Assembly: GCF_004348455.1 (NCBI RefSeq) | Contig: NZ_SMKA01000024.1 | Coordinates: 1-54,218 of the forward strand | Direction: 5' to 3' | DNA: 54,218 nt | Source: Kribbella albertanoniae | GTDB lineage: Bacteria > Actinomycetota > Actinomycetes > Propionibacteriales > Kribbellaceae | Shown here: in pieces, positions 1 to 54,218 of the stretch | Position numbering within the stretch: the first letter of the stretch is position 1 | Layout: every line of letters starts with the position of its first letter | The notes under the pieces: generated by a model | Databases searched by the model: none | What the model saw: only the letters and a program-made list of their open reading frames with translations | Told to the model about the DNA's origin: nothing | Program-made: the position numbers and the translations under genes

Positions 1-1386
1 GGTGGGGATGCAGGCGGCTATGGCCAGGGCTACCAGGGCTGCGGCGGCGCCGGTGATGAGGACTACTCGGAAGCCGTTCTCCGACGGGAGGGTGTAGGTG
101 CCGAGGTTGATGGTGAGTTGGGCGAGGATGACGCCGGCTACTGCGCTGGAGACCGAGGTGCCGATGGAGCGCATCAGGGTGTTGAAGCTGTTCGCGGCGG
201 CGGTCTCGGAGACGGGGACGGCGGACATGATCAGGGCGGGCATGGCGCCGTAGGCGAGGCCGATGCCGGCGCCGATCAGGAGCGAGACCAGGACGATCTC
301 CCAAACCGAGCCCATGAAGACGCTGCCGACGCCGTAGCCGGTGGCAACGACGATCGCGCCGAGCATCAGGGTGATCTTCGGTCCGCGGGCGGCGGAGAGC
401 TTGGCGGACAGCGGTGCGGTGATCAGCATGATCAGGCCGGACGGGCCCATCACGAGACCGGAGGCGAGCATCGACTGGCCGAGTCCGAAACCGGTTGCCT
501 TCGGCATCTGCAGCAGCTGCGGGACCACCAGCGACATCGCGAACATCGCGAACCCGAACACCATCGACGCCAGGTTCGTCAGCAGTACCTGTGGTCGCGC
601 GGTCGTCCGCAGGTCGACCAACGGCTCGCTGGTACGGCGTTCCCACCAGCCCCACATGACGATCGTGGCGACTGCCAGCGCGAACAGCCCCAGTGTCGGA
701 GCGCTCGTCCAACCCCAGTCGGCACCCTGAGAGATTGCCAGCAGCAACGAAATCAGTCCGACCGAAAGACCGACACCACCCAGTACGTCGAAGCGGCCGC
801 CCGAGCGGACGGTGGATTCGGGGACGAACCGCAGTACCAGCCCGAAGATGACGATGCCGAGTCCGGCCGACACCCAGAACAATGCGTGCCAGCTGAGGTT
901 CTCGGCCAGCAAGGCCGCGGCGGGCAGCCCGAGTGCCCCGCCGACCCCGAGTGACGCGCTCATCTGCGCGGTCGCCGTACCGAGGCGGTCGGACGGCAGT
1001 TCGTCGCGCATGATGCTGATCCCGAGCGGGATCACGCCGGCCGCGAAGCCCTGCAGGGCGCGGCCGACGACCAGCGGGATGAGTGAGCTGCTGAGTGCGG
1101 CGACGATCGAACCGGCGATCAGCAGGCCGATGCTGATCAGCAGCATCCGGCGCTTGCCGTACATGTCGCCGAGCCGGCCCATGATCGGGGTGGCGACCGC
1201 GGCCGCGAGCAGGGTGGCGGTGATGGCCCAGGCGGTCGCGCCGGCCGAGGCGTTCAGGAGCCGCGGCAGTTCGGGGATCACCGGGATCACCAAGGTCTGC
1301 ATCAGCGCGACCGTGATGCCGGCCGACGCGAGCACTGGAACCACTGCACCAGTGCGCCCCGGCGCAGTAGTGGGGACTGCGGACAT
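1..1386 (-). CDS. MFS drug exporter, DHA2 (EmrB/QacA-like), 3' end outside window
   Basis: Multi-pass membrane protein; 462 codons are visible with no stop before the window edge, so the C-terminus is missing. The N-terminus begins MSAVPTTAPG and soon enters hydrophobic helices. Residues about 70-80 carry the major-facilitator motif A (GRLGDMYGKRR), and the length and helix density fit the 14-helix DHA2 class of proton-driven exporters. It is divergent from the P450 operon that starts 122 bp away and shares its intergenic operator, so it may export a substrate or product of that system (inference). The start is the ATG at 1386 in the minus direction. Substrate unknown. Confidence 0.85.
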   Translation of the reverse strand, partial: MSAVPTTAPGRTGAVVPVLASAGITVALMQTLVIPVIPELPRLLNASAGATAWAITATLLAAAVATPIMGRLGDMYGKRRMLLISIGLLIAGSIVAALSSSLIPLVVGRALQGFAAGVIPLGISIMRDELPSDRLGTATAQMSASLGVGGALGLPAAALLAENLSWHALFWVSAGLGIVIFGLVLRFVPESTVRSGGRFDVLGGVGLSVGLISLLLAISQGADWGWTSAPTLGLFALAVATIVMWGWWERRTSEPLVDLRTTARPQVLLTNLASMVFGFAMFAMSLVVPQLLQMPKATGFGLGQSMLASGLVMGPSGLIMLITAPLSAKLSAARGPKITLMLGAIVVATGYGVGSVFMGSVWEIVLVSLLIGAGIGLAYGAMPALIMSAVPVSETAAANSFNTLMRSIGTSVSSAVAGVILAQLTINLGTYTLPSENGFRVVLITGAAAALVALAIAACIPT

Positions 1387-1434
1387 CGAACGCCTCCGAG
1401 AGCCGAAGAAATAGTTGGTTTCTGCAACCATAGA

Positions 1435-1456
1435 TTAAGTCAGGCAGTTGACTTAA
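1435..1456. promoter_or_regulatory. Perfect inverted repeat operator between exporter and P450 operon
   Basis: TTAAGTCA, a 6-bp spacer, then TGACTTAA: 8-bp arms without mismatch. It lies in the 121-bp divergent intergenic region. TTGACT at 1448-1453 inside the right arm could serve as a -35 for the rightward operon. A shorter dyad (TGGTT-N5-AACCA) sits just to its left. The likely ligand is the TetR-family regulator encoded within the operon (inference). Confidence 0.6.
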
Positions 1457-1507
1457 ACAAGCTGCCGAGGCAAAGTGGGAGTCAGACCCACACGGAGGTG
1501 ATGTCTC

Positions 1508-2698
1508 GTGACCGAGCGTGACGCGATTGACTATCCATTGGCACCCATTGCGGCGATCGAACCGCCGGCGGAGTGGGAGGAGCTGCGGCAGCAATGCCCG
1601 GTGGCCCATGTCCGGCTGCCGAGTGGTGACCAGGCAGCCCTACTGACCCGGTACGACGATGTCCGCCAACTGATCGCCGATCCGCGGTTCGCGCGGAACT
1701 CCAGCGAGAAGGACGCGGCGCGGATCTCGATGCTGGACCAGCAGGAGTCGCCGATCCCTCGGCTCGGTGAAGGGCATCAGCGCTGGCGGCGGATGCTGAC
1801 CAAGTGGTTCACCGCCAAGCGGATGGCGGAGCTGCGGCCGCGGATCGAGGCGATGGCCGAGCAGCTCGTCGACGAGATGGTCGCTCAGGGGCAACCTGCC
1901 GATCTGCGCGCGAGCTTCGGCTTCCCGCTCCCGGTCTGGGTGATCTGCGACCTGCTCGGCGTGCCCAACGAGGACCGCGATCGCTTCTCACACTGGTCCG
2001 ACACGTTCCTGAGCGTCAGTCGCTACACCCAGGACGAGGTCGACACCGCGCAGGCGGAGTTCACGACGTACATGGCCGGCCATGTCGCCGCCAAGCGGGT
2101 CGCCCCTGGCGAGGACCTGCTCGGCGATCTGATCACCCGCGCCGACGCCGCCGGCGAGTATCTGAGCGACGACGCACTCGTTGCCACTGGCAAGGGTCTG
2201 CTGATCGCCGGGCACGAGACAACCACGAACATGATCGGCAAGATGATGGCGATGCTGCTCGCCGATCGCACACACTGGGAGCAGTTGCTGGCCGATCCGA
2301 CGCTGGTTCGCACCGCGGTCGAGGAGACGTTGCGGTACGACGCGAACGCCGGCTTCGGCCTGACCCGGTACGTCGATGAAGACGTGGAACTGCCGGGTGG
2401 AACACTGCCCGCCGGTACGACGGCGATCTGCAGCCTGGGTTCGGCGAACCGCGATGAGTCGGTGTTCCCGGATGCGGCTGACTTGGATCTGTCTCGCAGT
2501 CCGAACCTGCATATCTCCTTCGGCGTCGGACCGCACTCGTGTGTCGGCCAGTCGTTGGCGCGGACCGAGTTGCAGGTCGTGCTGGAGGTCCTCCTGCGGC
2601 GACTGCCGACGCTGGCTCTCGGCGTACCGGTGGGGGAGTTGCCGCCGGTCAAGGGTCTGCTCGTCGGCGGGCTGCAGAAGGTGCCGGTGGTGTGGTGA
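1508..2698 (+). CDS. Cytochrome P450 monooxygenase
   Basis: 396-residue soluble class I bacterial P450. Visible signatures: I-helix AGHET at 234-238 (oxygen activation), EETLR as the K-helix ExxR, and the haem loop FGVGPHSCVGQ from about 338 with Cys345 as thiolate ligand. There is no N-terminal membrane anchor, as usual for bacterial P450s fed by a ferredoxin. The GTG start at 1508 is preceded by GGAGG at about 1496-1500; an ATG at 1501 is out of frame. It is the first gene of an operon with TetR, ferredoxin reductase, a second P450 and a ferredoxin. Its stop overlaps the next start (TGATG). Substrate cannot be read from the sequence. Confidence 0.95.
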   Translation: MTERDAIDYPLAPIAAIEPPAEWEELRQQCPVAHVRLPSGDQAALLTRYDDVRQLIADPRFARNSSEKDAARISMLDQQESPIPRLGEGHQRWRRMLTKWFTAKRMAELRPRIEAMAEQLVDEMVAQGQPADLRASFGFPLPVWVICDLLGVPNEDRDRFSHWSDTFLSVSRYTQDEVDTAQAEFTTYMAGHVAAKRVAPGEDLLGDLITRADAAGEYLSDDALVATGKGLLIAGHETTTNMIGKMMAMLLADRTHWEQLLADPTLVRTAVEETLRYDANAGFGLTRYVDEDVELPGGTLPAGTTAICSLGSANRDESVFPDAADLDLSRSPNLHISFGVGPHSCVGQSLARTELQVVLEVLLRRLPTLALGVPVGELPPVKGLLVGGLQKVPVVW

Positions 2699-3345
2699 TG
2701 ATGATGGCCAAGACGGTGCGGACCCAGCGGGTCAACGCGACGCGGGAGCTGATTTTGGCTACCGCTGAGCGGATGTTCGCCGAGCGCGGTCTGCATGAGG
2801 TTTCCAACCGGCAGATCAGCGAGGCCGCTGGGCAGGGCAACAACACCGCGGTCGGGTATCACTTCGGGACGAAAGCCGATCTGGTCAGGGCGATCCTGCA
2901 GAAGCACTCGGTGCATGTCGAGCGGCGCCGGGCCGAGCTGATCGCCGAGGCGGGGGACAGCCAGGACCTGCGGGTCTGGGTCGGCTGCCTGGTGCGGCCG
3001 AGCACCGACTACCTCGCGACGCTCGGCGTCCCGAGCTGGCTGGCCCGGTTCAACGCGCAGTTGATGAACGACCCGGTGTTGCGGAGTCCGCTGGTCGACG
3101 ACCTGCTGACCTCGCAGTCGATGCAGTGGATCGTCGAACGGCTCGACGTGATCCTCGCCGATCTTCCGTTGGAGGTCCGGATGGAGCGCGGCGCTATGAC
3201 CCGTCTGCTGATCCTGCAGATGTGCGCCGAGTACGAGCGTGCGCTCGCGATCGGTGAGCCGACCAACCGGGCGACCTGGCACGACATGGCGACCGGGCTG
3301 ATCGATGGGATCGTCGGGGTCTGGAATGCGCCGGTAACGAAATGA
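2698..3345 (+). CDS. TetR/AcrR-family transcriptional regulator
   Basis: 215 residues beginning MMMAKTVRTQ. The N-terminal helix-turn-helix (RELILATAERMFAERG, followed by QISEAAG and VGYHFGTKADLV) is the TetR DNA-binding domain; the rest is a helical ligand-binding domain of unclear specificity. ATG at 2698 overlaps the P450 stop, and 2701 or 2704 are equally possible starts. The open frame extends further upstream into the P450 gene, but that part is antisense-like and lacks family similarity. Being embedded in the P450 operon, it probably autoregulates through the inverted repeat at 1435-1456. The stop overlaps the next gene by ATGA. Confidence 0.9.
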   Translation: MMMAKTVRTQRVNATRELILATAERMFAERGLHEVSNRQISEAAGQGNNTAVGYHFGTKADLVRAILQKHSVHVERRRAELIAEAGDSQDLRVWVGCLVRPSTDYLATLGVPSWLARFNAQLMNDPVLRSPLVDDLLTSQSMQWIVERLDVILADLPLEVRMERGAMTRLLILQMCAEYERALAIGEPTNRATWHDMATGLIDGIVGVWNAPVTK

Positions 3346-4535
3346 GCGTGTTGATCGCCGGGGCGTCCGCGGCTGGGTTGTCGACGCTGGAAGCCCTTCG
3401 TAGGCAGGGATATCAGGAGCCGATCACTGTGCTCGGCGCCGAGACCCACCTGCCGTACGACCGCCCGCCGCTGTCCAAGCAGTACCTCTGTGGTGACTGG
3501 GACGAGGTGCGCACCCGGCTGCGGCCGGAGGAGATGCTCGCCAAGCTCGACGCCAACTTCGTGCTGGGCGACCCGGCAACCGCCCTGGACGTAGAACGCC
3601 GCCTGGTGAGCACCGAGTCCGGCCGCGAACTGTCAGCCGATTCAATCGTCATAGCCACCGGTCTTCGCGCCCGCATGCTGCCGGGGCAAGAGGGTCTCGC
3701 TGGGGTGCACGTCCTACGCACGCTAGGCGATGCGGACGCTCTGCGCCGCGACCTGGCAGGCGCATCCGGGGCGGGGGACCTTGGCGACGACTCCTCCAGG
3801 ACGCAGCCGCGGTTGGTGGTGGTTGGAGACGGCGTACTCGGGGCTGAGGTGGCTGCTACTGCTCGCAAACTCGGTTGCTCGGTGACTCTGGCCGGGCCGC
3901 AGGGGGCTCCTTTGGAGAGCTTGTTCGGGGCGGTAGTGGCTGGGTTGCTGGGGGAGCTGCATGCGGCCGAGGGGGTGGAGCTGAGGTTGGGTACGGCGGT
4001 CAGTGGGTTGACCTCGGCCGGTGGCCGGGTGACCGGCGTACAGCTGGCTAGTGGTGACCATCTGCCGGCTGATGTTGTGGTCGTGGCGCTCGGGGCGACG
4101 CCGGCTACGGAGTGGCTGGTGGATAGCGGGCTCACGCTCGACAACGGCGTGGTGTGCGACTCGCAGTGCCGGGCGGCCGACGGGATTTACGCCGCCGGTG
4201 ATGTTGCGCGGTGGCGGCATGACGGGCTGGATGCCTTGCTGCGCTTGGAGAATCGGACCAACGCCACCGAGCAGGCCGCCTGTGTCGCCGCGAACATCCT
4301 CGGCGAGAACCGTTCCTACGCACCGATCCCGTACTTCTGGACCGACCAGTTCGCCACCAAGATCCAGGTGCACGGCCTACCGAGCGCCGACGCCGACGTC
4401 ACAGTCGCCGAAGGGGCGATCGACGAACGCCGGTTCGTCACCCATTACCGCCGCGACGGCCGCACTGTCGCCGTACTCGGCTGGAACATGCCCAAACAAA
4501 CCCGCCTGCACCGCGCACACCTGGTACAGACGTAA
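3342..4535 (+). CDS. NAD(P)H:ferredoxin reductase of rhodocoxin/putidaredoxin reductase type
   Basis: 397-residue FAD/NAD(P)-dependent pyridine nucleotide-disulphide-type reductase. The N-terminal FAD dinucleotide fold (GASAAGLSTLEALRRQG, then LPYDRPPLSK) is followed near 160-190 by a second nucleotide fold (VVVGDGVLGAEVAATARKLG) and near 280 by the FAD-binding GIYAAGDVARW. The segment LENRTNATEQA and the C-terminal domain are typical of reductases feeding P450 or dioxygenase ferredoxins. With the downstream 3Fe-4S ferredoxin it should deliver electrons from NAD(P)H to both P450s. It is translationally coupled to the TetR gene. Confidence 0.93.
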   Translation: MSVLIAGASAAGLSTLEALRRQGYQEPITVLGAETHLPYDRPPLSKQYLCGDWDEVRTRLRPEEMLAKLDANFVLGDPATALDVERRLVSTESGRELSADSIVIATGLRARMLPGQEGLAGVHVLRTLGDADALRRDLAGASGAGDLGDDSSRTQPRLVVVGDGVLGAEVAATARKLGCSVTLAGPQGAPLESLFGAVVAGLLGELHAAEGVELRLGTAVSGLTSAGGRVTGVQLASGDHLPADVVVVALGATPATEWLVDSGLTLDNGVVCDSQCRAADGIYAAGDVARWRHDGLDALLRLENRTNATEQAACVAANILGENRSYAPIPYFWTDQFATKIQVHGLPSADADVTVAEGAIDERRFVTHYRRDGRTVAVLGWNMPKQTRLHRAHLVQT

Positions 4536-4560
4536 ACCCTCTTCTGGGGAAGGGAATGCG

Positions 4561-5775
4561 ATGACCGCAACACAGCAAGCTCCGGAGTATCCGATGGCCC
4601 GCGCGGCCGGATGCCCGTTCGATCCGCCACCGAAGTTGCGGGAGCTGCAGGACGAGGCGCCGCTGGTGAAGGTGGATGTCTTCGGCCAGTCCGTCTGGCT
4701 GGTCACCCGGTACGACGAGCAGCGCCGGCTGATGTCGGACCCGCGGCTCAGCTCGGATGTCACGAAGCCGGGCTATCCGAACCAGCAGCCGGTGCAGCTG
4801 CCGAAGGATGACGACGGTCCCGGGATCGGGTTCATCCTGATGGACGACCCCGAGCACGCGCGGCTGCGCCGGATGGTGACTGCGCCGTTCATGATCAAGC
4901 GCGTCGAGGCGATGCGCCCGCAGGTGCAGAAGATCGTCGACGACCTGATCGACGACCTGCTGGCCGGGCCGAAGCCGGTCGATCTGGTGCAGGCGTTCGC
5001 ACTGCCGATCCCGTCGCTGGTGATCTGCCAGTTGCTCGGCGTTCCGTACGAGGACCACGACTTCTTCCAGGTCAACAGCAGCATCCTGCTGCGCACGACC
5101 GAGACGATCGAGGCGCGGAACAAGGCCCGCGGCAACATCGGCGGCTACCTGCACGAGCTGATGGGCGACAAGCTGGAGAACCCGAAGGACGACCTGCTGT
5201 CCGGGCTCGCCGAGCGGGTCCGGGCCGGTGAGCTGAGCCGCAAGGACGCGGCCGGGATCGGTGTCCTGCTGCTGATCGCCGGTCACGAGACGACCGCGAA
5301 CATGATTGCCCTCGGCACCCTTGCGCTCCTCGAGCACCCCGACCAACTCGCCAAGCTGCGCGACACCGACGACCCGAAGCTGATCGCCAGTGCGGTCGAG
5401 GAGCTGCTGCGGTACCTGAACATCACCCACAACGGCCGTCGCCGGGCGATTCTCGAGGACATCGAGTTCGACGGGCAGATCCTGAAGGCCGGCGAAGGGG
5501 TGATCTTCCCCAACGACATCGCCAACCGGGACCCGGAGATGTTCCCGGAGCCGGACACGCTGGACCTGACCCGGGACGCGCGCCGGCATGTCGCGTTCGG
5601 GTTCGGCGTTCATCAGTGCCTTGGGCAACCACTTGCCCGGCTCGAACTGCAGGTCGTCTACGGCACCCTCTACCGGCGGATCCCGACGCTGCGCCGGGCG
5701 ATCGAGCTGGACGAGGTCCCGTTCAAGCACGACGGCGCCGTGTACGGCGTCTACTCCCTCCCTGTCACCTGGTAA
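4561..5775 (+). CDS. Cytochrome P450 monooxygenase (second of the operon)
   Basis: 404 residues, ATG at 4561 after a GGGGAAGGGA ribosome site. Motifs: AGHET at 240-244, EELLR as ExxR, haem loop FGFGVHQCLGQ with Cys353 as ligand. It differs clearly from the first P450 (different N-terminus MTATQQAPEY and different substrate-recognition regions), so the operon encodes two distinct oxygenases rather than a recent duplicate. It sits 25 bp after the reductase and 20 bp before the ferredoxin, consistent with shared transcription and a shared redox chain. Two P450s with one reductase suggest sequential oxidations of a single substrate (inference). Confidence 0.95.
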   Translation: MTATQQAPEYPMARAAGCPFDPPPKLRELQDEAPLVKVDVFGQSVWLVTRYDEQRRLMSDPRLSSDVTKPGYPNQQPVQLPKDDDGPGIGFILMDDPEHARLRRMVTAPFMIKRVEAMRPQVQKIVDDLIDDLLAGPKPVDLVQAFALPIPSLVICQLLGVPYEDHDFFQVNSSILLRTTETIEARNKARGNIGGYLHELMGDKLENPKDDLLSGLAERVRAGELSRKDAAGIGVLLLIAGHETTANMIALGTLALLEHPDQLAKLRDTDDPKLIASAVEELLRYLNITHNGRRRAILEDIEFDGQILKAGEGVIFPNDIANRDPEMFPEPDTLDLTRDARRHVAFGFGVHQCLGQPLARLELQVVYGTLYRRIPTLRRAIELDEVPFKHDGAVYGVYSLPVTW

Positions 5776-5795
5776 CTCGAGAAAGAAGCAGAACC

Positions 5796-5990
5796 ATGAA
5801 GGTCATCGTCGATCAGGACAAGTGTGTCGCCTCGGGTCAGTGCGTGACCGCGGCCATGGACGTCTTCGACCAGCGGGACGAGGACGGCATCGTCGTCCTC
5901 CTCACCGACACCCCGCCCGACGAACTCGCCGTCGACGTCCACCAGGCCGCCGCCGTCTGCCCGGCGCTGGCAATCGTCGTCGAGGACTGA
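5796..5990 (+). CDS. [3Fe-4S] ferredoxin, P450 electron donor
   Basis: 64 residues, MKVIVDQDKC onward. Only three cluster cysteines are present (Cys10, Cys16, Cys55 in AAAVCPALA), with Ala at the position where a fourth would fall. This is the pattern of the SoyB/ThcC-type 3Fe-4S ferredoxins that serve actinobacterial P450s. ATG at 5796 follows a GAAAGAAG ribosome site; the open frame upstream overlaps the P450 and is not used. It is the last gene of the operon and is followed by a hairpin. Confidence 0.95.
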   Translation: MKVIVDQDKCVASGQCVTAAMDVFDQRDEDGIVVLLTDTPPDELAVDVHQAAAVCPALAIVVED

Positions 5991-6013
5991 CCCGCCCGCC
6001 GGCCGGCCCGCTC

Positions 6014-6033
6014 ACGTGTCGGTAGCGACACGT
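6014..6033. terminator. Hairpin after the P450-ferredoxin operon
   Basis: ACGTGTCG, loop GTAG, CGACACGT: a perfect 8-bp stem 23 bp after the ferredoxin stop. No U-tract follows (GAGGTGTGGGG), so intrinsic termination is plausible but not certain. It lies just outside the first IS110 element. Confidence 0.55.
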
Positions 6034-6065
6034 AGAGGTGTGGGGGGGTGTCCCTATGGGTTTCG

Positions 6066-7262
6066 TCAAGCGGCTGTTGGGGTTGGGTGTTGGTAGAGGG
6101 TGCGGGTGCGGAGCATGGCGTGGAGGACGTCGATGCGGCGTCGTGCGAGGCAGATGAGTGCGGCGTTGTGTTTCTTGCCGGCGGCTCGTTTGCGGTCGTA
6201 GTAGGCCCGTGAGGTGGGGTCGGACAGTGCTGCGAACGCGGCGAGGAAGAAGGCTCGCTTGAGCTGTTTGTTCCCGCCCCGGCTGGGGTGCTCGCCACGG
6301 ATCGAGGTGCCGGAGCGGCGGGTCACGGGCGCGAGTCCGGCGTAGGCGGCGAGGTGTCCGGAGGTGGGGAACGCGGTGCCGTCGCCGACCTCGAGGAGAA
6401 TCCGTGCTCCGGTCCTGACGCCGATCCCCGGCACCGAGGTCAGGACCTTGGAAAGAGGGTGCGCATCGAGCATCTCCTCGATCTGCCGGGCGGCATCAGC
6501 TCGCTGGGTCAGCAGCCCGGCGAGGGTGGTGGCGAGCTGGGGCAGGACGAGCTCGGCAGCGCGGGTGCCGGGCACGGTGACGGTCTGTTCGGTCAGCGCC
6601 TGCTCGATCGCGTCGACAAGCTTGGCGTATGAGCGGGGAGCCCGGGGCTTGGTGGCGGCGACCAGCTGCCGTCGCGTCGCGGTGGCGAGTCCTTGAGGGC
6701 CGCCGAAGCGGGTCAGCAGTTCGAGCACGGCGGGGTGCTGGACCTTCGGGCCTAGCGCCCGTTCCAGCGCTGGGTGTATCTGGGTCAGCAGGCCGCGGAT
6801 GCGGTTGCTGACCCGGGTGACCTCGCCGGCCAGGTCGTCGTCGTAGCCGACGATGACCTGCAGGTCGGCCAAGGCATCGTCGTCGGTGCCGACCCGGCGC
6901 AGCGTATGCGGCATCGACCGGGCGGCTTCGGCGATGATGTAGGCATCACGCGCGTCGGTCTTGGCGTTGCCCGGGTGCAGGTCCGCGATCCGGCGCATCG
7001 CCAGCCCGGGCAGGTAGGCCACGTCGATACCCAGCTCGCGGGCCACCGTGACCGCCAGCGCTCCGATCGAGGCCGGCTGGTCGACGACCACCAGCACGGA
7101 ACCGCGGACCGACAGCGCCTCGAACACCGCGCGGATCTTCGCCTCCGACTGCGGCAGCACCTTGTCGTGGACCCGCTGGCCGTCCGGGTCCAAGCCGCAG
7201 GCATGGTGCTCCTCCTTGCCCACATCCAGACCCAGGAACACGGCGTACTCGCGACGGCCCAC
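6066..7262 (-). CDS. IS110-family transposase (DEDD recombinase), element A
   Basis: 398 residues; GTG start at 7262 after GGAGG (7266-7270 on the complementary strand). The N-terminal RuvC-like DEDD domain has D13 (GLDVGKEEH), D103 and D106 (KTDARDA). The second acidic position is Asp61 (VVVDQPASIGA) rather than the more usual Glu. A central coiled region is followed by the C-terminal Tnp domain (LTSVPGIGVRTGARIL; LAAYAGLAP; SGTSIRGE; GGNKQLKRAFF), which in this family carries the catalytic serine. Length matches the family and no frameshift is seen, so it may be active. It belongs to element A only; the other transposase in the window is clearly diverged. Confidence 0.93.
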   Translation of the reverse strand: MGRREYAVFLGLDVGKEEHHACGLDPDGQRVHDKVLPQSEAKIRAVFEALSVRGSVLVVVDQPASIGALAVTVARELGIDVAYLPGLAMRRIADLHPGNAKTDARDAYIIAEAARSMPHTLRRVGTDDDALADLQVIVGYDDDLAGEVTRVSNRIRGLLTQIHPALERALGPKVQHPAVLELLTRFGGPQGLATATRRQLVAATKPRAPRSYAKLVDAIEQALTEQTVTVPGTRAAELVLPQLATTLAGLLTQRADAARQIEEMLDAHPLSKVLTSVPGIGVRTGARILLEVGDGTAFPTSGHLAAYAGLAPVTRRSGTSIRGEHPSRGGNKQLKRAFFLAAFAALSDPTSRAYYDRKRAAGKKHNAALICLARRRIDVLHAMLRTRTLYQHPTPTAA

Positions 7263-7317
7263 ACTGCCTCCTCAAAACGGAATCGACCTGGCCACCAGAT
7301 CAGGCGAAGGATGCCGG

Positions 7318-7449
7318 CACCCACGTTACGAAGAGACCTACCCATCGGTGGCCCTGTCCCTATCAGCGGTCAACCAACGCCACCAGACCTGGCGACAACA
7401 CCCCCCGGATCATGCACACGACAGGGGCAGTAAGTCATACCAGGCCCGG
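7318..7449 (-). ncRNA. Putative bridge RNA of IS110 element A
   Basis: Read on the minus strand, upstream of the transposase. A 10-bp stem with G-U pairs (CCGGGCCTGG at 7449-7440 with CCAGGTCTGG at 7392-7383) encloses a 47-nt loop holding GGGGGGTGT (7406-7398), the reverse complement of the right target flank. Next comes ATAGGGACA (7363-7355), identical to the element's 3' terminus just after the transposase stop (6057-6049). Last is GTAACGTGGGTG (7329-7318), which is complementary, apart from one extra base, to CACCCCGTTAC at the start of the left end. This order (target loop, then donor loop) follows the published IS110/IS621 bridge-RNA arrangement. RNA ends are not determined. Confidence 0.55.
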
Positions 7450-7501
7450 CGACCAGACACCGCTTGTTCACGGTGCACGAAGAAGGTAACGGGGTGGATC
7501 C

Positions 7502-7738
7502 TCCCCAGATCCCCTCGCGGCCGGTGCCAGCCCTCCCCAAACCGGTTTGGGGAGGGACATGGGCCGGGCAGGGCCAACATCCACCCCACCTTCAGCAGCG
7601 GGTCACTGGTGATGCGACGGAACCTCAACTTCCCAGCCATGGCCCAGCGACCCCGGCTTCATCTTGCCTGGGGCTGACGGGCTGTGGCTGAGCTAACGCA
7701 CCCCGGCCGCCCCGGCACCCGAGACCGTCGTCCAGAGC
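7502..7738. repeat. Dispersed palindromic repeat, copy 1 (26-bp perfect palindrome)
   Basis: Non-coding stretch. At 7531-7556 CCCTCCCCAAACC is followed directly by its reverse complement, a 26-bp perfect palindrome. The preceding bases (CCCCAGATCCCCTCGCGG, CCGGTGCC) match the context of the identical palindrome at 51878-51903 (CCCCACATCACCTTGCGG, ACGGTGCC). The remaining 180 bp up to the tandem array contain no convincing gene. The unit resembles a REP/BIME-type extragenic element; function is unknown. Confidence 0.8.
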
Positions 7739-8115
7739 CACCTTGTGCACCCACCAACCACCCGACCACCCGCCCGGATGGTCGAACCGTGCTCAAGGTC
7801 GGGCGGGCGGCTCACCTTGGGCGCCCGTCGACCAGGTTCTGAGTGGGTGGATGGTCGAGTCGTGCTCAACGTCGTACCGGTTCGCCTTGGGCGCCCGTCG
7901 ACCAGGTTCCGAGTGGGTGGATGGTCGAGCTGTGCTCAACGTCGTACCGACTCACCTTGGGCGCCCGTCGACCACGTTCCGAGCAGATGGATGGCTGAGC
8001 CGTGCTCAAGGTCGGGCGGGCGGTTCACCTTGGGCGCCCGTCGACCACGTTCCGAGCGGGTGGGTGGTCGAGCCGTGCTCAAGGTCGGGCCGGCGGCTCA
8101 CCTTGGGCACCCGTC
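7739..8115. repeat. Tandem array of about six 70-74-bp units
   Basis: Units start with C(A/G)CCTTG at 7739, 7813, 7883, 7953, 8026 and 8099, so periods are 74, 70, 70, 73 and 73 bp. Each unit holds a CACCTTGGGCGCCCGTCGACCA-like segment and a GTGCTCAAGGTCG or GTGCTCAACGTCG segment. In the less diverged copies these form the inverted pair ACCTTGAGCAC / GTGCTCAAGGT. The last unit is broken by IS110 element B, and its continuation lies at 9427-9552. Open frames cross the array only because the repeats lack stops; there is no sign of translation. Confidence 0.85.
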
Positions 8116-8133
8116 AACAGTGATGATGTGGGT

Positions 8134-8287
8134 GTGGCTCCGCAGCGGCCGTCCTGACTCACCCTTCAACTGACTTCGGGTCTTCGTCTGGATCTGTCGG
8201 TCGGCTTGCTGCGGAGCCACTGCACTCACCGGACCAGAGGATTCGTGACTTCATAGGAGCCTGTGCCAGCAGGCACCCATCACTGTT
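8134..8287 (+). ncRNA. Putative bridge RNA of IS110 element B
   Basis: A perfect 13-bp stem (GTGGCTCCGCAGC 8134-8146 with GCTGCGGAGCCAC 8208-8220) encloses a 61-nt loop. Inside it, CACCCTTCAAC (8160-8170) matches the sequence across the left junction, CACCCGTCAAC (8108-8118), at 10 of 11 positions. Further on, ATAGGAGC (8253-8260) repeats the element's 3' terminus (9416-9423). A small hairpin follows (GTGCC-AGCA-GGCAC, 8263-8276), then CATCACTGTT (8278-8287), the exact reverse complement of AACAGTGATG, the first ten bases of the element. Target loop, then donor loop with left (identical) and right (complementary) guides, is the arrangement known for IS110 bridge RNAs. RNA ends and expression are not shown. 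Confidence 0.68.
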
Positions 8288-8351
8288 CTGTCCGCTTGCC
8301 TCGGCTGGTGCGTGCCGCCCTAGCCCTAGCAAGAGGACGGCAACAACAACG

Positions 8352-9410
8352 ATGACACGCGAAAACACCCAGCTCCAGTCCACGGTCACCGGCGGTGTCG
8401 ACACCCACCGAGACACCCACACCGCCGCCGTGATCGACAGCGTCGGCCGGCTCCTGGGTCATCGGATGTTCCCCGCGACAACACCGGGATACCGCGACCT
8501 GCTGGCCTGGCTGAACAGCTTCGGGACACTGCTGAAAGTCGGCGTGGAAGGAACCGGCGCCTACGGCCACGGCCTGACCAGATACCTCACCAGCCAAGGC
8601 ATAAAGGTGATCGAGGTCGACCGACCCGACCGCAAAACCCGCCGATCCGCCGGAAAATCCGACCCCCTCGACGCCGAAGCAGCAGCCCGGTCCGCACTGT
8701 CCGGGAATCGCACCGGAACACCAAAAATCCGCACCGGCCACATCGAAGCACTACGCAACCTGCGAGTCGCCCGCCGCAGCGCGATCACCCACCGCGCCGA
8801 CTGCGTCCGCAGAATGAAATCACTCATCATCACCGCACCCGACCAGCTCCGCGACCAGCTCCGACGCCTCACCATCGCGCAACTCATCAAAACCTGCACC
8901 GCGCTGCGCCCCGACACCACCCAAGCAGCCGACCCCGCCCAAGCCGCCAAGATCGCACTCCGCAGCCTCGCGCGCCGCTACCGACACCTCAGCGACGAGA
9001 TCACCGACCTCGACGCCCTCATCACCCCACTCACCCACGCCGCCAACCCCGACCTGCTCAAACTCCACAGCGTCGGCCCGGACAGCGCCGGCCAACTCCT
9101 CGTCACAGCCGGCCAAAACACCGACCGCCTCCGCTCCGAAGCCGCCTTCGCCATGCTCTGCGGCGTCGCCCCCATCCCCGCATCCTCAGGCCAAACACGC
9201 CGCTACCGCCTCAACCCCGGCGGCGACCGCCAAGCCAACGCCGCCATCCACCGCATCGTCATCTGCCGCCTGCGCTGGGACCCACGCACCCGCGCCTACC
9301 TCGAACGACGCACCGCCGACGGCCTATCCAAAAAAGACGCCATCCGCTGCCTCAAACGGATCGTCGCACGCGAGATCTACTACGTCCTCACCAAACCACA
9401 GACCACTTGA
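8352..9410 (+). CDS. IS110-family transposase (DEDD recombinase), element B
   Basis: 352 residues, ATG at 8352, with GAGGACGG about 15 bases upstream as a weak ribosome site. DEDD residues are all present: D17 (GVDTHRDTH), E66 (VEGTG), D104 and D107 (KSDPLDAEAAAR). The C-terminal Tnp domain (LLKLHSVGPDSAGQLL; FAMLCGVAPIPASSGQTRR; RQANAAIHRIV) contains the serine-bearing segment and is of full length. The gene appears intact. Codon use is markedly rich in CC-ending codons compared with neighbours, a sign of separate origin. Confidence 0.93.
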   Translation: MTRENTQLQSTVTGGVDTHRDTHTAAVIDSVGRLLGHRMFPATTPGYRDLLAWLNSFGTLLKVGVEGTGAYGHGLTRYLTSQGIKVIEVDRPDRKTRRSAGKSDPLDAEAAARSALSGNRTGTPKIRTGHIEALRNLRVARRSAITHRADCVRRMKSLIITAPDQLRDQLRRLTIAQLIKTCTALRPDTTQAADPAQAAKIALRSLARRYRHLSDEITDLDALITPLTHAANPDLLKLHSVGPDSAGQLLVTAGQNTDRLRSEAAFAMLCGVAPIPASSGQTRRYRLNPGGDRQANAAIHRIVICRLRWDPRTRAYLERRTADGLSKKDAIRCLKRIVAREIYYVLTKPQTT

Positions 9411-9426
9411 CATCTATAGGAGCGTC

Positions 9427-9552
9427 CACGTGATGCCCGCCGGAACGGTCGAGCCGTGCCCAAGGTCGCGCGGCCGGCTCACTTTGAGCGCCCATCAACC
9501 ACGTTCTGGGCGAGCAGGTGACTGACCCGTGCTCAACGTCGTACCGGCGCTG
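9427..9552. repeat. Continuation of the tandem array beyond element B
   Basis: GGTCGAGCCGTGCCCAAGGT and CACTTTGAGCGCCCATCAAC belong to the same unit family as 7739-8115. The stretch ends GTGCTCAACGTCGTACCGGC, the same ending as the repeat cluster near 52090. Together with the left part it shows that element B split a single array. Confidence 0.8.
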
Positions 9553-9560
9553 ACCAATCG

Positions 9561-9869
9561 TCAGGAGGTCGGGAAGAGGGCGGCGAGGCCGTGGATCGAC
9601 TCGACGCCGTAGTTGGTGCCGCCGACCGGGACCTTGCCGTCGGTGGCGGCGAGGACCTCGGCCACCACGGACGGGCCGAGGCCGCCGCAGAGCTCGATGA
9701 GCTGGGCGCCGTCGGCCACCAGTTGTACGGCGACCTCGGTGGCCGCGGCCCGGTCCGGTACCGGCACGATCGTGGTGGTCAGACCGCCGACACTGATCAC
9801 CGCGCGGTCGCGGACCGGGTCCTCCGTGCCGAGTCCCAGGTAGATGAAGGCCCAGTTGCTGAACGCCAT
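9561..9869 (-). CDS. DUF6506-like small protein
   Basis: 102 residues (MAFSNWAFIYLGLG). The middle (VAVQLVADGAQLIELCGGLGP) and end (DGKVPVGGTNYGVESI) resemble the DUF6506 group of small alpha/beta proteins with a conserved ELCGG-type motif; a biochemical role is not established. It is divergent from the MarR gene and separated from it by paired operator-like repeats, so it is probably the regulated target. Start ATG at 9869 follows GGGAGAG. Family assignment is from memory of the motif, not a search. Confidence 0.7.
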   Translation of the reverse strand: MAFSNWAFIYLGLGTEDPVRDRAVISVGGLTTTIVPVPDRAAATEVAVQLVADGAQLIELCGGLGPSVVAEVLAATDGKVPVGGTNYGVESIHGLAALFPTS

Positions 9870-9890
9870 GTGAACTCTCCCGATGCTAGA

Positions 9891-9929
9891 TAGCTTGATG
9901 CCAAGCTAATTTGACTTGATGCCAAGCTA
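9891..9929. promoter_or_regulatory. Twin MarR operators
   Basis: TAGCTTG-ATGC-CAAGCTA (9891-9908) is a perfect 7-bp dyad. A second copy, TGACTTG-ATGC-CAAGCTA (9912-9929), starts 21 bp later, two helical turns, with two arm mismatches. They fill the space between the divergent DUF6506 and MarR genes and cover the TTGACT at 9911-9916. Two MarR dimers bound on the same face are the natural reading. Confidence 0.7.
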
Positions 9930-9940
9930 AACTGCGGAGG

Positions 9941-10435
9941 GTGCAGAAAGATTCCGTGGACCGGATGATCGACGCGTGGGCCGGCACGCAACCCGACCTC
10001 GACGTCAGCCCGCTCGAGGTCGCCGGCCGCCTCCTGCTGTGTGCCCACCACCTCCAGCAGTCCCTGACCGAGGCCCTCCAACCACTCGGCCTGACCTTCC
10101 CCGACTTCGACGTCCTGAACACGCTCCGCCGCCGCGCCGACCCCACCGGTACGAACCCGACCGACCTGGCCGAGTCGGCGCTCATCACCACCGGCGCCAT
10201 GACCACACGCCTCCACCGCCTCGAACAGGCCGGCCTCATCCGCCGCGTCCCCGACCCCGCCGACGGCCGCGCGGTCCGCGTCAACCTCACCCCCCGAGGC
10301 CGAGCCCTGGCCAAGCGAGCCCTCACCAAGGTCCTGGCCGCCGACGAAGCCTTCCTCAACCCCCTAACGCCCACCCAACGCCAAACCACCGCCACAACCC
10401 TCCGCCACCTCCTCCTCCCGTTCGAACCCGAGTAG
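9941..10435 (+). CDS. MarR-family transcriptional regulator
   Basis: 164 residues with the winged-helix fold: LTFPDFDVLNTLRRRAD, then DLAESALITTGAMTTRLHRLEQAGLIRRVPDPADGR in two parts (recognition helix and wing), and a C-terminal dimerisation helix. GTG at 9941 directly abuts GCGGAGG, which leaves no spacing. GTG 9956 or ATG 9965 in the same frame are alternatives, and the short distance to the operators would also fit a leaderless message. It is probably autoregulated through 9891-9929. Confidence 0.9.
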   Translation: MQKDSVDRMIDAWAGTQPDLDVSPLEVAGRLLLCAHHLQQSLTEALQPLGLTFPDFDVLNTLRRRADPTGTNPTDLAESALITTGAMTTRLHRLEQAGLIRRVPDPADGRAVRVNLTPRGRALAKRALTKVLAADEAFLNPLTPTQRQTTATTLRHLLLPFEPE

Positions 10436-10477
10436 CCGAGCCGACGCCGCCGAGGTTGGTGAGTGGTGGCGGTCCGC

Positions 10478-10582
10478 ATCACCCGAAGGACAGGACGTAC
10501 CTGGGTACGTATGCGCTCTCGCCCGCCTGAGGTGAGCGGGGGACGGGCGATCGCGGGCTATACGTCCTGTCGGTCGGGTGAT
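10478..10582. repeat. 105-bp MITE-like inverted repeat with nested hairpins
   Basis: Ends are ATCACCCGAAGGACAGGACG(TA) at 10478-10499 and its complement at 10561-10582, matching at 20 of 22 positions. Just outside lie GGCGGTCCGC and CGGCCGCC, which extend the pairing imperfectly. Inside, ACGTACC-TG-GGTACGT forms a perfect 7-bp hairpin. The element occupies most of the 251-bp gap between the marR and sigma-factor genes and encodes nothing obvious. It could be a small non-autonomous transposon or a structured RNA. Confidence 0.65.
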
Positions 10583-10686
10583 CGGCCGCCGAGATTGGGG
10601 ACTGCGGATGCATGCGGCCTACTGGGGTCGCCAGCAGTGCACTGAAAGAATGGGCGAGGGGCCGGACAGGTGGGGGTGTGACTTCC

Positions 10687-11202
10687 ATGCGTGAGCCTCG
10701 GTTCGAGGCGTTGGTGCGGGCGGTCGGCGTGCCGTTGCATCGTTACCTGGTACGGCGAACTGACCCGGCCGCGGTTGACGACGTACTGGCCGAGACGATG
10801 CTCGTGCTCTGGCGGCGGATCGACGACGTTCCGCACCTGGACGACGTACTGCCGTGGTGCTACGGCGTGGCCCGCGGCTGCCTCGCCAATGCCCGACGTG
10901 CCGAGCGACGCAGACTTCGGCTGGTCGATCGGTTGTCCCGGACGGAGCCGGTGGCCGAGCCTGCCGAGCACATCGAGCTGTACGACGCGTTGCGCACGCT
11001 CGGCGAGCTCGATCGCGAGGTGGTCATGCTCTGGGCGTGGGAAGGACTCGCGCCCCGGGCCATCGCCGAGGTCATCGGCCTGACGCCGAACGCGGTGAGC
11101 ATTCGGTTGCACAGGGCAAAGAAAAAGCTGGCCGTCCAGCTCGACCGAAAGAACGGCGCGACGGCCGGACAGGAACAGGTCAAGAGAGGGAGTGAACTGT
11201 GA
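10687..11202 (+). CDS. ECF-type RNA polymerase sigma factor
   Basis: 171 residues. Region 2 (DPAAVDDVLAETMLVLWRRI; LPWCYGVARGCLANARRAER) and region 4 (ALRTLGELDREVVMLWAWEG; PRAIAEVIGLTPNAVSIRLH, then RAKKKL) are both present, without extra domains. ATG at 10687 is 9-10 bases after GGTGGGGG; GTG at 10678 is a poorer alternative because its spacing is too short. The gene overlaps the next by GTGA, so the two products are co-translated and probably interact. Stimulus and regulon unknown. Confidence 0.9.
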   Translation: MREPRFEALVRAVGVPLHRYLVRRTDPAAVDDVLAETMLVLWRRIDDVPHLDDVLPWCYGVARGCLANARRAERRRLRLVDRLSRTEPVAEPAEHIELYDALRTLGELDREVVMLWAWEGLAPRAIAEVIGLTPNAVSIRLHRAKKKLAVQLDRKNGATAGQEQVKRGSEL

Positions 11203-11762
11203 GCGACGACGAACTGCTGGCCCGGTTGAAGGCCGCCGACCCGGCGTCACGACGGGATGCTCCCCAACCAGACCTAGACCGCCTGCTGGAGATTCCCATG
11301 ACCACAACCACCCAACGCCGCCGCCGTCTGTTCCCCGCCGTCGCCGCCGGCCTCCTGATCGCCACCGGCGGCCTCATCTGGGGCATCACCACCGCCAACG
11401 ACCAGCCCCCCGCTGCCACACCCGCCGTCAAACTGACCGTCGGCAGCGGAGCCGAGGGCAAATGCCGCGCCCCCGAGGTCGCCGATCTCCAGCGACTCCC
11501 CATCGCCTTCGAAGGCAAGGTCACCGCGGTCACCGGCGACCTCATCTCCCTACAGGTAGCCCACTGGTACCGCGGCGGCCCCGCCGGCAACGTCGAGGTC
11601 CAAGCCATGCCCGAAGACGTCGCCACTCTCCTCGCCGTCGACTTCCAGGTCGGCGAGACCTACCTGGTCTCCGCCGCCAACAACCAAGTCACCATCTGCG
11701 GCCTCAGCGGCCCCGCCACCCCCGACCTCCGCCACCTCTACGAACAGGCCTACACAAGCTAG
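11199..11762 (+). CDS. Single-pass membrane protein partnered with the ECF sigma factor
   Basis: 187 residues. The cytoplasmic N-terminus (MSDDELLARLKAADPASRRD and about 30 more residues) precedes a basic patch (QRRRR) and one membrane helix near 48-65 (LFPAVAAGLLIATGGLIWGI). An extracytoplasmic domain of about 120 residues with two cysteines (KCRAPEV, TICGLS) follows. GTG start inside the sigma-factor stop (GTGA). The layout suggests an anti-sigma-like or sensor role, but no zinc-binding anti-sigma motif is visible, so the function is inferred from position only. Confidence 0.8.
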   Translation: MSDDELLARLKAADPASRRDAPQPDLDRLLEIPMTTTTQRRRRLFPAVAAGLLIATGGLIWGITTANDQPPAATPAVKLTVGSGAEGKCRAPEVADLQRLPIAFEGKVTAVTGDLISLQVAHWYRGGPAGNVEVQAMPEDVATLLAVDFQVGETYLVSAANNQVTICGLSGPATPDLRHLYEQAYTS

Positions 11763-11810
11763 TCGTACGCCGTACGGTACAGTGGACGGTTCAGGTGAGG
11801 AGGCGTTTGG

Positions 11811-12521
11811 ATGGCTGGTGAGGTGTCGGTGCCGTGTCTGCCGTGTGAGTCGATCGACGAGGTGGTGGCGTTCTACAAGGTGCTGGGGTTCGAGCAGACC
11901 TACTACCAGCAGCGGCCGAACCCGTACGTCATGCTGCAGCGGGAGGACCTGCAGCTGGGCTTCTTCGGGATGCCGGGCTTCGACCCGGCGAACTCGTACG
12001 GGACCTGCGTCGTGATCGTGGCGGACACGGGGGAGATCTACCGCGCGTTCGCGGACGGGATGCGGGCGGCGTACGGGAAGGTCCTGGTCGCCGGGGTCCC
12101 GCGGATGACGCGGCCGCGGAAGCGGAAGAACGTCGAGAATGTTTCCGGGTTCTCGGTGATCGATCCGGGCGGGAACTGGATCAGGTTCTACGCGGCCAAG
12201 CCGACCGAGGAACCGGCTGATGCCGTGCAGAGCAGGCTGGGGAAGTCGCTCAAGAGCGCGGTGGTGATGGGTGATTCGCGCGGCTCCGAAGAACAGGCGA
12301 TCCGGATCCTCGACGCGGCGCTCGGGCGGTACCGGGACACGGCGACGGTGCAGGACCTGGTCAGCGTGCTCGCCTACCGCGCCGAGTTGGCGGTACGGAT
12401 CGACGACGCGGTCGGGGCACGGGAGTACGTCGCACAGATCCGCGAAGTGCCGTTGACACAAGAGCAACGCGCTGGTCTGGCGGACGTGCTGGCCGGCGTG
12501 GAGGAGTTGCAAGAGGGGTGA
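11811..12521 (+). CDS. VOC (glyoxalase/bleomycin-resistance) family protein with C-terminal helical extension
   Basis: 236 residues. The first about 130 form a vicinal-oxygen-chelate domain (SVPCLPCESIDEVVAFYKVL at the start, FSVIDPGGNWIRFY at the end). The remaining 100 residues are predicted helical (SEEQAIRILDAALGRY, VQDLVSVLAYRAELAVRIDD) and TPR-like. Such proteins are often metal-binding resistance or isomerase proteins; no substrate can be inferred. The ATG at 11811 follows GGTGAGGAGGCG. GTAC-rich repeats just upstream (11763-11782) may hold its promoter. Confidence 0.85.
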   Translation: MAGEVSVPCLPCESIDEVVAFYKVLGFEQTYYQQRPNPYVMLQREDLQLGFFGMPGFDPANSYGTCVVIVADTGEIYRAFADGMRAAYGKVLVAGVPRMTRPRKRKNVENVSGFSVIDPGGNWIRFYAAKPTEEPADAVQSRLGKSLKSAVVMGDSRGSEEQAIRILDAALGRYRDTATVQDLVSVLAYRAELAVRIDDAVGAREYVAQIREVPLTQEQRAGLADVLAGVEELQEG

Positions 12522-12875
12522 TCAGGAGTGGTCGCCGTCGAGGAGTTCGTGGAGTTCGGCGACGGCCTTGGTGATGTGGTCGTAGTCGTTCTGGGCGGCG
12601 CGTGACTCGGCGCTGATCACCCCGCACCGGTGCAGACGGCGGAAGTCGCCGTACGGGAACTTGTAGTGGCCCTTGGTCTCTTCGTCCAGTTCGGTGTCGA
12701 GGCCGAGGTACCACAACCCGTACTCGTCCCACCCGTGCTTGTCGAGGTACGCGTTCTCCTCGTCGGCCGTGGGGGCGTGCTCACTCCAGTCGTCCCGCTC
12801 GTCCTTCGCCGTCTGCCCCTTCGCGACCAGCTCCTTGGCATGATCGAAGGCAGCCTTGTTGAGCTTCACAGTCAT
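12522..12875 (-). CDS. Conserved hypothetical acidic protein
   Basis: 117 residues, charged and soluble, with no signal peptide. It contains aromatic-rich EYGLWYLGLDTE and KFPYGDFRRLHRCGVISAES, a sequence I associate with uncharacterised actinobacterial or phage-related proteins. It converges on the VOC gene with no gap. The ATG at 12875 has its GGGAGG only one base away, so the GTG two codons later may be the true start. Function unknown. Confidence 0.7.
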   Translation of the reverse strand: MTVKLNKAAFDHAKELVAKGQTAKDERDDWSEHAPTADEENAYLDKHGWDEYGLWYLGLDTELDEETKGHYKFPYGDFRRLHRCGVISAESRAAQNDYDHITKAVAELHELLDGDHS

Positions 12876-12971
12876 GCCTCCCGGTTACCACCAGAACCCC
12901 GCACAAACCACGATTCGTGCTGCTGACGAGTAGGCTGGTGGGGTCGGCTGGGGGATAAAAGGGGGTACGCC

Positions 12972-13661
12972 GTGGATCCGCGGGTACTGGTGGCGGCGAT
13001 CGACGAGGTTGCGGCCTCGCTGGCGTTGCCGATGGATCTCGACGCGACGCTGGCCCGGATCACGCACAGCGCGGTCGAGGCGATCCCGTGTGTCGACTAC
13101 GCCAGCATCTCGATCACCGCGACCGGTGGCGGGATCAGCACGCTGGCCCCGACCGATCGCCGGGCGAACGAGGCCGACGAGCTGCAGTACAAGCTGCACG
13201 AGGGGCCCTGTTACGCGGTGGTGCGCGGGCTGCCCGTCGTACAGGTCGATGACCTGAGCGCGGATACCCGCTGGCCGGAGTACGGGCGGCAGGCGGTTAC
13301 GGAGTTCGGGTTGGGGTCTCAGCTGTCGTTCCAGTTCCACGCGGCGCCGAACGCGCGTGGCGCGCTGAATCTGTACTCGAGTCGCGTCAACGGGATCACT
13401 GCCGAGACCCGGCAGCTCGGCTGCATGTTCTCGCGGCTGGTCGCGATCGCTCTGGGCTGGGCACAGCACGACGAGGAACTGGGCCACGCATTAGTGACGC
13501 GGCAACACATCGGTCAGGCGGTCGGCATCCTGATGGAGCGCTACCAGCTGGACGCGGATCACGCGTTCGCGTTCCTGGTGCGGGTCTCGCAGTCCGGCAA
13601 CATCAAGCTCCGCGATGTTGCCGACGGCATCATCGACGACACGCTCGGCAAGACGCCCTAG
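12972..13661 (+). CDS. GAF-ANTAR regulatory protein (1)
   Basis: 229 residues, GTG start with GGGGG six bases upstream. The N-terminal GAF sensor (LDATLARITHSAVEAIPCVD; DELQYKLHEGPCYAVV) spans about 15-160. A C-terminal ANTAR RNA-binding domain (RQHIGQAVGILMERYQLDAD, AFAFLVRVSQSGNIKLRDVA) spans about 170-225. ANTAR proteins act as antiterminators by binding paired stem-loops in leader RNAs; the signal sensed here is unknown. It is convergent with the next GAF-ANTAR gene. Confidence 0.93.
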   Translation: MDPRVLVAAIDEVAASLALPMDLDATLARITHSAVEAIPCVDYASISITATGGGISTLAPTDRRANEADELQYKLHEGPCYAVVRGLPVVQVDDLSADTRWPEYGRQAVTEFGLGSQLSFQFHAAPNARGALNLYSSRVNGITAETRQLGCMFSRLVAIALGWAQHDEELGHALVTRQHIGQAVGILMERYQLDADHAFAFLVRVSQSGNIKLRDVADGIIDDTLGKTP

Positions 13662-13680
13662 ACAACACCGGTACGGCGGT

Positions 13681-14403
13681 TCAGCTGCCGCCCCGGGAGG
13701 CGTGGCCGACGACGTCGGTGGCGACGAGTGTCAGTGGCCGTTGCTGTTGCCTGGCCAGCTCGATCAGCCGGTCGAAGGCGGCATCCACCGAGACGTTCTC
13801 GGTGTAGGCGATGACGCCCTTGGCCTGCTCGATGACGGTTCGTTCCGCCAGGGCGGCCTTGGTGCGGGCGGCGAGGTCGGCCGCGGACAGGGATCCGCCG
13901 TGCACGATGACCAACGCGGTGATGTCGGCAAAGGCCTGCGCGACCAGTACGACGTCCGCGACCGGGCCGGCCTCGTCGAAGAACAGGTTGAGCGCGCCGA
14001 GCGTCGTGTGCTGCCAGTTCACCGGGGCCGCGTGCACTCCGCTGAAACCCGCCGTACGGAAGGGCTCTCGCAGTTTCGGCCAGCGGGCGGCGATGGCGTC
14101 GAGACCGATGACGGTCAGCGGCTGACCGGTCGTCACGCAGTCCTTGGCTGGTCCGTCTTCGATCTGAACCTGGTACAGCTCGAGGTGCTGCGCGCGGTGG
14201 TCGGTCGCGGCCAGGAACTCGAGCCCGTCCTCGGCCATGATGAGGCCCGCCGCGCTGGCCTGGACGGAGTCGGCGCAACCGGCGAGCAGGTTCGTGATGG
14301 TGCCGACGACGTCGTGTTCGGTGACGAGTGCTGCGGTGGCGGCCGCGAGTTCACGCACCGCGCGCTCGGGCAGCGCAGAGGGTGCGGTGTCGTGGCCGGT
14401 CAT
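13681..14403 (-). CDS. GAF-ANTAR regulatory protein (2)
   Basis: 240 residues from ATG 14403 (GAGGAGA ribosome site). GAF domain (SVQASAAGLIMAEDGLEFLA; QVQIEDGPAKDCVTTGQPLT) followed by a C-terminal ANTAR domain (ALAERTVIEQAKGVIAYTEN, VDAAFDRLIELARQQQRPLT). The frame is open further upstream, but that part is an antisense shadow of the partner gene. It overlaps the stop of the upstream GAF-ANTAR gene by ATGA, so the pair is one operon. The ANTAR domain is less canonical than in protein 1 (AYTEN instead of MERY). Confidence 0.9.
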   Translation of the reverse strand: MTGHDTAPSALPERAVRELAAATAALVTEHDVVGTITNLLAGCADSVQASAAGLIMAEDGLEFLAATDHRAQHLELYQVQIEDGPAKDCVTTGQPLTVIGLDAIAARWPKLREPFRTAGFSGVHAAPVNWQHTTLGALNLFFDEAGPVADVVLVAQAFADITALVIVHGGSLSAADLAARTKAALAERTVIEQAKGVIAYTENVSVDAAFDRLIELARQQQRPLTLVATDVVGHASRGGS

Positions 14404-15107
14404 GATTCTCCTCGGAAGTCGAGTTGGCGGGTGATGATCTGGTGAGCGATGGCTCCGAGCGTGGTGTCGTGGGCGTAGGCATGGGCCCGCAGCAGGGCGA
14501 GCGCGTCGTCGGCGGAGATCCGGAGCTGGGCGATGACCATGCCGGTGGCCTGGTGGATCTCGGCGCGCGCTGACCACATGCCGTTGGTCAGTCCCCGGTC
14601 GGGCTCGGGGACGGGTTCCTGCAGGAGTGCGGCGCCGATCGTGTCCGCGAGGAACTGGGCGGTCTCCGCCGACTCCGACCACGTCGTACCGGAAGTCAGA
14701 TAGCAGGCCAGTACGCCGAAGGGCTCGTGATCAGGCCGCATCGGAAAGACATGCATGGTCAGCGGCCCGAACCGCTGCCAGGCCGCCCGGCTGAACTCCG
14801 GCCACCTGGGGTCGGTCTCCTGCTGCACGACCGCGGTCACCGGGGCGTCGTCCTCGAAGGCAGTCCGCCCGGGTCCCTGCCCGACGACATCCTCAAGATC
14901 TTCCAGCGCCGATGCCGTGGGGTCTGTGGCACTCAAGGGGAGCTGATGAGTCGGCTCACCCTGGATCGTGATCCACACACCGTCGACGGCGAGCATCACT
15001 CGCGCGGCCTCGCAGAGTCGATCCGCCAGATGCTTGTGATCTGCCCCGACCGCAGCCAGCCGAGCCAGCTTCGCCAAGATCGCCGATCGCTCGGTCACCG
15101 CCCGCAC
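14400..15107 (-). CDS. GAF-ANTAR regulatory protein (3)
   Basis: 235 residues. GAF sensor (LADRLCEAARVMLAVDGVWI; VVGQGPGRTAFEDDAPVTAV) and a C-terminal ANTAR-like domain (ARAEIHQATGMVIAQLRISA, DDALALLRAHAYAHDTTLGA). First gene of a two-gene operon with protein 2, joined by an ATGA overlap. Coupled expression of two different sensors suggests they may form a heteromeric switch or respond to related signals (inference). Confidence 0.9.
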   Translation of the reverse strand: MRAVTERSAILAKLARLAAVGADHKHLADRLCEAARVMLAVDGVWITIQGEPTHQLPLSATDPTASALEDLEDVVGQGPGRTAFEDDAPVTAVVQQETDPRWPEFSRAAWQRFGPLTMHVFPMRPDHEPFGVLACYLTSGTTWSESAETAQFLADTIGAALLQEPVPEPDRGLTNGMWSARAEIHQATGMVIAQLRISADDALALLRAHAYAHDTTLGAIAHQIITRQLDFRGES

Positions 15108-15168
15108 CTTCCCGGTCAGCCCCTACCCGGGGTCACCTCACAGTACCCCGATCGGCGGCGGGCATCCG

Positions 15169-15372
15169 TCAAGGCAGAGTGCCCGCGGTCAACAGCCAGC
15201 GTGCCGCTTCGACGAGTGGAATTCCGGCCGCCCGCGCCCTGAGCGCGAGTACGGCGTCGGCCGAGGCGATCGAGACGCCGTACCGCTCGGCGATCACCCC
15301 CTGGGCCATGCCGATCGAATACCGGGCGGCGCTCTCGACTGGGTCGAGCAGGTCGTCATGGTTGGTGCCCAT
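15169..15372 (-). CDS. Small ANTAR-only protein
   Basis: 67 residues from ATG 15372 (an ATG at 15384 would add four). Nearly the whole protein is an ANTAR domain (AARYSIGMAQGVIAERYGVS, ADAVLALRARAAGIPLVEAA). It has no sensor domain, so RNA binding would be constitutive or controlled by partner proteins. It lies 61 bp upstream of the GAF-ANTAR pair on the same strand and could share its regulation. Confidence 0.85.
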   Translation of the reverse strand: MGTNHDDLLDPVESAARYSIGMAQGVIAERYGVSIASADAVLALRARAAGIPLVEAARWLLTAGTLP

Positions 15373-15471
15373 CCGGACCACCACCCCTCCACGCTCCAGG
15401 CTACCCGTCCGGGCAGGAATAGCCAGTCACCCAAGGGGAACCGGCACGCTATCGACGACGGGAGCGGACGA

Positions 15472-16644
15472 GTGAAGGCCCTGACCTGGCAAGGCAAACG
15501 GAAGATCGAGTACGGCGAGGTGCCGGATCCGCGGATCGAGGAACCGACCGATGCCGTCATCAAGGTGACGTCCGCCGGGATCTGCGGTTCGGACCTGCAT
15601 CTGTACGAGGTGATGAGCCCGTTCCTGGACGCCGGTGACGTGCTTGGGCACGAGTCGATCGGGATCGTCGAGGAGACCGGTTCCGCGGTCACGAACCTCA
15701 GCGCCGGCGATCGCGTCGTCGTACCGTTCCAGATCGCGTGCGGGTCATGCTTCATGTGCGAGCACGATCTGCAGACGCAGTGCGAGACCACGCAGGTGCG
15801 CGACCTGGGGATGGGCGCGGCGCTGTTCGGCTACACGAAGCTCTACGGTCAGATCCCCGGCGGTCAGGCGGAGTACCTGCGCGTGCCACAAGCGCAGTAC
15901 GGGCCGATCAGGGTGCCGCACGGTCCGCCGGACGATCGGTTCGTGTACCTGTCGGACGTGCTGCCGACGGCTTGGCAGGCGGTCCAGTACGCCGGGATCC
16001 CAGCAGGCGGGACCGTCGTCGTACTGGGGCTCGGCCCGATCGGTGACATGTCCTGCCGGGTCGCACTGCACCAGGGCTTCCGGGTGATCGGCGTCGATCT
16101 GGTCGCGGACCGGCTGGAGCGGGCGCGGCGCCACGGCGTCGAGATCCTCGAGTACGGCGATGACGTCGCGGACGCGATCCGCGACCTGACCGACGGCCGT
16201 GGACCCGACTCGGTGATCGATGCCGTCGGCATGGAAGCGCATGGTTCGAAGGGAGCCAAGTTCGCTCAGCAGGCGGCCGGGTTGCTGCCCGATGCGGTCC
16301 AAGGTGCGTTGATGCAGAAGGCCGGTGTGGATCGCCTGGCCGCGCTGCTGCTGGCGGTCGATGTCGTACGGCGAGGTGGAACCATCTCACTGATCGGCGT
16401 GTACGGCGGGATGGCCGACCCGCTGCCGATGCTGACGATCTTCGACAAGCAGATCCAGCTCCGGATGGGCCAGGCCAACGTCCGCCGCTGGGCCGACGAC
16501 ATCCTCCCGCTCCTCACCGACGACGACCCCCTGAAGGTCGACACCTTCGCCACCCATCACCTCCCACTGTCCGAAGGCCCCAACGCCTACGACATGTTCC
16601 AGAAAAAGCGCGACGGCGCCGTCAAGGTCCTCCTCACCCCGTAG
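15472..16644 (+). CDS. Zinc-dependent alcohol dehydrogenase (formaldehyde-dehydrogenase-like)
   Basis: 390 residues, GTG start at 15472 (MKALTWQGKRKIEYGEVPDP); the longer in-frame upstream extension lacks family similarity. Catalytic zinc site AGICGSDLHLYE and GHESIG; structural-zinc region ACGSCFMCEHDLQTQC; Rossmann fold VVVLGLGPIGDMSCRVALHQ. The long insertion typical of glutathione-independent formaldehyde-dehydrogenase-like enzymes (FAQQAAGLLPDAVQGALMQK) is present. Oxidises an alcohol or aldehyde adduct using NAD(P); substrate unknown. Its 3' end overlaps the convergent MFS gene by 11 bp. Confidence 0.92.
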   Translation: MKALTWQGKRKIEYGEVPDPRIEEPTDAVIKVTSAGICGSDLHLYEVMSPFLDAGDVLGHESIGIVEETGSAVTNLSAGDRVVVPFQIACGSCFMCEHDLQTQCETTQVRDLGMGAALFGYTKLYGQIPGGQAEYLRVPQAQYGPIRVPHGPPDDRFVYLSDVLPTAWQAVQYAGIPAGGTVVVLGLGPIGDMSCRVALHQGFRVIGVDLVADRLERARRHGVEILEYGDDVADAIRDLTDGRGPDSVIDAVGMEAHGSKGAKFAQQAAGLLPDAVQGALMQKAGVDRLAALLLAVDVVRRGGTISLIGVYGGMADPLPMLTIFDKQIQLRMGQANVRRWADDILPLLTDDDPLKVDTFATHHLPLSEGPNAYDMFQKKRDGAVKVLLTP

Positions 16645-17812
16645 ATATCCGTTCAGGCCTGTATGTGTCGCGGCCGATCACCAGCGAGGCCACGGCGCCG
16701 GCGGCTGTGCAGCTCAGGGCGGAGATGGCGAGGATGCCGGCGGGAGAGTAGTGGTCGAGGGCCAGCGCTCCGCAGGCTGCGCCGATGGGTGAGGCGATCG
16801 ACAGGAGGGCGCGCTGGGTACCGAACATGGCTCCGTGCGTCGCTGGGTCGGCCCATCGTTGCAGGGCAGTGGTCTCGATCGCCGAGTACGGTCCCCAGAC
16901 CGCGCCGGAGATGACGAAGATCAGCGCCGCGGCCGGAAGGTTGTGGACGGCAACGATCGGCAGCGTGACCAGCCCCCACAGCACAGCTCCCAACGCGTTG
17001 ACCAGACCTGGGCGGTGTCTGCCGAGCCGTGCGGCGAGCGGCACGGTCGCCAGTGCTGCAAGGCCGAACAGAACCCAGAGCACGGTGTAGCCACCGACGC
17101 CAGTGCCGAGCTGCCCGCGCGCGAAATGTGGCAGCACGCTTTCGAACGGCCCGTACGTCGCGTGGTAGGCGACCGACAATGCGACCAGACTGACGATCGG
17201 TGCCGACGCCCATTTCCGCCGCACCTCGGTCTCCCGCTGGGAATGTGCGACACCGACGGGCAACCGAACCGCCAGTACGCCGACGCACAGCATCAGCCCG
17301 AGTGGGACGAGGAACGCCCGTCCCGGACCGAGGAATCCCAGCGCCGGTCCGCTCAGCGCGGCGCCCAGCACCATCGGCACCTGATCGCCGACCCCGAGCC
17401 AGGCGTTGGCGCGGGGGAGGTCTTCGTCGTCAACCAGCCGTGGGACCAGGGTGCGCGCGGCCGAGTAGGACAGCGGCGCCGTCACACCGGCCGTTGCACA
17501 CAAGGCGAGCACGACCCAGACGGAGAGGTGCTGACTCCACCCGACGATCGTCAGTGCTGTCAGCAGAACCGCGCGAACACCCGCGTCGAGCAGGATCATC
17601 GACCGCGGGCCGAACCGGTCCACAGCCCGGCCGCCGAGCAGCCCGCCGGCCACAGTCGGCAGGCGGATCGCGACCACGAGCAGAGCAGTCTGCGCACCGG
17701 TCCAGCCCTGCGGGCCGGCGATCCAGAGCAGCATGAACAACACGATGTTGTCCGCGGTCGACGCCAGCGTCCACAGCGTTGCCAGCCGGGCGATCGGGGA
17801 TCGCCGGTTCAT
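16634..17812 (-). CDS. MFS transporter, 12-helix type
   Basis: 392 residues, 12 predicted membrane helices. A motif-A-like segment GGRAVDRFGPRSMILLDA lies between helices 2 and 3; a short cytoplasmic loop (SQRETEVRRKWAS) separates the two halves. Probably a proton-driven exporter of small molecules. It overlaps the start of the upstream MarR gene's stop by 4 bp (ATGA), so the transporter is likely controlled by that MarR protein. Confidence 0.88.
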   Translation of the reverse strand: MNRRSPIARLATLWTLASTADNIVLFMLLWIAGPQGWTGAQTALLVVAIRLPTVAGGLLGGRAVDRFGPRSMILLDAGVRAVLLTALTIVGWSQHLSVWVVLALCATAGVTAPLSYSAARTLVPRLVDDEDLPRANAWLGVGDQVPMVLGAALSGPALGFLGPGRAFLVPLGLMLCVGVLAVRLPVGVAHSQRETEVRRKWASAPIVSLVALSVAYHATYGPFESVLPHFARGQLGTGVGGYTVLWVLFGLAALATVPLAARLGRHRPGLVNALGAVLWGLVTLPIVAVHNLPAAALIFVISGAVWGPYSAIETTALQRWADPATHGAMFGTQRALLSIASPIGAACGALALDHYSPAGILAISALSCTAAGAVASLVIGRDTYRPERISTG

Positions 17813-18309
17813 GGCGACTCGCTCACCGATTCGTCAACTGGGCATGGAGAACAGGTACGCCAGTCACAGAGCCGGCAGGTCGAGTCGGCTGCTGCCCGAG
17901 CCCGTTCGGTACGGCGAAGTGCGACGGTCAGCAGCTCGTCCAATCGCTGCTGCTCGTCAGGGGTCAGTACGTCGAGGACGGATCGCCCGGCCTCGTCCCG
18001 GGCCTGCTGCCAGTCGTCGAGCAACTGCTGCCCGGACGGCGTCAGGCTGAGTGCGAGTGTGCGCCCGTGCCGGGTCCGAACGACGTACGCGAGCTTCTCC
18101 AGACGGTCGATCAGCCGCACGGTTCCCGACTGGGTGAGCCCGATCCGGTTCCACAGCCAGTCGGCCGAGCACCCGTCATGACTCGCGATCAGCGTCAGCG
18201 CGGCCAGGTCCCGCTGGCCCAGTCCGGCGGGCACGACCGCAGCGGCCGCCGTACTGAGTGCGTCGTGGCTCCGAAGCGTCCAGGCGGCCCAGAGGTTCGT
18301 TTCGGACAT
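17809..18309 (-). CDS. MarR-family regulator with C-terminal cysteine cluster
   Basis: 166 residues. Winged helix (LGQRDLAALTLIASHDG; IGLTQSGTVRLIDRLEKLAY; TRHGRTLALSLTPSG). The tail has four closely spaced cysteines, CRLCDWRTCSPC, suited to metal binding or redox sensing. First gene of an operon with the MFS transporter. Two ATGACT repeats 13 bp apart (18308-18326) overlap its start codon and may be its binding site. Inference: a metal- or oxidant-responsive repressor of the exporter. Confidence 0.9.
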   Translation of the reverse strand: MSETNLWAAWTLRSHDALSTAAAAVVPAGLGQRDLAALTLIASHDGCSADWLWNRIGLTQSGTVRLIDRLEKLAYVVRTRHGRTLALSLTPSGQQLLDDWQQARDEAGRSVLDVLTPDEQQRLDELLTVALRRTERARAAADSTCRLCDWRTCSPCPVDESVSESP

Positions 18310-18388
18310 GACTCATTCATATGACTGGGGCATGTGTTGGCGCAACCCCTCGTGCTTGCCGGAGTCGGAGACGGGTACCGGCCGCGAC

Positions 18389-18907
18389 ATGGACAAGGTG
18401 TTCGATGCGGTGGAGTCGGAGGCGGACCAATACCGGCAGGGTGCGGTCCGGCCGCTGGGTGGGTATGCGGTGGTGATGGCGGTGTTCGCCGGGCTCGTCG
18501 GGCTGGCCGGCGGAGTCGCCGCGCTGCGCGGGACCACGGGGCGCCGGATGTCGCCGTACGAGCTGATGTTGATGACCGCGGGGACACACAAGCTGTCGCG
18601 GCTGGTGACCAAGGATGCCGTCACGAGTCCGTTGCGGGTGCCGTTCACGCGCTATCGCGAGCCGGGCGGCCCGGCTGAGGTGATGGAGGAGGTCAGGGAA
18701 CGCGGTCAGCTACGGCACGCCGTCGGCGAGCTGCTGACCTGCCCGTTCTGCGTGTCGGTATGGATCGCGACGGGCTTCTCCATCGGCTTTCTGTTCGTGC
18801 CGGGATTCACGCGCATGGTCGCCTCCGCGCTGACCGCCGTTGCCGGAGCGGACTGCCTGCAGCTGATCTACGCCCGCCTGCAACAAGCCGCCGAGAGCGA
18901 CACATAA
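18389..18907 (+). CDS. DUF1360 family membrane protein
   Basis: 172 residues from ATG 18389 (MDKVFDAVESEADQ). An in-frame ATG at 18308 would overlap the start codon of the divergent MarR gene and is less likely. Two hydrophobic segments (VVMAVFAGLVGLAGGVAAL and the C-terminal FSIGFLFVPGFTRMVASALT) flank a loop with the family hallmarks HKLSRLVTKDAVTSPLRVPF and LLTCPFCVSVW. DUF1360 proteins are small membrane proteins of unknown role. Ends 4 bp before the convergent GAF-ANTAR gene. Confidence 0.82.
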   Translation: MDKVFDAVESEADQYRQGAVRPLGGYAVVMAVFAGLVGLAGGVAALRGTTGRRMSPYELMLMTAGTHKLSRLVTKDAVTSPLRVPFTRYREPGGPAEVMEEVRERGQLRHAVGELLTCPFCVSVWIATGFSIGFLFVPGFTRMVASALTAVAGADCLQLIYARLQQAAESDT

Positions 18908-18911
18908 AGGA

Positions 18912-19607
18912 TCAGCGCGGGAGTTTGCGGGTGTTGATGAGTTCTTGGGCTACGTCGCGGAGTTTGCGGTTGGTGTCCTGGGAGTAGCGGCGGAGGACCT
19001 CGAACGCGCGGTCGCCGTCGAGGTCGTAGCGTTCCATCAGGATGCCCATCGCCTGGCCGACCAGCTTGCGGGCGTCGACCGCCTGGGCCAGCTGCTGCTC
19101 GTTGCGGGTGGTGGCCACCGCGACCGAGGCATGGCGGGCCAGGATGTGGGCGACCGCCAGGTCGTCCGGCCCGAAGGCGTCCGCGTTCGCGCTGTACAGG
19201 CCGAGCACCCCGAGGGTGCCGACGGTGGTGGTCAGTGGCACGTCGAGGACGCTGCGGACGCCCAGCTCGAGGACTTTGCCCGCCCACTCAGGCCAGCGCC
19301 CGTCGGTTGCGGTATCGGCGACGAGCACGGTCGAGCGTTCCCGCATCGACTCCGCCAGCGGGCCTTTGCCGCCGTTCATCTGCAGTTGGTAGATCTCGGA
19401 CACGACCGGGTCGGTGACGGCGGGGATCTCCAGCCGGCCACCAGCCAGTGACAGCGCCACTCCCGCGTGTGAACAGTCCAGCGCCTGCAGCGCGAAGTCG
19501 ACGACCGCCTGGACGGTCTCCTCGACCCCTTCCGTGGAATGGAGCTCGACGGCGAGTTCTGCGAACCTCTCAGCCGCGTCACCCGCGGCGAGGTCGAAGT
19601 TGGGCAT
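18912..19607 (-). CDS. GAF-ANTAR regulatory protein (4)
   Basis: 231 residues from ATG 19607 (MPNFDLAAGD), chosen because GGAGGAG lies just upstream; the frame continues to 19673. GAF domain (VVDFALQALDCSHAGVALSL; LQMNGGKGPLAESMRERSTV) and a canonical ANTAR domain (VDARKLVGQAMGILMERYDL, RAFEVLRRYSQDTNRKLRDV). The fourth GAF-ANTAR gene in this region and a separate transcription unit. Most similar in layout to protein 1. Confidence 0.92.
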   Translation of the reverse strand: MPNFDLAAGDAAERFAELAVELHSTEGVEETVQAVVDFALQALDCSHAGVALSLAGGRLEIPAVTDPVVSEIYQLQMNGGKGPLAESMRERSTVLVADTATDGRWPEWAGKVLELGVRSVLDVPLTTTVGTLGVLGLYSANADAFGPDDLAVAHILARHASVAVATTRNEQQLAQAVDARKLVGQAMGILMERYDLDGDRAFEVLRRYSQDTNRKLRDVAQELINTRKLPR

Positions 19608-19746
19608 GGCAGGCTCCTCCGGACTGGTGAATCCGGAGGCCGTGGGCCGGCTGTCGTGATCCATGTTCCTCATCTTCTCTCACGGCGCCCGGACGTTCCA
19701 GCAACGCGGGCCCGGCGCGAAGGAATGCGGCCGGGTACCAAGAGGT

Positions 19747-20221
19747 ATGCGACCTAGTGAGAGTCAGGATCCGGCGGAGCAGGTCGCTGCCTTGGCGAAG
19801 GCTCGTGGCCTCCAGATCGCGGTGGCGGAGTCGCTCACCAGCGGCAGGATCGCGGGGCCGGCTGGGCGCAGCGTCGGACGCGAGTACCTGGTTCGCGGGT
19901 GGAGTCGTCGCGTACGCCGCGGAGGTCAAGTTCACCGTGCTGGGCGTCGAACCCGGCCCGGTTGTGACTGCTAGGTGCGCTGCGCAGATGGCCTCCGGGG
20001 TCGCACGCCTGCTGGGTGCCGAGATCGCGGTCGCGGCCACCGGGGTCGGCGGGCCCGAACCGGACGAGGGCCACCCGCCGGGGACTGTTTACCTCGCGGT
20101 CAGTTCAGGCGGGCGCGTCGATGTGGTCAAACACCGGTTTGACGGGGATCCGTCCCAGGTCGTCGACGCCGCGACCCGCACCGCCTTGCAGCTGCTCCAC
20201 ACGGCGCTAGTCGGCGTGGAA
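19747..20221 (+). pseudogene. cinA-like (C-terminal amidase domain) gene, frameshifted and without its own stop
   Basis: Frame 1 from ATG 19747 gives MRPSESQDPAEQVAALAKAR and the CinA signature IAVAESLTSGRIAG. The family then continues in frame 2 as GRLGAASDASTWFAGGVVAY, AAEVKFTVLGV and AATGVGGPEPDEGHPPGTVY, up to ALQLLHTAL. Reading GGGG at 19854-19857 as GGG restores one continuous protein of about 155 residues, the usual length of the stand-alone CinA/PncC nicotinamide-mononucleotide amidase. Frame 2 then runs without a stop into sequence antisense to the next gene, so the original 3' end is lost. A sequencing error at the G-run would explain the frameshift but not the missing end. Confidence 0.75.
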
Positions 20222-21022
20222 AAGGGCGGCGCGGGCGGCATTGCCGTCGCGGATGACGATCCGCGCGACCCGTGCCTGGCAGACGGTCGTGCCGCCCCGG
20301 GCCGCGAACCGATCGGCCAAGGCCCGGGACAACTCCCCGGCACCGCCACGAGGCACGGGGTAGCCGTACTGCTGGGCGATCATCACCAGCAGCCAGCCCA
20401 TCAAGCCCGATCCTGGTGCGGTCGGAGCGATATCCGCGTGCTGCGAGTTCGTTGCCATCAGCATCTTTGCGGCCTCGCCCGCGAACCGGCGGTTGCCGAC
20501 CCACTGGACCGGCCCGAGCAACACCTGCAGGCGTTTCAATCCCCTTGCTCCCAAGAGCTCCCGCAGTACGCCGAGACCCGCGCGAACCGGTGGAAACGGG
20601 CTGAGCAGGGCCTCGATCACGGCGGGCCCGACACGTTCCCAGTCGGCGTACAGATCGAGCCAGGCTTGACCGTCGCCAGGGTGCAGTGCGTCGAGTGCTT
20701 TGGCCGTGTCGGTCGGCTCTGGGTGCACAAGGGCCCAGCCGCCAGTGGACAACGGGTTGCCGACCGGGGACGGCGCGTTCGACCATTCCAGTCCGTAGTC
20801 GGCAAGCTTCAGGTCCCTGATGGTCGGCGACACCGCGGCCAGAGGATAGAACGAGCTGAACGTGTCGTGCACAAAGGCTGGATCGACATCCCTCGAGCTC
20901 CGGACCGCGCCGCCGATCGCGTCGTTCGCCTCGAGCAGGACAACATCCCAACCAGCATCAACCAGCAGATTCGCGGCAACCAATCCATTCGGCCCGGCTC
21001 CGACGACAACGGCATCACTCAC
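20207..21022 (-). pseudogene. Phytoene-desaturase-like FAD oxidoreductase, C-terminal half missing
   Basis: 271 residues from GTG 21022: FAD fold VVVGAGPNGLVAANLLVDAG, then YPLAAVSPTIRDLKLADYGL, AGEAAKMLMATNSQHADIAP, PRGGAGELSRALADRFAARG and ARIVIRDGN. This matches the N-terminal half of phytoene-dehydrogenase-type NAD(P)/FAD oxidoreductases, normally about 500 residues. It stops abruptly at AARAALFHAD, exactly where the cinA-like gene loses its end. A deletion joining the two 3' ends is the simplest explanation. Probably inactive, since the C-terminal FAD/substrate region is absent. Confidence 0.75.
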
Positions 21023-21323
21023 GGGATCCCCGCCTGCGTCGCCACCCCGAGAGCAGGACCATGCCACCGACGAGCACGATCAGGACGATCAGGCCGATCA
21101 CGACCAGCGGCGCCTGATCGAAGTCCTGAGGGTCGCCGTCACCGGCACCGGGTGGGTTGGGCCCGGTCTGCGGTGTTGCGCCCAGTGTCGGCGTGGGGGA
21201 CGCCTGCGCCTGGACCACTGAGGCGGCCTGGCCGTCGGAGCCGATCCACCCCGCGATCGGGCGAGCGCCGACAGCGGCCACGATGAAGAGGCCGGCCAGC
21301 AAAACTATGTACAGGCGTCGCAT
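21015..21323 (-). CDS. Small secreted, C-terminally anchored membrane protein
   Basis: 102 residues. N-terminal signal/anchor (MRRLYIVLLAGLFIVAAVGA), an extracytoplasmic Pro/Thr/Gly-rich linker (ASPTPTLGATPQTGPNPPGA), then a second helix (PLVVIGLIVLIVLVGGMVLL) and a basic tail (GWRRRRGSRE). This resembles a sorting-signal layout, but no LPxTG-type motif precedes the helix. Overlaps the start of the downstream oxidoreductase by 8 bp. Function unknown. Confidence 0.75.
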   Translation of the reverse strand: MRRLYIVLLAGLFIVAAVGARPIAGWIGSDGQAASVVQAQASPTPTLGATPQTGPNPPGAGDGDPQDFDQAPLVVIGLIVLIVLVGGMVLLSGWRRRRGSRE

Positions 21324-21352
21324 GGATCCCCTGTTCCCTCGTTGCAGGCGTA

Positions 21353-22855
21353 CTAACGCTCAGCGGTGTCCGGAGTGGCGAGTGGTGTGGTGGTCGGTCC
21401 GTCCAGGACGGTGCCGTCGGGGTTGAAGCGTGAGCCGTGGCAGTTGCAGTCCCAGGTGGCGTCGCCTTGGTTCCAGCGCAGCGGGCAGCCGAGATGCGTG
21501 CAGACCGGTACGACGGTGTGCAGTCGGCCGTCGCGATCGCAGTACGCGCCGACGGTTGTGCCGTCCAGGTCGTACAGACCGCCTTGACCGACCTCGACGT
21601 GGTCGAGGCCGCCGCCGGCCAGCCGACGCAGGTGACCGGCCGCGAACTCCTTGCCGACCTTGAGATTGTCCTTCACCAGGGTGGCCACCGAGTGCGCGTC
21701 ACCGATCCGGCCGGCGTCGTACAGGAGGTGGAACTCGTTGTCCCGTTGAAGGATCAGATCTCGAAGGATGCCAGCGGCAACGGTTCCGTTGCTGAGTCCC
21801 CATTTGTGCATGCCGGTGGCAACGAGGACCGGAGAGCCGGGCGCCTTGCCGACGTACGGGAGTTGATCCGGAGTGCTGTAGTCGTGCGCCGACCATCGGT
21901 AGTCCGGTTCGAGGCGTTCGTTCCACAGTGAACCGGCCCAGTCACTGAGACTGCGGTAGGCGGCGTCGGTGTCGGTCTGGTCGCCGACTTCGTGACCGCT
22001 GCCGACGATGATCAGTCCGTTCGGGCCGCCGCCGGGCCAGGGCCTGGTCGATCGGGTCGGCCCGTCGGCCGAGATCGTCATACCGGCCGGTGCCGGGACC
22101 GGCAGCCGGAGGGCGATGCCGTGGGACTGCTGTGGGCGGGTCCGCGCGAAATATCCGCCGAGGGTTCCGATCGGGAGCAGCGTCGCCATGACCGCGTGAT
22201 CGGCGCGGATGATCGGACCGCGTTCGGTACTGGCCTCGATCCCGTCCTCGATTTCGGTCACCCGGGTGTGCTCGAAGATCGTCCCGCCGGCCGCGGTGAA
22301 CGCTGCCGCCAGACCGGCCAGGTAGCGACTCGGATGCAGGTGAACCTGGTTGTCGAAGCGGACGACCTCGGTGGCCTTCACCGGCAGTCCCAGTTCGGCG
22401 GAGTCCGCCGAGTGCGCCGGCAATCCGAGCTCGGCCGCGACCTCAGCCTCCCGACGCAGATCGGTTCCTTCCGTGGCATAGACGAACGCCGGAGCGCGGG
22501 TGAACTCACAGTCGATACCGAACTGGTCGATCAGGCTCGCGACTCGTTCCACCCCTGCCTGGTTGGCCATCCCGTACTGGCGCGCCGCCTCGAGGCCATG
22601 CCGATCAGCCAGTTGCGCATAGATCGCGCCGTGCTGCGAGGTGACCTTCCCGGTCGTGTGTCCGCTGGTCCGAGACCCGATCCGATCGGCCTCGACGAGC
22701 AGGACGTCCGCGCCCGCCAGTTGCAGTTCCAAGGCCGTGGTCAGACCGACCATTCCGCCACCCACCACCAGTACGCCGGTACGGCGGTCGGCGGCGATCG
22801 CGTCGTACCGGGGCATGGTCGCGGTGGCTGGCCAGACGGATGCGGAGTTCGTCAT
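21353..22855 (-). CDS. FAD-dependent oxidoreductase with C-terminal Rieske [2Fe-2S] domain
   Basis: 500 residues from ATG 22855 (MTNSASVWPA). A DAO-type FAD domain starts at about 30 (VLVVGGGMVGLTTALELQLA; SGHTTGKVTSQHGAIY) and extends to about 400. A Rieske domain at about 440-495 has the paired ligands CTHLGC and CNCHGSRF. The architecture is that of glycine-oxidase-like FAD proteins with a Rieske tail found in many soil bacteria; substrate unknown. The tail probably passes electrons from the flavin to an acceptor. Divergent from the SRPBCC gene, with stress-type genes nearby. Confidence 0.92.
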   Translation of the reverse strand: MTNSASVWPATATMPRYDAIAADRRTGVLVVGGGMVGLTTALELQLAGADVLLVEADRIGSRTSGHTTGKVTSQHGAIYAQLADRHGLEAARQYGMANQAGVERVASLIDQFGIDCEFTRAPAFVYATEGTDLRREAEVAAELGLPAHSADSAELGLPVKATEVVRFDNQVHLHPSRYLAGLAAAFTAAGGTIFEHTRVTEIEDGIEASTERGPIIRADHAVMATLLPIGTLGGYFARTRPQQSHGIALRLPVPAPAGMTISADGPTRSTRPWPGGGPNGLIIVGSGHEVGDQTDTDAAYRSLSDWAGSLWNERLEPDYRWSAHDYSTPDQLPYVGKAPGSPVLVATGMHKWGLSNGTVAAGILRDLILQRDNEFHLLYDAGRIGDAHSVATLVKDNLKVGKEFAAGHLRRLAGGGLDHVEVGQGGLYDLDGTTVGAYCDRDGRLHTVVPVCTHLGCPLRWNQGDATWDCNCHGSRFNPDGTVLDGPTTTPLATPDTAER

Positions 22856-22946
22856 ACCTCGTTCGGTACCCACCCGGGAATCAACGAGCCGACGACGGGC
22901 ACCGGGGTTGGTGATCGAGCGAGCGAGAGACCTTGGAGGTAATGCG

Positions 22947-23399
22947 ATGAGCACGATCACGCAGTCCATCGACGTCGCGGTTCCGGTGACGACGGCGTAC
23001 AACCAGTGGACGCAGTTCGAGTCGTTCCCGCAGTTCATGGAAGGCGTAGAGGAGATCCGGCAGCTGGACCCGACGCACAACCACTGGGTGGTGAAGGTCG
23101 GTGGCGCGACGCGGGAGTTCGACGCGACCGTGACCGAGCAGCATCGCGACGAACGGGTGGCGTGGAAGTCGGACTCGGGTCCGCAGCATGCCGGCGTCGT
23201 GACCTTCCACAAACTGTCCGACACCAGCAGCCGGGTGACCGCGCAGATGGACATCGATCCGGACGGCTTCCTGGAGAAGGTCGGTGACAAGTTCGGGGTC
23301 GTCGAGGGGCGCGTGAAGGGTGATCTCCAACGGTTCAAGGAGTTCATCGAGCAGCGTGGCGGGGAGACCGGCGCCTGGCGCGGCGACGTACCGCGGTAG
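22947..23399 (+). CDS. SRPBCC (polyketide cyclase/START-like) protein
   Basis: 150 residues from ATG 22947, with GGAGGT six bases upstream; the open frame before it is antisense to the FAD gene. MSTITQSIDVAVPVTTAYNQ, then WTQFESFPQFMEGVEEIRQL and DERVAWKSDSGPQHAGVVTF, are typical of the SRPBCC cyclase/dehydrase family, which binds hydrophobic ligands in a helix-grip fold. Ligand unknown. Ends at a strong bidirectional terminator. Confidence 0.88.
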   Translation: MSTITQSIDVAVPVTTAYNQWTQFESFPQFMEGVEEIRQLDPTHNHWVVKVGGATREFDATVTEQHRDERVAWKSDSGPQHAGVVTFHKLSDTSSRVTAQMDIDPDGFLEKVGDKFGVVEGRVKGDLQRFKEFIEQRGGETGAWRGDVPR

Positions 23400-23410
23400 T
23401 TGCCTGAATC

Positions 23411-23446
23411 AACGGATCCCCCACCTGCTCAGGTGGGGGATCCGTT
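23411..23446. terminator. Strong bidirectional hairpin terminator
   Basis: AACGGATCCCCCACCT, loop GCTC, AGGTGGGGGATCCGTT: a perfect 16-bp stem in the 54-bp gap between two convergent genes (SRPBCC ending 23399, KGG protein ending 23454). No U-tract, which is common in high-GC actinobacteria. Confidence 0.85.
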
Positions 23447-23453
23447 GCTGTGC

Positions 23454-23678
23454 TCAGGATTTGTTCGCCGCGGCCTTACCGCCCTTGCGGCCGGCTTCCT
23501 TCTTCTGGGCCGTGGTTCCGCCCTGGTTGCTGTTGCCACCGGAACCGCTCTTCTCGCCGCCGTGCTTGCTGGACTTCGGCGCGTTGGCGATCTTGGCCGC
23601 GCGCTCCTTCGACATCCCCTTGTCCTTGAGCGCTTCGTACTGCTTCTCGTTCTTCACGTTCGCCGACTTCGACGGCAT
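23454..23678 (-). CDS. Small basic KGG-type protein (DUF7218-like)
   Basis: 74 residues, very rich in Lys, Gly, Ser and Ala. The N-terminal MPSKSANVKNEKQYEALKDK and KERAAKIANAP are followed by a disordered SGSGGNSNQGG stretch and a final AGRKGGKAAANKS. The GRKGG motif recalls the KGG repeats of general-stress proteins. Its start overlaps the hemerythrin stop by one base (TGATG), so the two are co-translated. Role unknown; stress-linked by context. Confidence 0.72.
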   Translation of the reverse strand: MPSKSANVKNEKQYEALKDKGMSKERAAKIANAPKSSKHGGEKSGSGGNSNQGGTTAQKKEAGRKGGKAAANKS

Positions 23679-24235
23679 CAGCGTTCTCCTTCGCTCTCGA
23701 CCTTTTTCTTCAGCTCGTCCTTGGGCAGGCCCGAGGTGCCGGAGATGTCGGCGTTGGCGGCCTGCTGGGCGAGCTGGTCCCGGGTCATGTCGCCGGGCTG
23801 TTCACCGAGGTGTTCCTTGCGGCTGGCAACGAATGCGTCACCGAGCTCCGCCCGGCGCTGCTCGGACAGGTTCGACCGCATTCCGGGGAGGACCTTGGTC
23901 TCTTCCTCCTCGACGTGGTGAGTGACCGCGTCGATCAGGTTCTGCAGCACGGTGTCGAACTGGGCCGACGCCGGGTCGGTCGCGGCGAGTTTGGCCAGCA
24001 GTTGGTCGGCCTCGATGTGCTCCTGCTGGCTGTGCGAAACCTCTTCCTTCTCACCAGCCTCCTCCGCGGCGACCGGGTAGACCTCCGCCTCCTCGGCGCG
24101 GCTGTGAGCGGTCAGCAGCGTCGTCAGCACCGGCAGGAGATTCGGGCGTTTCTCCGGGCTCGCCTTGAGTTCGTCGAACAGCCGCTCGACTTCACGGTGG
24201 TCCTGCATGATCAGGTCCACGACGTCTGCAGACAT
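23678..24235 (-). CDS. Hemerythrin HHE-domain protein
   Basis: 185 residues. Iron-ligand pattern of the four-helix bundle: DHREVERLFDEL, then HSRAEEAEVYP, QQEHIEADQL and HHVEEEETKVLPG. A C-terminal tail (MTRDQLAQQAANADISGTSG, LPKDELKKKVESEGER) resembles a Rho-N/SAP-like helical extension. Hemerythrin proteins bind oxygen, NO or other small oxidants through a di-iron site. Divergent from the SigF-like gene, with which it shares a promoter motif, so it is a candidate stress-regulon member. Confidence 0.9.
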   Translation of the reverse strand: MSADVVDLIMQDHREVERLFDELKASPEKRPNLLPVLTTLLTAHSRAEEAEVYPVAAEEAGEKEEVSHSQQEHIEADQLLAKLAATDPASAQFDTVLQNLIDAVTHHVEEEETKVLPGMRSNLSEQRRAELGDAFVASRKEHLGEQPGDMTRDQLAQQAANADISGTSGLPKDELKKKVESEGER

Positions 24236-24273
24236 CGTTGTCTCCTTCTGTGGTTGGGATGGCGCCGCTCCGG

Positions 24274-24344
24274 TACCCAGCCGAAACCACCGGATTTGGA
24301 TCGAATCTCGGGCGTGGCGCGCATGAGATCGGGGCGGCTGGGTA
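24274..24344. promoter_or_regulatory. Facing copies of CGGCTGGGTA between hemerythrin and SigF-like genes
   Basis: CGGCTGGGTA occurs on the plus strand at 24335-24344, toward the sigma gene, and on the minus strand at 24283-24274, toward the hemerythrin gene. GGGTA is the core of the -10 used by SigB/SigF-type sigma factors. A clean GTTT -35 at the usual distance is not evident for either copy, so promoter status is tentative. Autoregulation of the sigma factor and control of the hemerythrin operon would follow if real. Confidence 0.4.
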
Positions 24345-24413
24345 GTTGAACAACGCCATTTGACCGCGGTTCAGATGTGTGCCGCGCCGTGACGTCTTTG
24401 TCGCGAGGTCAAA

Positions 24414-25232
24414 ATGACTGTTTCTGTGAGTGAGTCCGTGCCGACGCAGTGTTCGTCGGCCAAGGATCGGGCCGCCCGGGAGGCGGCGACGGTGGAACTG
24501 TTCGAGCAGCGAGCTCGAACGTCGGATCCGGTGGAGCAACAGGTTCTGCTCGAGCGGATCGTGGAACTGAATCTGGAGATCGCCCGGGGGATCGCGGGGC
24601 GGTTCCGCGGCCGGGGTGTCGAGCTCGAGGACCTGGAGCAGGTGGCGTTCCTCGGGCTGATGAAGGCCGCGACGAACTACCGGCTGGATGCGGAGACGCC
24701 GTTCATCGGCTACGCCGTACCGACGATCAGAGGTGAGGTACGGCGGTACTTCCGCGACTCGGCGTGGACCGTGCGGATCCCGCGGCGGCTGCAGGAATTG
24801 CAGGGGCTGGTGTCGGCCAAACTGCCCGATCTCGAGCAGGAGCTGGGCCGTGAGCCGTCGACCGAGGAGCTGGCCGAGTATCTCGAGGTCGAGGCTGAGG
24901 AGATCGAGCAGGCGCTGGCGGCCAAGGGCTGCTTCAACACCCTCTCGCTCGATCGGCCGGCCGACGACAACGGGCTGAGCCTGGCCGAGGTCGTGCCCGA
25001 CGAGGAGGACATCGCGGTCAGCCAGTTGGAGGCAGTGGACATGCTGCAGCCGATTCTGGAGGACCTCGGTCCGCGCGAGCGGCGGATCCTGGAGCTGCGC
25101 TTCATCGAAGGATGGACGCAGTCCGACATCGGCGCCGAAATCGGTGTCAGTCAGATGCAGGTCTCACGACTGCTTCGTCGTACCCTCACCGACCTTCGGG
25201 AACGTCTCTCCCCGATGTCGGTAGCAGCTTGA
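24414..25232 (+). CDS. SigB/SigF/SigG-type (group 3) sigma factor
   Basis: 272 residues. Region 2 (LNLEIARGIAGRFRGRGVEL; EDLEQVAFLGLMKAATNYRL; FIGYAVPTIRGEVRRYFRDS), region 3 (WTVRIPRRLQELQGLVSAKL; LGREPSTEELAEYL) and region 4 (LEDLGPRERRILELRFIEGW; TQSDIGAEIGVSQMQVSRLL) are all present. This class controls general stress or developmental genes and is normally held by an RsbW-type anti-sigma factor; none is encoded next to it. ATG at 24414. Confidence 0.92.
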   Translation: MTVSVSESVPTQCSSAKDRAAREAATVELFEQRARTSDPVEQQVLLERIVELNLEIARGIAGRFRGRGVELEDLEQVAFLGLMKAATNYRLDAETPFIGYAVPTIRGEVRRYFRDSAWTVRIPRRLQELQGLVSAKLPDLEQELGREPSTEELAEYLEVEAEEIEQALAAKGCFNTLSLDRPADDNGLSLAEVVPDEEDIAVSQLEAVDMLQPILEDLGPRERRILELRFIEGWTQSDIGAEIGVSQMQVSRLLRRTLTDLRERLSPMSVAA

Positions 25233-25247
25233 TCGGTGGGGTGGACC

Positions 25248-26423
25248 ATGCGTGAAAGCGTGGTCCACCCGGACCGCCAATCGGTGCTGACGGCCGTCCT
25301 TCCGGGGACGGCGATGATCGCGGTGACGTTCGGCCTCGGACGGTATGGCTACGGCCTGCTCCTGCCGGACATGCGGGCCGAGCTCGGCGTCAGTACCGGT
25401 GCGGCCGGGGTGATCTCGTCGGCGGCGGGCGTGTCGTATCTGGTCGGCAACCTGGCTGTCGTTCCGCTGACGAGCCGTCGCGGTTCACGGGTGGCAGTGG
25501 CCGCCGCAGCATTGTTCGCGGCGGTTGGGATGTGCCTCGTCGCGATCTCCCGCGGTACGGCGTCCTTGGCGCTCGGAGTGATTGTTGCCGGAACCGCGGC
25601 CGGGCTGGCGTTGCCGCCGTACGCGGATATCGTGGCGGCCCGGATTCCGGCGGAACGGCGCAAGCACTCCTGGTCGATCATCAGCTCCGGAACCGGGTGG
25701 GGAGTGGCGATCGCAGGGCCGGTCGCCATCGTCGCCGGCAGCAGTTGGCGCATCGGCTGGCTGCTGTTCGCGGTTCTCGCGCTCGCCGCCGGCGCCCTGG
25801 CCACCGTGCGAGCTGGACCGGCAACGAACGCCGAGAGAACCCGCCGTACCGGGCCTCCGTGGTTTCGCCGACCGACAGCCGGTGCCCTGGTGGTTTCCGC
25901 TGTCCTCATCGGCGCCGGCAGCGCAGCCTGGTGGGCCTTCAGCGTCGACGCTCTGCGCGCGGAATCGGTGGGCACCACGGCTGCCCGCATCATCTATGCG
26001 CTGACCGGAGCGGCGAGCTTGCTCGGTTCGTTCAACGCAATTCTCGTTGCCAGGTTGGGCTTACCGGGCAGCTACCTGACGACGGCCGGGGGTCTGGGCC
26101 TCGCCATCATCGCCTTCGCCCTGCTGACCGGCCACCCGATCCTCGCCGCGATCGCAGCGGCCGCCTTCGGTGCGACGTACGCCGCAGTCGTCGCGACCCA
26201 AGGCCTCTGGAGTGCCCAGATCTTCCCCGAGCACCCCACCGCCGGCGTCGCCCTCTTCACCACGGCCCTCACCGCCGGAACCCTCGTCGGCCCCACCGTG
26301 TCCGGCCTCACCATCGAGCACCTGGGCTACCGCCCAACCTTCCTCAGCGCAGGAGCCCTCGTCCTGGCCGCCCTCCTCGTCCGCCCCAACCAATCGACTT
26401 CGAGAGGAACAGGTGATGACTGA
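25248..26423 (+). CDS. MFS transporter, YbfB/YjiJ-like
   Basis: 391 residues from ATG 25248 (MRESVVHPDRQSVLTAVLPG), 15 bp after the sigma gene; a GTG at 25236 is possible but leaves a worse ribosome site. Twelve hydrophobic helices. FGLGRYGYGLLLPDMRAELG and LTSRRGSRVAVAAA after helix 2 fit the YbfB/YjiJ branch of the major facilitator superfamily. Substrate unknown. The short distance to the sigma gene suggests co-transcription. Overlaps the next gene by 8 bp. Confidence 0.85.
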   Translation: MRESVVHPDRQSVLTAVLPGTAMIAVTFGLGRYGYGLLLPDMRAELGVSTGAAGVISSAAGVSYLVGNLAVVPLTSRRGSRVAVAAAALFAAVGMCLVAISRGTASLALGVIVAGTAAGLALPPYADIVAARIPAERRKHSWSIISSGTGWGVAIAGPVAIVAGSSWRIGWLLFAVLALAAGALATVRAGPATNAERTRRTGPPWFRRPTAGALVVSAVLIGAGSAAWWAFSVDALRAESVGTTAARIIYALTGAASLLGSFNAILVARLGLPGSYLTTAGGLGLAIIAFALLTGHPILAAIAAAAFGATYAAVVATQGLWSAQIFPEHPTAGVALFTTALTAGTLVGPTVSGLTIEHLGYRPTFLSAGALVLAALLVRPNQSTSRGTGDD

Positions 26424-27216
26424 TCACCAGGTCCGGCTGATGACGTGGAACATCTGGTGGCGCTTCGGACCACGGTGGTGCGAGCGGCAACCGGGCATCC
26501 TCGAGACGATCCGCCGCTTCACGCCGGACATCGTCGGATTGCAGGAAGTGTGGGGCACTCAGGGCACAACGCAGGCCGACGAGCTGGCCGATGCCCTGGG
26601 CCTGCACGCCGCGTTTGCCGCGCCCTCGTATCCGGCTTCGAACCAATCCGACGTCGAGCTGGGTGTCGCGCTGCTCAGTCGCTGGCCGATCACGCAGTAC
26701 GACGGCCTCCCGATGCCGGCACGTCATCGCGCCTGGGATCCCGTCGTACTGAAGGCTGCAGCGGACCATCCGGCGGGCCGGATGCCGATTCTCGTGGCCT
26801 GCTTGGAGCACGCGACCACCTATAGCGACGATCGATTGGCGCAAGCCACCCTGCTCGCCGACCTCGCGACCGACCCGTCAACCGACGGACCCTGCCCGTC
26901 CCTCGCGATCGGCGACCTCAACGCTGCCGCGGACAGCGCCGTACTGCGGCCGTTGCGTGAAGTGTTGATCGAGGCCTGGACCGCCGGCGGTGGCGCCGCG
27001 GATGCGATCACCCTGCCGTCCAGCCACCCGTCGGCCCCGCTCGAGGCAGGACCAGAGTTGGTCGATCAACGCATCGACCACATCTTCTACCGGCCAGGCC
27101 ACGAGGATCAGTTGGTCGGCGTGGAATCAGCGAAGATCGCAGGCGATTCGTACGACGGCATCTATCCGTCCGACCATCGCGCGGTCATCTGCGACCTTCG
27201 CTGGCACGACCGCTAG
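26416..27216 (+). CDS. Endonuclease/exonuclease/phosphatase-family protein
   Basis: 266 residues from ATG 26416, overlapping the MFS stop; the frame upstream is an antisense-type shadow. Family motifs: LMTWNIWW (N of the active site), DIVGLQEVWG (metal-binding Glu), AIGDLNAAADSAVL, and the C-terminal RIDHIFYRPG and SDHRAVICDL (catalytic His). It hydrolyses a phosphodiester or phosphomonoester; substrate unknown. No signal peptide, so cytoplasmic. Confidence 0.9.
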   Translation: MTDHQVRLMTWNIWWRFGPRWCERQPGILETIRRFTPDIVGLQEVWGTQGTTQADELADALGLHAAFAAPSYPASNQSDVELGVALLSRWPITQYDGLPMPARHRAWDPVVLKAAADHPAGRMPILVACLEHATTYSDDRLAQATLLADLATDPSTDGPCPSLAIGDLNAAADSAVLRPLREVLIEAWTAGGGAADAITLPSSHPSAPLEAGPELVDQRIDHIFYRPGHEDQLVGVESAKIAGDSYDGIYPSDHRAVICDLRWHDR

Positions 27217-27223
27217 CCGCACG

Positions 27224-27460
27224 TCAGTTCCACCAGTAGAAGTGGTAGCCGCCGCCCTTGTAGTAGATCTCGCTGACGATGTAGTTCTTGACGAAGCCGT
27301 AGTCGTACCACTGGGCCCAGCACGCGTCGTACTCGTAGCCGCAGGCGACCTCGCCTTGGGATTCGACGACCGGATCAGCCGCGTGTGCTGCGGTGGCCCC
27401 GCCGCAAGCCACCGCCACGACCATCGCCGCCACCGCGATCATTCGTCTGCTCGTTCTCAT
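27224..27460 (-). CDS. Small secreted aromatic-rich protein
   Basis: 78 residues from ATG 27460 (MRTSRRMIAVAAMVVAVACG). A signal peptide ends near AAHA-AD. The mature part is about 50 residues with two cysteines spaced six apart (ACGYEYDACWA) and many Tyr/Trp (WAQWYDYGFVKNY, YYKGGGYHFYWWN). Ribosome site GGGCGGAG. It ends 8 bp from the convergent phosphodiesterase gene. No recognised family; could be a small antimicrobial, signalling or wall-associated protein, which is unproven. Confidence 0.75.
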   Translation of the reverse strand: MRTSRRMIAVAAMVVAVACGGATAAHAADPVVESQGEVACGYEYDACWAQWYDYGFVKNYIVSEIYYKGGGYHFYWWN

Positions 27461-27600
27461 CACTCCGCCCTTCCACCCGATTCTTGCCCTGCGCAACCTC
27501 GTTACGCCTTGTAGATCGACCGGTACCCACCGTGATCGCGGTGAAGCTGGCCGATCGACAGGCGTCGTACATGCTCTTGCGGTTATATAGCTGCCTGGAT

Positions 27601-27945
27601 ATGTTGGGTTTCGTGAGTGCTCCCTTTGAGGTCCTGGCCGAGCCGAGGCGGCGGCAGATTCTCGACTTGCTGCGGCAGCGGCCTCGGTTGGTCGGTGAGC
27701 TGACCGACGAGCTCGGGCTCAGCCAGCCGGGTGTGTCGAAGCATCTGCGCGTGCTGCGCGAGGCGGGGCTTGTCGGTGTGCGGCAGGACGCGCAGCGGCG
27801 GTGGTACGAGCTCCGGCTGGAGCCGTTGCGCGAGCTGGACGCCTGGCTGCATCCGTACCGGATCCTGTGGGACCGCGCTCTGGACGACCTCGAGGACCAC
27901 CTGGACACGATGCCGGACGAGGTCCGGCCCCGAACGGAAGGCTGA
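27601..27945 (+). CDS. ArsR-type winged-helix regulator
   Basis: 114 residues if ATG 27601 is used, 110 from GTG 27613; neither has a clear ribosome site. A TATATA box at 27584-27589 would place the transcription start near the ATG, so a leaderless message is possible. FEVLAEPRRRQILDLLRQRP, ELGLSQPGVSKHLRVLREAG and QRRWYELRLEP form the helix-turn-helix and wing of the ArsR fold. No metal-binding cysteines. It is coupled by TGATG to an SRPBCC gene, the usual pairing for this regulator type. Confidence 0.9.
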   Translation: MLGFVSAPFEVLAEPRRRQILDLLRQRPRLVGELTDELGLSQPGVSKHLRVLREAGLVGVRQDAQRRWYELRLEPLRELDAWLHPYRILWDRALDDLEDHLDTMPDEVRPRTEG

Positions 27946-28679
27946 TGATGGCGAACGAAACCTTGCGGACGATCGAGGGCCGCTCGGTACTGCGGATGGA
28001 GCGGCAGCTGCGGCACCCGGCCGAGAAGGTATGGCGCGCGCTGACCGACCCCGCTGAGCTGGTCCACTGGTTCCCCGCGACCGTGCAGTTGGAGCCGCGG
28101 ATCGGTAGTCGCGTCGAGTACGTGATGGACGGTGAGCCGGGCGGTGACGGGGAGGTGCTCGAGTTCGATCCGCCGCGGGTGTTCGCGATCACCTGGAGCG
28201 GCGAGGTGCTGCGGTGGGAGCTGCTGCCCGCCGAGGACGGCTGTCTGCTCGTCCTCAGTCACACCTTCGACGATCACTTCGGTGCGGCGAGCTTCGCATC
28301 GGGCTGGACGCTCTGCCTGGAAGCCCTGGGCCTCCGCCTCCTCGGCAAACCGATCGACATCGAGCCGGACACCGGCGTACTGCACGACCATTATCTCGAA
28401 CAGCTCGGCCTCGACCAGGGCACAGCCGAAGAGACGTCAGACGGCTGGACGGTCCGCTTCGAACGCCAACTCACCCGCCCCGCCGAGACGGTACGACCCC
28501 TACTTGCGGCGTACGACGACGCCCGCTGGGAGCTGACCACCGGCACCGGCCACGGTGCCCGCCTGATCGTCACGCAGACCGGCCTGGCGACCCCGGATAA
28601 GGCGCTGGTGGAGTGGCGTGAACGCCTCGACAAACTCGCCGCCGACCTGCTGAAAACCCCGCCTGCGAAGCTCAACTGA
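27945..28679 (+). CDS. SRPBCC/AHSA1-type protein
   Basis: 244 residues (ATG 27945, or 27948 one codon on). The N-terminal AHSA1-like helix-grip domain (LRMERQLRHPAEKVWRALTD; ELVHWFPATV; FDPPRVFAITWSGEVLRWEL) fills about 150 residues. A second, partial repeat near the C-terminus begins WTVRFERQLTRPAETVRPLL. This layout of ArsR regulator plus AHSA1 protein is common in soil bacteria; the ligand is unknown. Translationally coupled to the regulator. Confidence 0.87.
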   Translation: MMANETLRTIEGRSVLRMERQLRHPAEKVWRALTDPAELVHWFPATVQLEPRIGSRVEYVMDGEPGGDGEVLEFDPPRVFAITWSGEVLRWELLPAEDGCLLVLSHTFDDHFGAASFASGWTLCLEALGLRLLGKPIDIEPDTGVLHDHYLEQLGLDQGTAEETSDGWTVRFERQLTRPAETVRPLLAAYDDARWELTTGTGHGARLIVTQTGLATPDKALVEWRERLDKLAADLLKTPPAKLN

Positions 28680-28719
28680 ACGACAAACCCTCGCGCAGGG
28701 GCGCAGGAGGTGGTAGGAC

Positions 28720-29700
28720 GTGCAAATGGGACTGTCCATCCTCTCTGACGCCGCGGAGCCGCTCTACCGTGCTGCCGTCGTGAGCGGGCGGACGAGCCTG
28801 GAGGATCTGGCCGAACGCGCTGGTATCGACCGCGCCACGGCTGCACGCGAGGTCGAGGTGCTTGCCGCCATCGGTCTGCTCGACGTGAGTGAGGGGATGA
28901 TCGAAGCAGCCGCTCCCCGGATTCCGTTGGAGCACGTGGCAGCCGAGCATGCCCGGGCTGCGGACGCCACTCGCCGGATCGCCTCGGTGTTCGCCGACAT
29001 CTGGAACGAGGCCGGCGACCGGCTGAACTTCGTGGAGGTCATTGCCGACGAGGCGCGGATCCAGGCCGTCCACGCCAAGCTGATGGATGACACGACCTCG
29101 ACCGTCGATGGCTTGTGCATCGGCCCGGTGTCGCCGCGGAAGATGCAGCCTGGCATGAAGATCCCGCGGCCGCAGGTGGCGGACGGATTCTTCGACGCTT
29201 TGGAGCGCGGCGTGCGGGCCCGCGGTTTGTACGGCGTCTCTCTTCTCGAGGACTTCGAAGGACTTGCCGCCGTCCATCAGTGCATCGCGGCCGGCGAGCA
29301 GGCGCGCGTCTTCGCTCAGGTGCCGCTCAACCTGATGCTGTTCGATGACCGGCGGGCGCTGATCGCCGTACCGGGTCAGCGAGGGGCACGGCGTTCGGTC
29401 ATCGTCGTCCACGAATCCGGCCTGCTCGACTGCTTGGTCGGCCTCTTCGACGTTTTCTGGCAGATGGGCGTGCCCTTGTCGGCGGAGTCTCGGGCGGTTG
29501 ACGCGCTGGACGGTCCGGATCCGGAGGAGCAGCAGTTGCTGTCCTACCTTGCCGCCGGTCTCACCGATGAGGCGATCGCCCGCGACCTGGGGGTGAGTGC
29601 TCGCACGGTTGGCCGGCGGATCGCTCGTCTCGAAGAGGTCCTCGGCGCCCACAGCCGATTCCAGTTGGCGATCCAGGCGAGCCGTCGAGACTGGATCTGA
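28720..29700 (+). CDS. Two-HTH transcriptional regulator (TrmB/LuxR-like)
   Basis: 326 residues, GTG start at 28720 after AGGAGGTGG. An N-terminal winged helix (GRTSLEDLAERAGIDRATAA; REVEVLAAIGLLDVS), a central domain of about 180 residues resembling phospholipase-D-like/TrmB sensor folds, and a C-terminal LuxR-type helix-turn-helix (LLSYLAAGLTDEAIARDLGV; SARTVGRRIARLEEVLGA). This two-HTH layout is frequent in actinomycetes; the ligand is unknown. Followed by a perfect terminator hairpin. Confidence 0.85.
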   Translation: MQMGLSILSDAAEPLYRAAVVSGRTSLEDLAERAGIDRATAAREVEVLAAIGLLDVSEGMIEAAAPRIPLEHVAAEHARAADATRRIASVFADIWNEAGDRLNFVEVIADEARIQAVHAKLMDDTTSTVDGLCIGPVSPRKMQPGMKIPRPQVADGFFDALERGVRARGLYGVSLLEDFEGLAAVHQCIAAGEQARVFAQVPLNLMLFDDRRALIAVPGQRGARRSVIVVHESGLLDCLVGLFDVFWQMGVPLSAESRAVDALDGPDPEEQQLLSYLAAGLTDEAIARDLGVSARTVGRRIARLEEVLGAHSRFQLAIQASRRDWI

Positions 29701-29708
29701 GCTGTAGA

Positions 29709-29737
29709 ACGGCTCCGGCGCGCATCGCCGGAGCCGT
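29709..29737. terminator. Bidirectional hairpin terminator
   Basis: ACGGCTCCGGCG, loop CGCAT, CGCCGGAGCCGT: a perfect 12-bp stem between the convergent regulator (ends 29700) and metalloprotease (ends 29748). Confidence 0.85.
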
Positions 29738-29747
29738 CCGTGCAGGG

Positions 29748-30545
29748 TTACTCAGATACAGAGGCCGTGAATGCGCCGGATCCGGAGTCGGCCTTCACCA
29801 CGAGGCGGTAGGTGCCCGCCGTGTTGTTGTAGGTGAAAGACTCGTCCGGGTTCGGAGTGATGCCCTGGGCAACGGTCACCCAGTAGTAGCCGAACAGCTG
29901 CTGCTGCAGGTAGACGTCGAAGTCGCTACCGGTCGGCCCGTCGAGGCAGACCTTGAGCTGGCCCGCGTCGCTGTCGCTGAAGGCGGCGAAGGTCTTGCTG
30001 CCGCCCGCGGTGAGGGTGCCGCTGTACTTGAGCTCGCCGGTGCAGGCCCCGCCACCGCCAGCGCCGGACACGACCCACGAGAAGGACACGCTGGCCGTCT
30101 TACCCGCGGCGTCAGTGACCTTCGCCGTCACCGAGGAGGTGGCTGCGGTGGTCGGGGTGCCGGAGATGAGACCGGTCGAGGCGTTGACCGTGAGACCTGC
30201 CGGGAGACCTGTCGCCGACCACGAGTACGGCGTCGTACCGCCCGTCGCTGCGAGCTGCAGCGTGTCCGCGGTCCCGGCCGTGCTCGTCTGCGCGCCCGGG
30301 TTGGTGACCGTCGGCGTACCGGGGTCGGGGTTGCCGGTGCCACAGGTCTCGGTCGTCGCAGCGACGGCGATGGCCGTGAAGGCCTTCTCGACCGCTTGGC
30401 ATTCCGCCGAGCCCGCGCCGTACAGGTCCTTGGCGGACTTGACCGCGCCGGTGCGGGCGTTGGCGTACTTGCTCGACGACGTGAGGTAGGTCGCCAGCGT
30501 GCGGTACCAGATCTTCTCCGCCTTCGCGCGACCGATGCCGGTCAC
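29748..30545 (-). CDS. C-terminal part of M4 metalloprotease gene, in a second frame
   Basis: 265 residues beginning MTGIGRAKAEKIWYRTLATY, which is the helical C-terminal subdomain of thermolysin-like proteases (to about 70). It continues with a putative Ig (He_PIG) domain (LAATGGTTPYSWSATGLPAG; LISGTPTTAATSSVTAKVTD) at about 75-155 and a pre-peptidase C-terminal (PPC) domain (FDVYLQQQLFGYYWVTVAQG) at about 170-262. Its GTG overlaps the TGA of the catalytic part (GTGA). It continues the protease in a shifted frame, so it is either a separate, re-initiated polypeptide or the back half of a frameshifted gene. Confidence 0.85.
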   Translation of the reverse strand: MTGIGRAKAEKIWYRTLATYLTSSSKYANARTGAVKSAKDLYGAGSAECQAVEKAFTAIAVAATTETCGTGNPDPGTPTVTNPGAQTSTAGTADTLQLAATGGTTPYSWSATGLPAGLTVNASTGLISGTPTTAATSSVTAKVTDAAGKTASVSFSWVVSGAGGGGACTGELKYSGTLTAGGSKTFAAFSDSDAGQLKVCLDGPTGSDFDVYLQQQLFGYYWVTVAQGITPNPDESFTYNNTAGTYRLVVKADSGSGAFTASVSE

Positions 30546-31957
30546 GCCGCGGCGCCGGAACAGGTGGGGGAGTTGTAGCTGACTCCGTTGATCGTCTTGG
30601 CGCCCGAGCCCTCGGAGAGCATGTAGTACCAGTGGTTGAGCGGGCCCGAGGAGTAGTGCGGGTCGAGGCCGCCGAGCGTCGAGGACCAGCAGTCCTTCGA
30701 CGCACCGTCCTTGCTCGGCTTGTCCATGTAGCGCAGCGGCGAACCATCGCCACGGATGTTGATCTCTTCCCCGATGAAGTAGTCCGGTACGTCGTTGGCG
30801 TTGTTCACGTAGAACTCGACCGCCGTACCGAAGATGTCGGACGTCGCCTCGTTCAGGCCGCCGGCCTCACCGCTGTACACGAGTCCTGCGGTGTTCTCGG
30901 TGACACCGTGGCTCATCTCGTGCGCGGCGACGTCCAGCTCGGTGAGCGGGGCAGCGTTGTTCGCGCCGTCGCCGTACGACATCTGCGTGCCGTCCCAGAA
31001 CGCGTTGACCATCGCGTCGGCGAAGTGAACGCGCGAGCGGGCGCCGCGGCCGTCGTTCCAGATGCCGTTCCGGCCGAGCTGCGTCTTGTAGTACTCGAAG
31101 GTCTTCTGCGCGCCGTAGAGCGCGTCGACCGCGGCGGACGCACGGTCGGACTGCGCACCGCTGCCCCACTTGTCGTCGGCGTCGGTGAAGAGGTCGCCGT
31201 CCGGGCCTTCACCCGTGTTGGGGTCGCCCTGGTTGTGTACGTCGGTGGCCGTGTTGCCCGCCGCGTCCTTCATCTCGAAACCGCCGCCCGACTTGGCGGT
31301 GGTGTTGATGGTGACGTTGCCGACGAAGATGCCGTCGCCGGTGCCGGTCTTGATCTCGTCGTCGGTCAGCAGTACGGCGCCCGTGGCGGCGTCGACGTAC
31401 GTGTGCAGGCGGGTCGGCACCTGGTTGGCGCGAATACCGGTCGTCAGTACGTCGTATGCCAGTTTCGGACCCTGGTCGGTGACGAGAACGACGAGTTCGT
31501 TGCCGGCGGTCTTCTCCTCTTTGGCGCCCTGTGCGGTGGCGAGTCCCTTGGCCTGGGCTGCTGCCTTGGAGATCTTGGCGGTCCGCGAAGCAGGGGAGAT
31601 GTTCTTGCGGCCGTAGTTGTACGTGACTGCCTTGACCGAGCCCTTCGCGTCCTTGTGGGCAACGAAGTCACCACCGATGACCCGTAGCCCGTCGAGCGTG
31701 CGCTCGTAACGCACGTGCCTGGCGCCACTGGCATCCTCGATGACCGCTTTGACGGTCAGCTTCTCGCCCGATGCCAGGCCCAGCGCGGAAGCGCTCGCCG
31801 GGGCGTTCGTCTGCTCGTTGGCAGCCAAGGACTTCGACTCGTGGGCAACGGCGCCAGGGGGTGCCTGGTCGGCGCCACCAGCGAAGGCGGGCGACACCAC
31901 CAGCACAGCAGCGAGGAGACCGCCGGTGGCGGCCAACCTGGTTCGGGGACGATTCAC
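30542..31957 (-). CDS. Secreted M4 (thermolysin/griselysin-like) metalloprotease, catalytic part
   Basis: 471 residues from GTG 31957 (AGGAGC upstream). Signal peptide (RLAATGGLLAAVLVVSPAFA), FTP/PepSY propeptide to about 190, then the M4 domain. HEMSH is the zinc site, GLNEATSDIFG supplies the third ligand, and HYSSGPLNHWYYML holds the active-site His. The frame ends CSGAAA-stop, whereas the family continues with VTGIGRAKAEKIWY, which is found in the overlapping downstream frame. One base missing in the GC-rich GGCGCCGCGGC run would explain this. All catalytic residues lie in this part. Confidence 0.9.
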   Translation of the reverse strand: MNRPRTRLAATGGLLAAVLVVSPAFAGGADQAPPGAVAHESKSLAANEQTNAPASASALGLASGEKLTVKAVIEDASGARHVRYERTLDGLRVIGGDFVAHKDAKGSVKAVTYNYGRKNISPASRTAKISKAAAQAKGLATAQGAKEEKTAGNELVVLVTDQGPKLAYDVLTTGIRANQVPTRLHTYVDAATGAVLLTDDEIKTGTGDGIFVGNVTINTTAKSGGGFEMKDAAGNTATDVHNQGDPNTGEGPDGDLFTDADDKWGSGAQSDRASAAVDALYGAQKTFEYYKTQLGRNGIWNDGRGARSRVHFADAMVNAFWDGTQMSYGDGANNAAPLTELDVAAHEMSHGVTENTAGLVYSGEAGGLNEATSDIFGTAVEFYVNNANDVPDYFIGEEINIRGDGSPLRYMDKPSKDGASKDCWSSTLGGLDPHYSSGPLNHWYYMLSEGSGAKTINGVSYNSPTCSGAAA

Positions 31958-32259
31958 AACTGCTCCTTTGGCGGGGTCGACGATCAGCCGACCTGGGACG
32001 CGCCGGACAGGCGCTTGGGGTGCTCCGAGTTTGAGCACGCCCCCCAACCAGCGGAAGGCGTCGATGTGGCCGAGATCGGCACCGCCGATTTACGACATCA
32101 AGATCGTTGCCAAAGGCACACTGTGAGTAGCTGTCGGATCACAGCATGAGCCCACAGGTCACGGCCGGTGTGCTTGCCCGAGGCAAGAGCTGACAGCTGC
32201 GACACTGTCCTCCACACTGAGCTGACAGGGGAATCTCGGCACGGGGTGAGGGAGCAGCT
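31958..32259. promoter_or_regulatory. Divergent intergenic region with paired direct repeats
   Basis: 302 bp between the metalloprotease (minus) and a small protein (plus); no gene seen. GAGCTGACAG occurs at 32187-32196 and again at 32219-32228, 32 bp apart (three helical turns). GACAG-N8-CTGTC (32192-32209) and the hairpin CTTGCC-CGA-GGCAAG (32173-32187) overlap or adjoin the first copy. A binding site for an unidentified regulator is plausible. Confidence 0.4.
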
Positions 32260-32544
32260 ATGTACGCGGTCGTCGGTGTATGGGAGATGGACTCGGCGCA
32301 GCGTGAGGCGCAGCAGTCCGCGTTGGAGGGGATTGTTGCGGGCGTCAGCCAGCTGCCCGGCATGGTGAAGGGCTATTGGAGCGACTACGAGGACCCGGCG
32401 CGTTCGCACACGTTCATCGTCTTCGACGACCGCGATGCGGCCGCGGCCTTCGCAGACAGCGTTCGTGGCAACGTCGAGAACCAGACCCGGTCCGGAGTTC
32501 GCAACATCAGCGTGGACATCTTGGCGGTCAAGGCCACGACCTGA
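32260..32544 (+). CDS. Small dimeric alpha-beta-barrel (ABM-like) protein
   Basis: 94 residues, ATG 32260 after GTGAGGGAG. MYAVVGVWEMDSAQREAQQS, LPGMVKGYWSDYEDPARSHT and FIVFDDRDAAAAFADSVRGN have the strand-helix rhythm and the spacing of antibiotic-biosynthesis-monooxygenase/stress-barrel proteins. No catalytic residues can be assigned. Probably a stand-alone transcription unit. Confidence 0.7.
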   Translation: MYAVVGVWEMDSAQREAQQSALEGIVAGVSQLPGMVKGYWSDYEDPARSHTFIVFDDRDAAAAFADSVRGNVENQTRSGVRNISVDILAVKATT

Positions 32545-32682
32545 GCCGCCTAGGTAATTTGCCTACATGAAGTATCAAGAACTCGTGAATATCTGACGTT
32601 GCCCACTGCGACAACGCGGTCACGCTCTGATTGCCTTGCAACAAGCCGCCATCATCGCAGTTGAGAGTGAAAGGCAACCATC

Positions 32683-33165
32683 ATGAGGTCTTCCTTTGTC
32701 CGGTCTCTCGCACGCCTGACCGCGACCGCCGCCGTCCTCGGCGGGCTGGTCAGCACTGTTCCCGCCACCGCCACGGCAACCCCCGCGCCGGCTCCGATCA
32801 CCAGTACCTCGTTCGGTCCCCAGTCGCGGGCCGACGATGCGATCGCCTGGTTCAGGGCCCGCAACGGCTCCACGTCGTACCAGGGATACTGCGAGAAGGC
32901 CGTCGAGAACGCGTACGGCAGAACCGGCATCTATGCGTCGGCGATCGCCAACTGGAACGACGCCGTACGGCGGGGCGCAGCGCACCGGGGTGACCTGAAC
33001 CCGCCGAAGGGTGCGCTCGTGTTCTGGAACATCAGCGCCTACGGACACGTCGGAATTGCCACTGGTGACGGCAACTTCTGGGCCACGAGTGTCAACGGCA
33101 GGATCGGCAAGGCGAGGCTGCCGTACTTCTCCAGCTACCTCGGCTGGGCGCAACCGAACTTCTAA
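32683..33165 (+). CDS. Secreted CHAP/NlpC-like putative peptidoglycan amidase
   Basis: 160 residues. Signal peptide (RLTATAAVLGGLVSTVPATA), then a compact domain with a cysteine in YQGYCEKAVENAYG and a histidine in NISAYGHVGIATGDGNFW, spaced as the Cys-His pair of CHAP/NlpC-type cysteine amidases. SYLGWAQPNF closes the fold. It probably cleaves cell-wall peptides outside the cell (inference). Followed directly by a hairpin. Confidence 0.75.
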   Translation: MRSSFVRSLARLTATAAVLGGLVSTVPATATATPAPAPITSTSFGPQSRADDAIAWFRARNGSTSYQGYCEKAVENAYGRTGIYASAIANWNDAVRRGAAHRGDLNPPKGALVFWNISAYGHVGIATGDGNFWATSVNGRIGKARLPYFSSYLGWAQPNF

Positions 33166-33184
33166 CGGTTGCCCAGTGCAACCG
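33166..33184. terminator. Short hairpin terminator
   Basis: CGGTTGC, loop CCAGT, GCAACCG: a perfect 7-bp stem starting at the base after the amidase stop and ending 5 bp before the end of the convergent arsC. Confidence 0.6.
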
Positions 33185-33188
33185 CCCG

Positions 33189-33608
33189 TCAGTTGGCCTC
33201 GGTTGGTGTAAGGAGTTCGGCGAGGAGTGCTTGGACCCGGGTGTCGATGTCGTCCCGAATGGGACGGACGGCGTCGATGCCCTGGCCGGCGGGGTCTTCG
33301 AGTTTCCAGTCGAGGTAGCGCTTGCCGGGGAAGTAGGGGCATTCGTCACCGCAGCCCATGGTGATGACGACGTCGGAGGCTTTGACCGCGTCATCGGTCA
33401 GTGGCTTGGGGAACTCCTTGGAGATGTCGAGGCCCAGCTCTGCCATAGCTTCGACGACCGCCGGGTTGAGCTGGTCGGCGGGCTGGGAGCCGGCCGACCG
33501 TACGACGACGCGCCCGGCGGCGTGGTGGTCGAGGAGTGCTGCGGCCATCTGAGAACGGCCGGCATTGTGGATGCAGACGAACAAGACCTCGGGTGTGGTC
33601 TCGGACAT
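33189..33608 (-). CDS. arsC: Arsenate reductase, low-molecular-weight phosphatase type
   Basis: 139 residues from ATG 33608 (MSETTPEVLFVCIHNAGRSQ). The P-loop C-x5-R (CIHNAGR) is the nucleophilic site and GCGDECPYFPGKRYLDW carries the second redox cysteines. It reduces arsenate to arsenite using thioredoxin or mycothiol. Last gene of the arsR-acr3-arsC operon, 20 bp after acr3. The longer in-frame start upstream has no ribosome site. Confidence 0.94.
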   Translation of the reverse strand: MSETTPEVLFVCIHNAGRSQMAAALLDHHAAGRVVVRSAGSQPADQLNPAVVEAMAELGLDISKEFPKPLTDDAVKASDVVITMGCGDECPYFPGKRYLDWKLEDPAGQGIDAVRPIRDDIDTRVQALLAELLTPTEAN

Positions 33609-33628
33609 GACGAGTACTCCTTGGTGGC

Positions 33629-34705
33629 TCAGCTGACGGTGTCGGGATAGAAGCGGCGCCTGGCCCACAGTGACACGTAGACCAGCGCGACCAGGACGGG
33701 AACCTCGATCAGCGGACCGACGACGCCTGCGAGGGCTTGGCCGGACGTGACGCCAAAGGTGCCGATGGCAACGGCAATAGCGAGCTCGAAGTTGTTGCCC
33801 GCGGCAGTGAACGCGAGGGTCGCGGTCTTCGCGTAGCCGAGGCCGAGTTGGTGGCCGAGGGCAAAGGATCCGCCGAACATGATCACGAAGTACGCCAGCA
33901 GCGGCAACGCGATCCGTACGACGTCGAGTGGCGCGCTGGTGATCGCATCGCCTTGCAGTGCGAACAACATCACGATCGTGAACAGCAGCCCGTACAAGGC
34001 GACCGGCCCGATCTTGGGCAGGAACCGTGATTCGTACCAGTCGCGGCCGCGTGTCTTCTCGCCGATCGTCCGGGTCAGGTAGCCGGCCAGCAGCGGAATT
34101 CCGAGGAACACCAGGACGCTCAAGGCGATGGCGCCGATCGAGAACTCCGCGCTGGTGGTCTCCAGTCCCAGCCAGCCGGGCAGGGTCTGCAGGTAGAACC
34201 AGCCGAGTCCGGCGAAGGCGATGATCTGGAAGACCGAGTTGATCGCGACCAGTACGGCGGCCGCTTCGCGGTCACCACAGGACAGGTCGTTCCAGATCAG
34301 CACCATGGCAATGCATCTCGCCAGCCCCACGATGATCAGGCCGGTGCGGTACTCCGGAAGATCAGGCAGCAACAGCCACGCGAGCGCGAACATCAACGCC
34401 GGGCCGAGCACCCAGTTCAGCACCAACGATGCGATCAGGAGTTTCCGGTCGCCGGTGACACGACTGGTTTCGGTGTAGCGGACCTTCGCCAGCACCGGGT
34501 ACATCATCAGCAGCAGTCCGATCGCGATCGGCAGACTCACTGAGCCGACCTTGACCGCGTCGAGCGCGTCGTCCAGGCCAGGGATGATCCGGCCGAGGAG
34601 CAGCCCGAGCGCCATGGCGGCGATGATCCAGACCGCGAGGTACCGGTCAAGAAACGACAGCTTCGCAACAACCGCTGGTGTGGTCGGTACGGCGGTGTCG
34701 GTCAC
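33629..34705 (-). CDS. acr3: ACR3-family arsenite efflux transporter
   Basis: 358 residues, ten membrane helices. Family signature segments LIIVGLARCIAMVLIWNDLS (the conserved Cys in helix 4), GDREAAAVLVAINSVFQIIA and TLAFTAAGNNFELAIAVAIG are present. It expels arsenite driven by the proton gradient. Overlaps arsR by ATGA; co-transcribed with arsC. Confidence 0.95.
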   Translation of the reverse strand: MTDTAVPTTPAVVAKLSFLDRYLAVWIIAAMALGLLLGRIIPGLDDALDAVKVGSVSLPIAIGLLLMMYPVLAKVRYTETSRVTGDRKLLIASLVLNWVLGPALMFALAWLLLPDLPEYRTGLIIVGLARCIAMVLIWNDLSCGDREAAAVLVAINSVFQIIAFAGLGWFYLQTLPGWLGLETTSAEFSIGAIALSVLVFLGIPLLAGYLTRTIGEKTRGRDWYESRFLPKIGPVALYGLLFTIVMLFALQGDAITSAPLDVVRIALPLLAYFVIMFGGSFALGHQLGLGYAKTATLAFTAAGNNFELAIAVAIGTFGVTSGQALAGVVGPLIEVPVLVALVYVSLWARRRFYPDTVS

Positions 34706-35061
34706 GCGCTAGCCGGCTCAGGCACGGACAGCAGGGTGGAGATCCACTGCTGCCGGTCCGGCAGCGGCCAGTAGTAGACCCAGGTGCCGCGGCGCTCGCA
34801 GTCGACCAGTCCGGCCTCGCGGAGCACGCGTAGGTGGTGGGAGATCGTGGGGCCCGACACGGTGAAGTGTGGGGTGATGTCGCAGACGCAGACCTCCGCA
34901 CCGGCCGAGGCGATGATCGACATCAGGCGCAGCCGGATCGGGTCCGACAATGCCTTGAAGACCGCCGCGCCCTCGGACGCCGTGGCCTCGTCGAGGGCCG
35001 CGACCGAGATCGGCGTGCAGCAGCCACCGCTGCGGCTGATGGAGACGTCTTGTTTCGACAT
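34702..35061 (-). CDS. arsR: ArsR arsenite-responsive repressor
   Basis: 119 residues. Winged helix FKALSDPIRLRLMSIIASAG, GPTISHHLRVLREAGLVDCE and RRGTWVYYW. The paired cysteines EVCVCD just before the recognition helix form the As(III) site of the classical ArsR, and an extra GGCCTP near the N-terminus may contribute a third thiolate. First gene of the ars operon, divergent from a flavoprotein. Its own ATG lies inside a palindrome (35057-35066). Confidence 0.93.
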   Translation of the reverse strand: MSKQDVSISRSGGCCTPISVAALDEATASEGAAVFKALSDPIRLRLMSIIASAGAEVCVCDITPHFTVSGPTISHHLRVLREAGLVDCERRGTWVYYWPLPDRQQWISTLLSVPEPASA

Positions 35062-35155
35062 ATGTCTATCTTGACTTCTGTCTAAGCAAGATGCAAGGTG
35101 GGGATCGCTGTTTAGATGAACATCAACTTAGTGCCGTACAGCTTGGAGAGACATC
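35057..35155. promoter_or_regulatory. ars divergent control region
   Basis: A GACATATGTC palindrome (35057-35066) overlaps the arsR start codon. TGTCTA occurs at 35063-35068 and 35080-35085. Near the other gene AGATGAACATCAACTT is a loose dyad. A single ArsR probably controls both directions, but the exact operator cannot be fixed by eye. Confidence 0.45.
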
Positions 35156-36496
35156 ATGAGCGTCACAGCTTCCGACCTGCCGGTCGTGGTCATCGGTGCG
35201 GGCCCGATCGGCCTGGCCGCTGCCGCCCACCTGGCCGAACGCGGCCTCGACTTCGTCGTCCTCGAGTCCGGTCCGAGCGTCGCCGCCGCGATCGACGAAT
35301 GGCGCCACGTGAAGCTGTTCAGCCCGTGGCGCTACGACATCGACACCGCTGCGCGCAGACTGCTGGAGCAGGCTGGCGGCTGGACTTCGCCAGACCCCGA
35401 CATCCTGCCCACCGGCGGCGACCTGATCGACGCCTACCTCGCGCCCCTGGCCAAGACCCCGCAGCTGAGCGACAAGATCCGCTACAACTCGCCTGTGGAG
35501 GCAGTGACCCGAGTCGGGTTCGACCGGATCCGCACCGCCGGTCGCGAAGACGCGCCCTTCCTCGTCCGCCTGTCCGACGGATCCGAGTTGCTCGCCTCGG
35601 CCGTGATCGACGCGGCCGGCACCTGGCGGCGCCCGAACGTACTCGGCGGCTCCGGCATCTCGGCCCGCGGTGAGGCGGTCGCGGCAGCCAACATCTCCCG
35701 GGCGCTGCCCGACGTTCTGGGCCGCGATCGTGACCGCTTCGCAGGACGCCGTACGGCGGTCGTCGGCGCCGGCCACTCGGCCGCAACCACGTTGCTGGAC
35801 CTCGGTGATCTGGCCGAGCAGGTTCCGGGCACCGAGGTCGTCTGGGTGGTGCGCGGCGCTGATCAGGCCCGCACCTACGGCGGCGGCGATGCCGACGAAC
35901 TGCCCGCTCGTGGCGCACTCGGGTCCCGCCTGCAGAACCTCGTCCGGACCGGCCGGGTCGAGCTCGTCAGTAGCTTCCGGATCGAAGCAGTCGACCAAAC
36001 CAGCGACGGCCGCATCGAACTGGCTTCCGGTGAACGGCGCGTCGTCGCCGACACGGTCGTGAACTCGACCGGGTTCCGCCCCGACCACAACATGGTCGGC
36101 GAACTGCGCCTCGACCTCGACCCGATCCTCGGCTCGACGCGCGCGCTGGCCCCGCTGATCGACCCCAACCAGCACTCCTGTGGCACAGTCCCGCCGCACG
36201 GCGTCGACGAGCTCGCGCACCCCGAGCCGGGCTACTACGCCGTGGGCGCGAAGTCCTACGGCCGCGCGCCGACCTTCCTGCTGGCCACCGGTTTCGAGCA
36301 GGCCCGTTCCGTGGTCGCCGGCCTGGCAGGTGACTGGGACGCGGCCCGCGACGTACAGCTCGACCTGCCGGAGACCGGCGTGTGCTCGTCGAACCTCGCG
36401 CCGGCCGGACGTGGTCTCGCCACCGGCATCGCCGGCGGCCTGCTCACCGTGATCGACGCCGAGCCCTCCTCCGCCACCGCAGGCTGCTGCAACTGA
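35156..36496 (+). CDS. ars-linked FAD/NAD(P) flavoprotein (ArsO-like) with terminal cysteine pair
   Basis: 446 residues. FAD fold VVVIGAGPIGLAAAAHLAER, NADP fold TAVVGAGHSAATTLLDLGDL, and VVNSTGFRPD resemble flavin-containing monooxygenase-like proteins such as ArsO found in ars clusters. Three cysteines lie close to the C-terminus: GVCSSN and a final AGCCN, suited to binding arsenic or a thiol substrate. Divergent from arsR. The reaction is not proved; an As(III)-modifying oxidoreductase is inferred. Confidence 0.82.
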   Translation: MSVTASDLPVVVIGAGPIGLAAAAHLAERGLDFVVLESGPSVAAAIDEWRHVKLFSPWRYDIDTAARRLLEQAGGWTSPDPDILPTGGDLIDAYLAPLAKTPQLSDKIRYNSPVEAVTRVGFDRIRTAGREDAPFLVRLSDGSELLASAVIDAAGTWRRPNVLGGSGISARGEAVAAANISRALPDVLGRDRDRFAGRRTAVVGAGHSAATTLLDLGDLAEQVPGTEVVWVVRGADQARTYGGGDADELPARGALGSRLQNLVRTGRVELVSSFRIEAVDQTSDGRIELASGERRVVADTVVNSTGFRPDHNMVGELRLDLDPILGSTRALAPLIDPNQHSCGTVPPHGVDELAHPEPGYYAVGAKSYGRAPTFLLATGFEQARSVVAGLAGDWDAARDVQLDLPETGVCSSNLAPAGRGLATGIAGGLLTVIDAEPSSATAGCCN

Positions 36497-36536
36497 CGGG
36501 GCTCCACGTTGCCTGTGGCCCCCGCCCCACGCAGTG

Positions 36537-36556
36537 CACCTTGAGCACCCCTCAAC
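36537..36556. repeat. Solitary fragment of the CACCTTGAGCAC repeat
   Basis: CACCTTGAGCACCCCTCAAC matches the conserved core of the units at 7739-8115 and 51947-52040. It lies alone in the 122-bp gap before the Fur-type gene. Confidence 0.5.
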
Positions 36557-36582
36557 TGCCCCATTGCGGCGAGGCAAGATAG

Positions 36583-36597
36583 ACATGGAAACCATGT
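36583..36597. promoter_or_regulatory. Fur/Zur-box-like dyad
   Basis: ACATGG-AAA-CCATGT, followed by TCATTTA. Located 22 bp before the GTG of the Fur-family gene; the ATGGAAAC half resembles actinobacterial Zur sites. Autoregulation is likely. Confidence 0.5.
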
Positions 36598-36618
36598 TCA
36601 TTTAGCCTGGGTGGAAAC

Positions 36619-37146
36619 GTGAGCCGACCGGGAGATGTGGTGAGCGACGCGGGGACGGATGGTGCCGGCCGGTTCCGTGCTGCTGAGATCGGCCCGCGGC
36701 GAACGCGGCAGCGGGCCGCGATTCTCGAGGCGCTGGCGGACTGCCGGGACTTCGTGTCGGCGCGGGAACTGCATGCCCTGCTGGGTTCTGCCGGTGTGCC
36801 GATCGGCCTGACGACGGTGTATCGCGCGCTGCACGGCCTCGAGCGGGCCGAGTTGGTTGACGTCGTACGGGACGAGGCCGGTGGGCGGTACTACCGGCCG
36901 CGCCCGGCGGCCGGGCATCACCATTACCTGATCTGCCGCTGCTGTGGTCTCAGTGTTCCGGTCGACTCCGAGGACGTCGAGCGCTGGGCGGAGCGGCTGG
37001 CCGCGGACTCGGGGTTCACCGGCGTCGAGCACACGCTGGAACTTGCCGGCGTGTGTGCCGGTTGCTTGCCCACTGCCACTGAAGGAGAGCCGCCGTGCCG
37101 ACAGGTATCCCACGTCCCCAGCGATCGCCGCACCTCTCGGGACTGA
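36619..37146 (+). CDS. Fur-family metalloregulator, probably Zur
   Basis: 175 residues if GTG 36619 is used; GTG 36640 with GGGAGA upstream is equally good and seven residues shorter. Fur fold: RTRQRAAILEALADCRDFVS, IGLTTVYRALHGLERAELVD, then GHHHYLICRCCG and VCAGC, the structural zinc cysteines. HHHYLICRCCG and the adjacent SmtB/CDF genes favour a zinc sensor (Zur) over an iron or peroxide sensor. The C-terminal tail (QVSHVPSDRRTSRD) is atypical. Confidence 0.85.
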   Translation: MSRPGDVVSDAGTDGAGRFRAAEIGPRRTRQRAAILEALADCRDFVSARELHALLGSAGVPIGLTTVYRALHGLERAELVDVVRDEAGGRYYRPRPAAGHHHYLICRCCGLSVPVDSEDVERWAERLAADSGFTGVEHTLELAGVCAGCLPTATEGEPPCRQVSHVPSDRRTSRD

Positions 37147-37165
37147 AGGAACCGTCCGGCCGGCG

Positions 37166-37504
37166 TCAGTTGTGGGGTGGCTCGCCGGTGACGGTGTGAT
37201 CGGCGTGGAACAGCGCTTCGGCGATGACGCGGCGCAGGTGCACGCCACGGATCGAGTACAGGGATCGACGGCCATCTCGGCGTACCTCGACCGCACCTGA
37301 CAGGCGCAGTCGCGCAAGGTGCTGCGATGTCGCCGGCTGTGCCATCCCGACTCGCTCGGCCAAGGTGCTCACATCCATCTCCGCACCGTCGGCCAACGCC
37401 CACAGTAGCCGCAGGCGCGTTCCGTCCGCGAGCAGTCGGAACGTCTCCACGGCCACCGTCACCTGGTCGTCGCTGGGCGCCGCGAGTTCTTCGTCCGACT
37501 TCAT
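37166..37504 (-). CDS. ArsR/SmtB-family metal-responsive repressor
   Basis: 112 residues from ATG 37504 (MKSDEELAAP); in-frame ATGs at 37516, 37522 and 37537 exist, but the last ones lie in the operator. Winged helix FRLLADGTRLRLLWALADGA, MAQPATSQHLARLRLSGAVE and GRRSLYSIRG. The C-terminal helix HLRRVIAEALFHADH carries His residues at the alpha-5 metal site of SmtB/NmtR-type sensors. Divergent from the CDF exporter, with a perfect operator between; it should derepress it under metal load. Confidence 0.88.
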   Translation of the reverse strand: MKSDEELAAPSDDQVTVAVETFRLLADGTRLRLLWALADGAEMDVSTLAERVGMAQPATSQHLARLRLSGAVEVRRDGRRSLYSIRGVHLRRVIAEALFHADHTVTGEPPHN

Positions 37505-37514
37505 GACTGCATCC

Positions 37515-37530
37515 ATGCGCATCTGCGCAT
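37515..37530. promoter_or_regulatory. SmtB-type operator
   Basis: ATGCGCA-TC-TGCGCAT, a perfect 7-bp dyad with 2-bp spacer, between the divergent smtB-like and CDF genes. It fits the imperfect 12-2-12 operators of ArsR/SmtB repressors in form. Confidence 0.75.
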
Positions 37531-37591
37531 ATGACATGGTAACGTCGAATGCAGCTGTGCGGCAACGCAACGCGACGAGCGCGAGGAACCC

Positions 37592-38695
37592 ATGACGCCT
37601 TCCCCTTCCGATCAGGGCACCGACGATAACCCGCCCGTCCCCTCATCCGAGCCAACCCACGGCCATGGCCACGGTCACGGACATGGGCACGGTCACGACC
37701 ACGCGGGTGGGATCAAAGGCTTCCTGCTGTCGATCTTCCGGCCGCACAGCCATGACGCGGCCGATTCGATCGACTCCGCGCTGGAAGCGAGCACCGAGGG
37801 CATCCGCGCGCTGAAGATCAGCCTGATCGGTCTCGGCCTCACCGCGGTCGCCCAGCTGGTCGTCGTACTGCTGACCGACTCGGCCGCACTCCTCGCCGAC
37901 ACCATCCACAACTTCTCCGACGCACTCACCGCCGTACCGCTGTGGGTCGCCTTCGTCCTCAGTCGCCGCGCGGCGACCCGCCGCTACACCTACGGCTTCG
38001 GCCGCGCCGAGGACCTCGCCGGTGTCTTCATCGTCGCGATGATCGCTCTGTCGGCGGTCGTCGCAGGCTACGAATCCATCCACCGCCTGATCGATCCACA
38101 ACCGGTTTCCAAGCCGTACGTCGTCCTCGCGGCCGGCCTGATCGGCTTTGCAGGCAATGAGTTGGTGGCCGTGTACCGGATCCGGGTCGGCCGCAAGATC
38201 GGTTCCGCCGCGCTGGTCGCCGACGGCCTGCACGCCCGCACCGACGGGTTCACCTCCCTGGCCGTCGTCGTCGCCGCACTCGGCGTACTGGCCGGGTTCC
38301 CACTGGCCGACCCGATCATCGGCCTCGCGATCACCGTCGCGATCCTCGTCGTGCTGAAGGGTGCCGCCACCGATATCTACCGCCGCCTGATGGACGCGGT
38401 CGAACCCGAACTCGTCGACGCGGCCGAACGCTCATTGCGCGGCACAACCGGCGTACAAGACATCACCAGCCTGCAACTGCGCTGGACCGGCCACCGCCTC
38501 CGCGCCGAAACCAGTGTCACCGTCGACCCGGCCCTCGACATCGTGACAGCCCACGGCATCGCAGTCGACGCCGAGCATGCGCTCCTGCATGACGTACCAC
38601 GCCTCGTCGCAGCCACCGTCCACCTCAGCCCAGCAGGACCAGCCGGCGACGAACAACACCAAACCCTCGACCACCACCGCGTCGGCACTTCATAA
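37592..38695 (+). CDS. CDF-family zinc/heavy-metal exporter
   Basis: 367 residues. A His-rich N-terminus (HGHGHGHGHGHGHD), six membrane helices, and the transport-site motifs HNFSD (helix 2) and HARTD (helix 5). A cytoplasmic C-terminal domain (DITSLQLRWTGHRLRAETSV) follows. It exports Zn(II) or similar cations in exchange for protons. Regulated with the divergent SmtB-like repressor. Confidence 0.93.
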   Translation: MTPSPSDQGTDDNPPVPSSEPTHGHGHGHGHGHGHDHAGGIKGFLLSIFRPHSHDAADSIDSALEASTEGIRALKISLIGLGLTAVAQLVVVLLTDSAALLADTIHNFSDALTAVPLWVAFVLSRRAATRRYTYGFGRAEDLAGVFIVAMIALSAVVAGYESIHRLIDPQPVSKPYVVLAAGLIGFAGNELVAVYRIRVGRKIGSAALVADGLHARTDGFTSLAVVVAALGVLAGFPLADPIIGLAITVAILVVLKGAATDIYRRLMDAVEPELVDAAERSLRGTTGVQDITSLQLRWTGHRLRAETSVTVDPALDIVTAHGIAVDAEHALLHDVPRLVAATVHLSPAGPAGDEQHQTLDHHRVGTS

Positions 38696-38754
38696 GCCCG
38701 CGACGAAACCTCGCGGTCGGGGCCGGCTGGGTCGGACTTCGTTAGGCTGGCGGC

Positions 38755-39768
38755 GTGACCACGATCAAGGACGTTGCGCAGCGGGCCGGGGTATCCACGG
38801 CTGTGGTTTCCGCGGTGGTCTCCGGGGCGCGCGGCAACGTCCGGATGAGCGAGGCGACCCGGCTGCGCGTCGAGCAGGCGATCCAGGACACGGGTTATCG
38901 CGTCAACCACGCCGCGAAGTCGCTGAGTCTGTCCCGATCGGGAGTGATCGCGGCGGTGGTGCCGAAGATCGCGAACCCGGTCTTCGAGCTGGCGATTCGT
39001 GGCATGCATGCGGCCGCCGAGGAACACGGTGACGTGCTGTTGCTGGCCGACGCACTGTGGATCAGGCCCGGCAGCCACCTGATGAGCCGGATCGTCGGCA
39101 CGGGCATGGTCGACGGGGTGTTGTTGCGGTCCACCGAGTGGGGGAACGAGACCGCAGAGGAACTCACCAAGCGGTCGATCCCGTACGTCATCCTGCAGAA
39201 CCCGCGACCGGACGACTCCGTGTCGGTGTGGATCGACGACGCGGCCGGGATCGGTCTGGCCACGACGCACCTGCTGGGGCTCGGGCACCGCCGCATCGCA
39301 CTGGTCGGCGGCCCCGTCCTCCCGATCGCCAGTTGCGCCCGGGTCGACGGCTACCGCTCGGCGTTGCGGGCAGCGGGGGTGCGCTACGACCGGTCGCTGA
39401 TCAAGCAGGTCGGCTACGAGCCGCCGGACCTGGCGGCCGCGACGCGCGAGCTCCTGGGTTCGGCCCGGCCGCCGTCCGCGCTGATCATCGACAACATCAT
39501 CGCGGCACCGGGAGCGATCGCGGCCGTGCTGGACCTCGGCTTGCGGATTCCCGCCGATCTGTCGATCGTCGTGTACCAGGATCTGCCCATCGCCGACGCC
39601 ATGCGGCCGGCACCGAGCACGGTCCGGATGCCTGTGCAGCAAGCCGGAACGCGCGCCTATACGACGCTGCGCCGGATGATCGACGGCCGCCGCGTCCAGT
39701 CGGCTCAGGTGACGCGGCCGGCGCCGAAACTGATCGATCGAGGATCGACAGCACCGTACGCCGGCTGA
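38755..39768 (+). CDS. LacI-family transcriptional repressor of the polysaccharide locus
   Basis: 337 residues, GTG start at 38755. HTH TTIKDVAQRAGVSTAVVSAV followed by hinge RVNHAAKSLSLSRSGVIAAV, then a periplasmic-binding-protein-like sugar domain (HRRIALVGGP, LIIDNIIAAPGAIAAV). Its operator is probably the dyad at 39813-39830, in front of the following operon. The inducer is likely an oligosaccharide from the target polymer (inference). Terminated by a perfect hairpin. Confidence 0.92.
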   Translation: MTTIKDVAQRAGVSTAVVSAVVSGARGNVRMSEATRLRVEQAIQDTGYRVNHAAKSLSLSRSGVIAAVVPKIANPVFELAIRGMHAAAEEHGDVLLLADALWIRPGSHLMSRIVGTGMVDGVLLRSTEWGNETAEELTKRSIPYVILQNPRPDDSVSVWIDDAAGIGLATTHLLGLGHRRIALVGGPVLPIASCARVDGYRSALRAAGVRYDRSLIKQVGYEPPDLAAATRELLGSARPPSALIIDNIIAAPGAIAAVLDLGLRIPADLSIVVYQDLPIADAMRPAPSTVRMPVQQAGTRAYTTLRRMIDGRRVQSAQVTRPAPKLIDRGSTAPYAG

Positions 39769-39779
39769 GCGCCGATCTG

Positions 39780-39799
39780 CCGCGAGCCCACGCTCGCGG
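39780..39799 (+). terminator. Hairpin terminator of the lacI-type gene
   Basis: CCGCGAGC, loop CCAC, GCTCGCGG: a perfect 8-bp stem 12 bp after the repressor stop. Confidence 0.75.
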
Positions 39800-39811
39800 A
39801 CTTCTGAGGTC

Positions 39812-39840
39812 TTGATTAACCGGTGAATCATCGGCATGAT
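39812..39840 (+). promoter_or_regulatory. Promoter with LacI-type operator for the polysaccharide operon
   Basis: TTGATT (-35, 39812-39817), 17-bp spacer, CATGAT (-10, 39835-39840). Overlapping the -35 is TGATTAACC/GGTGAATCA (39813-39830), matching in 8 of 9 arm positions and centred on CG as LacI-family sites are. Binding would block the operon beginning 69 bp downstream. Confidence 0.6.
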
Positions 39841-39908
39841 GCTCGTCGTTGCTCCGAATCGACCGCAAGCCCAGCGTTGCTCGAGCTGGGCTGGACAGGG
39901 AATTCCTC

Positions 39909-41153
39909 ATGGTTCACGTCGTTCTCGCCTCCGGTTGGCAGACCGTCAACATCGGCGACGTCGCCCATACGCCTGGCGCGCTCCGGGCCTTTCAGCGCTA
40001 CGCACCGGAGGCGAAACTCACGCTGTGGGCTCGTAGCATCGACGAGGGTGTACGGCGGATGCTCGGCCGCTACTTTCCGGACGTCGAGATCGTCGAGGAC
40101 CGCGTTGTGCCCGGCGAGCCGCTCAGCCCGGCCCTGGAACGGTTGTTTGCCGAAGGCGACCTTCTGGTCCACGGGTCGGGGCCATCGCTCGTTGCCCAGG
40201 TGGAGGTCGCCGAATGGCATCGGCGGACCGGGAAGCCGCATGGCATCTTCGGGGTGACGGTCGATCCGCTCCGGCCCTACGGCTCGACGCTGGCCCGCGC
40301 GGCGAGCATGATCAGCGCGATCGACGGTGACCTGCTCAGCGAGCTCGAGCGCGAGGTGCTCGACACGGCGGCGTTCGTCTACTGCCGGGACTCGTTGACC
40401 GAGCGGTTCCTGGCCGGACAGAACCTCGGGGCGCCCACGATCGCGTTCGGTCCGGACGCCACCGTGATGTTCGACGTGGTCGACGACGGCGACGGCGAGG
40501 CCGTACTCGCGGAGTACGGGTTGACGCCCGGACAGTTCCTCTGCGTCGTACCGCGGCTGCGTTTCACGCCGTACCACCAGATCCGGAACTACGCGCCCGG
40601 GGCCGAGGAGGTTCGCCGGTCGGCCTACAACGCGGGCTATCTGAAGTCCGACCTGGACGTTCTGCGGCAGACCGTGATCGGCTGGGTGCGAGCCACTGGC
40701 CAGCCGGCGCTCGTCGTACCGGAGATGAGCTACGCGATGGAAGTCGCCGAGGCCGAGTTCGCGGGGACCTTCCCTGCCGATGTGGCCGGCCTGGTTCACA
40801 TCCTGCCGCGGTTCTGGGACCTGACCGAGGCGGCCGCGGTGTACCGGCGGGCCGGCGCGGTCGTGAGCATGGAGTGCCACTCACCGCTGATCGCGTTGGC
40901 CGAAGGTGTTCCGGCGGTCTACCTGCGCCAGCCGACCGACACGATCAAGGGTGAGATGTACAACGATCTCGGCCTGCCGTTCGTCGAGCTGGGACCTGGG
41001 GCCGAAGCGGAGGCCGGGCAACTCCTGCAGAAGATCGTCGACGACCGGCCGGCCGCAGCCGAAGTCGCGCGGCAGGCGCGGGACGGCGCGCAGGAGCGCG
41101 TGCGGGGGATGGTCGAGGCCGCCATCGCGGCGGTCGGCAGCAGGATCCTCTGA
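39909..41153 (+). CDS. Polysaccharide pyruvyltransferase-family protein
   Basis: 414 residues from ATG 39909 (MVHVVLASGWQTVNIGDVAH); the upstream in-frame extension lacks a ribosome site. Family traits: GDLLVHGSGPSLVAQVEVAE, VYCRDSLTERFLAGQNLG, and the C-terminal SMECHSPLIALAEGVPAVYL. Proteins of this family usually transfer pyruvate or a related group to glycans. Its place as first gene of an uptake-and-degradation operon is unusual; it may act on an imported oligosaccharide or a self-made glycan. Cytoplasmic; coupled to the permease by TGATG. Confidence 0.85.
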   Translation: MVHVVLASGWQTVNIGDVAHTPGALRAFQRYAPEAKLTLWARSIDEGVRRMLGRYFPDVEIVEDRVVPGEPLSPALERLFAEGDLLVHGSGPSLVAQVEVAEWHRRTGKPHGIFGVTVDPLRPYGSTLARAASMISAIDGDLLSELEREVLDTAAFVYCRDSLTERFLAGQNLGAPTIAFGPDATVMFDVVDDGDGEAVLAEYGLTPGQFLCVVPRLRFTPYHQIRNYAPGAEEVRRSAYNAGYLKSDLDVLRQTVIGWVRATGQPALVVPEMSYAMEVAEAEFAGTFPADVAGLVHILPRFWDLTEAAAVYRRAGAVVSMECHSPLIALAEGVPAVYLRQPTDTIKGEMYNDLGLPFVELGPGAEAEAGQLLQKIVDDRPAAAEVARQARDGAQERVRGMVEAAIAAVGSRIL

Positions 41154-42076
41154 TGTCGTCGCGACGCGGGCAGCTCGCGACCCGATGGCACCGGGACCGG
41201 GTGCTGCTCGTGCTCGCCGTACCGGGCGTGATCGTCCTGGTGCTGTTCCACTACCTGCCACTGCTGGGCAACGTGATCGCCTTCCAGGACTACCAGCCGT
41301 TCCTCGGCATCAGCGGATCGGATTTCGTTGGCCTGAGCAACTTCTCGGTCATCTTCAACGGTGACCCGGAGTTCCTGAACGCGCTCGTCAACACCCTGAT
41401 CATCACGATGGTCCAGGTGCTGTTCGTGTTCCCGCTGCCGATCGCGCTGGCCCTGGTCCTCAACTCGATGCTGAACGAACGAGCCAAGCGGCTGACGCAG
41501 TCGATCCTCTACCTGCCGCATTTCCTGTCCTGGGTCATCGTCGTGGCGTTGTTCCAGCAGATGTTCGGCAACGGCGGAATGCTGAACGAGTGGCTGCGTT
41601 CCGCGGACCTGGGAACCTTCCAGATCATCGGCGTACCGGAGCTGTTCAAACTGCTGGTCACGTCGCAGGTGATCTGGAAGGACACCGGATGGTCGACCAT
41701 CATCTTCCTGGCCGCGCTCTCCAAGGTCGACCTGAACCTGTACGAGGCAGCGGCGATCGACCGGGCCAGCCCGCTTCGGCAGCTGTGGCACGTCACGCTG
41801 CCCGCGATCCGGCCGGTGATCGTGCTGCTGCTGATCCTGCGGCTGGGTGATTCGCTCACGGTCGGTTTCGAGCAGATCCTCCTGCAGCAGGGTCCGGTCG
41901 GCGCGCAGGCTTCCGAAGTGCTCGACACCTACGTCTACAACAACGGGATCATCGGCGGGAACTGGGGTGTCTCGGCCGCGGTCGGCCTGGTGAAGGGCTT
42001 CGTCGGCGTGGTTCTCGTCCTCGGGGCGAACCGGCTCGCCCACGTCATGGGGGAGCGGGGGGTGTACTCGAAATGA
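41153..42076 (+). CDS. Carbohydrate ABC transporter permease (LplB-like)
   Basis: 307 residues, six membrane helices. N-terminal LLVLAVPGVIVLVLFHYLPL and the inner-loop EAAAIDRASPLRQLWHVTLP (the EAA motif that docks the ATPase) mark it as an MsmF/LplB-type permease. It forms a heterodimer with the next gene product. No ATPase gene is in the operon, so a shared MsiK-type ATPase is probably used (inference from actinomycete practice). Confidence 0.92.
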   Translation: MSSRRGQLATRWHRDRVLLVLAVPGVIVLVLFHYLPLLGNVIAFQDYQPFLGISGSDFVGLSNFSVIFNGDPEFLNALVNTLIITMVQVLFVFPLPIALALVLNSMLNERAKRLTQSILYLPHFLSWVIVVALFQQMFGNGGMLNEWLRSADLGTFQIIGVPELFKLLVTSQVIWKDTGWSTIIFLAALSKVDLNLYEAAAIDRASPLRQLWHVTLPAIRPVIVLLLILRLGDSLTVGFEQILLQQGPVGAQASEVLDTYVYNNGIIGGNWGVSAAVGLVKGFVGVVLVLGANRLAHVMGERGVYSK

Positions 42077-43023
42077 CCGGACTACTGGAGACCACCGCTG
42101 AACGCCGGGCTCGGCGCGACCGTCAACCGGCGTCGGACGAGCGGCCTGCCTGGATGGGCCGGCAACCGCGCTGGGTGACCGGGGCGCGCGGTGTGCTGCT
42201 GACCGTTGCCTGCCTCGCGGTGATCGTCCCGTTCGTCGCTGTCGTGATGACGAGTCTGGCGCCGCAACGCGACATCAGCGCGCGCGGTGGACTCGTCCTC
42301 TTCACCAGCGATCCGTCGCTCGCGGCGTACCGGGCCGTTCTGTCCGGAGGAGTGGTGACGCGGGCCCTCACCGTGTCGGTCGTGGTCACCGTTGTGGGCA
42401 CGGTCCTGTCGCTGGCCTGCACCATCATGCTCGCGTACGCCCTGTCGCGGCCGGGATCGCTGTTGCACAAGCCGATCCTGCTGATGACGCTGTTCACCCT
42501 CTTGTTCAATCCGGGCATGATCCCGATGTACCTGACAGTCAAGCAGCTCGGGCTGATCGACAACCTGGCGGCGTTGATCCTGCCGGTGGTGGTCAACGCC
42601 TTCAACGTGATCGTGATGCGGTCCTTCTTCCTCGAGCTGCCCAGTGAGCTGACCGAGTCGGCGAAGCTCGACGGGGCCGGCGAACTCCGGATCCTCACCC
42701 TCATCGTCCTGCCGCTCTCGAAGGCCGTCGTCGCGGTGGTCGGCCTGTTCTACGCGGTCGCCTACTGGAATGCGTTCTTCTCTGCCCTGCTCTACCTGCC
42801 GTCGCCGGAGAAGTGGCCGCTGCAGCTGGTCCTGCGGACGTTCGTCGTGAACCAGACGCCGCTCGGCACCGACGAACTGTCGGCGTCGACCGAGTCGCTG
42901 CCACCCCAGGCATCGATCCAGATGGCGATTCTCGTCATGTCCGTCATCCCGATCTTGATCATCTACCCGTTCATCCAGAAGCACTTCAGCAAGGGACTTC
43001 TGATCGGCGCCGTCAAAGGCTGA
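42073..43023 (+). CDS. Carbohydrate ABC transporter permease (YtcP/MsmG-like)
   Basis: 316 residues; six helices beginning VLLTVACLAVIVPFVAVVMT. The EAA-type loop is ELTESAKLDGAGELRILTLI. The C-terminus IYPFIQKHFSKGLLIGAVKG is characteristic of this permease branch. ATGA overlap with the partner permease. Confidence 0.92.
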   Translation: MTGLLETTAERRARRDRQPASDERPAWMGRQPRWVTGARGVLLTVACLAVIVPFVAVVMTSLAPQRDISARGGLVLFTSDPSLAAYRAVLSGGVVTRALTVSVVVTVVGTVLSLACTIMLAYALSRPGSLLHKPILLMTLFTLLFNPGMIPMYLTVKQLGLIDNLAALILPVVVNAFNVIVMRSFFLELPSELTESAKLDGAGELRILTLIVLPLSKAVVAVVGLFYAVAYWNAFFSALLYLPSPEKWPLQLVLRTFVVNQTPLGTDELSASTESLPPQASIQMAILVMSVIPILIIYPFIQKHFSKGLLIGAVKG

Positions 43024-43059
43024 TCGACCGGACGCCCGCCATGAGGAGGGACCGTAACC

Positions 43060-44688
43060 ATGGATTCGCTTTCGCGCCGTACGTTGCTCAAAGGGCTGTC
43101 CGCGGCAGCCGTCGCAGGCGTCACCGGATCAGCTCTCGGCTGCTCCGCCAAGACGACGACGGGAACCTCCGGCCGGATCGGAGCGGACGTTCTCCCGACG
43201 TTCGCCCAGGCCGGGAACGCCGTACCCGCACTGAAGAGCGCGAGCCCGCTCGGCATGAACGGGTACTTCGAGTACCCGCCGAACCCGGTCGCGGCGGTCG
43301 GTAAGCCCCCGCTGTCGGGTGGCCAGATCTCCGCCCTCACCTACACCTTCGACCCGGTGGCACCCGGCAAGTCCGACAATCCGCTGTGGCAGGAGGTCGA
43401 CACGCGACTTGGTGGAAAGCTCGACATCACGTATGCGCCGGCGGCTGACTACGCCCAACGGTTCGCGACGACCGTGGCCGGTGGAGATCTGCCCGACGTG
43501 GTGTCGATCTACGGCTCGGTGCAGCAGTTGCCCGCGTTGCTGAAGGCAAAGTTCACCGACCTGAGTGAGTACTTGTCGGGCGATGCCGTCAAGGACTATC
43601 CGAACCTGGCGGGTCTGTCCACCGATTCGTGGCGCAGGACCGTGTACGGCAACGCCCTGTGGGGAGTGCCGATCGCCCGGGTACCGATCCCGGCGGTCGC
43701 CTGGATCCGCGCCGACCTCGTCGCCGGTACCGGACTGCCCGCGCAGCCCAAGAACATCGGAGAGTTCAAGGCACTGCTGAAGGGGCTGACCAACGAGCGC
43801 AAGTCCCGCTGGGCCTGCGGCGATCCGGGGAACACCCTGACCATGATCGCCGGTTCCCTGGGCATCGCCGCCACCTGGATCGAGGACGGCGGGAAGTTCA
43901 CCTCCAACATCGAGCTCGAGGAGTACGAGAAGGCGCTGGCCGACACCCACGAGCTCGCCGCCGCCGGCGTCTTCCATCCGGACGGCCTGGTGGCGTCCAA
44001 CAACCAGCGCAACGACTGGTTCACCAACGGGACCACGCCGATCGTCTTCGGCGGGTACGCCGGCTGGAGCAAGTACGAGATGTGGGGAGCCGAGGTGCCG
44101 GGCTTCAAGCTTGGATCTCTTCCGATGTTCGGCTACGACGCGGCGAGCAAGCCTGTCCATCCTCGGGGGAGTGCGGCTCAGGCCTTCACCGCGGTGACCA
44201 AGGCCGAACCGGACCGGGTCCGCGAGGTGCTCCGGGTACTCGACTGGCTCGCCGCACCGTTCGGATCGTCCGAGTACCTGCTGCGCAACTTCGGGATCGA
44301 GGGGCAGACGTTCAAGCTCGAGGGCAAGGACCCCATCTTGAACTCGCGTGGCCAGAATCTGCGGCTGGTGCCGTTCGGGTACGTCAGCGGACCGACCCAG
44401 GCCATCTACGACCCGGGCCGGCGCGATGTCGCCCAGGCCCGTTTCGACTACCAGGAAGCCGCTTTGCCGATTCTCGCCCCTGATCCGACCCAGGGCCTGT
44501 ACTCCGAGACCGAGGCGGCCAAAGGCCTGCAATTGGGCAAGGGCCTGACCGATGCACGGAACGGCATCCTGGCCGGCCGCGCACCCGTGTCGAGCTGGAA
44601 GGCGGCCGTGACCAAGTGGCGGAACGGCGGCGGCGACAAGATCCGGGCCGAGTATGAACAGGCCTTCTCGCAGGCGGGACCCAAATGA
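43060..44688 (+). CDS. ABC transporter extracellular binding lipoprotein (Tat-type)
   Basis: 542 residues. Twin-arginine start (LSRRTLLKG) and lipobox GSALGC with Cys28 as lipid attachment site. A long extracellular domain (SAIRDYA-type fold of the LipO/extracellular solute-binding family 1) with many aromatics (WAAGD-like, WSKYEMWGAEVPGFKLGSLP). Size and permease partners fit LipO/LplA-type oligosaccharide binders. Delivers the oligosaccharide to the permeases. Confidence 0.9.
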   Translation: MDSLSRRTLLKGLSAAAVAGVTGSALGCSAKTTTGTSGRIGADVLPTFAQAGNAVPALKSASPLGMNGYFEYPPNPVAAVGKPPLSGGQISALTYTFDPVAPGKSDNPLWQEVDTRLGGKLDITYAPAADYAQRFATTVAGGDLPDVVSIYGSVQQLPALLKAKFTDLSEYLSGDAVKDYPNLAGLSTDSWRRTVYGNALWGVPIARVPIPAVAWIRADLVAGTGLPAQPKNIGEFKALLKGLTNERKSRWACGDPGNTLTMIAGSLGIAATWIEDGGKFTSNIELEEYEKALADTHELAAAGVFHPDGLVASNNQRNDWFTNGTTPIVFGGYAGWSKYEMWGAEVPGFKLGSLPMFGYDAASKPVHPRGSAAQAFTAVTKAEPDRVREVLRVLDWLAAPFGSSEYLLRNFGIEGQTFKLEGKDPILNSRGQNLRLVPFGYVSGPTQAIYDPGRRDVAQARFDYQEAALPILAPDPTQGLYSETEAAKGLQLGKGLTDARNGILAGRAPVSSWKAAVTKWRNGGGDKIRAEYEQAFSQAGPK

Positions 44689-45749
44689 GCCGTCAGCTGA
44701 TAACCCGAGCCGACGAGTTCCTGGCCGGCCGGCCGTATTCCATCCTCGACCGGGAGCCGTCGGACTGGGCCGGAGATGCCCACGACTACTACTCGGTCGG
44801 CAACTACTCCTGGCCGAATCCGGAGACAGCCGACGGTCTGCCGTACATCAGGGTCGACGGCCAGCGGAACCCGGACGCGTGGCGCGATCGCTACGACAAA
44901 CGGCGGTTCCGGCAGACAGTCGCGGCCGTCAACACCCTGGTGCAAGCACACCTGCGAACCGGCGAGGCACGGTACGCCGACGCCGCGGTCGAACGTCTCG
45001 AACGGTGGTTCCTGGACCCGGCGACCGCGATGCGCCCCAACTTCGCGCACGCTGCCGCGCTGCCCGGTCAGCACGACGGTGCGGCGATCGGGCAGATCGA
45101 GGCGACGCTCCTGACCGACCTCCTGGATCACGTCGACCTGCTGGTGAAGGCCGGACGATTCACCGAAGGCCTCCCGCTGCTGCAGGACTGGTTCGCCGAG
45201 TTGACCCACTGGATGAGGTCGAGCGAACTCGGCCGGCAGGAAGAATCGATGACCAACAACCACGGAGTGTGGTGGGACGCGCAGGTACTGCGCTATCTGC
45301 AGTTCGTGGACGACCGGCCCGCGCTCTCCAAGATTCTCGACCGGTTCGACATCCGGCTGCGGCACATTGCTCCCGGCGGCGCGCTCCCGAAAGAACTGGC
45401 TCGTCCCGACTCGTTGCTCTACACCATCTACTGTCTACGAGCCTTCGCTGTCTGCTGCCGAGTCGCAGCTGCTGAAGGCCGCGACCTCTGGAACGCACCC
45501 GCCGAACCCGGCTTCGGCAGTCTCCGCGACGCGTTCCACTTCTGGGCCGGCAACGCTGACGACGACCGTCGATGGATCTGGCCCCGGCAGCCCGCGGACC
45601 TCGACCGAACCGCGCTCTGGCTCGCCGACGAAGCCGCCGCCGTCTATCAGACCCCGGGCCTCAAAGCCTTCGCGGAAACCCTGCGAAGGCAAGACCTACC
45701 CGCCCCCGAGATCCCGTCAACCGCAGCCCTGGAACACATCCCGACCTGA
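44685..45749 (+). CDS. PL5-like alginate lyase family protein, cytoplasmic
   Basis: 354 residues, no signal peptide. An all-helical alpha/alpha barrel with YSVGNYSWPNPETADGLPYI, then NNHGVWWDAQVLRYLQ near 190 (the conserved Asn-His of the alginate-lyase fold) and DSLLYTIYCLRAFAVCCRVA. Resembles PF05426 alginate lyases, which cleave uronate linkages by beta-elimination. Lacking export signals and being coupled by ATGA to the binding protein, it probably finishes imported oligosaccharides. Exact substrate unknown. Confidence 0.82.
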   Translation: MSRQLITRADEFLAGRPYSILDREPSDWAGDAHDYYSVGNYSWPNPETADGLPYIRVDGQRNPDAWRDRYDKRRFRQTVAAVNTLVQAHLRTGEARYADAAVERLERWFLDPATAMRPNFAHAAALPGQHDGAAIGQIEATLLTDLLDHVDLLVKAGRFTEGLPLLQDWFAELTHWMRSSELGRQEESMTNNHGVWWDAQVLRYLQFVDDRPALSKILDRFDIRLRHIAPGGALPKELARPDSLLYTIYCLRAFAVCCRVAAAEGRDLWNAPAEPGFGSLRDAFHFWAGNADDDRRWIWPRQPADLDRTALWLADEAAAVYQTPGLKAFAETLRRQDLPAPEIPSTAALEHIPT

Positions 45750-45761
45750 GAGGAAACCACC

Positions 45762-46709
45762 ATGTTCACGAGGTTCTCGATCTCGGCCCCCGGCCGATTT
45801 GCTCGAAAAACGACGATTCTCGCCGTGGCGGTAGCCCTGAGCGCCTCGCTGGGGATCGCCGCAGTGACGACCACACGACCCGTCGACGCGGCAACCACGG
45901 CGGTTCCCAGCTACTCGGTGGGTATCGCAGGTGGGAGCTGGACGATCGAGAACCCCGGTGCGTGCGGTCCGGGGATCGGCGACGGCGGCAACTACCGGGA
46001 TGGCGACGACTTTCTTCAAGGCAGGTGTCAGGGAGCGGCGCAGCCGCCCCAGATCACCGGGTCGGACCCGCGGGCGTTGACGTTCCGCACGAACAAGGAC
46101 TTCGTGGAACCGGGCACCCTCCGGGACCGCTCGGAGCTGGCGACGGGCTGGAACCTGCCGTTCCACACCGACGTGTGGGTCGGGTTCGACATTCGCATTC
46201 CTTCGGCCACCGATGACGTGACGGGCAGCGGTGCTTACGTGATGCAGCTGTGGCAATGCGAGGCGAACCCGATCGGCGGCGTACGCATCCAGTCAGGCGC
46301 CGGCAACGGCCACAATCTGCAGTTCGTCCGCCGAGGCGATCAGCCGGGCATGGAGACGGAGTACAACAAGGCGATGGCGACCAGGAGCGTCGGGACGGTC
46401 GACGAATGGCATTCCTTTGTCATCAGGTATCACGTGGCGCCCTACCACGAGGGTGCGGCGAAGGGGCGGATCACGGTTTTCCACAAGAGAGTGGGGGCGA
46501 CCACCGTCGAGAACCCCGTCTTGGACCAGGAAGAGTACTTCGGCTACGGGAAGCGTGACAGCTGCAAGGACGACTCCTTCAAGAACCTCTTCAAGATCAA
46601 GTTCGGCATGTACAAGGACTACCAGCCGGGCGCGACCTTCCGTTCCGACTACCGGAACCTGCGGATCGGCGACAGCAAGGAAGCTGTACAGCCCTACAAC
46701 CGCGGCTGA
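45762..46709 (+). CDS. Secreted polysaccharide lyase, heparin-lyase-I-like fold
   Basis: 315 residues. Signal peptide (TTILAVAVALSASLGIAAVT) ending near VDAA. The body (RDRSELATGWNLPFHTDVWV; MQLWQCEANPIGGVRIQSGA; FKIKFGMYKDYQPGATFRSD) fits the beta-jelly-roll polysaccharide-lyase family PF14099. Likely cleaves a uronate-bearing polymer outside the cell. Sits 12 bp after the PL5-like gene. Confidence 0.82.
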   Translation: MFTRFSISAPGRFARKTTILAVAVALSASLGIAAVTTTRPVDAATTAVPSYSVGIAGGSWTIENPGACGPGIGDGGNYRDGDDFLQGRCQGAAQPPQITGSDPRALTFRTNKDFVEPGTLRDRSELATGWNLPFHTDVWVGFDIRIPSATDDVTGSGAYVMQLWQCEANPIGGVRIQSGAGNGHNLQFVRRGDQPGMETEYNKAMATRSVGTVDEWHSFVIRYHVAPYHEGAAKGRITVFHKRVGATTVENPVLDQEEYFGYGKRDSCKDDSFKNLFKIKFGMYKDYQPGATFRSDYRNLRIGDSKEAVQPYNRG

Positions 46710-46762
46710 CCGCCTGAGCCGTCCGGACTCAGCCAACACTCTTACGGGTAAGGGAGAAGACC

Positions 46763-49700
46763 ATGGTGAGGCGAAGTTGTTTTCCCTGGCACAGGCGTCG
46801 CCGGGCCCGTACGGGTGCCGCCGCGATGCTCGTGCTGGCTCTGGTGGCGACGGTCCTGTCGCCGGGCCGGGCGGTAGCGGCCGGTATGTCGGATCTCGGC
46901 GAACTGCTCGACCTGACGCGGCCTGAACTCGCCGCGGTGGCGGCAAAGCTTGCTGCTGGCAACGAAGCGGGCGCGGCCGAGGAACTCAAGGCGTTCTACG
47001 CGGGCCGCTCCAACGTTCACTACCCCGCTCCGACCGACGGCCTGGGCGGTGGCGACTCGGGACCCGACGACCTCGCGGCGGGGATCTTCCGGTTCGGCGC
47101 CGAGACCCGCAACTTCTACAACAGCGCCGAGCAGCGGATCGACGTCGACTGGGACGACGCCTGGGGTGGGACTCAGACCACCCCGGGCGGCGCGCAGGTT
47201 CTGATGACCGACCTCACGTTCATGCCCAAACTGACCTTCGCCTACGTGTCCGAGAGCGACCCGGTGAAACGTGCGGCGTATGCGCGCGCGTGGATGGACA
47301 TCTCGCTCGACTTCTTTGCCGACGTACAGAGCTGGCCGCAGGGCCGCAACCTGTCGGCCGCCAAGCGGCTCGCCCAGCTGGTCAGCGCGTTCTCCATGTT
47401 CCGGACCGATCCGGGCATCAAGGCGAACGACCTCGTTGCGTACCTGTCCGGCGTGCACGCCACGACGGACTTCCTCGTCGGCGTGATGCAGATCCACGTC
47501 GGGAACAACTGGTACGTGTCGATGGCCCGCTCCGTCCACGCGGCCGCCGTGTTTCTGCCCGAGTTCTCGGCCTCGCGTGGCTGGGAGGGGTTCGCGATCC
47601 GCTCGGCAGAGCGGTTCCTGCGCGCGCATTTGAAGGGCGACGGCGTGTACCGCGAGCCGGCGTTCAACTATCAGGCCTACGTCGCGGATGTGCTCAACTC
47701 CGTCATAGCGGTTGCGGAGGCCAACGGGCGAACCGTTCCTGAGTCGATCGTCCAGGCGGTGGACTGGATCGCGGATTCGCTGTTCGCGACCCGGCAGCCG
47801 AATCTCGAACCCGCGGCGATCGGCGACACCCCGAACAACTACGCGGGTACGTCGGCCATCCGCAGGAGCGGCGTACGCAACTCCTGGCCCGATTTCACCT
47901 GGGTCGCGTCCGGCCGAACCGAGGGAACCACGCCGACGCTGCCGTCCACGGTGTTCCCGATCAGCTTCGCCGTACAGCGTTCCGGATGGGACGCCGACGC
48001 GCGGTACATGCTGATCAACAACCAGAATTCCAGCTACACGGCCTCGCATCGGCATCCGGACGACCTCAGCCTGGTGATGGCGGCGTACGGGCGTCCACTG
48101 ATCGTCGACTCCGGCGTGGGGGACTACAGCGCGACCCCGACGAACGACTGGATGCGTCGTACCACCGAGGCGCACAACACCGTCGAGGTCGACGGAAAGG
48201 CACAGACCGCCGGCGTCCCCCGTACGACGTCGCTGTGGCGCTCGAACGCGGGCCTCGACATCTACCGCGGTGCGACCAAGGGCTACCAGCCGGTCGTGCA
48301 CGATCGGGCCGTCTACTTCATCAAGCCCGGCTACTGGGTCGTCTCCGACGACCTGACGGGTGACACAGCCGCGCACGACTACCGGCAGCTCTGGCACTTC
48401 CCTGGTGATCCAGTCACCGTCAACCCGAAGACGAAGGTCGCCACGGTCGGCTTCGACACCGTGCCCGGAGCCACGCCGGGTGCCGGCGTGCAGCTCGTCC
48501 CGGTGGCCCCGGACGGCGTCGCGGTCACGCCCACTGTCAAGAAGAACGGCGCTGTGCGCGTCGGCGAGCAGGTACTCACGGACGTCGACTACCTGTCGTA
48601 CGACTGGCGCGCCACGGGGTCGACGGGACTGGACACCGTGGTGGTTCCCGGCAAGGCCGGCGCGGCGCCCAAGGTGGCTGCGAAACGTATCGCCATGCCT
48701 GGGGTGGGTCACTCCGTGGCGACGGCGATGGAGATCGGCCTGCCGGGTGCGACCGGACGCTTCTACCTCTCGCGGGAGGCGACTCCCTCGTGGAGGGCGT
48801 TCGGGGCCGCCACGACCAACGCCGAGACCGCTTACCTCGAGCGTGCTTCGAGCGGCAGGCTGAACCGGTACGCGTTGACCCGCGGGTCGGTGCTGGTCGA
48901 CCACCGTGCCGTCGTTATCGACGCATCCGCGCCGGTGTCCGACGTCAGTGTGGAACTGCGCGGAGCGACCGCCGAGATCTCGCTGGGGGACCCGTTCACC
49001 GGCAGGCTCACCATCAACGCGCCGAAGGTCAAAGCGGTGAAGGTGAACGGCACCCCGACCGCGTTCATCCGCACGGGCGACCTCATCACGTTGTGGGTGC
49101 AGTCGTCGTTCTCCCCGGTAACCGTGCTCGAGGAGCAGTTCGCCGATGCCGGCCTGGACCGGACCGTCTACGACTTCAACGGATCCTTTGACGGCTGGAC
49201 GCCGGTGGAGGGCAACTGGGCGCTCACGGGCACGCAGTTGGCACAGACCTCGACCGCGGACAGTGTGTCGTTCGCGGCGCTGCAAGATGTACCGGATGAC
49301 GTGGTGATGTCCGCGGACATCGTTCCTGGTGCCAGCGGTCAGACGACGGCCCGTACCGGTCTCGCGTTCCGCTACCACGACTCCCGAAACTACTACCGGG
49401 CCAACATCCTCAACTCCTCGACGGGGGCGACGCTGCAGCTGGTGAAGATCTACAGGGCGGAGACCTTCGTTCTCGCGGAGACCGCACTGCCCGCCGGCGC
49501 CAACGCCGCGCACAAGCTGGTCGTTTCCGCGATCGGGAGCCATCTGACCGCCAAAGTCGGTGACACGTCGATCTCCGCGGACGACTCACAGCTGCCGACA
49601 GGTGGTGCCGCCGCCTTCACCCATCGGCGGGCCGCCACCTTCGACAACATCGTGATCAGGGAAGGGATCGATCAGGCCAATTGGCGAGCAATAACAGGCG

Positions 49701-50188
49701 CTGTCTCCGTCGCCTCGGGGAAGTTGCGCCTCACGCCTCCCGCCGGTGGCAGGGCGCACGTCCTGGCCGACTCGACACTGCCGTCGCGCTTCTCCGAGGC
49801 GTGCGACTTCGTCGCGGAGACCACGGTCACGATCAACGGATCCGCCGGTAACGCAGGAATCTCGCTACGAGATTCCACGGACGCGTACGGCTACCGCATC
49901 CACATCGGCAAGACGAGCGAAGGAAGCCGGTACGCGAACATTGTCCGCGAGGCTCACGCGTCAGGCCCGGTCGCGTTGGGCTCGGCCTCAATCAGCAACC
50001 CGTTGACCGGCCCCGTCCGACTGCGCGCCGCGATCCACGGCGACCGCATCACCGTGACCCTGAACGGCGTCGAGATTCTGCAAGCTCGCGACACCGTCGT
50101 CCGCACCGGCGGCGTCGGCCTCTACGCATCCACCGAAAGCACCTTCGAGAACGTCTCTATCGCAAGCTCCTGCGAGCGGGGTGCTTAG
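46763..50188 (+). CDS. Very large secreted heparinase II/III-type polysaccharide lyase with C-terminal laminin-G-like domains
   Basis: 1141 residues. Signal peptide (RTGAAAMLVLALVATVLSPG). An alpha/alpha-barrel (about 90-360, with VGNNWYVSMARSVHAAAVFL), a heparinase II/III beta-domain (about 390-760, with ASHRHPDDLSLVMAAYGRPL and Tyr-rich GVGDYSATPTNDW), then two concanavalin-like domains at about 800-960 (FNGSFDGWTPVEGNWALTGT) and 975-1135. The tandem C-terminal domains resemble DUF1080/LamG carbohydrate-binding modules. Probably the main endolytic enzyme of the locus; substrate (alginate, glucuronan or a glycosaminoglycan-like polymer) not resolved. Confidence 0.87.
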   Translation: MVRRSCFPWHRRRRARTGAAAMLVLALVATVLSPGRAVAAGMSDLGELLDLTRPELAAVAAKLAAGNEAGAAEELKAFYAGRSNVHYPAPTDGLGGGDSGPDDLAAGIFRFGAETRNFYNSAEQRIDVDWDDAWGGTQTTPGGAQVLMTDLTFMPKLTFAYVSESDPVKRAAYARAWMDISLDFFADVQSWPQGRNLSAAKRLAQLVSAFSMFRTDPGIKANDLVAYLSGVHATTDFLVGVMQIHVGNNWYVSMARSVHAAAVFLPEFSASRGWEGFAIRSAERFLRAHLKGDGVYREPAFNYQAYVADVLNSVIAVAEANGRTVPESIVQAVDWIADSLFATRQPNLEPAAIGDTPNNYAGTSAIRRSGVRNSWPDFTWVASGRTEGTTPTLPSTVFPISFAVQRSGWDADARYMLINNQNSSYTASHRHPDDLSLVMAAYGRPLIVDSGVGDYSATPTNDWMRRTTEAHNTVEVDGKAQTAGVPRTTSLWRSNAGLDIYRGATKGYQPVVHDRAVYFIKPGYWVVSDDLTGDTAAHDYRQLWHFPGDPVTVNPKTKVATVGFDTVPGATPGAGVQLVPVAPDGVAVTPTVKKNGAVRVGEQVLTDVDYLSYDWRATGSTGLDTVVVPGKAGAAPKVAAKRIAMPGVGHSVATAMEIGLPGATGRFYLSREATPSWRAFGAATTNAETAYLERASSGRLNRYALTRGSVLVDHRAVVIDASAPVSDVSVELRGATAEISLGDPFTGRLTINAPKVKAVKVNGTPTAFIRTGDLITLWVQSSFSPVTVLEEQFADAGLDRTVYDFNGSFDGWTPVEGNWALTGTQLAQTSTADSVSFAALQDVPDDVVMSADIVPGASGQTTARTGLAFRYHDSRNYYRANILNSSTGATLQLVKIYRAETFVLAETALPAGANAAHKLVVSAIGSHLTAKVGDTSISADDSQLPTGGAAAFTHRRAATFDNIVIREGIDQANWRAITGAVSVASGKLRLTPPAGGRAHVLADSTLPSRFSEACDFVAETTVTINGSAGNAGISLRDSTDAYGYRIHIGKTSEGSRYANIVREAHASGPVALGSASISNPLTGPVRLRAAIHGDRITVTLNGVEILQARDTVVRTGGVGLYASTESTFENVSIASSCERGA

Positions 50189-50291
50189 GGGCCGTCGTGG
50201 CTGCCTGAAGGTGCCTGATCGGTCTGCAGCGGATCTGCAGCGGGGTCCGCTCTGCCATCGTGACAGGAGGCCATACAAACAAGGGGGATCC

Positions 50292-50822
50292 ATGAGCCTG
50301 AAGACTTGGGGTGCGCTCGTGCTCGGCGTTGTCGCGCTGATCGGAGCGACGACTCCACTCGCACACGCAGGGGACAGCATCCCGCTTCCGATCACCAACA
50401 ACTGGAACGGCCGCTGCCTGGACGCGAACGCGAACTACCTCAACCAGAACGGCACACCGGTTCAGCTGTGGGACTGCAACGGCTGGCACAACCAGCAGTG
50501 GATCATGCGGTATGTCAGCTACGGCAGTGAGTTCCAGATCGTCAACAGATCCAACGGTCGCTGCCTCGACGCCAACACCTCCTGGGGAGGCCGCAACGGC
50601 ACACCGGTTCAGCTGTGGGACTGCTACAGCCCCGGTCACCACAACCAGATCTGGTACGTCTACCGCGAGAGCGGCGAGAACCACGATTACACCATCAAGA
50701 ACAAGGCCTCTGGCCGAGTTCTCGACGCGAACCTGTCCTACATCGGCTCCAACGGCACCCCCATCCAACTGTGGGACAACCTGGGAGCCCAACAGCACAA
50801 CCAGCGCTGGCGAGTCTTCTAA
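50292..50822 (+). CDS. Secreted ricin B-type lectin (CBM13-like)
   Basis: 176 residues from ATG 50292 (GGGGGAT upstream). Signal peptide (LVLGVVALIGATTPLAHAGD), then three beta-trefoil repeats with the QxW hallmark: NNWNGRCLDANANYLNQNGT/NQQW, RSNGRCLDANTS/NQIW, KASGRVLDANLS/NQRW. The first two repeats have a cysteine pair (RCLDAN/LWDC). It binds glycans; a free-standing lectin without a catalytic domain could act in adhesion or defence. Confidence 0.9.
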   Translation: MSLKTWGALVLGVVALIGATTPLAHAGDSIPLPITNNWNGRCLDANANYLNQNGTPVQLWDCNGWHNQQWIMRYVSYGSEFQIVNRSNGRCLDANTSWGGRNGTPVQLWDCYSPGHHNQIWYVYRESGENHDYTIKNKASGRVLDANLSYIGSNGTPIQLWDNLGAQQHNQRWRVF

Positions 50823-50863
50823 CTATTCAACGGAGTCGGCGGTGCGGGCCCAGAACGGTAGAA

Positions 50864-50900
50864 GCCCCCGTCCGGAACGCCTAGCGCTCCGGCCGGGGGC
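50864..50900. terminator. GC-rich hairpin terminator
   Basis: GCCCCCGTCCGGAACGC, loop CTA, GCGCTCCGGCCGGGGGC: 15 of 17 pairs. It lies between the convergent lectin gene and a 47-codon peptide gene. Confidence 0.8.
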
Positions 50901-50912
50901 GTGTCCCGGCGA

Positions 50913-51056
50913 TCAGGTCCACTCGAATCCGTCGCTGTGTCCCTGGCCGGCCGACGTCCCGCTTGCGTCCACCGTGGTCGTCGGCTTGACGAGATAGGCC
51001 CCGGCCACGATCAACGCCGCCGAGGCGAACAATGCTGCAACTCGCTTGATGGTCAT
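50913..51056 (-). CDS. 47-residue secreted or membrane-tethered peptide
   Basis: A 48-codon frame from ATG 51056, preceded by GAAGGGAAC. It reads MTIKRVAALFASAALIVAGA and then YLVKPTTTVDASGTSAGQGH, ending SDGFEWT. The first about 25 residues form a signal or membrane helix; the rest is a short polar tail without cysteine. Good codon structure, ribosome site and a terminator after it support a real gene. No family recognised; a signalling peptide is one possibility. Confidence 0.65.
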   Translation of the reverse strand: MTIKRVAALFASAALIVAGAYLVKPTTTVDASGTSAGQGHSDGFEWT

Positions 51057-51119
51057 TCCAGTTCCCTTCGGTCCGATGTACAGACCACCGTAGGAACCAT
51101 CGATGAAATTCCGATGACA

Positions 51120-51539
51120 CTATCCAGCCTCGGCCCTGCTCCGTAGGCGTTCCCGCAGATCGTCGGTTGTCTTCAGCCACGCGGTCTCGTCTCCCTCGGC
51201 CCACAGCTCGGCCAGCTCGGAGTCGTCCGCGACCACCCGGTCGACAGCTCGGATGGCGACCGGGGTCAAACTGGCCAACCTGGCGCGGCCGGACGCCCAT
51301 TCGAGCGCTCGCTCGTTGTAGGCATTTGCATCAGTTGGGGCGCCGGCCGCGGCCGCAACGATCTCAGCCGCAGCCAGTGCCTGCACGCCCTTGGAGTACC
51401 TCAAGTACTCGGCACCGGCCGAGCCGGTCGCGCGCTCCAGCGCATCAGCGACCAACTGCTCCAGGTCGGCGTTGACCAGAATGTCAGCCCAGTCGGCCGC
51501 ATCGTCGTTTCCGAACACCGTTGCGTCCCAGGTACCCAT
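51120..51539 (-). CDS. DUF4259 family protein
   Basis: 139 residues from ATG 51539 (MGTWDATVFGNDDAADWADI); an ATG at 51548 would add three residues. The MGTW...GNDDAxDW start and Ala-rich helices (GVQALAAAEIVAAAAGAPTD; ALEWASGRARLASLTPVAIR) are the DUF4259 pattern. Cytoplasmic, often found beside toxin-immunity or regulatory genes; role unknown. Confidence 0.85.
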   Translation of the reverse strand: MGTWDATVFGNDDAADWADILVNADLEQLVADALERATGSAGAEYLRYSKGVQALAAAEIVAAAAGAPTDANAYNERALEWASGRARLASLTPVAIRAVDRVVADDSELAELWAEGDETAWLKTTDDLRERLRSRAEAG

Positions 51540-51548
51540 GACCGACAC

Positions 51549-51877
51549 CGTATCCGGATCGGCAGACCTGCACGGCCGACGATCTGCTGGAGCAGCCCGC
51601 CAAGGCCGGCTAGTTAAACCCGCCTCTCCGTATCCCCGGTCCCCGCTGCCTCCACGACCGAAGAACCCCAGCCATTTCGCTGGTTAGCCACCGGCGTTGG
51701 GGGTTCTGCACCCTTAACCAGAGTACAGAACCCCTAATCTGCCTGCCCAGCCAGCCAAATCGGGATCCGCCCCAAACCGGTTCGGGGAGGATCCGCGACG
51801 GATTCGGGGGGTGTCCTCCCCACATCACCTTGCGGACGGTGCAATCCCTCCCCGCATCACCTTGCGGACGGTGCCAT
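51549..51877. repeat. Intergenic repeat cluster, left part
   Basis: No gene seen. GGGGTTCTG (51700-51708) pairs with CAGAACCCC (51726-51734). An imperfect relative of the 26-bp palindrome lies at 51769-51790 (GCCCCAAACCGGTTCGGGGAGG less one). GGGGGGTGTCCTCCCCACAT (51806-51825) is the uninterrupted form of the sequence split by IS110 element A. CCCCACATCACCTTGCGGAC is then repeated with small changes at about 51851. Confidence 0.75.
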
Positions 51878-51903
51878 CCCTCCCCAAACCGGTTTGGGGA
51901 GGG
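51878..51903. repeat. 26-bp perfect palindrome, second copy
   Basis: CCCTCCCCAAACC followed directly by its reverse complement, identical to 7531-7556. Capable of forming a 13-bp stem in DNA or a nearly loopless RNA hairpin. Confidence 0.85.
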
Positions 51904-51946
51904 TCAGGGCCAACCCTCGGGGCCCGAGATCGCGGGCCGGGCGTCA

Positions 51947-52092
51947 CCTTGAGCACGCACCAACCATCTGATACCCCGTCGCAACGGTCGAACCGTGCTC
52001 AAGGTCGCCCGGCCAGCTCACCTTGAGCAGCCATCAACCAGATTCGGAGAGCGTACGTGGTTGACCTGTGCACAACGTCGTACCGGCTCGTG
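51947..52092. repeat. Copies of the CACCTTGAGCAC / GTGCTCAAGGT unit
   Basis: CACCTTGAGCACGCACCAAC, then GGTCGAACCGTGCTCAAGGT, then CACCTTGAGCAGCCATCAAC and GTGCACAACGTCGTACCGGC. The inverted pair ACCTTGAGCAC / GTGCTCAAGGT is intact here. The cluster has the same order (palindrome, then units, then ACGTCGTACCGGC) as 7502-9552, but only about two units. Confidence 0.8.
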
Positions 52093-52130
52093 TGGAGAGC
52101 CTGAACTGACCGGCTCTGGGAGTAGGCCGT

Positions 52131-52775
52131 TCAGAGTTCGCGTAGCGCGGCGAGGGCTCGGTCGCGGCCGCTGCGGACCCGGGCGAGGTCCGAGCCGCCG
52201 TACCGGGCGCTGATGCGCGTCAGCCGTTCGTAGCAGGTGACGGCCAGCTCAGCGTGTTTGCGAACCCAGGCCTGCTCCTGGACATCGGCTGGACTCAGCG
52301 GCTGGCCGCCGATCGGCTGGTAGTGACCGGCGGACCGCGCGTACTCAGCGGCCTCCTGCCGCGATTGCACAAGCCCCACCGCCCTGAGCCGAGCGAGCCG
52401 CACCAGCGCGTCCGCCGCATGCGCAACGGCCTGCTCGTCCTCGGCTTTGAGGGTGTTGTTCACTTTCGTTGGATCACCACCGGTCGGGTCGAGCCGGTGG
52501 TACAGCTGCCAGGCCTTCTCCGCCTGCGCCAGCGCGGCGTACATGTGACCGCCGACGCTGTAGATCTCGGTCAGGTCGTAGTGCAACGACGCCAGCACCT
52601 GCTCGTCCTTCGACGTCAACTTCGACGCCGCGGCAGCACGCCCGATCGCCATCTGCGCACGCTGGTTGGCGACTGTGGCGAGCCGCCAGTTCTGCGACGC
52701 GACGGCGGCCTGACTACGCAGCAACTGCTTCTGTGCCACTCGCCGCCAGACATCGGCCGACCGCCAGAACGTCAT
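52131..52775 (-). CDS. Helical TPR-like hypothetical protein
   Basis: 214 residues. MTFWRSADVWRRVAQKQLLR, then Ala-rich repeats (QNWRLATVANQRAQMAIGRA; GGHMYAALAQAEKAWQLYHR; QAVAHAADALVRLARLRAVG) with the helix-turn-helix periodicity of TPR proteins. No signal peptide or catalytic motif. Stands between the repeat cluster and the M20 remnant. Confidence 0.7.
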   Translation of the reverse strand: MTFWRSADVWRRVAQKQLLRSQAAVASQNWRLATVANQRAQMAIGRAAAASKLTSKDEQVLASLHYDLTEIYSVGGHMYAALAQAEKAWQLYHRLDPTGGDPTKVNNTLKAEDEQAVAHAADALVRLARLRAVGLVQSRQEAAEYARSAGHYQPIGGQPLSPADVQEQAWVRKHAELAVTCYERLTRISARYGGSDLARVRSGRDRALAALREL

Positions 52776-52844
52776 GAACCGACGCTAACGGCTCCCTGGG
52801 CGAGGAGCGACGGGCTGTCAGGAACCGGTCATCATGATGTCGGC

Positions 52845-53314
52845 ATGCCGGCGGATCCGCAGGGACAGGAAGCACCGCGAACAGAATCGTCACCACGGCC
52901 GGTTCAGCGAAGCACGTGGTTGCCGGGTCGGCGTGGGCGGATATCGGGTTCCGGTTCATGGATCCCGAGACCGAGAGCGCCGTGTTGGAGGCAGTCATCG
53001 CACTGCCGGCACTGCGGGCCGGGGCCGTTGTCGAGGTGAAGGTGATGTCGAATCGGCCGGCCTGGCAGCCCTCGGTGGCAACCGAGGAGCTGCTTGCGAC
53101 TGTGGTTGCGGCTGGGGAGTCGATCGGTCAGGAGGCAGGCGGAGCGGCCGCATCGGGCGCGGCGGATACCAATCTGACCGGCTGGCTCGGGATTCCCACG
53201 CTCGACGGGCTGGGCCCGGTAGGCAAGGGCGCGCACGCCGTCCACGAACAAACAGTCGCCGCCAGCCTCGCCGAACGAGCCGCCCTCGTCGCCGCCATCA
53301 TCACCACGACCTGA
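52845..53314 (+). pseudogene. M20-family (carboxypeptidase G2-like) peptidase, 3' remnant
   Basis: In one frame the sequence reads RHAGGSAGTGSTANRIVTTA, then VVAGSAWADIGFRF and LGIPTLDGLGPVGKGAHAVH. HAG, GSTAN, the strand ending AWADI and LGIPTLDGLGPVGKGAH are M20 hallmarks, the last containing the dimetal-ligand His of the C-terminal half. The dimerisation and C-terminal catalytic parts remain. The N-terminal catalytic half is absent, and a TGA precedes the block at about 52834. The GTG at 52916 is the only possible start. Degenerate. Confidence 0.7.
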
Positions 53315-53426
53315 TCCAGCAGCCCCACAGGCCAAGCGCTTCGTCGCCCAGATCATCCTGGGGCCCGGCGCGACGCCTGGCCTCCGGCGGTAGACCTGGC
53401 GGATCCCCTTGCATGTAAGGGAGGAT

Positions 53427-53470
53427 TTGCCGCGTTATCGTTTCGTGACTATAGTCGAACACATGTTCGA
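53427..53470 (+). promoter_or_regulatory. Promoter and LexA (SOS) box
   Basis: TTGCCG (-35, 53427-53432), 17-bp spacer, TATAGT (-10, 53450-53455). TCGAAC-ACAT-GTTCGA (53455-53470) is a perfect copy of the actinobacterial LexA consensus TCGAAC-N4-GTTCGA and overlaps both the -10 and the ATG at 53463. Transcription from this promoter would begin at or next to the ATG, so the message is probably leaderless. Confidence 0.85.
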
Positions 53471-54218
53471 GGAAGAGTTGTTGACGCTATCGACGGCCGA
53501 CTTGCTGGAGTCGGCCGCCGAGGAACGTGCGGCCGAGTCCCGGTCAGCGGCACGCTCCCTCGTTCATGCTGTCGTGTACGCCGATCGTTTCCATCCTGAC
53601 GTGGCGCCGGAGCGCCCAGGGCGTCGTGCGAGCGATGGCCGGGAGCGTGCTGTGGTGCTGGGTGGTGACGGCTGTCCGCCCGTGCTGGAGTTCTGTGTCT
53701 CCGAGTACGGCGCGGTGGTCGGCATGTCGCCGGGTGTGGCGCGGGACTATCTCGCGAACGCGCTGGCGTTGCGGCACCGGTTCCCGTTCGTCTGGGCGAG
53801 GGTGCTGAGCGAAGAGGTCACGGCCTGGAAGGCGCGCAACCTCGCCCGCGACTGCGAGAAGCTGTCCCTGGCCGCGGCGCTGTACGTCGACAAGCGCGTA
53901 GCGCACCTGCTGGACACGATCTCACCGACCCGGCTGGCCAAGATCATCAAAGCCGCGAAGATGCACGCCGACCCCGACCTGGCGAAGGCCGAGGCTGCTG
54001 AGAAGACCGACGAGCGCGGTGTCTGGGTAGGCCGCTCCGACGAGCACGGCACGAAGACCTGCGTGATCAAGGCGTCCTCGGGGGCGGTCCGGCGGCACAA
54101 GGCAAAGATCGACGAGATCGCCGACGCCCTGCTGGCCCTCGGCGACAAGCGCAGCGTCCAGCTCCGCCGCGCAGAAGCGGTAGGCATCCTGCCCGACACC
54201 GCCTTCACCAACGAACTC
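53463..54218 (+). CDS. DUF222/13E12-repeat-type protein, 3' end outside window
   Basis: 252 codons are visible from ATG 53463, with no stop before the edge. MFEEELLTLSTADLLESAAE, VVGMSPGVARDYLANALALR and FVWARVLSEEVTAWKARNLA match the DUF222 region of 13E12-family proteins, which usually end in an HNH endonuclease domain (not visible here). The perfect LexA box fits the known SOS control of 13E12 genes in mycobacteria. Function, possibly nuclease linked to DNA damage or a mobile element, is inferred. Confidence 0.85.
   Translation, partial: MFEEELLTLSTADLLESAAEERAAESRSAARSLVHAVVYADRFHPDVAPERPGRRASDGRERAVVLGGDGCPPVLEFCVSEYGAVVGMSPGVARDYLANALALRHRFPFVWARVLSEEVTAWKARNLARDCEKLSLAAALYVDKRVAHLLDTISPTRLAKIIKAAKMHADPDLAKAEAAEKTDERGVWVGRSDEHGTKTCVIKASSGAVRRHKAKIDEIADALLALGDKRSVQLRRAEAVGILPDTAFTNEL

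What the first reader, a model, noticed from the sequence alone, without database searches (positions are those of the whole stretch)
8116..9426. IS110 element B carries a leader RNA whose donor guides match both ends of the element
The non-coding left end forms a 13-bp stem with a 61-nt loop, then shows ATAGGAGC (8253-8260), identical to the element's 3' terminus after the transposase stop (9416-9423). A small hairpin follows, then CATCACTGTT (8278-8287), the exact reverse complement of the element's first ten bases (AACAGTGATG, 8116-8125). A chance 10-base match in a leader of about 230 nt is unlikely. One identical half and one complementary half either side of a hairpin is how the donor-binding loop of published IS110 bridge RNAs is built.
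Basis: partly seen in the sequence, partly recalled or inferred. Interest (0 to 1): 0.85.

Follow-up and report, generated by a model that had tools for sequence, protein, structure and literature searches.

The report
IS110 element with its bridge RNA
A small bacterial jumping gene carries what looks like a guide RNA whose two loops match the element's own ends and the DNA site it sits in; this is a new example of the known bridge-RNA mechanism, with an unusual detail at the point where the two DNAs are joined.

Summary
Confirmed, extended and slightly corrected. By sequence evidence the leader of this IS110 element encodes a bridge RNA. Across 33 related element types the 9-nt left target guide matches each element's own left flank (6.43 of 7 non-core bases, against 3.33 for shuffled pairings). 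Of 27 guides outside the training set found by covariance model, 13 match at 6 or 7 of 7, with 0.15 expected. The donor guide co-varies with the left end, and helices show compensatory changes. One clade feature stands out: target and donor share only one core base (mostly AC against TC), and the RNA bases facing core position 8 do not pair with their own substrate (0 of 33; 0 of 25) but with the incoming strand (33 of 33, one by wobble; 25 of 25). New member of a known kind. No RNA or activity was tested.

The parts
8119..9426 (+). IS110-group element (1308 bp): left end, bridge RNA, recombinase, right end
   Evidence: Boundaries from uninterrupted sites of a relative, multi-copy relatives and adjacent uninterrupted repeats
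8110..8118 (+). Left target (LT) CCCGTCAAC, last base of the left flank = core position 9
   Evidence: matches the left target guide at 8 of 9
9427..9428 (+). Right target (RT) CA; CACGTG continues the repeat unit
   Evidence: pairs with RTG bases 8189-8190
8119..8125 (+). Right donor (RD) AGTGATG, first bases of the element
   Evidence: Positions 10 and 12 co-vary with RDG in 33 types
9416..9426 (+). Left donor (LD) ATAGGAGC+GTC, last bases of the element; donor core TC = 9425-9426
8134..8310 (+). Predicted bridge RNA, about 177 nt (target-binding loop then donor-binding loop)
   Evidence: Consensus structure, pair counts, covariance model hit 8119-8310, 172.7 bits, the only hit in the window at E up to 1 (the window is one of the model's own sequences); start inferred from the junction promoter; not observed as RNA
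8134..8220 (+). Target-binding loop: outer stem 8134-8146/8208-8220, inner stem 8154-8158/8196-8200, hairpin 8172-8174/8180-8182
8162..8170 (+). Left target guide (LTG) CCCTTCAAC, 8 of 9 identical to 8110-8118
8189..8193 (+). Right target guide (RTG): TG pairs RT 9427-9428; G pairs core C; A and T pair donor T 9425 and (wobble) G 9424 after exchange
8228..8309 (+). Donor-binding loop: outer stem 8228-8232/8305-8309, inner stem 8244-8249/8290-8294, hairpin within 8261-8277
8253..8260 (+). Left donor guide (LDG) ATAGGAGC, identical to 9416-9423
8278..8284 (+). Right donor guide (RDG) CATCACT, reverse complement of 8119-8125
8285..8287 (+). Core and handshake bases GTT, reverse complement of target bases AAC 8116-8118
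   Evidence: Co-variation with target position 7: A-T 8, G-C 24, C-C 1 types; position 8
8352..9410 (+). IS110 recombinase, 352 aa; residues D17, E66, D104, D107, S279
9407..9412 (+). -35-like TTGACA overlapping the stop codon; in the circle it lies 17 bp from -10-like GATGAT (8122-8127)
   Evidence: TTGAC in 24 of 25 types with a right end, one copy scored per type; 17-bp spacing in 20 of those 24
7776..8115 (+). About 70-nt tandem repeats (dispersed in the genome) into which the element is inserted

Best explanation
It is an IS110-group insertion sequence with a bridge RNA in its left end. Steps: (1) the element leaves as a circle, joining its right end to its left end, which builds a promoter (TTGACA - 17 bp - GATGAT) for the leader RNA; (2) the RNA binds the recombinase; (3) the first loop reads the target (LTG 9 nt on the bottom strand, RTG about 2 nt plus core on the top strand) and the second loop reads the circle junction (LDG, RDG); (4) top strands are cut after the shared C and exchanged; (5) RNA bases facing positions 7-8 pair with the incoming strand of the other DNA and so favour the exchange. 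Shown here by sequence: anatomy, structure conservation, guide-end and guide-target co-variation, boundaries, invariant catalytic residues. Inferred from the IS621 work: RNA expression, circle, RNA binding, chemistry and order of steps.
For: LTG against own left flank: 33 types, mean 6.43 of 7, shuffled 3.33 (sd 0.22, highest of 10000 = 4.46); window guide against its own flank 8 of 9, next best type 6 of 9. Guides outside the training set: 27, mean 4.67 against 2.23, highest of 10000 shuffles 3.30. RTG: RT positions 10-12 mean 2.01 of 3 against 1.05, 0 of 10000 shuffles reach it, 25 types (where they are numbered 13-15). RDG co-varies at donor positions 10 and 12, 33 of 33. Structure: 96.3% of cells paired against 81.3% shuffled and 34.6-44.7% slid; 26 of 40 pairs with changes on both sides. 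Empty sites 4 of 4. Recombinase: Pfam PF01548 and PF02371, NCBIfam NF033542 'IS110 family RNA-guided transposase' 176.3 bits over cut-off 140, profile match to IS621 8wt6, E 1.8e-22, D17 E66 D104 D107 S279 invariant in 24 of 24 aligned proteins.
Against: No transcript or reaction was observed. Only one full copy in the own genome, a draft of 593 contigs, so mobility in this host is not shown. The window's LTG has one mismatch (T for G at target position 4) and its RTG matches only two non-core bases. LDG varies little among relatives, so its co-variation rests on few types, and one type (L051) disagrees. Donor position 15 does not co-vary. Where the target has C at position 7 the RDG base does not fit: 1 of 33 types and 5 of the 8 copies set aside. 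Neither Rfam search gave a plausible family, but Rfam may hold no bridge RNA.
Confidence: 0.95

Rival explanations
1. The leader is a regulatory RNA or attenuator of transposase expression, and the matches to the ends are by-products of shared ancestry.
For: The leader lies directly upstream of the gene and folds strongly (z -4.39). Small RNAs are mentioned as possible regulators for ISPpu9 in PMC11208160 (section 5 read).
Against: Shared ancestry cannot make the loop match host DNA outside the element, which differs between types.
Confidence: 0.02
2. Ends are recognised by the protein alone; the RNA guides only target choice and LDG/RDG are copies of protein-binding sites.
For: ATAGGAGC is nearly constant among relatives: 21 of the 25 types with a readable right end have TAGGAGC in both places.
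Against: RDG co-varies with the left end at two positions in 33 of 33 types; GGGGC guide with GGGGC end in 3 of 3 types.
Confidence: 0.06
3. The system is genuine but this copy is a relic that no longer moves.
For: Single copy; LTG mismatch; donor GTC where 45 of 46 other class-A copies with a right end have ATC. Five copies of a more distant relative (L128-L132) also have GTC, with a guide that reads GAC instead of GAT (by eye).
Against: Intact 352-aa frame, all five catalytic residues kept, RNA model score within the range of multi-copy relatives.
Confidence: 0.25

Closest known systems
IS621 bridge RNA system (E. coli; Durrant 2024 PMC11208160, Hiraizumi 2024 PMC11208158)
   Same: RNA in the left end, two internal loops in the order target then donor, 9-nt LTG on the bottom strand, short RTG, LDG/RDG, handshake bases, DEDD + Ser recombinase, promoter formed at the circle junction (predicted here), target in dispersed repeats (REP elements are named in the paper)
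   Different: Target core mostly AC and donor core TC instead of CT in both; no stem-loop found before the target loop; LDG match stops three bases before the cut; recombinase found related to IS621 only at profile level (the single-sequence search gave no IS621 match)
ISEc21 and ISMch6 seekRNA (Siddiquee 2024 PMC11187229; sections 12 and 13 read)
   Same: IS110-type upstream noncoding RNA with bottom-strand then top-strand target match; natural redirection of a relative described; insertion without target duplication
   Different: No donor guide is described in the two sections I read; sequences not compared here
ISAar29 (named in the legend of Extended Data Fig. 10, PMC11208160)
   Same: Listed among six elements with predicted bridge RNA guides; the name suggests Arthrobacter (recalled), where relatives of this element occur
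ISKrh6 (Kocuria, PMC12500396, passages read)
   Same: Actinobacterial IS110 family element drawn with a seekRNA-determining region
   Different: Its authors say that the size estimate may include target bases and needs experiment; not compared here

Membership tests
IS110 family | DEDD RuvC-like domain plus Tnp domain with conserved serine | tested here: met
   PF01548 and PF02371 above cut-off; D17 E66 D104 D107 S279 invariant in 24 of 24 aligned proteins; profile aligned with IS621
IS110 family | Insertion without loss or duplication of target bases | tested here: met
   Uninterrupted sites 4 of 4 with zero gap in a relative; for the window itself only by comparison with neighbouring repeat units
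IS110 group (not IS1111) | Long left end, short right end, RNA in the left end | tested here: met
   Left end 8119-8351 (233 nt), right end 9411-9426 (16 nt); only RNA model hit of the window at E up to 1 lies in the left end
Bridge RNA | Target-binding and donor-binding internal loops with conserved structure | tested here: met
Bridge RNA | Target guides match the occupied target | tested here: met
   window LTG 8 of 9, RTG two non-core bases
Bridge RNA | Donor guides match the element's ends | tested here: met
Bridge RNA | Transcript bound by the recombinase | not testable with these tools
   Needs RNA sequencing and a binding assay
IS621 subgroup | CT core dinucleotide shared by target and donor | tested here: not met
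   Target core AC in 53 of 58 copies, GC 3, AT 2; donor core TC in 46 of 47, TT 1
IS621 subgroup | 5' stem-loop before the target-binding loop | tested here: not met
   No helix before the target loop in the consensus; predicted start lies at the target-loop stem (inference)
IS1111 group | Long right end that carries the RNA | tested here: not met
   Right end 16 nt; RNA on the left
IS1111 group | Subterminal inverted repeats of 7-17 bp | not tested
   The ends were not searched for inverted repeats

The most novel reading that the evidence does not exclude
In this actinobacterial clade the donor and target cores differ on purpose. The RNA bases facing core position 8 (and mostly 7) are complementary only to the incoming partner strand, so pairing is broken before and complete after top-strand exchange: a built-in ratchet, an extension of handshake pairing into the core itself. 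If so, a shared core dinucleotide is not a requirement of bridge recombination.
Probability: 0.6. Interest if true: 0.6.

Novelty: new member of a known kind. Interest (0 to 1): 0.42.

Why it matters
It is a clean, naturally diversified set of predicted bridge RNA systems from actinobacteria, with targets that can be read off the RNA. The swapped core resembles the 'post-handshake' design that favoured strand exchange for IS621, and could inform designs that are driven forward and do not need one common core dinucleotide. The element itself is ordinary in kind.

Tried and rejected
First I placed the core at CA (cut after CA), then the right cut directly after GAGC. Both were rejected: in a relative the left end begins TGTG but the sequence after GGGGC begins ATC, and its uninterrupted sites show ATC to be part of the element. 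An Amycolatopsis palindrome (TGAATGAC|TCATTCA) agrees. The right-target positions were numbered before this correction: its positions 13-15 are RT 10-12.

Selection and hand corrections. 104 loci entered (genome-search loci L004-L006, L009-L011 and L013-L032 were left out, as duplicates or distant); 66 were annotated by motif and 38 dropped for lack of a motif. 8 of the 66 were set aside because their loop geometry differs (L072-L076, L085, L090, L101); their best-placed candidate guide matches the flank at 7 to 9 of 9. 58 copies were collapsed to 33 types; 47 copies in 25 types have a usable right end. Anchors were reset by hand after seeing output for L064, and for L123-L127 (one element) and the outer copy of a tandem duplication in L040. 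In one search I tested 28 of the 30 model hits (window, and L210 as a duplicate of L183, left out); one search had listed 36 places in 28 genomes, of which loci were given for 30. One of the 28 (L185) is identical to training leader L064; its guide was misplaced and counts as a miss, as do other misplaced guides.

A PDB search with the single protein found no IS621; the profile did. Rfam gave only two chance-level matches below gathering score. A plasmid search (1978 records with relatives) was not used further. Structure prediction was not run. Paper searches (titles and abstract starts seen, lists capped) showed me no paper on a bridge RNA of this clade in the held library; most subscription papers are not held.

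Full report
What is there.

Boundaries. Multi-copy relatives give the ends. One relative's element (L123-L127) sits in another IS110 transposase gene: uninterrupted copies of that gene carry both IS110 Pfam domains (2 of 2 scanned; of the 4 uninterrupted sites 3 lie in long frames and 1 in a short one). A pattern allowing 0-9 bases between its flanks found four places in that genome, all with none: CGCAAGAAC directly followed by TACGCCGGCAC. So the three bases ATC after GGGGC belong to the element. By the same logic the window element is 8119-9426, its last three bases being GTC. The window agrees: it is inserted in a tandem array of about 70 nt whose four uninterrupted units before it read CCCGTCGAC|CACGTT (two) or |CAGGTT (two), and one after it CCCATCAAC|CACGTT, while the occupied unit reads CCCGTCAAC|element|CACGTG. 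Similar units are dispersed in the own genome (46 matches of CCCNTCRACCACG against 10 for the reversed control).

Target guides. Its 5' side carries CCCTTCAAC (8162-8170), 8 of 9 identical to the left flank CCCGTCAAC; the next best of 33 types' guides matches that flank at 6 of 9. Over 33 element types (58 copies; selection and hand corrections in Tried and rejected) the seven non-core bases of the guide match the element's own flank at 6.43 on average against 3.33 for shuffled pairings (sd 0.22; highest of 10000, 4.46). Positions 6, 7 and 8 match throughout. The 3' side pairs with the right target at RT 10 and 11 (87% and 73% of cases against 49% and 28% for wrong pairings, 25 types); RT 12 is weaker (41% against 24%, numbering corrected). 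As a further test, a covariance model built from the 33 leaders was run on 197 genomes of the class; 28, the own genome among them, had a match at E 1e-10 or better. Of 28 hits tested (27 distinct guides, none equal to a training guide), 13 of 27 match their flank at 6 or 7 of 7, with 0.15 expected; mean 4.67 against 2.23. One of the 28 is the same leader as a training sequence, misplaced and counted as a miss. I did not check that every model hit has a transposase beside it.

Donor guides. RDG CATCACT pairs with the first seven bases of the element. Where relatives have AGAG instead of AGTG, or TGTG, the guide changes to fit: position 12 in 33 of 33 types, position 10 in 33 of 33. Positions 11, 13, 14 and 16 do not vary in the DNA; position 15 varies and does not follow the guide. 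LDG is nearly constant; GGGGC ends go with GGGGC guides in 3 of 3 types; one type (L051) has TAGGTGC in the leader against ATAGGAGC at the end; 8 types have no readable right end.

Structure. The consensus has a long target-loop stem, a short inner stem, a small hairpin between the guides, and a pseudo-symmetric donor loop. Of 1312 cells 96.3% pair (shuffled 81.3%; slid partners 34.6-44.7%), and 26 of 40 pairs have changes on both sides. The window leader folds 4.4 sd better than shuffles. No helix precedes the target loop, unlike the 5' stem-loop of IS621.

Expression. Joining right end to left end places TTGACA (overlapping the stop codon) 17 bp before GATGAT in the window. TTGAC is found in 24 of 25 types with a right end (one copy each), against 9 of 990 pieces of 24 nt from the transposase genes; spacing is 17 in 20 of 24, 18 in 4. 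A start about 7 nt later falls on the first base of the target-loop stem, giving an RNA of about 177 nt. This is prediction only.

Core and handshake. IS621 has the core CT in both DNAs, and its handshake bases pair with positions 6-7 of the incoming strand (PMC11208158, sections 11 and 12 read). Here the target has A at position 8 in 55 of 58 copies and G in 3, never T, and the donor has T in 47 of 47. The RNA base facing position 8 in RTG mismatches its own target in 33 of 33 types and pairs with the donor in 25 of 25; the one in RDG mismatches its own donor in 25 of 25 and pairs with the target in 33 of 33, one of them by wobble. Position 7 of RDG follows the target (A-T 8, G-C 24, C-C 1). 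Against this: in the 8 copies set aside, 5 have C at target position 7 opposite C in RDG; 1 has G opposite C, and the 2 Paractinoplanes copies (target ...CACGT, RDG ...ACGTG) fit over five target positions (by eye). A more distant relative (L128-L132) has donor GTC and a guide ending GAC instead of GAT (by eye), which would be the matching change on the other loop. I take this as published handshake pairing extended into the core. Durrant et al. [quoted passage not shown]

Unexplained. In IS621, by my reading of its numbering, bottom strands are cut about four positions away from the top-strand cut, which should leave mixed duplex at positions 6-9 and hence both versions after replication. In these genomes the left junction never carries the donor base at position 8 (0 of 58) and the right never the target base (0 of 47). 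Biased repair, a different bottom cut, or loss of the other product could explain it.

Known or new. PMC11208160 (abstract, passages, sections 5 and 12 read) reports predicted bridge RNAs in 85.7% of IS110s and 93.0% of IS1111s in its set; PMC11187229 (abstract, sections 12 and 13 read; [quoted passage not shown] NCBI's family name already says 'RNA-guided'. Hence: new member of a known kind, with a clade-specific core arrangement worth testing.

Noticed in passing
window 6066-7262 (minus strand) and flanks to about 7494: A second IS110 element with a 398-aa recombinase, two copies in the own genome (98% identical protein). Its leader holds GATAGGGAC, sharing ATAGGGAC with its right end, and a segment resembling the reverse complement of its left end, so it probably has its own bridge RNA; model R1 does not find one there.
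   Followed up: partly
L052 592-1641; L035, L063, L088: In L052 and L035 the leader is split beside the left donor guide (two model hits each); in L052 the insert encodes another IS110 protein of 349 aa on the minus strand. L063 and L088 show the same junction sequence and only the donor-loop part. IS110 elements seem to insert into each other's guide RNA region.
   Followed up: partly
L123-L127: An IS110 element that sits in the transposase gene of a different IS110 element; its guide, re-anchored by hand, matches the target at 9 of 9 bases, with four uninterrupted sites in the same genome.
   Followed up: yes
window 7776-8115 and 9427-9503: Dispersed tandem repeats of about 70 nt, many loci in the own genome and weak matches in 5 other genomes of the genus among 38 other genomes searched; nature unknown.
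   Followed up: partly
window 8117-8118 and 9425-9426, and relatives: Position 8 never shows the exchanged base at either junction (0 of 58 left, 0 of 47 right), although a staggered exchange should give both.
   Followed up: no
window 51815-51886: Tandem repeat of 32 nt, 2.2 copies.
   Followed up: no
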